In this document: piece by piece, positions 1 to 25,203 of the stretch | Numbering within the stretch: the stretch's first letter is position 1 | Layout of the letters: each line of letters opens with the position of its first letter | DNA from: a virus | Virus record (IMG/VR): IMGVR_UViG_3300017755_000096 | Coordinates: 1 to 25,203 of that record | Reading direction: 5' to 3' (one strand) | DNA: 25,203 bases | The notes under the pieces: model-generated | Databases searched by the model: none | What the model was told of the DNA's origin: nothing | Seen by the model: only the letters and a program-made list of their open reading frames with translations | Made by a program: the position numbers and the translations under genes

Positions 1-2682
1 GTCATGGATGGTGGCCAAGGATATTCTACTGGAGATAAGTTGAATGTTACTGGAACAGCAACAACAACTGGATTTACAACTGCTACTGTAAATGTTGATG
101 CAATCTATGATAATACTGGTGATGTTATCTACATTACCGATATTGGAGGTAATAGTTCGCAGTATAATACACTCTATAGAGTTACTGGTATCACAACCAC
201 ATATCCTGACCAAATTTTTGTAGAATCTGCTGATACTATTTCTGGAATCAACACTATTGGTGTTGGTATAACTGATCTTTTAAGTTCTAAGGCATATAAT
301 CTTGGACCTACGATCGGTATCTCATCACTTTCTTATAATAATATAACGGGCATTGTAAGCTTTACGTCGGTGGCTAATCATGGATTATCAGAAGACAACA
401 AGATTCGACTTGCTGGTGCTAACGACGCTGGCTACAATAAAGATCACATTGTTACCAGAATTACAAGTCAGAATACTTTTGAAGTTAATGTCGGAGTTGG
501 AACAACAGTACCAAATGCATTAGGAACAATCCGAGCATTTAGAAACGGATTCACTTCTAGGGGTGGTTTAATTAGTCTTTCTGATCAAAATATTGGTGGT
601 AGACTTATCGATCAGTATGGTGGTGTAACTGCAGAATTAAGTGCTGCTATTACATCAGCAGATGCGACAACACTTTCTATTGATAATCTAAGTAATTATG
701 ACTTTGAGATTGGTGATTACTTACAGATCAATGATGAAATCTTCAGAATTAAAGAATCTGTAGATGGAAACCCCATTACTGTCTTTAGAGGATCACTTGG
801 ATCTATAAGAGGAACACATGCTTCTGGTGATGTTGTAAGGAGGATTAAACCAATTCCGATGGAATTGAGAAGAAACTCTATTATTCGTGCTTCTGGTCAT
901 ACATTTGAATATCTTGGTTATGGTCCTGGTAACTACTCTACAGGTTTACCTGATAGACAAGATAGAGTTCTTGATCAGAGAGAGATCTTTATTGCACAGG
1001 CTAACAAGCAAAATGGTGGTGTCGTTGCATTTACTGCAATGGACAGTGATGGTAACTTCTTTATTGGTAATAAGAAACTTAACTCTACAACTGGTAGAGA
1101 AGATGTATTTGATGCTCCTATCATTACTATTACTGGTCAGGATGTTACTACAGGAAATCAAGCAGGATTTGATTCTCAAGTATCTTCTGAGATTACAGTT
1201 ACAAGATCTCTAAAAGTTGAAGGTGGTTCTGAGAAAAATATTGTTTCTGAGTTTGATGGACCAACTATTTTTAATCAAAAGATTACATCTTCTTCTGATG
1301 ATGGTGTAGAATTGAAGTCCTTGTTTATGCAAGGTGAGAATAAGATTTCTAGAAAGTATACAAACTCTCCATCTAAACCAACGTTTGCTGGAAACCCTGG
1401 AGATATTGTCCTTAATTCTCAACCCGATAGTGGAGGAACTCTTGGATGGGTTTACACTTCCGATAATATCTGGGAAGATTTTGGACTACTTTCCGATCAA
1501 GGATTACCTTTGTCTAAGAACGTTGGTATTACAACATTCGGTGCAAGTTATGCAGGTATTGCAACTAACATTAACTTTGTAGGAACTGGTGTTTCTATTA
1601 TTGGATCGGTTGATAGTGTATCTGGAGTTGGTACTGTTTCGTTCTTCTCTAGTTCTGTTGAACCTGAGTTCTTGATTGTTGCTGGTGTATCTACATTCAA
1701 TAATAATGTTATTGCAAATGAGACATTATTCTCTCAAGGTGGATTTATTGCTACAACTGGAATTGCTACATTCTTTGACGATGCAGTCTTTAGAGAAGGT
1801 GCTGCTGTATTTAATGGATTAGAAGCTGATTCCGTTACTGTTACTGGTACTATTGTTGCTACTGAATTAAATACAACTACGTTTACAAATACTACTTCTA
1901 ATTTCGCTGGAAGTATCTCTGCTGGTAGCACTTCAGATGCTACTGATAGAACAGTAAGAGTTCTGAGTGGAGATAACAATAACGCTGGATTTGAAGCATA
2001 TGGTGATACTCAGGGAACTGGATACATTCAGATAGGATCTAGAGCAGATAGAGGTGGTGGTATTTCCTACAATGGAAACCTTTCTCCATCATTTACTTTT
2101 GGCGAATCTGCAGATACTGTTACTTACTACAGAAGATCTGGTGGAGTAAATCAAGTTGTATTCTCCTATCCATATAATGATAATACAGTTAGCTTTACTG
2201 GAGATGTAACTCTTGCAGGAAATCTAACAACAGTTGATGTAACTTCCTCTGGTAATGCTTCTATTACTGGAAGTATCTCTACGGTGACGAATATTAATTC
2301 TATTGGTATTTCTACACTACCTACAATTAACTCTGATACTGTTACTGTTAATCAAAAGTTATCTATTCTTGCTCCTGTTGATCAAAACATAGTTTCTATG
2401 GGAACCTCAACAGTAATTGATTGTTCTCAAGGTAATTACTTTGTTACAACAGTTGGTGCTGGAGTTACATTTGAATTTACAAACGTTCCAGTTGGGGTCG
2501 TATATGGTGCAACTCTAGAAATTACTCATGATGCTGGTACGATTTCATGGCCTACTGCTGTTAAGTTCCCAGAAGATCAAGCTCCTGTTCTCACAGAGGG
2601 CAAGACACATCTCTTTATGTTCGTCACAGATGACGGTGGGGCTAGATTCAGGGCAGCATCACTGTTCGATTTTGACGACTAA
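1..2682 (+). CDS. Large virion structural protein, C-terminal part (5' end outside window)
   Basis: The reading frame is open from the first base (gtc atg gat...), so the gene almost certainly begins upstream and the Met at position 4 is internal; about 893 codons are visible. The protein is rich in Gly, Thr, Ser, Val, Ile and Asn, with recurring short beta-strand patterns such as GIATF, GISTL and VTGT. It has almost no Cys. The last 110 or so residues form a separable end domain (from about nt 2350) finishing in RFRAASLFDFDD. This architecture is typical of the very large virion structural or fibre-like proteins of T4-like cyanophages, which are thought to be baseplate- or tail-associated. 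The exact role in the particle cannot be told from sequence. Arg is nearly always AGA. A strong hairpin follows 24 bp after the stop, so this gene probably ends its transcript. The structural call is firm; the fibre or baseplate role is inferred. Confidence 0.85.
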   Translation, partial: VMDGGQGYSTGDKLNVTGTATTTGFTTATVNVDAIYDNTGDVIYITDIGGNSSQYNTLYRVTGITTTYPDQIFVESADTISGINTIGVGITDLLSSKAYNLGPTIGISSLSYNNITGIVSFTSVANHGLSEDNKIRLAGANDAGYNKDHIVTRITSQNTFEVNVGVGTTVPNALGTIRAFRNGFTSRGGLISLSDQNIGGRLIDQYGGVTAELSAAITSADATTLSIDNLSNYDFEIGDYLQINDEIFRIKESVDGNPITVFRGSLGSIRGTHASGDVVRRIKPIPMELRRNSIIRASGHTFEYLGYGPGNYSTGLPDRQDRVLDQREIFIAQANKQNGGVVAFTAMDSDGNFFIGNKKLNSTTGREDVFDAPIITITGQDVTTGNQAGFDSQVSSEITVTRSLKVEGGSEKNIVSEFDGPTIFNQKITSSSDDGVELKSLFMQGENKISRKYTNSPSKPTFAGNPGDIVLNSQPDSGGTLGWVYTSDNIWEDFGLLSDQGLPLSKNVGITTFGASYAGIATNINFVGTGVSIIGSVDSVSGVGTVSFFSSSVEPEFLIVAGVSTFNNNVIANETLFSQGGFIATTGIATFFDDAVFREGAAVFNGLEADSVTVTGTIVATELNTTTFTNTTSNFAGSISAGSTSDATDRTVRVLSGDNNNAGFEAYGDTQGTGYIQIGSRADRGGGISYNGNLSPSFTFGESADTVTYYRRSGGVNQVVFSYPYNDNTVSFTGDVTLAGNLTTVDVTSSGNASITGSISTVTNINSIGISTLPTINSDTVTVNQKLSILAPVDQNIVSMGTSTVIDCSQGNYFVTTVGAGVTFEFTNVPVGVVYGATLEITHDAGTISWPTAVKFPEDQAPVLTEGKTHLFMFVTDDGGARFRAASLFDFDD

Positions 2683-2705
2683 GACAGTTTAAAATCTGTC
2701 TACTC

Positions 2706-2731
2706 ACACCTCCACCTTCGGGTGGGGGTGT
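2706..2731 (+). terminator. Strong stem-loop terminator after the large structural gene
   Basis: An 11-bp inverted repeat, ACACCTCCACC / GGTGGGGGTGT, closes a TTCG tetraloop with a single G-T wobble. It lies 24 bp after the stop of the large structural gene. No long T-run follows (ttatag), so it may act as a transcript-end stabiliser or as a terminator relying on stem strength. UUCG-capped stems are common as phage late terminators. Confidence 0.85.
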
Positions 2732-2795
2732 TATAGTATGTGGGTAAACAGGAAAGTCATGATCACTACTGTCTGGGTGCAATGGGAAGTTGATG

Positions 2796-2824
2796 CTTAC
2801 AAAAAGCAAAAAATGTAGTATAAT
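2796..2824 (+). promoter_or_regulatory. Putative sigma70-type promoter for the 2880 gene series
   Basis: A perfect -10 TATAAT (2819-2824) sits 17 bp downstream of CTTACA (2796-2801), a 4/6 match to TTGACA. It lies about 55 bp before the first ATG of the following gene series and after the terminator, where a promoter is expected. The rest of the gap from 2683 to 2879 holds only the hairpin and this site. Confidence 0.5.
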
Positions 2825-2879
2825 GAATACTTAAACACAAATACTAAAAATTCCACCTTTCCTAATCACCTAACTACTA

Positions 2880-3077
2880 ATGTCTAAGAAAAAGTTTGTT
2901 TGTGTAAGTCCACTATCCAAAAAAGCAAAAAATCGTTTTGCTAATGAGATGGAATTATTTCATTCTTGTGCAATAGAGACTGAAGAAAATGATATGTTTT
3001 TTCTAGCATCATTAAATAGAAAATACTTTTTTTGGGTACCAAAAAGAGGTAATGAACACTGGAGAGTCGAAAAATGA
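2880..3077 (+). CDS. Small conserved phage protein of unknown function
   Basis: A 65-residue basic protein, with Lys/Arg clusters at the start (MSKKK, KKAKNR) and the end (VPKRGNEHWRVEK) and a hydrophobic Phe/Tyr/Trp-rich centre. No membrane segment or catalytic motif is visible. Its stop overlaps the start of the next gene (ATGA at 3074-3077), so the two are translated together. It is the first gene of the series leading into the oxygenase cluster. I recall similar short proteins in cyanomyoviruses but assign no function. No clear Shine-Dalgarno sequence precedes the ATG. Confidence 0.75.
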   Translation: MSKKKFVCVSPLSKKAKNRFANEMELFHSCAIETEENDMFFLASLNRKYFFWVPKRGNEHWRVEK

Positions 3078-3787
3078 GTGATGTTGTATTGCATCTGTAT
3101 AATAAAAGAAAGAATAAACAAATTGTAGATGTTGAACCTTTTAATGCTGAGAATGATTTTGTATATGCAGCCTTCCAGGTACCTTTACTGCATGTAAACG
3201 TGCGTGACTGGCCAACCAAAAAACAGAAACTATTAAAAATTCATAAGAATTCAAAACAAAATGAAACTAAATCTGATGATACTGATGTAAGCACTGATTA
3301 TCACTTTAATGGTGATACTGGAAATTGTTATAGTAGTCAGATCTGTAAGATCTTAGAAGAAGAAATTTCTGTTCTTGAAGATATGGTTCTTCACCCGAAC
3401 GACTATAACGATATTAACCTTGAAGACTACTGTTTGGATGACGATAAAGATTTATATTTTGAAATGACTAATTCTTGGTTTGAGTCTTCTGTTGACGGTT
3501 CATTTCATGGACCACATACTCATGGACCAATAGGATATAGTTGTGTATTGTATATTAACTTTGATCAATCAGTTCATGAACAAACAATTTTTATGAATCC
3601 TTTTTTTACTTCATTTTTTGGATGCAATCCAGAATACAAAGTTGATTTTGCTTCCGAAGGATCTTTGATATGTTTTCCTTCACCAATTGTCCACTTTACA
3701 AGACCAAATTTTTCTAAAACTGATCGTTTAATATGCTCTTGGAATATGAAAGTTGTTTCTAGTAATGGTACGGAGGTAATCTCATGA
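3074..3787 (+). CDS. 2OG-Fe(II) oxygenase-like protein
   Basis: This 237-residue protein has a C-terminal half that looks like the double-stranded beta-helix oxygenase fold seen in the TIGR02466/PF13759 type. A metal-ligand region reads FHGPHTHGPIGYSCVLYI (H148, H150), followed by EGSLICFPSPIVHFTR with the distal His at H207. Arg218 then follows in DRLICSWNMK, in the place where this family reads eRisiSFN. The N-terminal 120 residues are charged and not obviously catalytic. Such enzymes use 2-oxoglutarate, O2 and Fe(II) to hydroxylate proteins, nucleic acids or small molecules; the substrate is unknown. It overlaps both neighbours by ATGA junctions. The fold call is fairly sure. Activity is less sure, because HxH replaces the usual HxD. 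Confidence 0.75.
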   Translation: MSDVVLHLYNKRKNKQIVDVEPFNAENDFVYAAFQVPLLHVNVRDWPTKKQKLLKIHKNSKQNETKSDDTDVSTDYHFNGDTGNCYSSQICKILEEEISVLEDMVLHPNDYNDINLEDYCLDDDKDLYFEMTNSWFESSVDGSFHGPHTHGPIGYSCVLYINFDQSVHEQTIFMNPFFTSFFGCNPEYKVDFASEGSLICFPSPIVHFTRPNFSKTDRLICSWNMKVVSSNGTEVIS

Positions 3788-4440
3788 GTAATTCATCTAA
3801 AGCTACAGGTGGGATCTGTTTGTTTCCTTCTCCTTTCGTTTTTTGGAGTGATGTAGATAATCATAAAGAAATTAAAAAAAATATTCTTCCTCTTGTTTTA
3901 GAAGATATCAAAACAAATGGAGATGATTATATAAAAAACAGTAACTGGGAATGTGATATTATTTCTTCGTTTCATACTTATGGTGAAAATATGGGCGACA
4001 TTAATCAAAAATTAATGGAGAATACTGGTTTAATTAGATCTATTTGGGATGCTTATAATGATATGATTTTTACTTTAAAAGGTAAAGAAGTAATTGATGA
4101 ATATGTCTATGATTCATACTGTGACTGTGTACTTTATGATATTTGGTATAACAAATATAATGTAGATCATCATCAAGATATTCATGAACACAGTCCATTT
4201 GAGTTTTCTGGAATTTATATTTTAGATGACCCTGAGTATTCTAATACATATTTCTTTGATCACTCTTCTGTTTTTAAAGTGGAAGGAAGACATACTTTTA
4301 GCCAACAAGAAGCAAAAGACTTTGATATTCGTGAAGGAAGTATAATAATATTTCCCGGTGCTTTGCCTCATCATGTACCAACAGTAAAATCTGAAAAAAT
4401 TACACTATCATTTAATTTTAAACTAAATTCTAGTCCATGA
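3784..4440 (+). CDS. 2OG-Fe(II) oxygenase-like protein (HxH type)
   Basis: A 218-residue protein with the PF13759-like pattern: QDIHEHSPFEFSGIYIL (H134, H136), then REGSIIIFPGALPHHVP with the distal His at H196 or H197, and EKITLSFNFKL at the C-terminus, matching the family's closing strand. The basic residue that would hold 2-oxoglutarate is probably K202 or K205. The N-terminus begins with GGICLFPSPFVFW, as in family members that start with a short P-S/T-P strand. Start and stop both overlap neighbours by ATGA, so this is the middle gene of three oxygenases in a row. It is related in layout to the preceding gene but too divergent to be a recent duplicate. The substrate is unknown. Confidence 0.78.
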   Translation: MSNSSKATGGICLFPSPFVFWSDVDNHKEIKKNILPLVLEDIKTNGDDYIKNSNWECDIISSFHTYGENMGDINQKLMENTGLIRSIWDAYNDMIFTLKGKEVIDEYVYDSYCDCVLYDIWYNKYNVDHHQDIHEHSPFEFSGIYILDDPEYSNTYFFDHSSVFKVEGRHTFSQQEAKDFDIREGSIIIFPGALPHHVPTVKSEKITLSFNFKLNSSP

Positions 4441-5015
4441 AACCTAAGATAATAAAAAACTTTGCCGATAAAATAGAAGTCGGTATATTAAATTGGTGGA
4501 CTATTGATAACTATAGAAAAAATTCTTACCAATATAAAGATGCCAAAATGGATCCTGATCATCCTGGAAGTAGATTTACGACTAGGATAGGTCCTGATGA
4601 AAAGTATAGCAGTTTAAATATTGAGATAGCATACCCAAAAGTTGCGTATATAATTCAAGAAAGAATTTTATGGAGATTAAAATTAAAACACTTTAAGTTT
4701 CCCCCACCATTTTATAATGGAATTGTAAATGGAATAGGAGTTAAGGAAGGGTTGATATGTGAACATATTGATCCTGTTTATTATCCAAATACAGTAACAA
4801 TGCACTGCAATATAATTACTAGAAAAGCAGATAGTGGTGGTATTACAATAATAGATGGAATTGAATATGATATTGAACCTGGTGATCTATTAGTTTACCC
4901 TGTTTCTGAGCTATTACATAGAGTAACATTAACAAAAGGAACAACAAATAGAATTTTATGGGTTTTTGGATTTTGTTTACCAAAAGATAAAGCAGAGGAT
5001 GTGTTTCAATGTTAA
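4437..5015 (+). CDS. 2OG-Fe(II) oxygenase (canonical HxD...H...R)
   Basis: A 192-residue protein with the classical iron-binding set. HID (H110, D112) lies in LICEHIDPVYYPNTVTMHCN, then comes IEPGDLLVYPVSELLHRV with the distal His H161. R172 follows 11 residues later and fits the 2-oxoglutarate-binding Arg. The strand pattern EPGDLLVYP is typical of prolyl-hydroxylase-like oxygenases. It is distinct from the two preceding HxH-type proteins, so the cluster is not simply a tandem duplication. The start overlaps the previous stop (ATGA) and the end overlaps the next gene by 7 bp. The likely role is hydroxylation of an unknown substrate in the infected cell. Confidence 0.82.
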   Translation: MKPKIIKNFADKIEVGILNWWTIDNYRKNSYQYKDAKMDPDHPGSRFTTRIGPDEKYSSLNIEIAYPKVAYIIQERILWRLKLKHFKFPPPFYNGIVNGIGVKEGLICEHIDPVYYPNTVTMHCNIITRKADSGGITIIDGIEYDIEPGDLLVYPVSELLHRVTLTKGTTNRILWVFGFCLPKDKAEDVFQC

Positions 5016-5203
5016 GAAAATTAAGAAAAATATTTGATATATTAATGTATCCAGATGAGTTAACATGGGAAGAAGAGGTTCCAATATATGATTGGATAAA
5101 AACTATTAATGAAAAGATTGATAGAATAGAAGATAATCAAGTTTATTTACGAGCAGAAGTACTTGCACTTGAAAAAAAGACCAATAGACTGTATAATAAA
5201 TAA
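5009..5203 (+). CDS. Small charged protein, possible coiled coil
   Basis: A 64-residue protein that starts inside the end of the preceding oxygenase gene (7-bp overlap), which supports translational coupling. The first 15 residues are basic and hydrophobic (MLRKLRKIFDILMY). The second half, INEKIDRIEDNQVYLRAEVL, shows heptad-like spacing of I/V/L and may form a short coiled coil. No known domain is recognised. The 3' end overlaps the late-promoter-like motif that serves the next gene. Confidence 0.65.
   Translation: MLRKLRKIFDILMYPDELTWEEEVPIYDWIKTINEKIDRIEDNQVYLRAEVLALEKKTNRLYNK
5195..5202 (+). promoter_or_regulatory. T4-type late promoter motif
   Basis: AATAAATA matches the NATAAATA late promoter core reported for T4-like cyanophages. 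It ends 23 bp before the ATG at 5226, nearly the same spacing as the second copy at 6933-6940 relative to its gene. It sits in the last codons of the preceding gene. Late transcription here would use the phage sigma-like factor and sliding clamp (known for T4; inferred here). Confidence 0.55.
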
Positions 5204-5225
5204 TGTATCCTTTTGGAAACTTATT

Positions 5226-5555
5226 ATGACCGAAGAAAACCTTAACGTTTCATCTGATCAAGATGAAAATGTTACGATTGTAAGTAGTCCTCTTCCTACT
5301 ACTGAAACTCAGACAGTTTCAAAACTACGAGAATCTATGCAAGAATTTGCAGATATTGTAGCAAAAGTAGTAGATTCAGATATGGCTGATAGAGATGTTT
5401 TTGTTTTAATCCGAAAATCTTGGAGAGAACTTAGACAAGAAAAATTAAAAGTGTATCCAGCAAAACAAAAAAAGAGAAACAGATTAAAACTTAATAACAA
5501 AAGAAAGGGAATTATTAAAGGCAAAAAAATAAAAAATAAAAGAGAAAAGAAGTAA
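5226..5555 (+). CDS. Hypothetical protein with very basic C-terminal tail
   Basis: I take the ATG at 5226 (MTEENLNVSS...), giving 109 residues. The frame is open further upstream, but only through a TTG inside the previous gene, and the late promoter motif at 5195-5202 would lie inside that extension. The N-terminal third is acidic and Ser/Thr-rich. Residues about 37-70 look helical and mixed-charge (SKLRESMQEFADIVAKVVD). The last 30 or so are almost entirely Lys/Arg/Asn. Such a tail suggests nucleic-acid or phosphate binding, but no family is recognised. Its own late promoter motif suggests virion-stage expression. Confidence 0.7.
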   Translation: MTEENLNVSSDQDENVTIVSSPLPTTETQTVSKLRESMQEFADIVAKVVDSDMADRDVFVLIRKSWRELRQEKLKVYPAKQKKRNRLKLNNKRKGIIKGKKIKNKREKK

Positions 5556-5576
5556 ATTATTATAGGTTTTTTTATC

Positions 5577-6266
5577 ATGAACATTTGGGAACATAACGAT
5601 CTATCTAATATCCATGTAGAAGATTTTGAAGACTCAAAAATATACTGGATGGATGATTTTTATAAAAATCCTGATTTAGTTTTTCAGTTTCTTATTGAAG
5701 AACAACCACCTCTCTGGAAACATGATGAAGAAGATGAAGAGTTAATGAAACAAACCTTTAACACAAAATACTTTGAAGATAGGAGGTGGGATGGAAAACC
5801 ATCTCCTGGTCTCGAAATTCTTCATGATAAACTTAGTGATATTTTTGGTCAAGATACTGAAGATAGAGGTAAATTAGTTACTAATCATACGATCTTTTTT
5901 GCGGATGATGAATCCCGAAAAATAAACGATTACAAAAATAATTGGTGGTGGCCTCATTGTGATAGTGGATATAATGCTATCGTCTACCTTAATGAAGGTG
6001 AAGATGGTACAGAGCTTGGAACAAATTTGTATAAATCATTAAAACCAGATTTAGAACAGGATGCTTTACCTGAACATGCGCGACCATGGGTTGATAAATC
6101 ATATTGGAAACGAATTGCTGCATTTAAATCAAAATATAATAGATTAGTTGCATTTGATGGTTTTAAATATAAGCATGGAATGTCTATAGAAAATGATAAA
6201 TGGTGTCATGAAACCAGGGTAAATCAAGTTTTATTTTTTACAAGTGATGAATACTATGAGAGTTGA
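5577..6266 (+). CDS. 2OG-Fe(II) oxygenase-like protein
   Basis: A 229-residue protein. The metal site is probably H127 and D129 in WWWPHCDSGYNAIVYLN, with the distal His H200 in GFKYKHGMSI. R214 in TRVNQVLFF is the likely 2-oxoglutarate anchor. The phrase RLVAFDG before the distal His fits the strand seen in this fold. The N-terminus is acidic (DEEDEELM near residue 52). It differs in sequence from the other oxygenases nearby. It lies 21 bp after the preceding gene and 3 bp before the next, in an apparent operon. The substrate is unknown. Confidence 0.75.
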   Translation: MNIWEHNDLSNIHVEDFEDSKIYWMDDFYKNPDLVFQFLIEEQPPLWKHDEEDEELMKQTFNTKYFEDRRWDGKPSPGLEILHDKLSDIFGQDTEDRGKLVTNHTIFFADDESRKINDYKNNWWWPHCDSGYNAIVYLNEGEDGTELGTNLYKSLKPDLEQDALPEHARPWVDKSYWKRIAAFKSKYNRLVAFDGFKYKHGMSIENDKWCHETRVNQVLFFTSDEYYES

Positions 6267-6269
6267 AAA

Positions 6270-6926
6270 ATGAGTGGGCATATTCATAGGGGAGCACAAG
6301 AACCAACTTGTGATGAAATTGTATTTGAAGATTCAAAACGTGAATTAATTTTTCCTACTTTTGTTTGGTCAACTTTTCTTGGAAAAACAGATAATAATCA
6401 AATTATCAAAGATTGTTATCACTATAGAGATGGTATAGATAGAAAAGGAGTAAAAAGATCTAATGCTGGTGGTTGGCAGAGTGATGTAAGAACTTTGACC
6501 GATCGTGTTTTTGGTGGAAGATTAGAACATATTTTTGATTTAGGTTGTAAGGTAGTACAATATGCAAATGAATGTTCTGCAGATATGGATTCCCATACAG
6601 AATATTGTTTAGATACGGCTCATTTATGGGTGAATATAAACTCAGAGTATAATTATAACGTTATTCATGCTCATCCAAAAACTGATCTTGTAGCGGTTTA
6701 TTATCCTATTCATGAAAAAGGTATGGGAGAGTTGTCTTTAGTTAGACATGATGCTTCGTTATTCTTAGACACTTTCAGGGGAATTGATGACTCAGGTTCA
6801 TTTAATGTGGAATTAGAAACAGGACTATTGGTTATGTTTCCTGCACATCTTCTTCATTACGTTTATCCAAACATGACCGGTAGAGATAGGATTTCTATAT
6901 CCTTTAACCTTATTTGTTGCAACTAA
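6270..6926 (+). CDS. 2OG-Fe(II) oxygenase-like protein (PF13759/TIGR02466 type)
   Basis: A 218-residue protein and the clearest member of the PF13759-like group in the window. An early PTFVW segment (about 29-33) is followed by W119VNINSEYNYNVIHAHPKTDLVAVYY (H133, H135). Next comes a glycine turn (GMGELSL), then ETGLLVMFPAHLLHYVYPN with H196, and DRISISFNL with R207. This order and spacing matches the family closely, including the closing SFN strand. It ends the first oxygenase series, and the fibre genes start 39 bp later behind a late promoter motif. The position directly before fibre genes is typical of T4-like cyanophages and suggests a job on virion or host-surface components, but this is inference. 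Confidence 0.85.
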   Translation: MSGHIHRGAQEPTCDEIVFEDSKRELIFPTFVWSTFLGKTDNNQIIKDCYHYRDGIDRKGVKRSNAGGWQSDVRTLTDRVFGGRLEHIFDLGCKVVQYANECSADMDSHTEYCLDTAHLWVNINSEYNYNVIHAHPKTDLVAVYYPIHEKGMGELSLVRHDASLFLDTFRGIDDSGSFNVELETGLLVMFPAHLLHYVYPNMTGRDRISISFNLICCN

Positions 6927-6932
6927 ATACTT

Positions 6933-6940
6933 AATAAATA
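6933..6940 (+). promoter_or_regulatory. T4-type late promoter motif for the fibre genes
   Basis: AATAAATA, the cyanophage form of the T4 late promoter, lies in the short gap between the last oxygenase of the first series and the fibre-like gene starting 25 bp downstream at 6966. The spacing repeats that of the copy at 5195-5202. Confidence 0.6.
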
Positions 6941-6965
6941 ATCAAACATACTGAGTCGAAACTAT

Positions 6966-7499
6966 ATGTCTATCCTTCAAGCTGATGGTATCCAATTTGG
7001 TAGTGATAATACTCAGTTAAATTCAAAATTTGATATCATTGAACAAAATAGTGTAACGGCATTTTTTGAAACTACCGCTCCAACTGGTTGGGTAAAGTTA
7101 ACAACTCATAACAATAAATCACTTAGACTTGTTAGTGGAACTGGTGGTGGATTTGGACATGGAGGAAACTCTGGAGCCGGCGGAAATCCTTTTACAAGTG
7201 TCTTTACTCAAGTTCCTGTTACTGGAAGTGTTACATCAAGTGGAACTATTGGTGGACATACATTAACAATAGCTGAGTTACCTTCACATAGTCATAACGC
7301 AGGATCTCCTGTTTCTGTTAGGCCTGGAAGTCCTGGTGTTGAAGCAAGAGCAGTTAATGACCAAGCACCAAATACTTCACCTGCGGGGAGCAGCGCACCA
7401 CATACTCATTCATTTTCAGGAGATAGTGTTCCGTGGAGTGCCTCTGTAAATATAGGTGTTCAATATATTGATGTAATATTGTGCCGTTTTGTAGGTTAA
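6966..7499 (+). CDS. Collar/fibre-tip type structural protein (short paralogue)
   Basis: A 177-residue protein that starts with SILQADGIQFGSDNTQLNS, the short N-terminal repeat common on cyanophage fibre proteins, followed by AFFETTAPTGWVKL. The second half has HSH at 108-110 and HTH at 146-148. It closes with QYIDVILCRF. Paired HxH motifs recall the metal-binding centre of the T4 gp12 short tail fibre tip, where His residues hold a metal ion in a trimer. The rest is Gly/Ser/Pro/Asn-rich. It is the uninterrupted paralogue of the next gene: same start, same HxH pair and same ending. Likely a trimeric fibre tip or collar protein; the exact place on the particle is unknown. Confidence 0.75.
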   Translation: MSILQADGIQFGSDNTQLNSKFDIIEQNSVTAFFETTAPTGWVKLTTHNNKSLRLVSGTGGGFGHGGNSGAGGNPFTSVFTQVPVTGSVTSSGTIGGHTLTIAELPSHSHNAGSPVSVRPGSPGVEARAVNDQAPNTSPAGSSAPHTHSFSGDSVPWSASVNIGVQYIDVILCRFVG

Positions 7500-7517
7500 G
7501 GGAGATAATATAGTACT

Positions 7518-9065
7518 ATGGCTATTTTACAAGCAACAGGAATCGAGTTTAGTGATGGATCAGTTCTCACAAGTCTCTATGGAATAGTACCTCAAGATAA
7601 AAGAATGCTCTTTTATCAAGCTGCAGCTCCCACAAACTGGACAAAAGTTACTACCATAACTGATTCTTCACATCCTACAGGAGCTTCTATTGATAATTGT
7701 GCTATTAGAGTAGTAGCTGGAGTTGGCGGACTCCTGCAAGATGGTGATTCGACAGCATTCACAACTAGGTTTAGTTCATCTCCGGTACCATTTTCACCAG
7801 ATGGACCTTTTACATTTCTGGGATCTTCCCTAGCAACTACACTTGCATCTTTCGAGATGAGGAGCCATGGTCACGGAGCTGGTAGTGAGGTGTTGCTCGA
7901 GCCTGGTCCCTCTGAACCACAACCTTCTACCGTCCCCGTCACTAATTTTTACAATAGTCGAACTACACTTAATTATCAAACCCTATATCAACAACCAAAT
8001 ACTACTCGGGATAATCAACAGTATCAACAACCAAATACTACGCAGGTTACAAACTACGAACGAGTTACACAAAACAGACAACAACCCAACGACGAGCAGG
8101 CCAACCGCCGCAGTCGGGAAACTTTGGAATATCAGCAACCAAACGATTTCCAAAGACCCGCGCAGGTCTCAAGAAATAATCAAAGAAGTTTACAAAGAAA
8201 TACTAGACAACCAGCCACAACGCAGCAGAATCGTAATACACGGGTACAGAGAAGTCAACCAGCACCAGTAACAAGACAAGCAAATAGAAATCAACAAAGA
8301 TCATTTAATAGACGCAGCCCCAATAGTTTTAATAGGCGATCACCATCATCGAGTCAGAGAAGTATCAGTCGCAACTTTAGAAGAAGAGGAAGAAGAGGTG
8401 GTAGAAGAAGAAGAAGGAATAGAAGACCGGCGGCAAATCGACAAAGTAGAAGTGTAAATAGTCAAAGTCCCAGGTCAGGCAGTCGTCAAAGTCCAAACTC
8501 TGGTTCAAGTCCACAATCAAGACGAGAAAATCGAAACGCACAGCAAGATCGTCGGGTGCAGGGCCCTGCGTCTCGTCGAGCGACTGTGAATCGGCAGTCT
8601 TCACTTCGAGTTGATCGGCGTTCACCTGAAACCACTCAGGAGCTAAAACAGAGGACTGCAAATCGGCGGGAAGCAATAGCGTATCAGAACAACCGAAGGA
8701 TAAGAGCAAATGTAAACAGAAGGGAGCCATACACTAATCAAGTAACTCAACCGACGCAAGAAACGGCTAATCGCAATAGGCCAACGCCTATACGAGTAAC
8801 TGTTAACCGACAGTCTACTAAGCCATCACCTACATCAAATCAACAACCAGTTGTTAATAGCGTCACCTATGGCCAACCAATTATTATTCCTGGTGGTATA
8901 GTTCGTCGTAAAAACCAGAGTGGAAGCGATGATCCTACGCAAGCTATTGGTGGTAGTCAAGGTCATAATCACCCATTTACAGGTGGTACATTTGATGTAA
9001 CTTCTCCCAGTGGATTTGTTTTAGATGTTGCATACGTTGATGTTATTCTTTGCAGTTTTGACTGA
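7518..9065 (+). CDS. Fibre-tip type protein with long Arg/Gln/Asn-rich insertion
   Basis: A 515-residue protein, paralogous to the preceding gene at both ends: the N-terminus MAILQATGIEFSDGS and AAAPTNWTKV, the motif MRSHGHG (H117, H119), QGHNHPF (H483, H485), and the end AYVDVILCSFD. Between the two HxH motifs lie 363 residues where the paralogue has 35. Residues 181-440 of this insert contain about 61 Arg but only 2 Lys, with many Gln, Asn, Ser, Pro and Thr and a core GRRGGRRRRRNRR near 291-303. It is almost surely disordered and strongly basic. A purine-rich GGGAGATAA lies before the ATG. Likely a structural receptor-contact protein; the insert may bind acidic cell-surface polymers or nucleic acid (inference). 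The mix of AGA with CGA/CGG/CGC codons in the insert differs from flanking genes. Confidence 0.8.
   Translation: MAILQATGIEFSDGSVLTSLYGIVPQDKRMLFYQAAAPTNWTKVTTITDSSHPTGASIDNCAIRVVAGVGGLLQDGDSTAFTTRFSSSPVPFSPDGPFTFLGSSLATTLASFEMRSHGHGAGSEVLLEPGPSEPQPSTVPVTNFYNSRTTLNYQTLYQQPNTTRDNQQYQQPNTTQVTNYERVTQNRQQPNDEQANRRSRETLEYQQPNDFQRPAQVSRNNQRSLQRNTRQPATTQQNRNTRVQRSQPAPVTRQANRNQQRSFNRRSPNSFNRRSPSSSQRSISRNFRRRGRRGGRRRRRNRRPAANRQSRSVNSQSPRSGSRQSPNSGSSPQSRRENRNAQQDRRVQGPASRRATVNRQSSLRVDRRSPETTQELKQRTANRREAIAYQNNRRIRANVNRREPYTNQVTQPTQETANRNRPTPIRVTVNRQSTKPSPTSNQQPVVNSVTYGQPIIIPGGIVRRKNQSGSDDPTQAIGGSQGHNHPFTGGTFDVTSPSGFVLDVAYVDVILCSFD
7890..8913 (+). other. Low-complexity basic insertion inside fibre-tip gene
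   Basis: This is the segment coding residues about 125-465 of the long fibre protein. Recurrent short words include YQQPNTT, NRRSP, VNRQS, ANRR and RQSP. A purine-rich stretch at about 8380-8426 (AGA/GGA runs) encodes the Arg/Gly core. It interrupts what is otherwise a domain shared with the 177-residue paralogue, so it is best read as an insertion or loop expansion at the tip. Confidence 0.8.
7986..8041 (+). repeat. Direct repeat, 20 bp at 36-bp spacing
   Basis: TATCAACAACCAAATACTAC occurs at 7986-8005 and again at 8022-8041, in frame, encoding YQQPNTT twice at a 12-residue period. It suggests that the insert grew at least partly by short tandem duplication. Confidence 0.85.
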
Positions 9066-9100
9066 ATTGTATTATAATTAACCTATATTTGAGGTAAAAT

Positions 9101-9463
9101 ATGTCGGCAGGAAAATGGTGTCCACTTATTAGAAAAGATTGTGTTGAACATAAGTGTGCTTTTTACACTCATGTTCAGGGACATAATCCTAATACTGGAC
9201 AACCAGTTGATGAGTGGGCATGTTCTATTCAATTTCTTCCTATGCTTTTGATTGAAAATTCTCAACAACAACGTGGAACTGGAGCTGCTGTTGAGTCATT
9301 TAGAAACGAAATGGTAAAAGCAAATAAATCAAATATAAATATTCTCGAAGCAGCTGCTAATATGTTCTCTGCGACACAAAATGTTCGTGTAGTAGAAGAA
9401 GATAAGCAAAAATTTATTCCCAATTCTATAAATAACAACACAAACCCTGGAGAAAATCAATAA
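9101..9463 (+). CDS. Conserved phage protein with four-Cys pattern
   Basis: A 120-residue protein. The first 45 residues hold GKWCPLIRKDCVEHKCAFYT and EWACSIQFLP, so the Cys are at 7, 14, 19 and 41 with nearby His at 17 and 24. This is a likely metal (Zn or Fe-S) site. The following LLIENSQQQRGTGAAVESFRNE is a conserved feature I recall from many tailed-phage proteins of unknown function. The C-terminal third is polar and probably flexible. A good Shine-Dalgarno sequence, GAGGT, lies just upstream (about 9091). The stop touches the start of the next gene (TAATG), so the two are probably made together. Function unknown. Confidence 0.8.
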   Translation: MSAGKWCPLIRKDCVEHKCAFYTHVQGHNPNTGQPVDEWACSIQFLPMLLIENSQQQRGTGAAVESFRNEMVKANKSNINILEAAANMFSATQNVRVVEEDKQKFIPNSINNNTNPGENQ

Positions 9464-10908
9464 TGAAAGTAACTGTAGTTCCTCCTGATAGAATAATTAT
9501 TGTTGATAATAAAGCACTTCACCTCAAGGATGAGGATTGGAATTTTGATGATAGCCATATTCATGCTATTCAATGGAATGGAAATCAGGGTGAGATTGAG
9601 TGGATAACTAATGATCCTAACGAAAAATTAGATACCATTGATATTGCTCAACCATATATTGATTTTTTTCTTTCTGAGATTCCAAAAGTTGAAAAATTTA
9701 GACTTGAGCGTGAAGAGAGAGAACGTCAAGAACAACAATCAGCAATTGATCAACAAGTAGAAGCAGATAGATACAAGCAAGATCTAATTATAAAAATTAA
9801 AGAGACAGCAGAAGAAAACAAACGACTTTCTTTAAAAGCTTTTAACAAAGAGTTGGAAAAAGATCGTTTAAAAAATGAACTTGCAAACAAAGAAATAGAA
9901 CTTCAGCATGAGAGAAAACTTAAAGAACAAGAATTAGAAAAAATAAAAATAAAAACTGAAATTCAGATAGCTGAAGAAAAATCTCTTTCTGAAATTAATT
10001 TGCAAAAATTACGCCTCGAAAAAGAGGATAAACTGTTTAATACTAAAAGAGAAGAATTAAACCAAGCATTTAAGTCTATGGCTTCGGGATTGGCTTCTAA
10101 AGTTGAAACTCTAAATCAATATGCTGCGGAAGAAAGAGAATTGTTAGACCAAGAACGTGAGGACTATCTAAAGAAGAAGAAAGTAACTGAAAAACAGTTA
10201 AATGCACAACTAATACAAGCCGAAGTTTCGGCTGTCGAATTAGAAAAAACTAGAGAAGAGATACAGCAGGAATTTGAAATACAAGTTCAAAATACTATTA
10301 ATGATAGAGAAATAGACAGAATAAAACATGAAACTTTGATGCAAGCCCTAGAACTTGAACGAGTAAAATTACAAAATGCTATAGAAGAAACGCAGGCTGA
10401 GAAAGCTGTTCGTCTAAAAGAACTTGATAAAGAGCAGAAAGATATATCTAATATAGAAACCTCTTTAGACTTAGATCGTGAAAATATTAAGTTAGAAAGA
10501 GATCTTTTAGAAAAGGAAAGAGAAGAATTTAATAAACTAATTCAAATTGAAAAGGATAATGCTAATATGGCTCTTTATGAAGAAAGAGCACGTATTGAAG
10601 CTGAAAGGTTGGTAGATCAAAAAATTAGAGATGAAGTTGAGCGAGATGCTAGAGATATAGCAACCACCAAAGTTAGTGAGATTGCAGAAAACTTTGATCC
10701 TCTGCTACTTTTTGATCAAATTGCTAGTAATCCTGATGTTGACCTTAAGAATTTCCCAGTCGCAGAAATTCTTAGTTGGTTCTCACAACTACAGAGAATA
10801 AAAGATTTCTGTATTAAGTATGACTTAACTTATCAGCAAGTACAAAGTAGTCCTGAATTGAAAGAAATGTGTGATGAATATATTAAACAGGCCAGACATG
10901 ATGATTAA
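9463..10908 (+). CDS. Long coiled-coil protein, tail-region hypothetical
   Basis: A 481-residue protein. Residues 1-65 form a small domain (MKVTVVPPDRIIIVDNKAL, then HIHAIQWNGNQGEIEW) of a type I recall near tail fibre genes in many phages. From about 75 to 415 it is a highly charged Glu/Lys/Arg helix with heptad-like Leu/Ile spacing, certainly a long coiled coil. The end (from about residue 420) is a small globular part with FDPLLLFDQIASNPDVDLKN. It could be a rod, scaffold or fibre-assembly factor. The start overlaps the preceding stop by one base. No enzymatic motif is seen. Placement between fibre genes and oxygenases suggests a role in fibre assembly (inference). Confidence 0.75.
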   Translation: MKVTVVPPDRIIIVDNKALHLKDEDWNFDDSHIHAIQWNGNQGEIEWITNDPNEKLDTIDIAQPYIDFFLSEIPKVEKFRLEREERERQEQQSAIDQQVEADRYKQDLIIKIKETAEENKRLSLKAFNKELEKDRLKNELANKEIELQHERKLKEQELEKIKIKTEIQIAEEKSLSEINLQKLRLEKEDKLFNTKREELNQAFKSMASGLASKVETLNQYAAEERELLDQEREDYLKKKKVTEKQLNAQLIQAEVSAVELEKTREEIQQEFEIQVQNTINDREIDRIKHETLMQALELERVKLQNAIEETQAEKAVRLKELDKEQKDISNIETSLDLDRENIKLERDLLEKEREEFNKLIQIEKDNANMALYEERARIEAERLVDQKIRDEVERDARDIATTKVSEIAENFDPLLLFDQIASNPDVDLKNFPVAEILSWFSQLQRIKDFCIKYDLTYQQVQSSPELKEMCDEYIKQARHDD

Positions 10909-10936
10909 TTTATAGATTTATTGGAGATTGTGACTA

Positions 10937-12352
10937 GTGAATGATCAACTTATTAAAAATAATTTTTTAATTCTTAAAAATATTATAGATCGAGATTTTG
11001 CAATTGATTTAGGATCAGAATTTAAAAACGATTGTGAAGACGCTGATTTTGCTGGGGACGGTCAAGCAAGAAACTCACATTCGGTTTATAATTATAAAAG
11101 AGCATTAGAATTGCTTTGTGAACTTAATAGTGAGGTATCAAATGCAATAGGAGAACCTGTACTACCAACATATACTTATGGTAGAATATATAAGAACGGA
11201 TCTACGTTAGAAAAACATACAGACCGTCCTGCATGTGAAATATCATTAACTCTTCATCTTGATGGAGATGAACCTTGGCCAATATGGGTCGAGAATGTTC
11301 ATGGAAAAAGTAATTGTATTTACTTAGAACCAGGTGATGCAATGCTTTATCTTGGTTGTGTTGCACCACACTGGAGAGATGAATTTGAAGGTGAGTGGTA
11401 TTCTCAATTCTTTTTACATTATGTGAGAAGTAATGGTCCTTGTAGAGAGTGTTACTTTGATAAAGTAAAGACGAAAAATGAAGATATAATCAGAGATGCT
11501 TTATATGATGAAGTTAAGAATGATAAAGAAATTCCCCGTCAACTTATTAACAAATATGTAAGTGGACTAGTATTAAATGAAAATGATTTAGATAATAGCA
11601 ATTTTAATAGTATTACCGCCCTCAATTCTGAAACTGAAATGTCCAACAACAGCATACTTGATATTCTAGAACAAAAAAGAAACAAATTAAAAAGTAAAAA
11701 AGAATCTCCCGTTATAGAAAAGCAGATAGACGTAGAATCTGCTTTTATTCGTTTTGACGATAAGAATGTCTCTAACAATTCTGAGTTCCCTGCTTTAGAT
11801 ACTTTTATTGAAGTATATAAAGGAGGAGTTTCTGATAAACTTTGTGATAGTATTCTAAATGAATATGTTACTCAAGATTTGTGGAACCACGCGATGACCG
11901 CTGGTGGACGAGATGAACAGGCAAGAAATTGTGATGTTATTGGCATTTCAGAAAGATGTATATTAGATCAAAATCATGATTATCGTATGAAATTAGATAG
12001 TCAACTTTATGACTGTGTTCATAAAGTTTTAGACATGTATGAGGATAAGCATGGTGGAGATCAAGGTTTGTCTATTGAAAAAGATACTGGATATGAGTTG
12101 CTTAGATATAAAGAAGGCCAATTCTATATTCAACATACTGATCATTTTGCAGAGCAACCTAGGATCCTCTCTTGTACTATTTGTTTAAATGATGATTATG
12201 AAGGTGGAGAATTTGCTTTTTTTGATAGAAAAATAAAGATGAAATTGAATAAAGGTGATATACTAATGTTCCCTTCTGGTTTCATGTATCCCCATGAAGT
12301 AATGCCTGTTATTAAAGGAAATCGATATAATATAATCACTTGGTTAGTATAA
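10937..12352 (+). CDS. Two-domain 2OG-Fe(II) oxygenase
   Basis: A 471-residue protein starting at GTG; the nearby ATG at 10941 is in another frame, and TTGGAG lies 10 bp before the GTG. It has two oxygenase modules. Module 1 (about 1-170) has HTD (H94, D96) in TLEKHTDRPACEISLTLHL, then LEPGDAMLYLGCVAPHWRDE with H145; its 2-oxoglutarate Arg is not clear. Module 2 (about 285-471) has HTD (H400, D402) in GQFYIQHTDHF, then NKGDILMFPSGFMYPHEV with H453 and R463, a complete canonical prolyl-4-hydroxylase-like set. A polar linker (about 175-280) joins them. Module 2 should be active; module 1 may be active or only substrate-binding. The following oxygenase starts 4 bp after this stop. Confidence 0.85.
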   Translation: MNDQLIKNNFLILKNIIDRDFAIDLGSEFKNDCEDADFAGDGQARNSHSVYNYKRALELLCELNSEVSNAIGEPVLPTYTYGRIYKNGSTLEKHTDRPACEISLTLHLDGDEPWPIWVENVHGKSNCIYLEPGDAMLYLGCVAPHWRDEFEGEWYSQFFLHYVRSNGPCRECYFDKVKTKNEDIIRDALYDEVKNDKEIPRQLINKYVSGLVLNENDLDNSNFNSITALNSETEMSNNSILDILEQKRNKLKSKKESPVIEKQIDVESAFIRFDDKNVSNNSEFPALDTFIEVYKGGVSDKLCDSILNEYVTQDLWNHAMTAGGRDEQARNCDVIGISERCILDQNHDYRMKLDSQLYDCVHKVLDMYEDKHGGDQGLSIEKDTGYELLRYKEGQFYIQHTDHFAEQPRILSCTICLNDDYEGGEFAFFDRKIKMKLNKGDILMFPSGFMYPHEVMPVIKGNRYNIITWLV

Positions 12353-12356
12353 TTCA

Positions 12357-13109
12357 ATGCAACAAGAATATAATCAATTTATTGGAATTTATAAAAATGT
12401 ATTTAACAAATCTTACTGTGATAAGTTAATTCATATATTTAATGATAGTGAATGTAATGAAGATATTAAAGTTGGTGAATCCGCAAGTGCTTATGGTGGA
12501 TCTTTACACAGAGATGATTATGGACTTTCTTTAAATGACTACCCAGATTTAAAGTGGTATAATGATATTAATGATAAAGTTGTTGAGTGTTTAGATTTAT
12601 ATAAAATAGAGTATTTTGGATTAGAAAATTGTGACATTGGTTATTATACAAATCCATATGTAAAGATGCAAAAAACTTACCCGCGAGGTGGGTATCATAT
12701 ATGGCATTCTGAAGTAGACTCTATTGAGATGGTTCATAGAGTTCTTGCATGGATGTTATACTTAAATGATATTCCAGAAGGTGAAGGTGAAACTGAATTT
12801 TTATTTCAAGGATTAAGATTACAACCAGAACAGGGAACGCTTCTTATTTGGCCAGCTCACTTTACACATATGCACAGAGGAAATCCCGTTTATACCACAG
12901 AAAAATATATCGCAACTGGATGGATTGAATATGAGGACATAATAACAAATAGTCCCAATTCACCTATGATATATGATAAGGACAGTTGTAGATATAAACA
13001 TGATGAAAATGATGATGATTGTGGACAAGATGATGATGATCATGATATACTTCAAGAAACATTCAAGAAACAAAAACAACAGTACAAACGACTTTCCGAT
13101 TTAATTTAA
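12357..13109 (+). CDS. 2OG-Fe(II) oxygenase-like protein with acidic tail
   Basis: A 250-residue protein. The iron site appears as HSE (H117, E119) in GGYHIWHSEVDS, with Glu in place of the usual Asp. Next come AWMLYLNDIPEGEGETEF and PEQGTLLIWPAHFTHMHRG with the distal His H171 or H173, and K183 as a possible 2-oxoglutarate anchor. The layout fits the 2OG-Fe(II) superfamily well. After residue 200 there is a charged tail with an Asp cluster (about 218-230) and a KQKQQYKR end not seen in the other oxygenases here. It starts 4 bp after the two-domain oxygenase and ends 2 bp before the next gene. HxE variants exist in the superfamily, but activity is less certain. Confidence 0.78.
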   Translation: MQQEYNQFIGIYKNVFNKSYCDKLIHIFNDSECNEDIKVGESASAYGGSLHRDDYGLSLNDYPDLKWYNDINDKVVECLDLYKIEYFGLENCDIGYYTNPYVKMQKTYPRGGYHIWHSEVDSIEMVHRVLAWMLYLNDIPEGEGETEFLFQGLRLQPEQGTLLIWPAHFTHMHRGNPVYTTEKYIATGWIEYEDIITNSPNSPMIYDKDSCRYKHDENDDDCGQDDDDHDILQETFKKQKQQYKRLSDLI

Positions 13110-13111
13110 CT

Positions 13112-13348
13112 ATGGCGCTTTCCGAATCAGTAGAAGCTTCACTTCGTGAGGCAGAATCAAATCTCCGTAATGCTTTAGCGTATGCTGCACGTCAAGAACG
13201 TCCAATAGTCTGTGCAGTTATAGCAGAACTAATTACCAAAATTGATACAACTATCACTATGGATTCTGTGATGGATAAATTAGAAACTCGTCAAATGGGT
13301 GATAGTGGTATGTTTGGTAACTTTTTTACAGAAGATGACGAATCTTAA
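13112..13348 (+). CDS. Small conserved cyanophage protein, unknown
   Basis: A 78-residue protein, mainly helical (SVEASLREAESNLRNALAYAARQERP), ending in an acidic TEDDES tail. Only 2 bp separate it from the oxygenase before it, so it shares that transcript. No catalytic motif is visible. I recall proteins of this kind in cyanomyoviruses but no function. It is the last gene before a sigma70-type promoter and a change to small early-type genes. Confidence 0.7.
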   Translation: MALSESVEASLREAESNLRNALAYAARQERPIVCAVIAELITKIDTTITMDSVMDKLETRQMGDSGMFGNFFTEDDES

Positions 13349-13364
13349 AGAAGTCATTAAGAAC

Positions 13365-13394
13365 TTTACATATATGTTAGGGATCCCTTATAAT
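13365..13394 (+). promoter_or_regulatory. Sigma70-type promoter
   Basis: TTTACA (13365-13370), 18 bp, then TATAAT (13389-13394), 24 bp before the ATG at 13419. The -35 matches 5/6 and the -10 is perfect, so the host sigma70-type polymerase should use it. It marks the border between the late fibre/oxygenase block and the small-gene block. Confidence 0.7.
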
Positions 13395-13418
13395 ATACTA
13401 TAGTTTACTATTATTCTT

Positions 13419-13574
13419 ATGAGTTTCAAACGGGAAGAGAAATCTCTCAAAAAAGATGAAATCGAATCTATGGAGAAAGCTGTTAAAGAAGCTGGTATCC
13501 GTGCCGTTCATCCTGATAAAATGGAAGACTGGGCTGAACACCTAGTCAGGAAACTCGTAACGGACGATCATTAA
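13419..13574 (+). CDS. Short charged protein (51 aa), unknown
   Basis: An ATG-to-TAA frame of 51 residues: a highly charged Lys/Glu-rich start (MSFKREEKSLKKDEIESMEK), then AVKEAGIRAVHPDKMEDWAEHL. It lies between a good promoter (13365-13394) and an intrinsic terminator (13584-13608), so it appears to be its own small transcription unit, which is the best evidence that it is real. Probably all-helical. No family is recognised. The KEAGIRAVHPDKMEDWAE part has the look of a conserved cyanophage protein. Confidence 0.7.
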   Translation: MSFKREEKSLKKDEIESMEKAVKEAGIRAVHPDKMEDWAEHLVRKLVTDDH

Positions 13575-13583
13575 ACTGGTACA

Positions 13584-13608
13584 GGGGAGCAACCACGCTC
13601 CCCTTTTT
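13584..13608 (+). terminator. Intrinsic terminator
   Basis: GGGGAGC (13584-13590), loop AACCAC, GCTCCCC (13597-13603), then TTTTT. This is a perfect 7-bp GC-rich stem plus T-run directly after the 51-aa gene. The following promoter-leader begins only a few bases later. Confidence 0.9.
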
Positions 13609-13610
13609 CA

Positions 13611-13634
13611 TGTATATTAAAGGAGTCAAAGGAA
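13611..13634 (+). promoter_or_regulatory. Promoter-leader module, copy 1
   Basis: TGTATATTAAAGGAGTC followed by AAAGGAA, immediately after a terminator and 8 bp before the ATG at 13642. It belongs to a family of near-identical boxes upstream of genes at 18681, 19978, 21069 and 21492. TATATT (13613-13618) would be the -10 and AAAGGA the ribosome binding site. Confidence 0.7.
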
Positions 13635-13641
13635 ACCGCTC

Positions 13642-14007
13642 ATGACTGCTACCTTCACCGATTACGTTGCTCAGAAGGATGCTGAGAATACAATTCAACT
13701 TAATGTTACTAAGTATTCTTTGATGCTTTGTGATGCGTTGCAACAGTCACATCAACGTCAGTATCCTAATGGTCGTAACTATTCTTATGCACTAATCTCT
13801 GGTCGTAAGTATCACAAAGTCATGCAGTGTGTGGATGGTCAGACTGAATCAGTTCATGCCTTCATTGATAAGAAGACTGGTGAAGTTTACAAAGCAGCAT
13901 CATACAAATCACCTGCAAAAGGTGTGCGTTTCGATCTTCGATTGATTGAGCAACGTGAATGGTTGTTTGAGAACGCAGATTGGGCAGGTGGGTATCTTTA
14001 TAGGTAA
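13642..14007 (+). CDS. Conserved hypothetical early protein
   Basis: A 121-residue soluble protein. The centre reads SYALISGRKYHKVMQCVDG and ESVHAFIDKKTGEVYKAASYKSP, a beta-rich pattern I recall from a conserved cyanophage protein of unknown function. It ends in DWAGGYLYR. CGT-type Arg codons dominate here, in contrast to the AGA-rich fibre region, suggesting adaptation for early strong expression or a different origin. It has its own promoter-leader module and ribosome site (AAAGGAA). The next gene starts 2 bp after the stop. Confidence 0.75.
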   Translation: MTATFTDYVAQKDAENTIQLNVTKYSLMLCDALQQSHQRQYPNGRNYSYALISGRKYHKVMQCVDGQTESVHAFIDKKTGEVYKAASYKSPAKGVRFDLRLIEQREWLFENADWAGGYLYR

Positions 14008-14009
14008 TA

Positions 14010-14216
14010 ATGAGAAAAAAGAAAAAACCCGAGATCAAAGTTTCAAATTCAAGAAAGAAAGAGTTGTTTCCTCATCCTGAAACATTTCCAATCTTTCTTG
14101 AAAATAAAACAGAGAAAAAACGTTGTTGGTTCTGTTGTGTCGAACATGCACAAAGCTATGTCGATAGATATGAACCAAAATACAAATGTTACAAATTCAC
14201 AGGAAAACTCAAATGA
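14010..14216 (+). CDS. Small basic protein with CWFCC motif
   Basis: A 68-residue, strongly Lys-rich protein (MRKKKKPEIKVSNSRKKELF). KKRCWFCCVEHAQSYVDRYEP contains a CxxCC cluster plus His that could form half a zinc site. A single Cys follows near the end (YKCYKF). AGA/AAA codon-rich, unlike the gene before it. Its stop overlaps the next start (ATGA, 14213-14216). Possible nucleic-acid binder; function unknown. Confidence 0.65.
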   Translation: MRKKKKPEIKVSNSRKKELFPHPETFPIFLENKTEKKRCWFCCVEHAQSYVDRYEPKYKCYKFTGKLK

Positions 14217-14356
14217 ATCTTAATCATGATCAGTGGAAGCTTGTCTTTGATGCTGTTCGCAAACAACAAGTGAATAGTATTGTTGATGGATCAACTTACA
14301 AAGAATATGATGAAATTCTTAATCAACTGTGGAATGTAGTATACGATGAAAATTGA
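14213..14356 (+). CDS. 47-aa protein, unknown, coupled to neighbours
   Basis: ATG at 14213 overlaps the previous stop, and the end overlaps the next gene by 11 bp. The 47 residues start MNLNHDQWKLVFDAVRKQQV and continue with a Tyr/Trp-containing helix (YKEYDEILNQLWNVVYDEN). The opening resembles those of the small proteins at 18848 and 20750 (T/N-x-x-Q-x-x-x-I/V-x-DA pattern), suggesting a family of small helical proteins. Function unknown. Confidence 0.55.
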   Translation: MNLNHDQWKLVFDAVRKQQVNSIVDGSTYKEYDEILNQLWNVVYDEN

Positions 14357-14564
14357 TACAGTTGGTAGAGTCGTAGGATCATTTCTTGTGGTCACTGCAT
14401 ATTTCATCATTCTCCATGTAAATCTATCATTGGGAGTGATTATGCAGTTCGTTGGTGATGCTATCTCAGTACCATTTTTCATAAGAACAAAATCGTGGGA
14501 CGTAGTAATCATGCTCACATTCTTGTTAATCATCTCATCTACTAAATTAGTTCCTTCTCTTTAA
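14346..14564 (+). CDS. Small two-helix membrane protein
   Basis: A 72-residue protein with two clear hydrophobic segments: about 8-37 (VVGSFLVVTAYFIILHVNLS onward) and about 52-66 (VVIMLTFLLIISS). A short loop with RTKSWD lies between them. No catalytic residues. It probably sits in the host inner or thylakoid membrane. The start lies inside the end of the previous small gene. Small membrane proteins of this shape are common in cyanophage early regions, and none known to me can be named with confidence. Confidence 0.65.
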   Translation: MKIDTVGRVVGSFLVVTAYFIILHVNLSLGVIMQFVGDAISVPFFIRTKSWDVVIMLTFLLIISSTKLVPSL

Positions 14565-14571
14565 AAAAATT

Positions 14572-14865
14572 ATGTCTACTTGGAGAGCACAAATTTTCCC
14601 AGATTCTAATGTTGGTGAGATAACTGTAGACGTTCAAGCTTCAACATACCATGGAGCAGAAAGTCAAATTTATACTATCTACGGAGATGTTCAATATATT
14701 CGCAATCTTCATGAGACTGGAGGATCTTCTGGTGGAGGATCTGGTGGTATGGATGTAGGATGGGGAACAATTGTTGTTCTTCTAGGTATTGTTTTATTCT
14801 TTGCTTATTGGCCTTGGTTCTTACTTGCTGGTGGAATTTGGTGTATTTGGAAAATATTTAAGTAA
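14572..14865 (+). CDS. Soluble domain + Gly/Ser linker + C-terminal membrane anchor
   Basis: A 97-residue protein with three parts. First is a small beta domain (about 1-48; WRAQIFPDSNVGEITVDVQA, then YHGAESQIYTIYGDVQYIRN). Second is a linker, GGSSGGGSGGMDVG. Third is a long hydrophobic end (about 64-94; TIVVLLGIVLFFAYWPWFLL onward, Trp-rich). It looks like a tail-anchored membrane protein with the small domain in the cytoplasm. The same layout occurs in proteins of cyanobacteria and cyanophages as far as I recall. It ends just before the hairpin-plus-promoter module at 14864. Confidence 0.7.
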   Translation: MSTWRAQIFPDSNVGEITVDVQASTYHGAESQIYTIYGDVQYIRNLHETGGSSGGGSGGMDVGWGTIVVLLGIVLFFAYWPWFLLAGGIWCIWKIFK

Positions 14866-14884
14866 CCAGTTGGTGAGCTGTCCA
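14864..14884 (+). repeat. CCAGTT-hairpin repeat, copy 1
   Basis: The sequence AACCAGTTGGTGAGCTGTCC begins at the stop of the preceding gene. CAGTT and AGCTG can pair around a GGTG loop. The same unit recurs at 19893 and 20989, a variant at 17663, and its 3' half at 17264. Confidence 0.75.
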
Positions 14885-14886
14885 TC

Positions 14887-14909
14887 CCCTTGTGCAAGGG
14901 CGATTTTTT
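14887..14909 (+). terminator. Terminator overlapping the next promoter
   Basis: CCCTT (14887-14891), loop GTGC, AAGGG (14896-14900), then CGATTTTTT. A short GC stem plus T-run forms an intrinsic terminator. Its bases also contain the -35 TTGTGC of the promoter for the helicase gene, so the two signals share sequence. Confidence 0.7.
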
Positions 14910-14918
14910 GTGTATAAT
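14890..14918 (+). promoter_or_regulatory. Promoter for the helicase-methyltransferase cassette
   Basis: TTGTGC (14890-14895), 17 bp, TATAAT (14913-14918) preceded by TGTG. It lies 21 bp before the ATG at 14940. The position matches the other leader modules, but the downstream part (AGTAGTAACGACACAAAGCA) differs from the usual GAGTCAAAGGAA box. Confidence 0.65.
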
Positions 14919-14939
14919 AGTAGTAACGACACAAAGCAA

Positions 14940-16141
14940 TGCTCACGCTTCGCCCTCATCAAGACCGCATCCTTGCTCGGATGCAAAAGTATACCAAAGG
15001 TCAGATGATTGTGCCTACAGGCGGCGGTAAAACTTTGACTATGATTGTTGATACTCAGCGTCGTTTAGATTCTACTAACAACGGCACCACCACAGTTGTT
15101 GTTGCTCCTCGCATTCTTCTTGCTGAACAACTTTGCAGCGAGTTTATGGAGGTCATTGATCCTAACAATAGTGACCCATATCTGCATGTGATGCACGTTC
15201 ACAGTGGTGAGACTCACTTCACCAGCACTACCAAAGCAGACAAAATTCATCTGTATGCAGGTTGCGCCCGTAGTATGGGTGAGAATGTTATCATCTTCAC
15301 CACATATCATTCACTACACCGTGTGATGGAAGCAGATATTGAGGTCAATACTATTTACTTTGATGAAGCACATAACAGTGTTCAGCGTAACTTTTTTCCT
15401 GCTACCGAGTTCTTTTCTCATGATGCAGATCGCTGCTACTTCTATACTGCAACACCAAAACATTCTCTGACTATATCTAAACCAGGCATGAATGATGGAT
15501 CTGTTTATGGTCAGGTTCTTTGCAATGTTCCTGCGCCTGAGTTAGTTGAGCAGGGATATATTCTTCCTCCTAAAGTTGTAGTTAAGCAATTGCCTATGAT
15601 CAAAGGTCGTAAGGTGATGTTTGCTGATGATTGTGACAACTTGATTGAGACTATCGATGATAACAGCATCGACAAGACTTTGATCTGTGCTCGCACAACA
15701 AGGCAGATTATCAATCTTTTGACTCACTCTGAATTTTGTGGTCAACTTGCTCAGAGAGGTTATTCTTGGATGACGATTACATCGAAGACTGGTGCAATCA
15801 TCGATGGTAAGAAAGTCAATCGCGAAGAATTCTTCAATACCCTGAATACTTGGGGCAAAGATCCTGAGAAAAAGTTTGTTGTTCTTCACCACTCTATTCT
15901 GTCTGAGGGTATCAACGTCAGTGGTCTTGAGGCAGTCATCTTCATGCGAAACATGGATTATATCGGAATCAGTCAATCAATCGGTCGTGTGATCCGTCTA
16001 GGGGGCAGCCAGAAGACGTTTGGTTTAGTTTGTGTGCCTACATATGACTCAGTTGGTATCGGCACTGCTAAGAAAGTTCAGGCAGTTGTTGATGTCGTAT
16101 TCAATCAGGGCCTTCCAGCAATTTCGGAGATTCGCAAATGA
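14940..16141 (+). CDS. Superfamily 2 DNA/RNA helicase
   Basis: A protein of about 400 residues; the ATG spans the end of line 14940 (coordinates within one base of 14939). It has a complete SF2 motif set: Walker A VPTGGGKT (25-32), motif Ia VVVAPRILLAEQL, motif II DEAH (142-145), motif III TATP (170-173), motif V HSILSEGINVSGLE (about 318-330) and motif VI ISQSIGRVIRLGG (344-356). Two RecA-like domains are present with no large accessory domain, so it is a compact ATP-dependent translocase similar in layout to phage UvsW-type and restriction-type (ResIII) helicases. It could unwind branched DNA or R-loops. CGT/CGC-rich codons. It overlaps the next gene by ATGA, in one cassette with an acidic protein and a DNA methyltransferase. 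Confidence 0.9.
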
Positions 16142-16341
16142 GTTACACTAAAGAACAACTAATTGATGCACTGTGTGCAGAGTGGGACTATCTCTGCCAT
16201 GATGATTTTGATTCTGAAAATGATCAAACAACTGAAGAACTTCGTGAGGACTTGATAGAAATGACTTTAGAAGAGTTGGTGGAAGAAACTGATACTGACG
16301 AAGGTTATACACTTGACGAATTTATGGAGAATTGGACATGA
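16138..16341 (+). CDS. Small acidic protein between helicase and methyltransferase
   Basis: A 67-residue protein, about a third Asp/Glu (HDDFDSENDQTTEELREDLI and LVEETDTDEGYTLDEFMENW). It overlaps both the helicase stop and the methyltransferase start by ATGA. The opening SYTKEQLIDALCAEWDYL is helical. I recall similar acidic proteins in cyanomyoviruses. The extreme charge would fit a DNA mimic or a partner regulating one of its DNA-acting neighbours, but this is speculation. No domain is recognised. Confidence 0.7.
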   Translation: MSYTKEQLIDALCAEWDYLCHDDFDSENDQTTEELREDLIEMTLEELVEETDTDEGYTLDEFMENWT

Positions 16342-17312
16342 CTATAACTATTCTTCAAAAATCTGTTGAAGATATTGATTCTATAGATCAGACATTTGAT
16401 CTGGTTTATATGGATCCCCCGTTCGGATTGCAACGGGATTTTACTATGCAAGAGGAAGATGGTCAGCAGAAAGGATTTTCAGATAAATGGGAATCTTTCG
16501 ATGATTACACAGATTGGTATGCAAATGTAATAAACTCATGTTGGGCCAAATTGAATAAGAACGGATGGATGTATACCCACAATAACTTTATGGGTAATGC
16601 ACTTGTGATGTCTAAAATTGATCGAAAGATTAGAGATTCTTTCTATACAAATATCTCTTGGAAAAGATCTGGACCTAAAAATAATATCAAAAATGGTTGG
16701 GGTAACATCGTAGATTCAATCTTGGTGTTTAGAAAAGGTAGTCCATATTTTGAGGTTGAATATACCTCACTCGATCCCGTCTATGCTGCAAATAGTTTCA
16801 ACAATAAAGATGATGTAGGTTACTATGCCTTGGCGAAAGTAACAGGGGAAAAGAGTAGACCATGCGCTAGATTTGAGTACAAAGGTTATAATCCTGTTTA
16901 TGGGTTCCGTATAACAAAGGAAAAACTCGAAGAACTGTCCGCGCAAGACCTTCTGCACTACGGTACAAATAATATTTACAAAAAAATCTATTCTCATGAG
17001 TCCAAAGGTGTTCCAGTGCAGAATCTATGGGATGATGTATATTTTATCAGCAGAAGTGAGAAGAATAAGCGTAAGTATCCCACACAAAAACCCTTGAAAT
17101 TGTTGCAACGTATCATAAAGGCATCATCTGAGTCGGGAGGCTGGGTTCTGGATCCTTTTTGTGGATCAGGAACGACCGCAATCGCGGCGATGGAATTGGG
17201 TCGGAACTGCATCACAATGGACGTGAATCCCGATGCTATCAGCATCGCACAGCAAACAATCGATGAGCTGTCCACTAAATCGACCAATGCGCTTGCTGAG
17301 GCATTATATTGA
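16338..17312 (+). CDS. Beta-class DNA methyltransferase (N6-adenine or N4-cytosine)
   Basis: A 324-residue protein from the ATG at 16338, which overlaps the previous stop; a TTG two codons earlier is less likely. The catalytic motif IV, VYMDPPFG (D26-F29), comes first. Motif X, TQKPLKLLQR (249-258), and the SAM-binding motif I, VLDPFCGSGTT (270-280), come late. This order defines the beta class (PF01555). DPPF alone does not separate N6-adenine from N4-cytosine. The target site is unknown and no partner nuclease is seen, so it is an orphan enzyme, probably for self-protection from host restriction or for regulation. Its last codons (DELSTKST) are written by the same DNA that elsewhere forms the promoter-leader repeat. 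Confidence 0.92.
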   Translation: MTITILQKSVEDIDSIDQTFDLVYMDPPFGLQRDFTMQEEDGQQKGFSDKWESFDDYTDWYANVINSCWAKLNKNGWMYTHNNFMGNALVMSKIDRKIRDSFYTNISWKRSGPKNNIKNGWGNIVDSILVFRKGSPYFEVEYTSLDPVYAANSFNNKDDVGYYALAKVTGEKSRPCARFEYKGYNPVYGFRITKEKLEELSAQDLLHYGTNNIYKKIYSHESKGVPVQNLWDDVYFISRSEKNKRKYPTQKPLKLLQRIIKASSESGGWVLDPFCGSGTTAIAAMELGRNCITMDVNPDAISIAQQTIDELSTKSTNALAEALY

Positions 17313-17331
17313 CTTCAGTCAAACAAAACAC
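17264..17331 (+). promoter_or_regulatory. Promoter-leader module embedded in methyltransferase 3' end
   Basis: TGAGCTGTCCACTAAATC (17264-17281) matches 17 of 18 bases of the noncoding module at 20999-21016. It is followed by TATATT (17305-17310) and CAGTCAAACAAAACAC before the ATG at 17332, resembling the leader seen elsewhere. So the end of the methyltransferase gene doubles as the promoter region of the next gene. Confidence 0.55.
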
Positions 17332-17469
17332 ATGAACGAATTTTTTATTGATCTTCCTGCTGAAATTCTCGATCTTACTCAAGGAGATCTTGATCAACTT
17401 CTCGATGATGAAAATCTTGAGAAAAAGTTCGACCTAAATGAATATATTAATGGAGATTACGACTACTAA
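17332..17469 (+). CDS. Small acidic protein (45 aa), unknown
   Basis: I choose the ATG at 17332 (MNEFFIDLPAEILDLTQGDL...). The frame is open further back but only through the methyltransferase end and the leader sequence. The 45 residues are rich in Asp/Glu/Leu and probably helical, ending NGDYDY. The stop is shared with the next start (TAATG). Function unknown. It may pair with the next, also acidic, protein. Confidence 0.65.
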   Translation: MNEFFIDLPAEILDLTQGDLDQLLDDENLEKKFDLNEYINGDYDY

Positions 17470-17657
17470 TGTCCCTACCAATTCCCACCGAAGACCAATT
17501 AGATCATGAAGAATGGAGGTCATTAATTCATCTCGTTCGCGACTATCAAAATGATACTGAAGACGATGATGAATTTGACTTCTGGGATAATGTGATCGAC
17601 AAGCTTTATGTCTATCAACAAACACAGTTTACCGACATTTCCGAAAAAGATGACTAA
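17469..17657 (+). CDS. Small acidic protein (62 aa), unknown
   Basis: The ATG overlaps the preceding stop by one base. The 62 residues carry an acidic centre (QNDTEDDDEFDFWDNVIDKL) and a polar end (SEKDD). No known domain. It is followed at 17663 by a perfect hairpin that probably ends this small unit. Confidence 0.65.
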   Translation: MSLPIPTEDQLDHEEWRSLIHLVRDYQNDTEDDDEFDFWDNVIDKLYVYQQTQFTDISEKDD

Positions 17658-17662
17658 TTAAA

Positions 17663-17680
17663 ACCAGTTGATGAACTGGT
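17663..17680 (+). repeat. CCAGTT hairpin, perfect variant
   Basis: ACCAGTT, loop GATG, AACTGGT: a perfect 7-bp stem directly after the 62-aa gene. It is the same unit as the repeats at 14864, 19893 and 20989, where the 3' arm reads AGCTG. Here A-C-T-G restores full pairing, which suggests selection on the structure. Confidence 0.7.
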
Positions 17681-17690
17681 CCAATCCCTC

Positions 17691-17719
17691 TTGATTTTCA
17701 CCCAATTCTCTGCAATACT
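17691..17719 (+). promoter_or_regulatory. Possible promoter of the interrupted nucleotidyltransferase gene
   Basis: TTGATT (17691-17696), 17 bp, AATACT (17714-17719), 6 bp before the ATG at 17726. The -10 is only 4/6, and such a short leader leaves little room for a ribosome site (AAGGTC). Position after the hairpin matches the other modules. Confidence 0.35.
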
Positions 17720-17725
17720 AAGGTC

Positions 17726-18607
17726 ATGAAAAACATTCACATCGAACACGCAGAAGACATGATCCTTACGGGTGATCTGTCCGTCGTAGAATTACTCTAC
17801 AATTTTGATCTAGTTTCAGTCAAAATGGATGGTGCCCCAGCTATTGTATGGGGCAAAGATCCTGCTACAGGCACATTTTTCGTTGGGACTAAAGCAGTCT
17901 TTAACAAGAAAAAGATTCGTATTGCACACTCTCACTAAGAAATTGATCAGCATTATGTCGAAGAGGTTGCGGATATTCTTCACGCTTGTTTTAATTTTCT
18001 TCCTCGTACAGATTCTATCTTGCAAGGTGATTTTATTGGTTGGGGCAACGGTCGCACTTTTACTCCCAACACGATTACTTACTCGTTTCCCGAGTTTGTA
18101 ACACAAAAGATCATCATTGCACCTCATACAGAATACTTTGCTGAGAATGATTTGCGGGATGCTGTTGCTAAACCGTTTACAGAATTTCTTGTAGATAATC
18201 AAAAAGTAAAGTGGGTTCAACCTTCTGTAGATTACGTCAAGTATGACGACAAAGCACCTACATTCAAGACTGATGATGTAAAGTTCTTGGATGAAAGAAC
18301 TGCTGCATGTTGTAAAAAAATCATCAATGCTTTTATCCGTGAGGGTAAACTTCTAACGTATGAAATTCTAACTTTGATTCTTGATTGTCCTAGACTTGCT
18401 GATCTTTATCTTATTGTAATTGAAATGATAGAGGATCTAATGGACTCTTTTATCATTGCAGATTGTCCAGTATCTACTATTCAAGGGTTGAAAGTTAAGC
18501 AAGAAGGTTTCGTTATCCATGGTCAAAATGGGATGCAAACTAAACTCGTAGATCGTGAACTTTTTGCAAATGCAAACTTTACAATACCAAAGAGGTGGGC
18601 GATCTGA
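17726..18607 (+). pseudogene. Ligase-like nucleotidyltransferase gene with in-frame TAA at codon 71
   Basis: One frame runs from the ATG at 17726 to the TGA at 18605, 294 codons, with a single internal TAA at 17936-17938. Before it is the nucleotidyl-acceptor motif I, VSVKMDGAPAIVWG (K33), and FFVGTK. After it come GDFIGWG, IIIAPHTEYF, motif IV-like QEGFVIHG (about 259-266) and motif V-like TKLVDRE (Lys about 273). These match DNA/RNA-ligase-fold enzymes in cyanophages that transfer a nucleotide through a covalent lysine. No ATG follows the stop closely enough to restart the whole second part, and that part would lack the active Lys. No other damage is seen in 223 codons, so the stop is recent, a sequencing error, or read through. 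CAC-TAA-GAA differs by one base from a sense codon. Confidence 0.7.
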
Positions 18608-18645
18608 GAAGTGGGCTACAGGCGCTTGTGGGGGGGTCTCATGCG

Positions 18646-18670
18646 TGTATTATAAGAGAGTCAAAGGAAC
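18646..18670 (+). promoter_or_regulatory. Promoter-leader module, copy
   Basis: TGTATTATAAGAGAGTC followed by AAAGGAAC, 10 bp before the ATG at 18681. The -10 would be TATTAT (18648-18653), with TTGTGG as a weak -35 at 16 bp. Lies after the nucleotidyltransferase gene and a G-run (about 18629-18637). Confidence 0.7.
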
Positions 18671-18680
18671 AAAACCTTTC

Positions 18681-18848
18681 ATGATCACATCCAAAACACA
18701 ACTGTTGAAAGTGATTCAAACTGCTGCATCTGGTCACGCACTCACACGAGAGGAAAAGTTCAAAGTTTTTGCAACAGTTTGCGACAACATGTTATCAGAA
18801 GGAAGGATCACTAAAGCAAACCACATTCGCTGGACTAACGTATTCTGA
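18681..18848 (+). CDS. 55-aa protein, unknown
   Basis: The start is set at the ATG at 18681, directly after the leader module with its AAAGGA site; the frame is open upstream but that part runs through the promoter. The 55 residues read as two helices (KTQLLKVIQTAASGHALTRE, then KFKVFATVCDNMLSEGRITK) and end in HIRWTNVF. A HTH-like fold is conceivable but not shown. The stop overlaps the next start (TGATG). Confidence 0.65.
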   Translation: MITSKTQLLKVIQTAASGHALTREEKFKVFATVCDNMLSEGRITKANHIRWTNVF

Positions 18849-18994
18849 TGATCAAACTAACAGACAAACAACTTGCAATAATTCTCGATGCTATTGAGGA
18901 TTATGGCGTTCTAGTTGATGATGATCTCGCTCATGATTGTGGTGAGATTCTTGACATCATCGAAGCATACCTTTCTAACAAAAACGACCAATGA
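18848..18994 (+). CDS. 48-aa acidic helical protein
   Basis: ATG-to-TGA frame sharing a base with the previous stop and an ATGA with the next start, so it fits exactly into the coupled series. The 48 residues begin MIKLTDKQLAIILDAIEDYG and contain an acidic stretch (VDDDLAHDCGEILDIIEAYL). The opening is like those at 14213 and 20750. Function unknown. Confidence 0.6.
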   Translation: MIKLTDKQLAIILDAIEDYGVLVDDDLAHDCGEILDIIEAYLSNKNDQ

Positions 18995-19224
18995 TTATTT
19001 ACATCGCTGAGAACCAAGGCTGTGCCTACTCCATTTGTAGTGAGGGAGCACTTTATTACACTCCTTTGTATCAAGATGGGAGCGTGAATGTTGATGATTG
19101 GAGTGAAGTTGATTTCATGAGTATGTTTGGAGAAGAAGAATACCTTCGCTTTGAAGTTGATGATATTCATGATAAACTTATTTCTATGAATAAATCAGCA
19201 GGTTTTTATTATCAGAATGCTTGA
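18991..19224 (+). CDS. Small acidic protein (77 aa), unknown
   Basis: Overlaps the previous gene by ATGA and the next by 8 bp. 77 residues, beta-like start (MIIYIAENQGCAYSICSEGA, then LYYTPLYQDGS), then an acidic part with DDWSEVDFMSMFGEEEY. No catalytic motif. I recall a similar conserved cyanophage protein without known function. Confidence 0.7.
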   Translation: MIIYIAENQGCAYSICSEGALYYTPLYQDGSVNVDDWSEVDFMSMFGEEEYLRFEVDDIHDKLISMNKSAGFYYQNA

Positions 19225-19525
19225 ATTACCTGATGATTTCCCACACAAAGCACCAGAACACTATTATTATGAATGTAAAAGTTTCAAATCTAATGTGGAT
19301 GCTATATGGCTTTGTAACACTCAGAGTTATACTTATACTACTGATAGTCCTATTCGTACCATCTGGGGATTCGTCAAGTATAAGAGAACAAAGAGAAGCA
19401 ATACGCACACTTACCATGCCCCCATCAACTCAAATAAGATAGGAAATGAAGTGTCTGTTAGTGATACTCGTCCTTACACTGCAATGCAACTTAACTACAA
19501 AGGTTTAGAGGTTTTCTTTTCATGA
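19217..19525 (+). CDS. Hypothetical protein (102 aa)
   Basis: A 102-residue aromatic and polar protein (HYYYECKSFKSNVDAIWLCN, TIWGFVKYKRTKRSNTHTYH, YTAMQLNYKGLEVFFS). Probably beta-rich. It begins inside the end of the previous gene and ends in an ATGA overlap with the next, so it belongs to the same coupled chain from 18681 to 19743. No family is recognised with confidence. Confidence 0.65.
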   Translation: MLELPDDFPHKAPEHYYYECKSFKSNVDAIWLCNTQSYTYTTDSPIRTIWGFVKYKRTKRSNTHTYHAPINSNKIGNEVSVSDTRPYTAMQLNYKGLEVFFS

Positions 19526-19743
19526 TCAAAAAAGGTGGTTGTCCTTCTCCTGTTCAAGTTAATAAGGGGATGAAAGGTTACAATGTTTGGGTATACAAAA
19601 ACAGTGAAACTCATCCCGATGGTGTTATCCGTCATCATTACAAAACTCTCACTTCTAAAGGAAAGTATTATCGTAGAGATGATGCTTACTGTGTCGGTTG
19701 GGATTACATAAACCACCATAAGTTTGATCACATTAAATGTTAA
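19522..19743 (+). CDS. Small basic protein (73 aa), unknown
   Basis: A 73-residue basic protein (MIKKGGCPSPVQVNKGMKGY, YKTLTSKGKYYRRDD, NHHKFDHIKC), with Cys near both ends and several His. It is the last gene of the coupled chain starting at 18681. A gap of about 235 bp follows. Confidence 0.65.
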   Translation: MIKKGGCPSPVQVNKGMKGYNVWVYKNSETHPDGVIRHHYKTLTSKGKYYRRDDAYCVGWDYINHHKFDHIKC

Positions 19744-19892
19744 TTAGTGTTTTTTTGATATTGAGATTGGTAGGGATGACGTAACACCCGTTCCCGATAG
19801 AATTATGGAAAAAAGAGGTTTTTGCTCTAGTGGTGATCAGGGTTCTCAAGACAGAACAGCAGGGACGGCACAGCATACCATCAACCAAACCA
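19744..19892 (+). other. Noncoding gap with possible gene remnant
   Basis: No convincing gene is seen between 19743 and the hairpin at 19893. A frame from 19748 reads FFDIEIG and DDVTP, faintly like the start of a cyclophilin, and continues as an open frame (19805 onwards) through the promoter module. Its low-complexity Gln/Thr/Lys content and overlap with promoter signals argue against a real gene. A T-run (19750-19756) follows the preceding stop but without a clear stem. Confidence 0.4.
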
Positions 19893-19909
19893 AACCAGTT
19901 GGTGAGCTG
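19893..19909 (+). repeat. CCAGTT-hairpin repeat, copy
   Basis: AACCAGTTGGTGAGCTG, identical over these bases to the copies at 14864 and 20989, again shortly before a promoter-leader module (19941). Confidence 0.75.
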
Positions 19910-19940
19910 CACACTAAACCACCACAGCACCCCAAAACCG

Positions 19941-19965
19941 TGTATATTAAGAGAGTCAAAGGAAC
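19941..19965 (+). promoter_or_regulatory. Promoter-leader module, copy
   Basis: TGTATATTAAGAGAGTC followed by AAAGGAAC, ending 12 bp before the ATG at 19978. The -10 is TATATT (19943-19948) preceded by CCGTG as in the other copies; no strong -35 is seen. Confidence 0.7.
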
Positions 19966-19977
19966 ACACCTCCTAAC

Positions 19978-20250
19978 ATGCAACTCACAAACCAAACCTG
20001 CATCGTTGATTTCTACCCTGAGGCATTCATCGCTGAGGCAGATGAAGTCAAAGGAATGAAAGTTGTGATCAAACGTTTTAACAAGCGCGTTACTTTCCGT
20101 GCTAATGGTATGAAATCCTACAGCGTTGTTGGTATGATTGATGCCAAGAATGAGTGGGCAGAGCGTATCGCTGGCGGTGCTGAGGTAACTGACTATCACA
20201 CCGACAAAATGGATCGCTCTGAGTACGCTCCGATGGCATGTGTGGGGTGA
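19978..20250 (+). CDS. Hypothetical early protein (90 aa)
   Basis: A 90-residue soluble protein (IVDFYPEAFIAEADEVKGMK, VVIKRFNKRVTFRANGMKSY, DAKNEWAERIAGGAEVTDY). CGT/CGC Arg codons and a GC content visibly above its neighbours suggest strong expression or host-like origin. It has its own leader module. The next gene starts 13 bp before its end. No known domain. Confidence 0.7.
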   Translation: MQLTNQTCIVDFYPEAFIAEADEVKGMKVVIKRFNKRVTFRANGMKSYSVVGMIDAKNEWAERIAGGAEVTDYHTDKMDRSEYAPMACVG

Positions 20251-20465
20251 TTCCCCTCACTCACTGTAAATCCTTATCTAACATCGTGCCAACTGACTTC
20301 CCAATCTACAAAAAACAACTCCCACAAGTGTGGTTGGAGGATGGTAACTTCATCATCGAATCATCATCGTTTCGATATGTGATTGCAGATGATTTAAAAC
20401 TGCTGTTTAAACTATGCAGACGATTTAAGTCGGATGCAATTGCACAAACCTACGCCATTAACTAA
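20238..20465 (+). CDS. Hypothetical protein (75 aa)
   Basis: A 75-residue protein, MCGVIPLTHCKSLSNIVPTD at the start, then PQVWLEDGNFIIESSSFRYV and DLKLLFKLCRRFKSDAIAQ. The ATG at 20238 overlaps the end of the previous gene; a GTG at 20247 is an alternative start. No function is recognised. Confidence 0.55.
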   Translation: MCGVIPLTHCKSLSNIVPTDFPIYKKQLPQVWLEDGNFIIESSSFRYVIADDLKLLFKLCRRFKSDAIAQTYAIN

Positions 20466-20468
20466 ATC

Positions 20469-20750
20469 ATGAATTACACTCTCAAGCAGCTTCAAGACCG
20501 AGTATCATCTATGATCAAAGAACAGGGAGAGGATGCAGAATGTGCCGCATGGATTTATACCAAGGAAGATATTCATTTGAAGGATGAAAATGGTGAGATT
20601 GATTATGATATTGAGGTAGAAGATCCTGCATTGATTGCACGTATCTTTGATGATGTGGGTCAGATTGATTATATCTACACTGTGATTCAAGATTGTGTAG
20701 ATGAAGTCACTGAAGAGCAAGTTATGAATAATCAACCGGAGTTAGTTTGA
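20469..20750 (+). CDS. Conserved acidic hypothetical protein (93 aa)
   Basis: A 93-residue acidic protein: LKQLQDRVSSMIKEQGEDAE, then CAAWIYTKEDIHLKDENGEI and YDIEVEDPALIARIFDDVGQ. The pattern CAAWIYTKEDI is one I remember from conserved cyanophage proteins of unknown function. It starts 3 bp after the preceding stop and shares its last base with the next start. Confidence 0.7.
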   Translation: MNYTLKQLQDRVSSMIKEQGEDAECAAWIYTKEDIHLKDENGEIDYDIEVEDPALIARIFDDVGQIDYIYTVIQDCVDEVTEEQVMNNQPELV

Positions 20751-20803
20751 TGTTTACTGAAAAACAATTAGAAATCATTGCAGATGCTGTTGAGGTAAAA
20801 TGA
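20750..20803 (+). CDS. 17-codon mini-ORF, probable truncated remnant
   Basis: ATG shares a base with the previous stop; it encodes MFTEKQLEIIADAVEVK and ends 2 bp before the next ATG. The peptide resembles the first 17 residues of the 48-aa protein at 18848 (LTDKQLAIILDAIED), so it looks like a truncated copy. Its use may be only to carry ribosomes to the next gene; GAGGTAAAATGACC near its end acts as that gene's ribosome site. Confidence 0.4.
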   Translation: MFTEKQLEIIADAVEVK

Positions 20804-20805
20804 CC

Positions 20806-20979
20806 ATGAATCGTGATAAATTACAAGAGCAGTTTATTCAGTGGGACTTGAGTCAAATGTCGCTAGATGATTTGCAAAAGTATTTTGTAGACATGCAAAA
20901 TGCCGAATTGGATAGTTTGACTGATGATGAATTGATTGATGAGGTAAACCAATATAACCCGAGCTTGCTGCAAACATAA
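20806..20979 (+). CDS. 57-aa acidic helical protein
   Basis: 57 residues (MNRDKLQEQFIQWDLSQMSL, DDLQKYFVDMQNAELDSL, TDDELIDEVNQYNPSLLQT), a helical acidic protein with repeated L-x-D-D-E/L words. GAGGTAAAATGACC supplies a good ribosome site. Followed directly by the CCAGTT-hairpin repeat. Function unknown. Confidence 0.65.
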   Translation: MNRDKLQEQFIQWDLSQMSLDDLQKYFVDMQNAELDSLTDDELIDEVNQYNPSLLQT

Positions 20980-20988
20980 AGAGAAGTA

Positions 20989-21016
20989 AACCAGTTGGTG
21001 AGCTGTCCACCAAATC
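20989..21016 (+). repeat. CCAGTT-hairpin repeat, longest copy
   Basis: AACCAGTTGGTGAGCTGTCC followed by ACCAAATC. Its right half, TGAGCTGTCCACCAAATC, matches the coding DNA at 17264-17281 at 17 of 18 positions. It sits between a stop codon and a promoter-leader module. Confidence 0.75.
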
Positions 21017-21036
21017 AAGACAGGGCATCAAAATCG

Positions 21037-21060
21037 TGTATTATTAAAGAGTCAAAGGAA
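21037..21060 (+). promoter_or_regulatory. Promoter-leader module, copy
   Basis: TGTATTATTAAAGAGTC followed by AAAGGAA, 8 bp before the ATG at 21069. Over 24 bases it is identical to the copy at 21460. The -10 is TATTAT (21039-21044). Confidence 0.75.
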
Positions 21061-21068
21061 TTCAACCC

Positions 21069-21185
21069 ATGCAACGCCAATCAATGAACAAAGAGCAACT
21101 GATCGTTTGGTTAGAAAAATGTGAAAACGGCAATCAGCTTTTGGGTGTGATTGATAACCTTCGCTTCAATGGTTTTATCAAGTAA
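21069..21185 (+). CDS. 38-aa protein, unknown
   Basis: ATG directly after a leader module; 38 residues (MQRQSMNKEQLIVWLEKCEN, then GNQLLGVIDNLRFNGFIK). An inner ATG (Met6) is an alternative start. Probably helical. The short length lowers confidence, but its own promoter-leader and ribosome site support it. Confidence 0.55.
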   Translation: MQRQSMNKEQLIVWLEKCENGNQLLGVIDNLRFNGFIK

Positions 21186-21189
21186 TTAG

Positions 21190-21390
21190 ATGAAAACTAC
21201 AACAGCAACTTACAACATTCGCATCGAATATCGTGACGGTAACGTCGAAGACTTCAACCGCACGATGCCAACTAAACCCACAACATACAAGGGTATTATG
21301 GCACAGAATGACCGATTAGTTCGGTGGGTTGATAAGTATGTCGGCAATCGCGATTGCAAGCGACACACTGTAACTCCTCTTTTTTCTTAA
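21190..21390 (+). CDS. Small basic protein (66 aa)
   Basis: 66 residues with a beta-like start (TATYNIRIEYRDGNVEDF), then TYKGIMAQNDRLVRWVDKYV and a basic end. 4 bp after the previous stop, so co-transcribed. No family is recognised; conserved-looking composition. Confidence 0.65.
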   Translation: MKTTTATYNIRIEYRDGNVEDFNRTMPTKPTTYKGIMAQNDRLVRWVDKYVGNRDCKRHTVTPLFS

Positions 21391-21459
21391 TTATGATCAA
21401 TTCTTACGATGTGACGGTCTACAAGGTGGCCATTATTGGTTGATCTGATCCCGTTTTCG

Positions 21460-21484
21460 TGTATTATTAAAGAGTCAAAGGAAC
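21460..21484 (+). promoter_or_regulatory. Promoter-leader module, copy
   Basis: TGTATTATTAAAGAGTC followed by AAAGGAAC, 7 bp before the ATG at 21492. A plausible -35, TTGATC (21440-21445), lies 16 bp before TATTAT. There is no CCAGTT hairpin before this copy. Confidence 0.75.
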
Positions 21485-21491
21485 AAACCCA

Positions 21492-21644
21492 ATGCGCTAC
21501 ACAACTCCATCAGGCCGTGAGTATTTCTTCCCCGAATCAATCTCTCGTTCTGAAGCACTAGAACGCATGGCGCAATATGCAAAGAAGTACGAGAATGATG
21601 AGCGTTCTGGACAACAACTATTCGACGACATGTTTGGAGGTTAA
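21492..21644 (+). CDS. 50-aa protein, unknown
   Basis: 50 residues (MRYTTPSGREYFFPESISRS, EALERMAQYAKKYENDERSG, QQLFDDMFGG). CGT/CGC-rich. Preceded by a leader module with AAAGGA. Probably one helical domain; function unknown. Confidence 0.65.
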   Translation: MRYTTPSGREYFFPESISRSEALERMAQYAKKYENDERSGQQLFDDMFGG

Positions 21645-21689
21645 TTATTATCTAATTTCTGTTCAATCATCCAACCTTTCTTAATTATC

Positions 21690-22112
21690 ATGGGCACACG
21701 TTCACGCATCGGTATTCAACTCGCTGACGAATCTATCCTTTCTGTTTATCATCATTGGGACGGCTATCCTGAGTGGTTGGGTCGTATTTTGAAGACACAT
21801 TACAACAGCAAGAGTAAAGCATCTGAATTGATTGATGGCGGTGATATGTCAGTCTGCTGGACTGATGATCATTTTCGCAATTCTGATGGTAAGGTTGAAA
21901 AGAAAGCAGAATACGGTCCTCAATACTATTCTGAGCGCGGTGAGAATTGCCCTCCTAGTTTGATGTCGATGAATGAATATGTTAACAAGAATAACAATGA
22001 AGAGTTTGCATATATTTTCCGTGATGGTGCATGGGTATGTTACAATATGAATGAATTTGATGATAAAGATCCTGAAATTGTTGAAATCCCCAATGGAGCA
22101 CTTGTCTGCTAA
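21690..22112 (+). CDS. Conserved phage protein of unknown function (140 aa)
   Basis: A 140-residue protein starting MGTRSRIGIQLADESILSVY and continuing HHWDGYPEWLGRIL, a pattern I recall from a widespread family in phages and bacteria (GTRS/T... then H/Q-x-DGYP). It continues with GDMSVCWTDDHF, EKKAEYGPQYYSERGENCPP and FAYIFRDGAWVCYNMNEF. It looks complete. Possible enzyme or binding protein; no catalytic residues can be named. Preceded by 45 bp without a clear promoter. Confidence 0.75.
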   Translation: MGTRSRIGIQLADESILSVYHHWDGYPEWLGRILKTHYNSKSKASELIDGGDMSVCWTDDHFRNSDGKVEKKAEYGPQYYSERGENCPPSLMSMNEYVNKNNNEEFAYIFRDGAWVCYNMNEFDDKDPEIVEIPNGALVC

Positions 22113-22159
22113 TTGTACTCACTAACTAACTCTCAATCTTAACTAAATCAGGAACAAAA

Positions 22160-22288
22160 ATGTTTACTCCAGACGAAATGATGCGTAACGAACAACTCAC
22201 CGAAGAATTTTGGAAAGAGGTTGAATCTGAAGCAGAAAAGTATGAGGTAACTGTTGATTACTATCTTGCGGAGTTTTACTGCTCATGA
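22160..22288 (+). CDS. 42-aa acidic protein, unknown
   Basis: 42 residues (MFTPDEMMRNEQLTEEFWKE, then VESEAEKYEVTVDYYLAEFY). AGGAAC before the ATG serves as ribosome site. The stop overlaps the next start (ATGA at 22285-22288). Helical and acidic; function unknown. Confidence 0.6.
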   Translation: MFTPDEMMRNEQLTEEFWKEVESEAEKYEVTVDYYLAEFYCS

Positions 22289-22446
22289 TTATCGTTAAGT
22301 ACCTATTTTGGGTTACAATTGGTGTAATATGTGCATCAATGTATGGGAGTTGGTTAGCAGAAAGGGACACAAAATTGTTGAATGTGTTAAAAGAGCGCAA
22401 TGAAATGATTTGCAAACAATTCACACATCATCCTGATTGTCCTTGA
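22285..22446 (+). CDS. Small single-span membrane protein (53 aa)
   Basis: 53 residues: an N-terminal hydrophobic segment (about 3-24; VKYLFWVTIGVICASMYGSW) followed by a charged, Cys/His-containing tail (MICKQFTHHPDCP). Probably anchored by its N-terminus. ATGA overlap with the gene before it supports reality. Function unknown. Confidence 0.6.
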   Translation: MIIVKYLFWVTIGVICASMYGSWLAERDTKLLNVLKERNEMICKQFTHHPDCP

Positions 22447-22494
22447 CTTTCTATTCATTTTTGACTAAACTTTGGAGGTAATCTACACAAACCG

Positions 22495-22734
22495 ATGACT
22501 CAGAAATTTTTCTACATTGTTGATCACTTCGTTTCTTTTCCTTCATCTGAATATGGTGGAATCTGGAATGTTATTGCTGAGAGTGATAATGAATGTTTTG
22601 ATTTGATTGTTACACAGGATGAAGGATTTAATGAACAGTGTTACAATCGACTTCGTGAGAATATCATGAAAGCACGAACATTTGCACTTGCGGAAGAAGT
22701 TGAGTCAACAATTGTAGAAGAATTTACGACATGA
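22495..22734 (+). CDS. Conserved hypothetical protein (79 aa)
   Basis: 79 residues (FFYIVDHFVSFPSSEYGGIW, NVIAESDNECFDLIVTQDEG, NIMKARTFALAEEVESTIVE). GGAGGT lies 15 bp before the ATG, further than usual. The stop overlaps the next start by ATGA. A beta-alpha small domain is likely. I recall similar proteins in cyanomyoviruses, with no known role. Confidence 0.7.
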   Translation: MTQKFFYIVDHFVSFPSSEYGGIWNVIAESDNECFDLIVTQDEGFNEQCYNRLRENIMKARTFALAEEVESTIVEEFTT

Positions 22735-22964
22735 GTGCTGATATACATTGTGATTTTAATCATCATTTAAGAAAGGGACATGTTTGGAGAGTTCAGTTAG
22801 AAATTCCGATTAAACCCACTGGACCTGATGATATAAATTCATTACAGGTTTCGGTTGATGTTATTTCTCCGACTCAGCATCTTGCTCAATACATTGCACA
22901 AGAATTGTACCCAGATTGTTCCTTTATTTGTGTTCCCGATGACCCGTTATCAGCCGAAGGTTAA
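22731..22964 (+). CDS. Hypothetical protein (77 aa)
   Basis: 77 residues, beta-rich (KGHVWRVQLEIPIKPTGP, LQVSVDVISPTQHLAQYIAQ, ELYPDCSFICVPDDPLSAEG). It starts by ATGA overlap, and its last 26 bp overlap the next gene. Looks like a small conserved fold; function unknown. Confidence 0.65.
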   Translation: MSADIHCDFNHHLRKGHVWRVQLEIPIKPTGPDDINSLQVSVDVISPTQHLAQYIAQELYPDCSFICVPDDPLSAEG

Positions 22965-23169
22965 TGATTATGTAAAATGGAATAGTTCGACAGGACTCAT
23001 CGAAGGATGGGTCTATTTTGTAGATACTAATTACATAACGATTGAAATATTTGTAAAAGAAAAACCACAATGTAAGTATACAAAGGTTGAAAAACATAAG
23101 AAAGTTCATTGTTTAGTATGTTGTTATCCATGGGCTTGGGAGGAGTTAGAGTATGTTAAGTCTCGATGA
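22939..23169 (+). CDS. Conserved phage protein (76 aa), Cys pair and aromatic
   Basis: Start set at ATG 22939 (MTRYQPKVNDYVKW...). The frame is open upstream but only inside the previous gene. 76 residues: DYVKWNSSTGLIEGWVYFVD, then ITIEIFVKEKPQCKYTKVEK and HCLVCCYPWAWEELEYVKS. The DYVKW...GWVYF pattern recurs in conserved phage proteins, as I recall. HCLVCC could bind a metal. It overlaps the next gene by 17 bp. Confidence 0.7.
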   Translation: MTRYQPKVNDYVKWNSSTGLIEGWVYFVDTNYITIEIFVKEKPQCKYTKVEKHKKVHCLVCCYPWAWEELEYVKSR

Positions 23170-23632
23170 TTTCAAAGAACAGTTATTAGGAACATATCAC
23201 AATCGTTTCCAAGCATATTCTAATCCCCATGATTTTGCGTATATTACAGTATCATATTGGGTCGAAGATGATTTGATTAAATCTCATAGTTATCATACAG
23301 TTTATGGTCCTGGGAGTGCATATCGAACAAATTTGCATGAATTGAGTGAGGGTTCCGGCGGTAAAATTTTGATGCTTACATATACTGATGATGACCCAAA
23401 ACACCCTTGTGAGATGTTGTTTAGTCGTGAAATCATAAATGGTTGGTGGGTCGCAAATAATCAGAGGTATGAGTTAATTAATAAGGGGCAATATGTGAAT
23501 ACTTACATTGCATTTAATGGTATAGAGTATCATTCAAGAGATGCAGGGTTTGATTCAGTATCGAATGAACTTCTTTGGGGTAAGACTCAAGGACAAGAAT
23601 TTATTTTCCACAAACAATCACAATCAGCATGA
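23153..23632 (+). CDS. cpeT: CpeT-like bilin lyase homologue
   Basis: A 159-residue protein. FKEQLLGTYHNRFQAYSNPHDF in short pieces (LLGTYHNRFQAYSNP) matches the family opening G-x-(F/Y)-x-N-x-x-Q-A...P. The end, RDAGFDSVSNELLWGKTQGQ then EFIFHKQ, matches the D-R/A-G-F-D...(V/L)WG...F-x-F ending. CpeT-type proteins attach or handle the phycoerythrobilin chromophore, and phage homologues are thought to affect light harvesting during infection. It is the start of the auxiliary part that also has peptide deformylase. It overlaps both neighbours. The family call is good; the precise lyase activity is not shown. Confidence 0.75.
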   Translation: MLSLDDFKEQLLGTYHNRFQAYSNPHDFAYITVSYWVEDDLIKSHSYHTVYGPGSAYRTNLHELSEGSGGKILMLTYTDDDPKHPCEMLFSREIINGWWVANNQRYELINKGQYVNTYIAFNGIEYHSRDAGFDSVSNELLWGKTQGQEFIFHKQSQSA

Positions 23633-23775
23633 AATTTGAAGTACGTTATCAACATCAAAAAAAGAAAGGTTATTCCAAACGAAGCGCAATGTTTTATAAG
23701 GTAGAAGATGCTATTTTCTGGGAGAAGTATATTAAAGAAACTGGTGCAAAAGAAATAGAAATCGTCCCACATTAA
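23629..23775 (+). CDS. 48-aa basic protein, unknown
   Basis: ATGA overlap with the CpeT-like gene. 48 residues (MKFEVRYQHQKKKGYSKRSA, MFYKVEDAIFWEKYIKE, TGAKEIEIVPH). A beta-alpha-beta order resembling a small viral conserved domain (cyanophage proteins of this shape exist). Function unknown. Confidence 0.6.
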   Translation: MKFEVRYQHQKKKGYSKRSAMFYKVEDAIFWEKYIKETGAKEIEIVPH

Positions 23776-23786
23776 AGATATCAATA

Positions 23787-23999
23787 ATGAAAAAGTATTG
23801 GGAGATATGGAAGTATTCATTAGGAAGCTTCAGTGATGAGAAAACTAAACCTTATGATGATTATATTGTATTCGTTCGTACTTTCCTCTTTGTTAGTTAC
23901 CTCATCACAAATATGTTTATTATAAGTAATACAATCAGACACTGGGGAGATATAAAACAATGTCCAGAATCCTTACAATCTATGATAGAGAAGACCTAA
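23787..23999 (+). CDS. Small membrane protein upstream of peptide deformylase
   Basis: 70 residues, WEIWKYSLGSFSDEKTKPYD at the start and one hydrophobic span (about 27-49; IVFVRTFLFVSYLITNMFII), then NTIRHWGDIKQC. I recall conserved cyanophage proteins with the same WKYSLGSFSD opening and NxxRHWG end. Probably a membrane protein of the host inner or thylakoid membrane. It overlaps the deformylase gene by 40 bp in another frame, tight coupling. Confidence 0.75.
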   Translation: MKKYWEIWKYSLGSFSDEKTKPYDDYIVFVRTFLFVSYLITNMFIISNTIRHWGDIKQCPESLQSMIEKT

Positions 24000-24394
24000 A
24001 GATTCTCAAACAAAAAAGTAAAAGAGTGAATAACATAGATGATAGTATTAGAAGTATATGTGTTAAACTTGTTGATATTATGGAAGAACAATTCGCTGCT
24101 GGTTTGAGTGCTCCTCAGATAGGTATATTGAAGAGAATTGTTGTTACTGAAGAAGGTATATACATTAACCCTGAGGTGCTTGAATATAGCGAAGAAAAGA
24201 TTATTATGAATGAAGGATGTTTATCTATTCCGAAGATATTTGAAAAGGTAGATAGACCAAAAACAATTAAATTGAAATGGAGAGATACTAAAGGTATGCC
24301 TCATATAGAGAGTATAAGTGGATTCAATGCGAGAGTGCTACAGCATGAGATTGATCACCTTGATGGAATACTTTTAACAGAGATTATAGGGTAA
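23960..24394 (+). CDS. def: Peptide deformylase
   Basis: A 144-residue protein with all three deformylase motifs: GLSAPQIG (48-55), EGCLSIP (85-91, C87 metal ligand) and QHEIDHLDG (128-136, H129 and H133 ligands, E130 catalytic). It removes the formyl group from the N-terminal Met of new proteins. At 144 residues it is shorter than bacterial enzymes, lacking the usual C-terminal extension, as is typical for cyanophage and marine-phage deformylases. Phage deformylase is known to favour photosystem II D1-type peptides, so it probably supports host photosynthesis during infection. The start at 23960 (ATGTCCAGAATCC) lies inside the previous gene, which is normal for this pair. Confidence 0.95.
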   Translation: MSRILTIYDREDLKILKQKSKRVNNIDDSIRSICVKLVDIMEEQFAAGLSAPQIGILKRIVVTEEGIYINPEVLEYSEEKIIMNEGCLSIPKIFEKVDRPKTIKLKWRDTKGMPHIESISGFNARVLQHEIDHLDGILLTEIIG

Positions 24395-24515
24395 AATATA
24401 CTAAAAAACATTAAAAATCAATTAAAAAAGGCTTTATAAACATATATGAGCGTTTATTAACAGTCTGTGGAAAACCCTGTGGAATACCTAGGAAGGGTAT
24501 CTGTAGTGTCTCCGA

Positions 24516-24546
24516 AGGTACTTAAGAGACCTTTTAAGCACCTTTT
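24516..24546 (+). terminator. Probable terminator after peptide deformylase
   Basis: AGGTACTTAA (24516-24525), 8-nt loop, TTAAGCACCT (24534-24543): nine of ten pairs, one A-C mismatch, followed by TTT. It lies about 120 bp after the deformylase stop. A moderate terminator or processing hairpin. Confidence 0.5.
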
Positions 24547-24642
24547 AATCCTCTCAGTTCTTGTGATCTTAGCGAGCAGACTATCACGATCTCCGCAAAA
24601 AGTCAACCGGATTTTTTTATATTTTCTCATAAATACTTTCAC

Positions 24643-24671
24643 TTGACTTATACCCTCTGAGTCAGTATAAT
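24643..24671 (+). promoter_or_regulatory. Strong sigma70-type promoter
   Basis: TTGACT (24643-24648), exactly 17 bp, TATAAT (24666-24671), 25 bp before the ATG at 24697. -35 matches 5/6, -10 is perfect; the best consensus promoter in the window. The late motif CATAAATA (24628-24635) lies just upstream, so the gene may be expressed both early and late. Confidence 0.85.
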
Positions 24672-24696
24672 TAATCCAGTCACCTTCTCGCCTCTC

Positions 24697-24864
24697 ATGC
24701 CTACAGCACATCAGACCGCGCAAAAGCAAAGAGTACGTGTTACTTTGGAGTTCGATGTTTACAATGATTTTGAAGCACGAAACATCGATTATACCAGGTT
24801 GTTTGATCTTCAAGGGAATGAGAATGTGGAGGTTTATGTAGAAGATTCTAAAGAAGTTTGGTGA
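24697..24864 (+). CDS. Small protein (55 aa), unknown
   Basis: 55 residues (MPTAHQTAQKQRVRVTLEFD, VYNDFEARNIDYTRLFDL, QGNENVEVYVEDSKEVW). The VRVTLEFDVYNDF and NVEVYVED segments look like beta strands and recall a small conserved cyanophage protein. No strong ribosome site is seen, but the promoter directly upstream is excellent. Function unknown. Confidence 0.65.
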   Translation: MPTAHQTAQKQRVRVTLEFDVYNDFEARNIDYTRLFDLQGNENVEVYVEDSKEVW

Positions 24865-24969
24865 TAGTTAATAACATTTACTAGGGTGGACGGTTGAGTG
24901 GCTGGCCACCTTTCCGCCAATCGGTTGCGTTAGGCCCTATATTGGCCATGTTGAGAGGAACACCACCCC

Positions 24970-25128
24970 ATGAAAATCCTTCTGATCGTTGTCGTTGGCG
25001 TCCTCTTCTGGAACAGCACCGAGGCGCGGCAGTTTGCTGCAAATTCTCTTGACTCCATGTCCGAGGTCGTTGAGCCTTCGAAGGCTAAGACCATTGGAGA
25101 GACGATCGACGGTCTTTTCGGCCAGTGA
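24970..25128 (+). CDS. Small putative membrane or secreted peptide (52 aa)
   Basis: 52 residues from the ATG at 24970 with GAGAGGAA upstream as ribosome site. An N-terminal hydrophobic segment (about 3-14; ILLIVVVGVLFW) is followed by NSTEARQFAAN and a polar helical part (SMSEVVEPSKAKTIGETIDG). It is either a single-span membrane peptide or a signal peptide with a cut near TEA-R. Codon use (GTC, CTC, GCC, GAC) is clearly more GC-rich than the rest of the window, suggesting origin from a Synechococcus-like genome. Similar small cyanophage membrane peptides exist, with no known function. Confidence 0.65.
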   Translation: MKILLIVVVGVLFWNSTEARQFAANSLDSMSEVVEPSKAKTIGETIDGLFGQ

Positions 25129-25139
25129 TCTAACTGGCC
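25120..25139 (+). terminator. Hairpin at the stop of the 52-aa gene
   Basis: GGCCAGT, loop GATCTA, ACTGGCC: a perfect 7-bp GC-rich stem that overlaps the stop codon. No T-run follows, so it may terminate weakly or stabilise the transcript 3' end. Confidence 0.55.
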
Positions 25140-25148
25140 ACTGCGCCA

Positions 25149-25176
25149 TTGATTCCGCCCCATGGGGCCCTATAAT
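25149..25176 (+). promoter_or_regulatory. Promoter with palindromic spacer for a gene beyond the window
   Basis: TTGATT (25149-25154), 16 bp, TATAAT (25171-25176). The spacer contains CCCCATGGGG (25159-25168), a perfect palindrome that could bind a dimeric regulator. The gene it serves lies beyond 25203. Confidence 0.6.
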
Positions 25177-25203
25177 TAAAACATCAGCAACCAACCCACT
25201 TCA

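Follow-up and report, generated by a model that had tools for sequence, protein, structure and literature searches.

Why would a virus surround the genes of its attachment fibres with eight iron-dependent oxygenase domains? The question is raised by a 25,203-nucleotide stretch of DNA, referred to here as the window, from a marine virus infecting cyanobacteria, in which seven genes (at 3074, 3784, 4437, 5577, 6270, 10937, and 12357) encode eight domains of the double-stranded beta-helix (DSBH) oxygenase type around two tail-fibre genes. Passages of four papers class 2-oxoglutarate (2OG) oxygenases as auxiliary metabolic genes (PMC9602691, PMC3037559, PMC9964418, PMC10452541), one table of cyanophage genes gives them as "76/153" (PMC10452541), and a further paper deals with the oxygenases (PMC11561400). 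The cultured Synechococcus phage S-SCSM1 (NC_070962) carries almost the same set of cassette genes as the window, in unchanged order; its ORF240-243, 248, 249, and 251 correspond, matched by order and spacing, to the genes around gp127/gp128, and an orthologue of B was not found in it. Its 24 published 2OG-Fe(II) oxygenase genes are read as host-metabolism, i.e., auxiliary metabolic, genes in passages that name no fibre link, and the term "tail fiber" does not occur in the main text of that paper (PMC9602691). A literature search listed no title or abstract beginning that links phage oxygenases or hydroxylation with fibres. The S-SCSM1 cassette genes had already been published as auxiliary metabolic genes; what is new is the reciprocal link between one enzyme, J, and the fibre.

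Genes were taken as open reading frames (Table 1) and families as profiles built in this analysis and iterated, the letters given within PF13759 and PF13640 being approximate; the Pfam cut-off for both of these families is 27 bits. The sequence-only reading of the window had proposed the seven frames, and all of them are present where it placed them. The start of B overlaps the end of A by 4 bases, and the start of C overlaps the end of B by the same length.

Table 1. Features of the fibre-oxygenase cassette in the window; enzyme names are predictions.
Feature	Positions	Strand	Basis
A, oxygenase-like, PF13759 type, HxH...H...R	3074..3787	+	PF13759 score and invariant site
B, oxygenase-like, PF13759, HxH...H	3784..4440	+	PF13759, 42.5 bits
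C, putative divergent DSBH-type oxygenase, HxD...H...R	4437..5015	+	Weak WelO5 match and invariant motif
D, DSBH oxygenase, HxD...H...R, PHROG label "minor coat protein"	5577..6266	+	AlphaFold model and invariant site
E, oxygenase-like, PF13759, HxH...H	6270..6926	+	PF13759, 56.5 bits
F, short tail fibre, two close HxH motifs	6966..7499	+	Profile match to 9qgo and S-SCSM1 annotation
G, second fibre, F-like ends and long insert	7518..9065	+	F-like N-terminal part and last HxH part
First HxH of G, residues 117-119	7866..7874	+	
Alternating Arg/Pro insert of G, residues 129-462	7902..8903	+	Proline spacing and composition
Last HxH of G, residues 483-485	8964..8972	+	
H, small protein, four conserved Cys, found with fibre and J	9101..9463	+	12-sequence alignment
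I, Glu/Lys-rich, probably coiled-coil	9463..10908	+	ORF; homologues in part of the loci
J N-module, DSBH domain, PHROG label "ferrochelatase"	10937..11470	+	Model, fold match, phrog_2954
J C-module, prolyl-hydroxylase-like 2OG oxygenase	11786..12352	+	PF13640, 63.7 bits; profile and fold matches
K, PF13640-type oxygenase, HxE...H...K	12357..13109	+	PF13640, 41.6 bits

The enzymes are a diverse set and not one tandem duplication, as had been proposed: they spread over PF13759, PF13640, phrog_1644, and phrog_2954, and C has no PHROG match at E 0.1. The HxD, HxH, and HxE motif types claimed for them each recur as invariant sites in alignments of the oxygenase-like proteins. The HxD/E...H metal triad, invariant in each alignment, takes the HxD form in C (H110, D112, H161, with R172; 15 rows), D (H127, D129, H200, with R214; 14 rows), and both halves of J (H94, D96, H145 in the N-module, 25 rows; H400, D402, H453, with R463, in the C-module), and the HxE form in K (H117, E119, H171, with K183; 14 rows). 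In A, B, and E, as in the homologues aligned with them, HxH takes its place, i.e., a triad without an acidic residue: H148, H150, and H207 with R218 are invariant in A (15-row alignment), and the site columns are common to B and E in a 20-row alignment of which four rows are B, giving H133, H135, and H196 for E. The basic anchor residue said to follow in most of them does occur in A, C, D, the C-module of J, and K, at +11, +11, +14, +10, and +12 after the distal His; its aligned position varies in B and E, and the N-module of J has no invariant basic residue at the usual place, R147, Q157, and H161 being invariant instead.

The assignments differ in their basis. For A, B, E, and K the predicted DSBH oxygenase identity comes from Pfam, A matching PF13759 with 26 bits alone and 28.7 bits with its neighbours in frame, and A, B, and E are filed as PF13759-type proteins; a three-His site need not use 2OG. 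The solved PF13759-type proteins 3bvc and 2rg4 align with E and keep the HxH...H...R pattern; they are uncharacterised proteins, whereas the window holds three such genes within a fibre cassette. C is a candidate oxygenase on its motif and on weak WelO5 matches (E 0.011; seen in nine of 15 alignment members at E 0.1). A sequence-profile search of solved structures gave no oxygenase match for C or D, and the sole Pfam match of D is a weak one to DUF6445 (E 0.031; 9/14 alignment members).

Checking the fold of each protein had been suggested, and for D and both halves of J, three of the four least obvious domains and the ones examined with AlphaFold and fold comparison, the models support a DSBH oxygenase fold. 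The model of D (pLDDT 90.7) matches OGFOD1 with Z 12.4 in the fold comparison, and Foldseek gives it high probability and E 3.8e-5 but a TM-score of just 0.46, within a range of about 0.4-0.5 for its matches. In the model of J (pLDDT 81.5) both halves match DSBH oxygenases. The N-module is closest to SnoN (Z 18.1), followed by PHDs at Z 16.7-16.9; its ferrochelatase label finds no counterpart among the fold matches listed for J, those listed for the N-module being DSBH enzymes. The C-module is closest to PHD2/P4H (Z about 19), and its sequence profile matches P4H and EGLN1 structures, so that in fold and in profile it is nearest to prolyl hydroxylases and may hydroxylate proline. Prolyl hydroxylases (PHD2/EGLN1, algal and bacterial P4H, OGFOD1) share the fold and the HxD...H...R site with the J C-module and D at about 11-26% identity in fold alignments, but J differs from them in joining two unlike DSBH domains in tandem. 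The viral DSBH enzymes PBCV-1 vCPH (5c5t) and mimivirus L230 also appear among the fold matches listed for J and D. Both act on collagen-like proteins. Their viruses infect eukaryotes and their substrates have collagen-type repeats, whereas the long insert of G has periods of 2 and 6, not 3; a collagen-type Gly-X-Y repeat in G was rejected on this spacing and on the scarcity of Gly.

What do these enzymes surround? F matches the solved tail fibre 9qgo by profile (1.2e-8) with both HxH motifs aligned, and its S-SCSM1 orthologue is annotated "tail fiber protein (virion protein)", a remark that probably reflects detection by mass spectrometry. The S-SCSM1 counterpart of G ("short tail fiber protein") and the orthologue of D ("minor coat protein") carry their labels without that remark. 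HxH motifs are common to F, G, the T4 gp37 tip, and fibres such as 9qgo, although gp37 is absent among the sequence matches listed for the fibre; passages of two papers describe HxH motifs as coordinating iron in gp37 (PMC11705849, PMC6957217). G departs from these fibres in its strictly alternating insert, almost free of Lys and with a basic midpoint. Of the neighbouring genes, the window copy of H has no Pfam match at E 1 and no PHROG match at E 0.1, its profile having been built from 12 sequences, mostly from J-selected loci; I has no significant Pfam match, and its coiled coil was judged by eye.

The insert of second fibres spans 250-340 residues between two HxH motifs. In the window its 30 prolines have even and odd spacings in the ratio 50:6 (none of 2000 permutations was as extreme), and it contains 63 Arg and 2 Lys. 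Across inserts the ratio is 1983:195, a beta-strand-like alternation that places Arg/Pro/Asn/Ser on one face and Tyr/Phe/Val on the other, the residues in phase with Pro being Arg (35%), Asn (13%), and Ser (11%). Of 25 de-duplicated long inserts, 24 have predominantly even spacings, which disfavours a disordered low-complexity insert; the one that does not, from L074, belongs to a normal fibre whose two HxH motifs lie far apart, and it was left out of the comparison of phase with HxH. In that comparison the prolines are opposite in phase to HxH in the 3' arm (356:7) but not in the 5' arm (182:232), and the insert agrees in phase in 24/24 proteins for the 3' arm and 11/24 for the 5' arm, so that a single needle with both arms in HxH register is half supported, the 5' arm failing. 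The alternation test is imperfectly specific: 61 of 4485 stop-to-stop ORFs from all loci pass it, namely 46 HxH fibres, three fibres cut by contig ends, and 12 others, several of these antisense to repetitive genes. On stretches from 12 other named phages, none passed besides S-SCSM1.

The link between enzyme and fibre was followed in viral contigs from both sides, each scan taking the best 80 of more matches. Selection by J gave 79 loci, 53 after de-duplication, and in all 28 of these with at least 3 kb upstream an F-type HxH fibre and H lie within 6 kb. Selection by fibre gave 80 loci, reduced to 55 by dropping near-copies (at least 95% position-wise identity of F); J, counted as present when either half matches, occurs in 40/40 with at least 3.5 kb downstream, 12 with the insert and 28 without, all chosen without use of any oxygenase. 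Four loci that differ in make-up (L012, L037, L044, and L074, the last with the C-half of J alone) have in common, ORF against ORF at E 1e-3, only the fibre, H, and DSBH genes, apart from one small ORF shared by L044 and L074, and their remaining genes belong to different PHROG families. Around the fibres of eight fibre-selected records, 19 of 43 oxygenase Pfam matches fall within 6 kb, against 5.0 expected. That J recurs beside one fibre type in viral fragments with little else in common suggests that these viruses may chemically modify their own host-binding spikes. Relatives of the J N-module in Syn30, S-SKS1, and ACG-2014f have no annotated fibre within the stretch read, up to 9 kb on each side.

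The conserved link that had been anticipated between oxygenases and fibres is thus strong for J, while for A-E it is a single clade-wide association. Among fibre-selected loci from the best 80 matches, upstream oxygenases accompany the insert in 12/12 loci, with three to five genes each, and occur in 4/22 loci without it, a fibre cut by a contig end being counted as insert-bearing when it has at least five QP/RP. On the fibre tree of these matches, insert and extra enzymes change together once, and no independent gains were found; insert and extra enzymes therefore form one clade and one contrast, and their association may be shared ancestry. The suggested check of whether oxygenase number tracks fibre type is answered positively, as an association that rests on this one evolutionary contrast.

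The single change also fits an acquisition hot spot, in which cyanophages collect genes at the fibre region and oxygenases pile up without a shared function; oxygenase rows exist in other cyanophages, S-CREM1 having eight annotated 2OG genes and a JmjC gene in one row. A hot spot predicts changing content, however, and the insert-bearing loci keep the order A-C-D-E-F-G-H-J down to about 30% protein identity, and J remains beside the fibre wherever the flank is long enough (best 80 matches). We regard this explanation as unlikely.

The published view of T4-like cyanophage oxygenases, in the passages concerned, is host metabolism (PMC3037559), and the same is said for S-SCSM1 (PMC9602691): the enzymes would draw down 2-oxoglutarate, supply succinate, or modify host proteins, reprogramming nitrogen and energy metabolism, and their proximity to fibres would be incidental. 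S-SCSM1 indeed has many other oxygenases far from fibres: some lie at 70-86 kb, in the midst of replication genes, others at 100-108 kb, close to sugar genes. Yet this view offers no reason for the fibre to have J and H beside it in 28/28 loci, and J in 40/40, in otherwise dissimilar surroundings (best 80 matches each), or for the presence of eight diverse domains where one would consume 2OG; as an account of the cassette it seems quite unlikely.

A third explanation is cell-surface chemistry: oxidation of sugars, lipids, or small molecules of the host envelope would keep progeny from adhering to debris or shut out competitors. Some other oxygenases of S-SCSM1 and S-SCSM2R adjoin sugar enzymes and glycosyltransferases, and the best match of the J N-module, SnoN, is a small-molecule epimerase, but the S-SCSM1 cassette has no annotated sugar or lipid enzyme, the window genes scanned against Pfam and PHROGs gave no sugar or lipid family match, and the J C-module and D most resemble peptide hydroxylases, which makes the idea improbable. 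Least probable is an iron-handling role, in which hydroxylation would be secondary or absent and the DSBH proteins, together with H, would supply Fe(II) to the HxH sites of the fibre tip or protect it there. The HxH iron sites of gp37 (passages of PMC11705849 and PMC6957217), the HxH motifs of F and G, and the four conserved Cys of H might suggest it, but eight domains with conserved metal sites would be a costly chaperone, and iron in these fibres is itself an assumption.

We favour, at somewhat below an even chance, a cassette that matures the fibre by hydroxylating it. Late in infection, the collar/HxH tail fibres F and G would be made together with the oxygenases. J, whose C-module is built like prolyl hydroxylases, would be the common core and, with the small Cys protein H, would act on the adjoining fibre family, probably while the chain is nascent or unfolded. 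Within the window's clade, G would form a long out-and-back beta-needle with Arg/Pro/Asn/Ser on its outer face, and A-E and K would hydroxylate needle residues before the trimer closes, tuning tip stability or adhesion. 2OG oxygenases are known to hydroxylate Pro, Arg, and Asn in proteins, and the J C-module and D best resemble the protein hydroxylases P4H, PHD2, and OGFOD1. Inferred in this account are the protein nature of the substrates, the fibre as their identity, which residues are modified, what H does, the needle fold, when the enzymes act, and how adsorption is affected.

Several observations count against this fibre-maturation reading: the small-molecule enzyme SnoN as best match of the J N-module, the three-His sites of A, B, and E, the S-SCSM1 oxygenases located elsewhere, the J N-module relatives lacking an annotated fibre, the phase failure of the 5' arm, the S-SCSM1 counterpart of G without its "virion protein" remark, and the joint single change of insert and extra enzymes. 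Regions around fibres also collect foreign genes. A shared target among virion proteins or cell-surface material had been proposed from the sequence; the conserved fibre linkage upholds it in part, whereas other S-SCSM1 oxygenases lie away from fibres and the target itself is inferential. A bolder version, which we think rather unlikely, makes the tip a beta-needle of roughly 50 nm (two arms of about 160 residues each at 0.33 nm per residue), its outer Arg/Pro/Asn/Ser lattice hydroxylated residue by residue by eight dedicated domains, as in hydroxylated adhesive proteins, with J, H, and the fibre as the minimal module of otherwise unrelated phages.

Few cyanophage genes of unknown role are as common as those for 2OG oxygenases. 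Should a large class of these enzymes turn out to modify the virion, statements on host reprogramming would need revising, and the phage "ferrochelatase" label would be misleading. The role of these oxygenases would become a question testable in an existing isolate, S-SCSM1, and fibre hydroxylation would be a new layer in phage host recognition.

The window, which at 25,203 bases is the full length of its virus record, is related to the T4-like cyanophages, with short stretches shared with 292 phage records, of which 288 are named Synechococcus phage or Cyanophage. Its cassette lies on the + strand in the order listed in the table. The oxygenase genes look co-transcribed, judging from their spacing, i.e., 4-base overlaps at A/B and at B/C and gaps of 3–4 bases at D/E and at J/K.

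Genes of the window, with positions as far as assigned
Gene	Start	End	Strand	Description
Long fibre	4	2682	+	phrog_529 tail fiber
A	3074	3787	+	oxygenase-like
B	3784	4440	+	oxygenase-like
C	4437		+	oxygenase-like
Small ORF	5163	5555	+	130 aa, tail very Lys-rich; weak PHROG match (E 0.048)
D	5577		+	oxygenase-like
E	6270	6926	+	oxygenase-like
F	6966		+	HxH tail fibre
G	7518		+	HxH tail fibre with insert
H	9101	9463	+	small four-Cys protein
I	9463		+	Glu/Lys-rich protein
J	10937		+	oxygenase-like, two halves (J-N, J-C)
K	12357		+	oxygenase-like
Methyltransferase	16332	17312		presumed DNA methyltransferase, by motifs
Deformylase	23960	24394		presumed peptide deformylase, by motifs

The association of J, H and one fibre type is reciprocal. 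Searching with J gave 79 loci among the best 80 matches listed (53 after de-duplication), and all 28 that extend 3 kb or more upstream contain H as well as an F-type fibre no more than 6 kb away. The fibre profile alone gave 80 loci, the best of more matches (55 after de-duplication), and where at least 3.5 kb is available downstream, J, as either half, is present in 12/12 loci bearing the G-type insert and in 28/28 others. H accompanies J and the fibre wherever a locus extends far enough; its window copy has no Pfam or PHROG match, and it and its homologues conserve four Cys along with a segment rich in "AVESFRNE". Among loci reaching 3.5 kb or more upstream, oxygenases on that side occur in 12/12 with the insert (3–5 genes each) versus 4/22 without it, a comparison that amounts to a single evolutionary contrast because the insert-bearing loci form one side of a single well-supported branch.

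Loci L012 (window type), L037, L044 and L074 have in common only the fibre, H and genes of the double-stranded beta-helix (DSBH) kind (ORF versus ORF, E 1e-3), plus one small ORF in L044 and L074; of J, L074 yielded the C half alone. Their other large genes match PHROG families that differ between the loci: baseplate/long-fibre types (L037), phrog_684 structural protein (L044), and phrog_156 portal and phrog_283 head protein (L074). The sequence-only reading had seen in the crowding of oxygenases around fibre genes a hint of a shared target. By count, 19/43 oxygenase sites lie within 6 kb of the fibre in eight fibre-chosen records (5.0 expected) and 13/37 in five otherwise-chosen ones (3.9 expected), as detected with PF13640 and PF13759, which in the window miss D, J-N and almost C.

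Some observations weigh against a fibre role of the enzymes. Among 12 named phages compared around their J-N relatives, an annotated fibre lies within ~9 kb in S-SCSM1, S-PM2, Sf-CH3, ACG-2014b and P-RSM4. S-RIM32 has an unnamed gene where S-PM2 has its fibre, S-RIM44 a tail-fibre-assembly gene, S-CREM1 a collagen-like gene and HTVC008M large unnamed genes; Syn30, S-SKS1 and ACG-2014f have no annotated fibre in the stretch of up to 9 kb on each side. The linkage is thus strict within the J subfamily recovered here, but it does not extend to all relatives of the J N half. S-SCSM1, a cultured Synechococcus phage (NC_070962) with nearly the same cassette, also has oxygenases amid replication genes at 70–86 kb and, at 100–108 kb, close to carbamoyl-, fucosyl- and epimerase genes. 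Its annotation marks the F orthologue as "virion protein" and carries no such note on the G, D, H and J counterparts; G may have escaped detection for trivial reasons, since trypsin would cut its Arg-rich insert into very short peptides. In S-RIM44, S-CREM1 and HTVC008M (L189, L186, L106), genes annotated as tryptophan halogenase lie a few kb from oxygenase clusters and also from tail, head or packaging genes. S-CREM1 has an unbroken row of eight 2OG oxygenase-annotated genes and one JmjC (L186:3942-9432), ~3 kb after a collagen-like gene.

By Pfam, B and E score above cut-off for PF13759, as do K and J-C for PF13640; A is borderline for PF13759 (26 bits alone, 28.7 in frame with its neighbours), and C and D have weak matches only. 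Metal-site residues do not vary within any family alignment. The PF13759-type A, B and E have a three-His site, HxH...H in place of HxD...H, in common with the solved proteins 3bvc and 2rg4 by alignment; such sites occur in dioxygenases without 2OG use. The labels phrog_274 (DNA endonuclease V) and phrog_2297 (DNA endonuclease) match oxygenases at 3784-6266 and 10937-13109, and look doubtful for that reason. D and J were folded, the others being placed by sequence. The D model (mean pLDDT 90.7) best matches OGFOD1 (Z 12.4), bacterial P4H (11.9) and PHD2 (11.7) with modest TM-scores, making its PHROG label "minor coat protein" doubtful. In the J model (mean pLDDT 81.5), the C half resembles prolyl hydroxylases (Trichoplax PHD Z 19.5, Pseudomonas P4H 19.1), and its sequence profile agrees (P4H 4iw3 1.7e-5, EGLN1 2.6e-5). 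For the N half, to which PHROGs gives the label "ferrochelatase", the fold matches include SnoN, a 2OG epimerase (Z 18.1), PHDs (16.7–16.9) and a Burkholderia 2OG oxygenase (16.3). In many loci the halves are separate adjoining genes.

Two tail fibres of solved structure, 9qgo (E 1.2e-8) and 9nxk (E 1.7e-4), match the profile of F with HxH motifs aligned; G has ends of the F kind but an insert between its two HxH motifs. Over 25 de-duplicated long inserts, L074 among them, the spacing between prolines at distances of up to 24 residues is an even number in 1983 cases and an odd one in 195, counts that are not independent because the fibres are related. Tested singly, each of 14 inserts gave 0/2000 permutations as extreme. 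Positions in phase with Pro hold R (35%), N (13%) and S (11%), and those out of phase V (13%), Y (8%) and F (8%). Lys is almost missing (R 63, K 2 in the window insert; R 140, K 214 across ten other window proteins). The most basic/Gly-rich 20 residues sit at 0.47–0.56 of the insert in 23/25, the exceptions being L035 (0.39) and L074 (0.65). We read the insert, on incomplete support, as a possible pair of extended beta-strands that run out and back and have a basic tip: prolines of the 3' arm take the phase opposite to HxH (356:7), a pattern not seen on the 5' arm (182:232), and 12 unrelated ORFs likewise pass the test for alternation.

That cyanophages are rich in oxygenases is already known (24 in S-SCSM1, according to PMC9602691), as is the occurrence of HxH fibres (PMC11705849). 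Within the literature searched on phage oxygenases/hydroxylation and fibres, the reciprocal J-H-fibre link and the alternating Arg/Pro insert appear to be new, as does the prediction that the families labelled "ferrochelatase" and "minor coat" fold like oxygenases. Cyanophage oxygenases have been viewed as host-metabolism genes, in passages of PMC3037559, PMC9602691 and PMC9964418. We judge a role in fibre maturation more likely, mainly because J and H stay with one fibre type in loci that have few other things in common, and because of the likeness of J-C and D to peptide hydroxylases. On that reading, which we put at close to an even chance and for which we infer substrate, chemistry and benefit, the oxygenases would hydroxylate the fibres that they adjoin.

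Follow-up and report, generated by a model that had tools for sequence, protein, structure and literature searches.

An arginine-rich, lysine-poor insert in the collar of a phage tail-tip protein, proposed to form an out-and-back beta needle

In T4 gp37, D11 (residues 882-1009) is inserted in the collar D10. Two stem arms, residues 882-931 and 960-1009, flank a 28-residue tip (932-959) that has been implicated in LPS and OmpC binding (PMC6957217). Fibres with repeated HxH motifs also occur in marine phages, as in alterophage R22Y (PMC11705849). Among cultured phages, Synechococcus phage S-SCSM1 (Kyanoviridae, Zhoulongquanvirus) has the nearest relatives of the tip genes described here; for this phage 45 virion proteins were detected by mass spectrometry, and its 24 oxygenases are described as not specifically investigated in function (PMC9602691).

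The DNA analysed here (the window), a virus record of 25.2 kb, has a helicase region that matches T4-like cyanophages. It contains a pair of adjacent tip genes, one short and one long, and both are found in S-SCSM1 in the same order. The coordinates of the pair, of the parts of the long protein and of the surrounding genes are collected in Table 1. No paper on arginine-rich tail fibres came up in a search of the literature.

Table 1. Features of the tip locus, in window coordinates.
Feature	Position	Strand	Evidence or remark
2OG-Fe(II) oxygenase-like, upstream	3074..3787	+	PF13759, 26.0 bits (cut-off 27); phrog_81
2OG-Fe(II) oxygenase, upstream	3784..4440	+	PF13759, 42.5 bits
2OG-like, upstream	4437..5015	+	related to S-SCSM1 cassette ORF annotated 2OG oxygenase; Pfam weak (WelO5, E = 0.011)
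2OG-like, upstream	5577..6266	+	related to S-SCSM1 cassette ORF annotated 2OG oxygenase; phrog_1644; weak DUF6445
2OG-Fe(II) oxygenase, upstream	6270..6926	+	PF13759, 56.5 bits
Short tip paralogue, 177 aa	6966..7499	+	HxH at 108-110 and 146-148; 35-residue spacer
Long tip protein, 515 aa	7518..9065	+	homologues: S-SCSM1 (421 aa), ~30 IMG/VR proteins
Collar N-terminal part, residues 1-119	7518..7874	+	aligns to short paralogue; ends in first HxH (7866-7874)
Outgoing insert arm, residues 120-285	7875..8372	+	hexad periodicity, proline parity
Predicted outgoing beta strand, residues 136-198	7923..8111	+	AlphaFold2; pLDDT 74-82 over 151-190
Central R/G-rich segment, residues 286-305, contains RRRGRRGGRRRRRN	8373..8432	+	proposed distal turn
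Returning insert arm, residues 306-482	8433..8963	+	hexads, proline parity; length covaries with outgoing arm
Predicted returning beta strand, residues 394-456	8697..8885	+	AlphaFold2; pLDDT 71-81 over 401-440
Collar C-terminal part, residues 483-515	8964..9062	+	family alignments; starts with second HxH (8964-8972)
120-aa Cys-rich protein (CPLIRKDCVEHKC)	9101..9463	+	homologues directly downstream of tip pair in L004, L006, S-SCSM1
481-aa acidic Lys/Glu-rich protein, probably coiled-coil	9463..10908	+	syntenic homologues in L004, L006
PHROG 'ferrochelatase' N-terminal half and 2OG-Fe(II) oxygenase C-terminal domain	10937..12352	+	PF13640, 63.7 bits; phrog_2954
2OG-Fe(II) oxygenase, downstream	12357..13109	+	PF13640, 41.6 bits

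A long insert between the HxH motifs of a tail-tip protein

In the 515-aa protein the two motifs lie at residues 117-119 (HGH) and 483-485 (HNH), which leaves 363 residues between them vs. 35 in the short paralogue. The two proteins align with E = 2e-13 and are 40% identical across the first 132 residues. Together with a check of the open reading frames, this confirms the difference in spacer length between homologous proteins that the first-pass annotation had pointed out. The region marked there, positions 7887-8913, corresponds to residues 124-465 of the long protein, and its count for residues 181-440, 61 Arg against 2 Lys, was reproduced. Base composition was rejected as the source of the Arg surplus: the window genes other than the tip encode 195 Lys and 125 Arg, so the Arg:Lys ratio of the insert is not a genome-wide property. 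Two further open reading frames, 7867-8271 (+) and 8377-8730 (-), overlap the long tip gene.

An artefact of assembly, absent from relatives, had also been raised as a possible origin of the insert. This was rejected, because the tip region is at least 99.9% nucleotide-identical in contigs from other metagenome assemblies (L001, L002, L003 and L005), with the gene intact in L001, L002 and L003, and because the cultured S-SCSM1 carries a homologue. Two other contigs (L004 and L006) have flanks ~80% nucleotide-identical to the window and carry the insert in diverged form. A profile scan of IMG/VR returned ~30 distinct long tip proteins with the insert at the same place, as in S-SCSM1; the insert is thus real and common to relatives, and its length varies. 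Apart from a 547-aa, Arg-poor exception (L152, with an Arg fraction of 0.02), the inserts form a shorter class of 275-297 residues (12 members having exactly 284) and a longer one of 353-381 residues, and contain 11-28% Arg but 0-3% Lys. Gly makes up ~5% of the inserts and His 0.1%. Where a short tip adjoins a long one, its spacer stays at 34-36 residues. By a quick tree, all long forms could go back to one origin.

Neither Pfam nor PHROGs has a family matching the 515-aa protein, insert included. A profile of the short form matches the PDB tail fibres 9qgo (E = 1.5e-10) and 9nxk (E = 1.5e-5), and one of the long form matches chain 9qgo_A (E = 4.5e-5), while T4 gp37 and gp12 chains were not reached at E up to 1. 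The collar and HxH region of both tail fibres align with ours, but the aligned region is without a long Arg-rich insert, and in 9qgo tens of residues separate the HxH motifs. The counterpart in a cultured phage is ORF245 of S-SCSM1, annotated as 'short tail fiber protein', which shares the gene order, the position of the insert and the flanking 2OG oxygenase genes, and has a central RRRGGRRRR and no Lys in its insert. It is ~36% identical to the window protein and differs in having a 284-residue insert with more regular hexads.

Two neighbouring genes immediately downstream, encoding the 120-aa Cys-rich and the 481-aa proteins, are possible tip partners or chaperones. In other phage lineages (many loci within L041-L086 and L102-L148), two or three short tip genes stand in tandem ahead of one 2OG-like gene, and the spacer is often longer in the first copy (44-59 residues) than in the second (36-40).

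Periodicity, arm symmetry and predicted structure

The inserts are strongly periodic. Across 30 of them, autocorrelation at lags 6, 12 and 18 gives z = 38, 33 and 31, with multiples of six strongest and most odd lags depleted; within the window clade, z = 9.2 at lag 6 and 11.7 at lag 18. Centred on proline, the family consensus is [YF]-R-[QV]-P-x-[NST]. All 26 counted prolines of the window insert occupy even positions (p = 3e-8), and family-wide 904/991 prolines (91%) lie on one face of their own arm, compared with 60% (s.d. 0.8%) in shuffled sequences. Aromatic residues lie on the opposite face in 685/771 cases (89%; shuffled 51%). Duplication of six-residue units could partly produce such even spacing, which weighs against reading it as structural. 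However, proline spacings of 6n and 6n+2 both preserve parity, and parity holds across divergent sequences, so hexad duplication alone is not a full explanation. Alternation of this kind is the signature of an extended, two-faced beta strand and, as far as sequence can tell, argues strongly against a disordered insert.

The insert also has a centre. In most sequences an R/G-rich segment, RRRGGRRRR in many members, sits at ~0.48 of its length. The outgoing and returning arms on either side have strongly correlated lengths (r = 0.985; r = 0.90 for independent contrasts on a collar tree), with arm boundaries taken from a MAFFT alignment of this low-complexity region. For the 284-residue class MAFFT, which takes no account of hairpins, puts a deletion of ~36 residues in the outgoing arm and one of ~39 in the returning arm.

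AlphaFold2 predicts two 63-residue strands in the window protein (Table 1), related by i+j = 592, and the axis residue, 296, falls inside the R/G centre. For a relative (L088) the predicted strands are 126-173/314-361 and 191-197/290-296, all with i+j = 487 and centred on the R/G motif. The matching strand lengths and registers suggest that the two arms would pair. Confidence is mostly 70-82 (pLDDT) in the strands of the window protein and mostly <50 in the remainder of that model. The low mean pLDDT of the two models (43.8 and 49.0) and values <50 mid-arm in both arms speak against an ordered needle. Because the models are of monomers and were built on overlapping alignments, they support rather than prove arm pairing. 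When proline matching was scored for each i+j, no single sharp optimum of register emerged, since both arms are periodic; length covariation and parity were used instead. A Foldseek search of the low-confidence models against the PDB gave nothing useful (best E of 9.7 for one, no hit for the other), and against BFVD the sole match was S-SCSM1's own protein.

The first-pass annotation had proposed a disordered basic arm at the tip that could grip acidic polysaccharide, lipopolysaccharide or nucleic acid, which amounts to a flexible polycation acting through its charge. A net charge of ~+48 in the window protein and pLDDT <50 over residues 194-397 fit that description. Against it stand the alternation of Pro and aromatic faces, the hexads, the two length classes, the coupled arms and the two AlphaFold2 models: a disordered Arg-rich arm would show no periodic order or length constraint, and the insert shows both. 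The term 'disordered arm' is probably wrong, and we regard a disordered polycation as unlikely.

We instead favour, with a probability of roughly 0.68, an ordered out-and-back beta needle set within the gp12/gp37-type collar of a trimeric tail-tip adhesin. The two collar parts listed in Table 1 would form its base, and the needle would emerge between two presumed metal-binding HxH motifs. Each chain would run outward as an extended strand of degenerate hexads, turn at the central RRGGRRRR, which would mark the distal pole, and return beside itself to the collar; three chains would then build a six-stranded beta needle. Pro, Arg and Asn/Ser/Thr would tend to one face, with aromatics, Val and Gln on the other, and the basic distal pole would be the likeliest contact with the receptor. 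The trimer, the metal binding, the distal location and the receptor role are modelled on T4 gp37, and the placement at the tip already proposed by the first-pass annotation is plausible.

Like D10/D11 of T4 gp37, where the receptor is contacted at the distal end (PMC6957217), the long tip protein has a long collar insert with two equal arms, which are predicted to pair and would lead out to a distal tip and back. The arms are about three times longer, ~130-195 residues compared with ~50 in T4, and they consist of Arg/Pro/Asn/Gln hexads instead of an HxH/iron ladder, the sole pair of HxH motifs being at the base; with 0.1% His, the insert has no gp37-type iron ladder. The scan also returned long fibres from related loci (L156-L162) whose HxH motifs form two groups on either side of a tip-like stretch, a layout that would suit out-and-back arms. 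However, L157, L159, L161 and L162 carry metal ladders at 13-residue steps rather than Arg/Pro hexads, and around those of the L156-L162 fibres that were scanned the oxygenase cassette is absent. In L156, L157, L159, L161 and L162, which are marine phage fibres with a gp37-like metal ladder, the tip-like stretch is ~50 residues long.

Arginine without lysine

The 12 inserts of exactly 284 residues can be compared column by column. They are under purifying selection, with a median dN/dS of 0.31, and contain 70 columns that are all Arg and 21 that are all Pro. A further 19 columns mix Arg with other residues, and Lys appears in none of them. Among 373 pairwise Arg replacements, none is to Lys; most are to Asn, Gln, Ala or Val. 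Elsewhere in these loci, 49% of the Arg replacements in other genes are to Lys. Pairwise replacements are non-independent, but the contrast with the neighbouring genes is large. Codon usage makes it sharper still, as 73% of the Arg codons in these inserts are AGA, a single transition from the Lys codon AAA.

Since Arg gives way to Asn and Gln and never to Lys, selection is unlikely to act on charge alone. This further disfavours a disordered polycation, in which uncharged Asn and Gln would not be expected to stand in for Arg while Lys never does. The earlier suggestion of a basic arm gripping an acidic partner therefore survives in part: its position at the tip gains support from the analogy with T4 gp37, and grip by charge is weakened. 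A planar, hydrogen-bonding side chain, suited to packing in a beta array or to specific glycan contact, fits the Arg pattern better. In the ordered needle, Arg would work mainly through such planar, multi-hydrogen-bond chemistry, both in packing and in binding glycans at the surface, hence the exclusion of Lys.

A rapidly expanding low-complexity repeat that has little function and that a permissive collar loop tolerates would also give short, degenerate repeats like those observed. It would likewise suit the window clade, in which conservation is lower in the arms than in the collar (for example, 32/80 vs. 66/117 residues identical to L029). It does not fit the dN/dS of ~0.31, the exact 284-residue length of 12 members, the 70 invariant Arg columns, or the exclusion of Lys despite the one-step change from AGA to AAA. 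We consider such a repeat very improbable.

2OG-Fe(II) oxygenase-like genes around the tip pair

The window holds seven 2OG genes, of which four score above Pfam cut-offs, one falls 1 bit below and two are assigned through their relation to S-SCSM1 ORFs (Table 1). This neighbourhood, which the first-pass annotation had not mentioned, accompanies the long tip. All 29 long-tip records with full upstream sequence, some of which are the same contig twice or near-identical and so not independent observations, carry 4-6 upstream genes that resemble 2OG-Fe(II) oxygenases. On the downstream side, long-tip loci have 1-3 2OG-like genes. Loci with short tips only have none upstream in 37/39 cases and at most one downstream in 56/58. 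Three loci scored as short-only with several upstream 2OG genes (L033, L040 and L058) are long-tip loci cut by the end of the contig.

Two PHROG labels in these cassettes deserve comment. The 'ferrochelatase' label of phrog_2954 (window 10937-12352; the L041 ORF at 8049) is probably wrong: the domain looks 2OG-like, judging by an HKD...PHW pattern in relatives (e.g. the L004 homologue) and by the second 2OG domain of the window gene. The label 'minor coat protein' of phrog_1644 (window 5577-6266; L007 10023-10754) may mislead as to a structural role, as its matches include an S-SCSM1 ORF annotated as a 2OG oxygenase; its DUF6445 match is weak.

Collagen and collagen-like proteins are repetitive, Pro-containing fibres associated with 2OG oxygenases, the prolyl hydroxylases. 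The insert differs from them in having no Gly-X-Y triplets, a six-residue repeat and little Gly, and its two-residue alternation indicates a beta strand rather than a polyproline triple helix. By analogy with collagen prolyl hydroxylation, Pro, Arg, Asn or aromatic residues of the ordered needle could be hydroxylated by the surrounding 2OG-Fe(II) oxygenases, the tip maturing only once modified. Such hydroxylation would extend, and not contradict, the needle reading. The cassette upstream of every complete long-tip record and its near absence from short-only loci point towards it, as do hexads with invariant Pro and Arg columns and the description of S-SCSM1 oxygenase function as not specifically investigated (PMC9602691). 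On the other side, the long form may have arisen once, so that the association of tip and cassette could be inherited synteny, and two of the seven genes in the window owe their 2OG assignment to a relation with annotated S-SCSM1 ORFs. Most other 2OG genes of S-SCSM1, in the ~125 kb checked, lie among replication genes, far from the tail genes; a general placement of 2OG genes beside tail genes in that phage was accordingly rejected. Because of the possible single origin and these distant oxygenases, we put hydroxylation of the needle forward tentatively, as possible. One S-SCSM1 2OG oxygenase gene lies inside the baseplate cluster (ORF15/ORF16; L165 8137-21061), directly after a strikingly large, 12.4-kb baseplate wedge subunit gene.

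Virion data from S-SCSM1 are compatible with either state of the long tip. GenBank marks the short tip, SSCSM1_244, as 'virion protein', and the long homologue has no such mark, a point against the adhesin reading. From the long protein, however, trypsin would yield only seven peptides in the range of 7-35 residues, covering 20% of it, and modified peptides would escape a standard search, so the missing mark says little.

Strict exclusion of Lys beside abundant Arg makes the insert a clean natural case in which to study what Arg, unlike Lys, can do in an ordered beta array. An Arg-specific beta needle seems to be a new variant of the gp37-type tip, with which a phage would make its host-contacting part in a manner that appears undescribed. 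The fixed 2OG neighbourhood offers a concrete candidate substrate for a gene family that is abundant in cyanophages (PMC9602691). Literature searches found no proposal that oxygenases modify tail fibres. A full adhesin maturation system, in which about seven 2OG-Fe(II) oxygenases would form a dedicated cassette for hydroxylating a long needle of Arg/Pro/Asn hexads, is suggested by gene neighbourhood, and for now we think it doubtful. If true, it would provide a structural-protein substrate for part of the unexplained expansion of cyanophage oxygenases, and the tip would stand for a new class of receptor-binding needles, built by post-translational modification.
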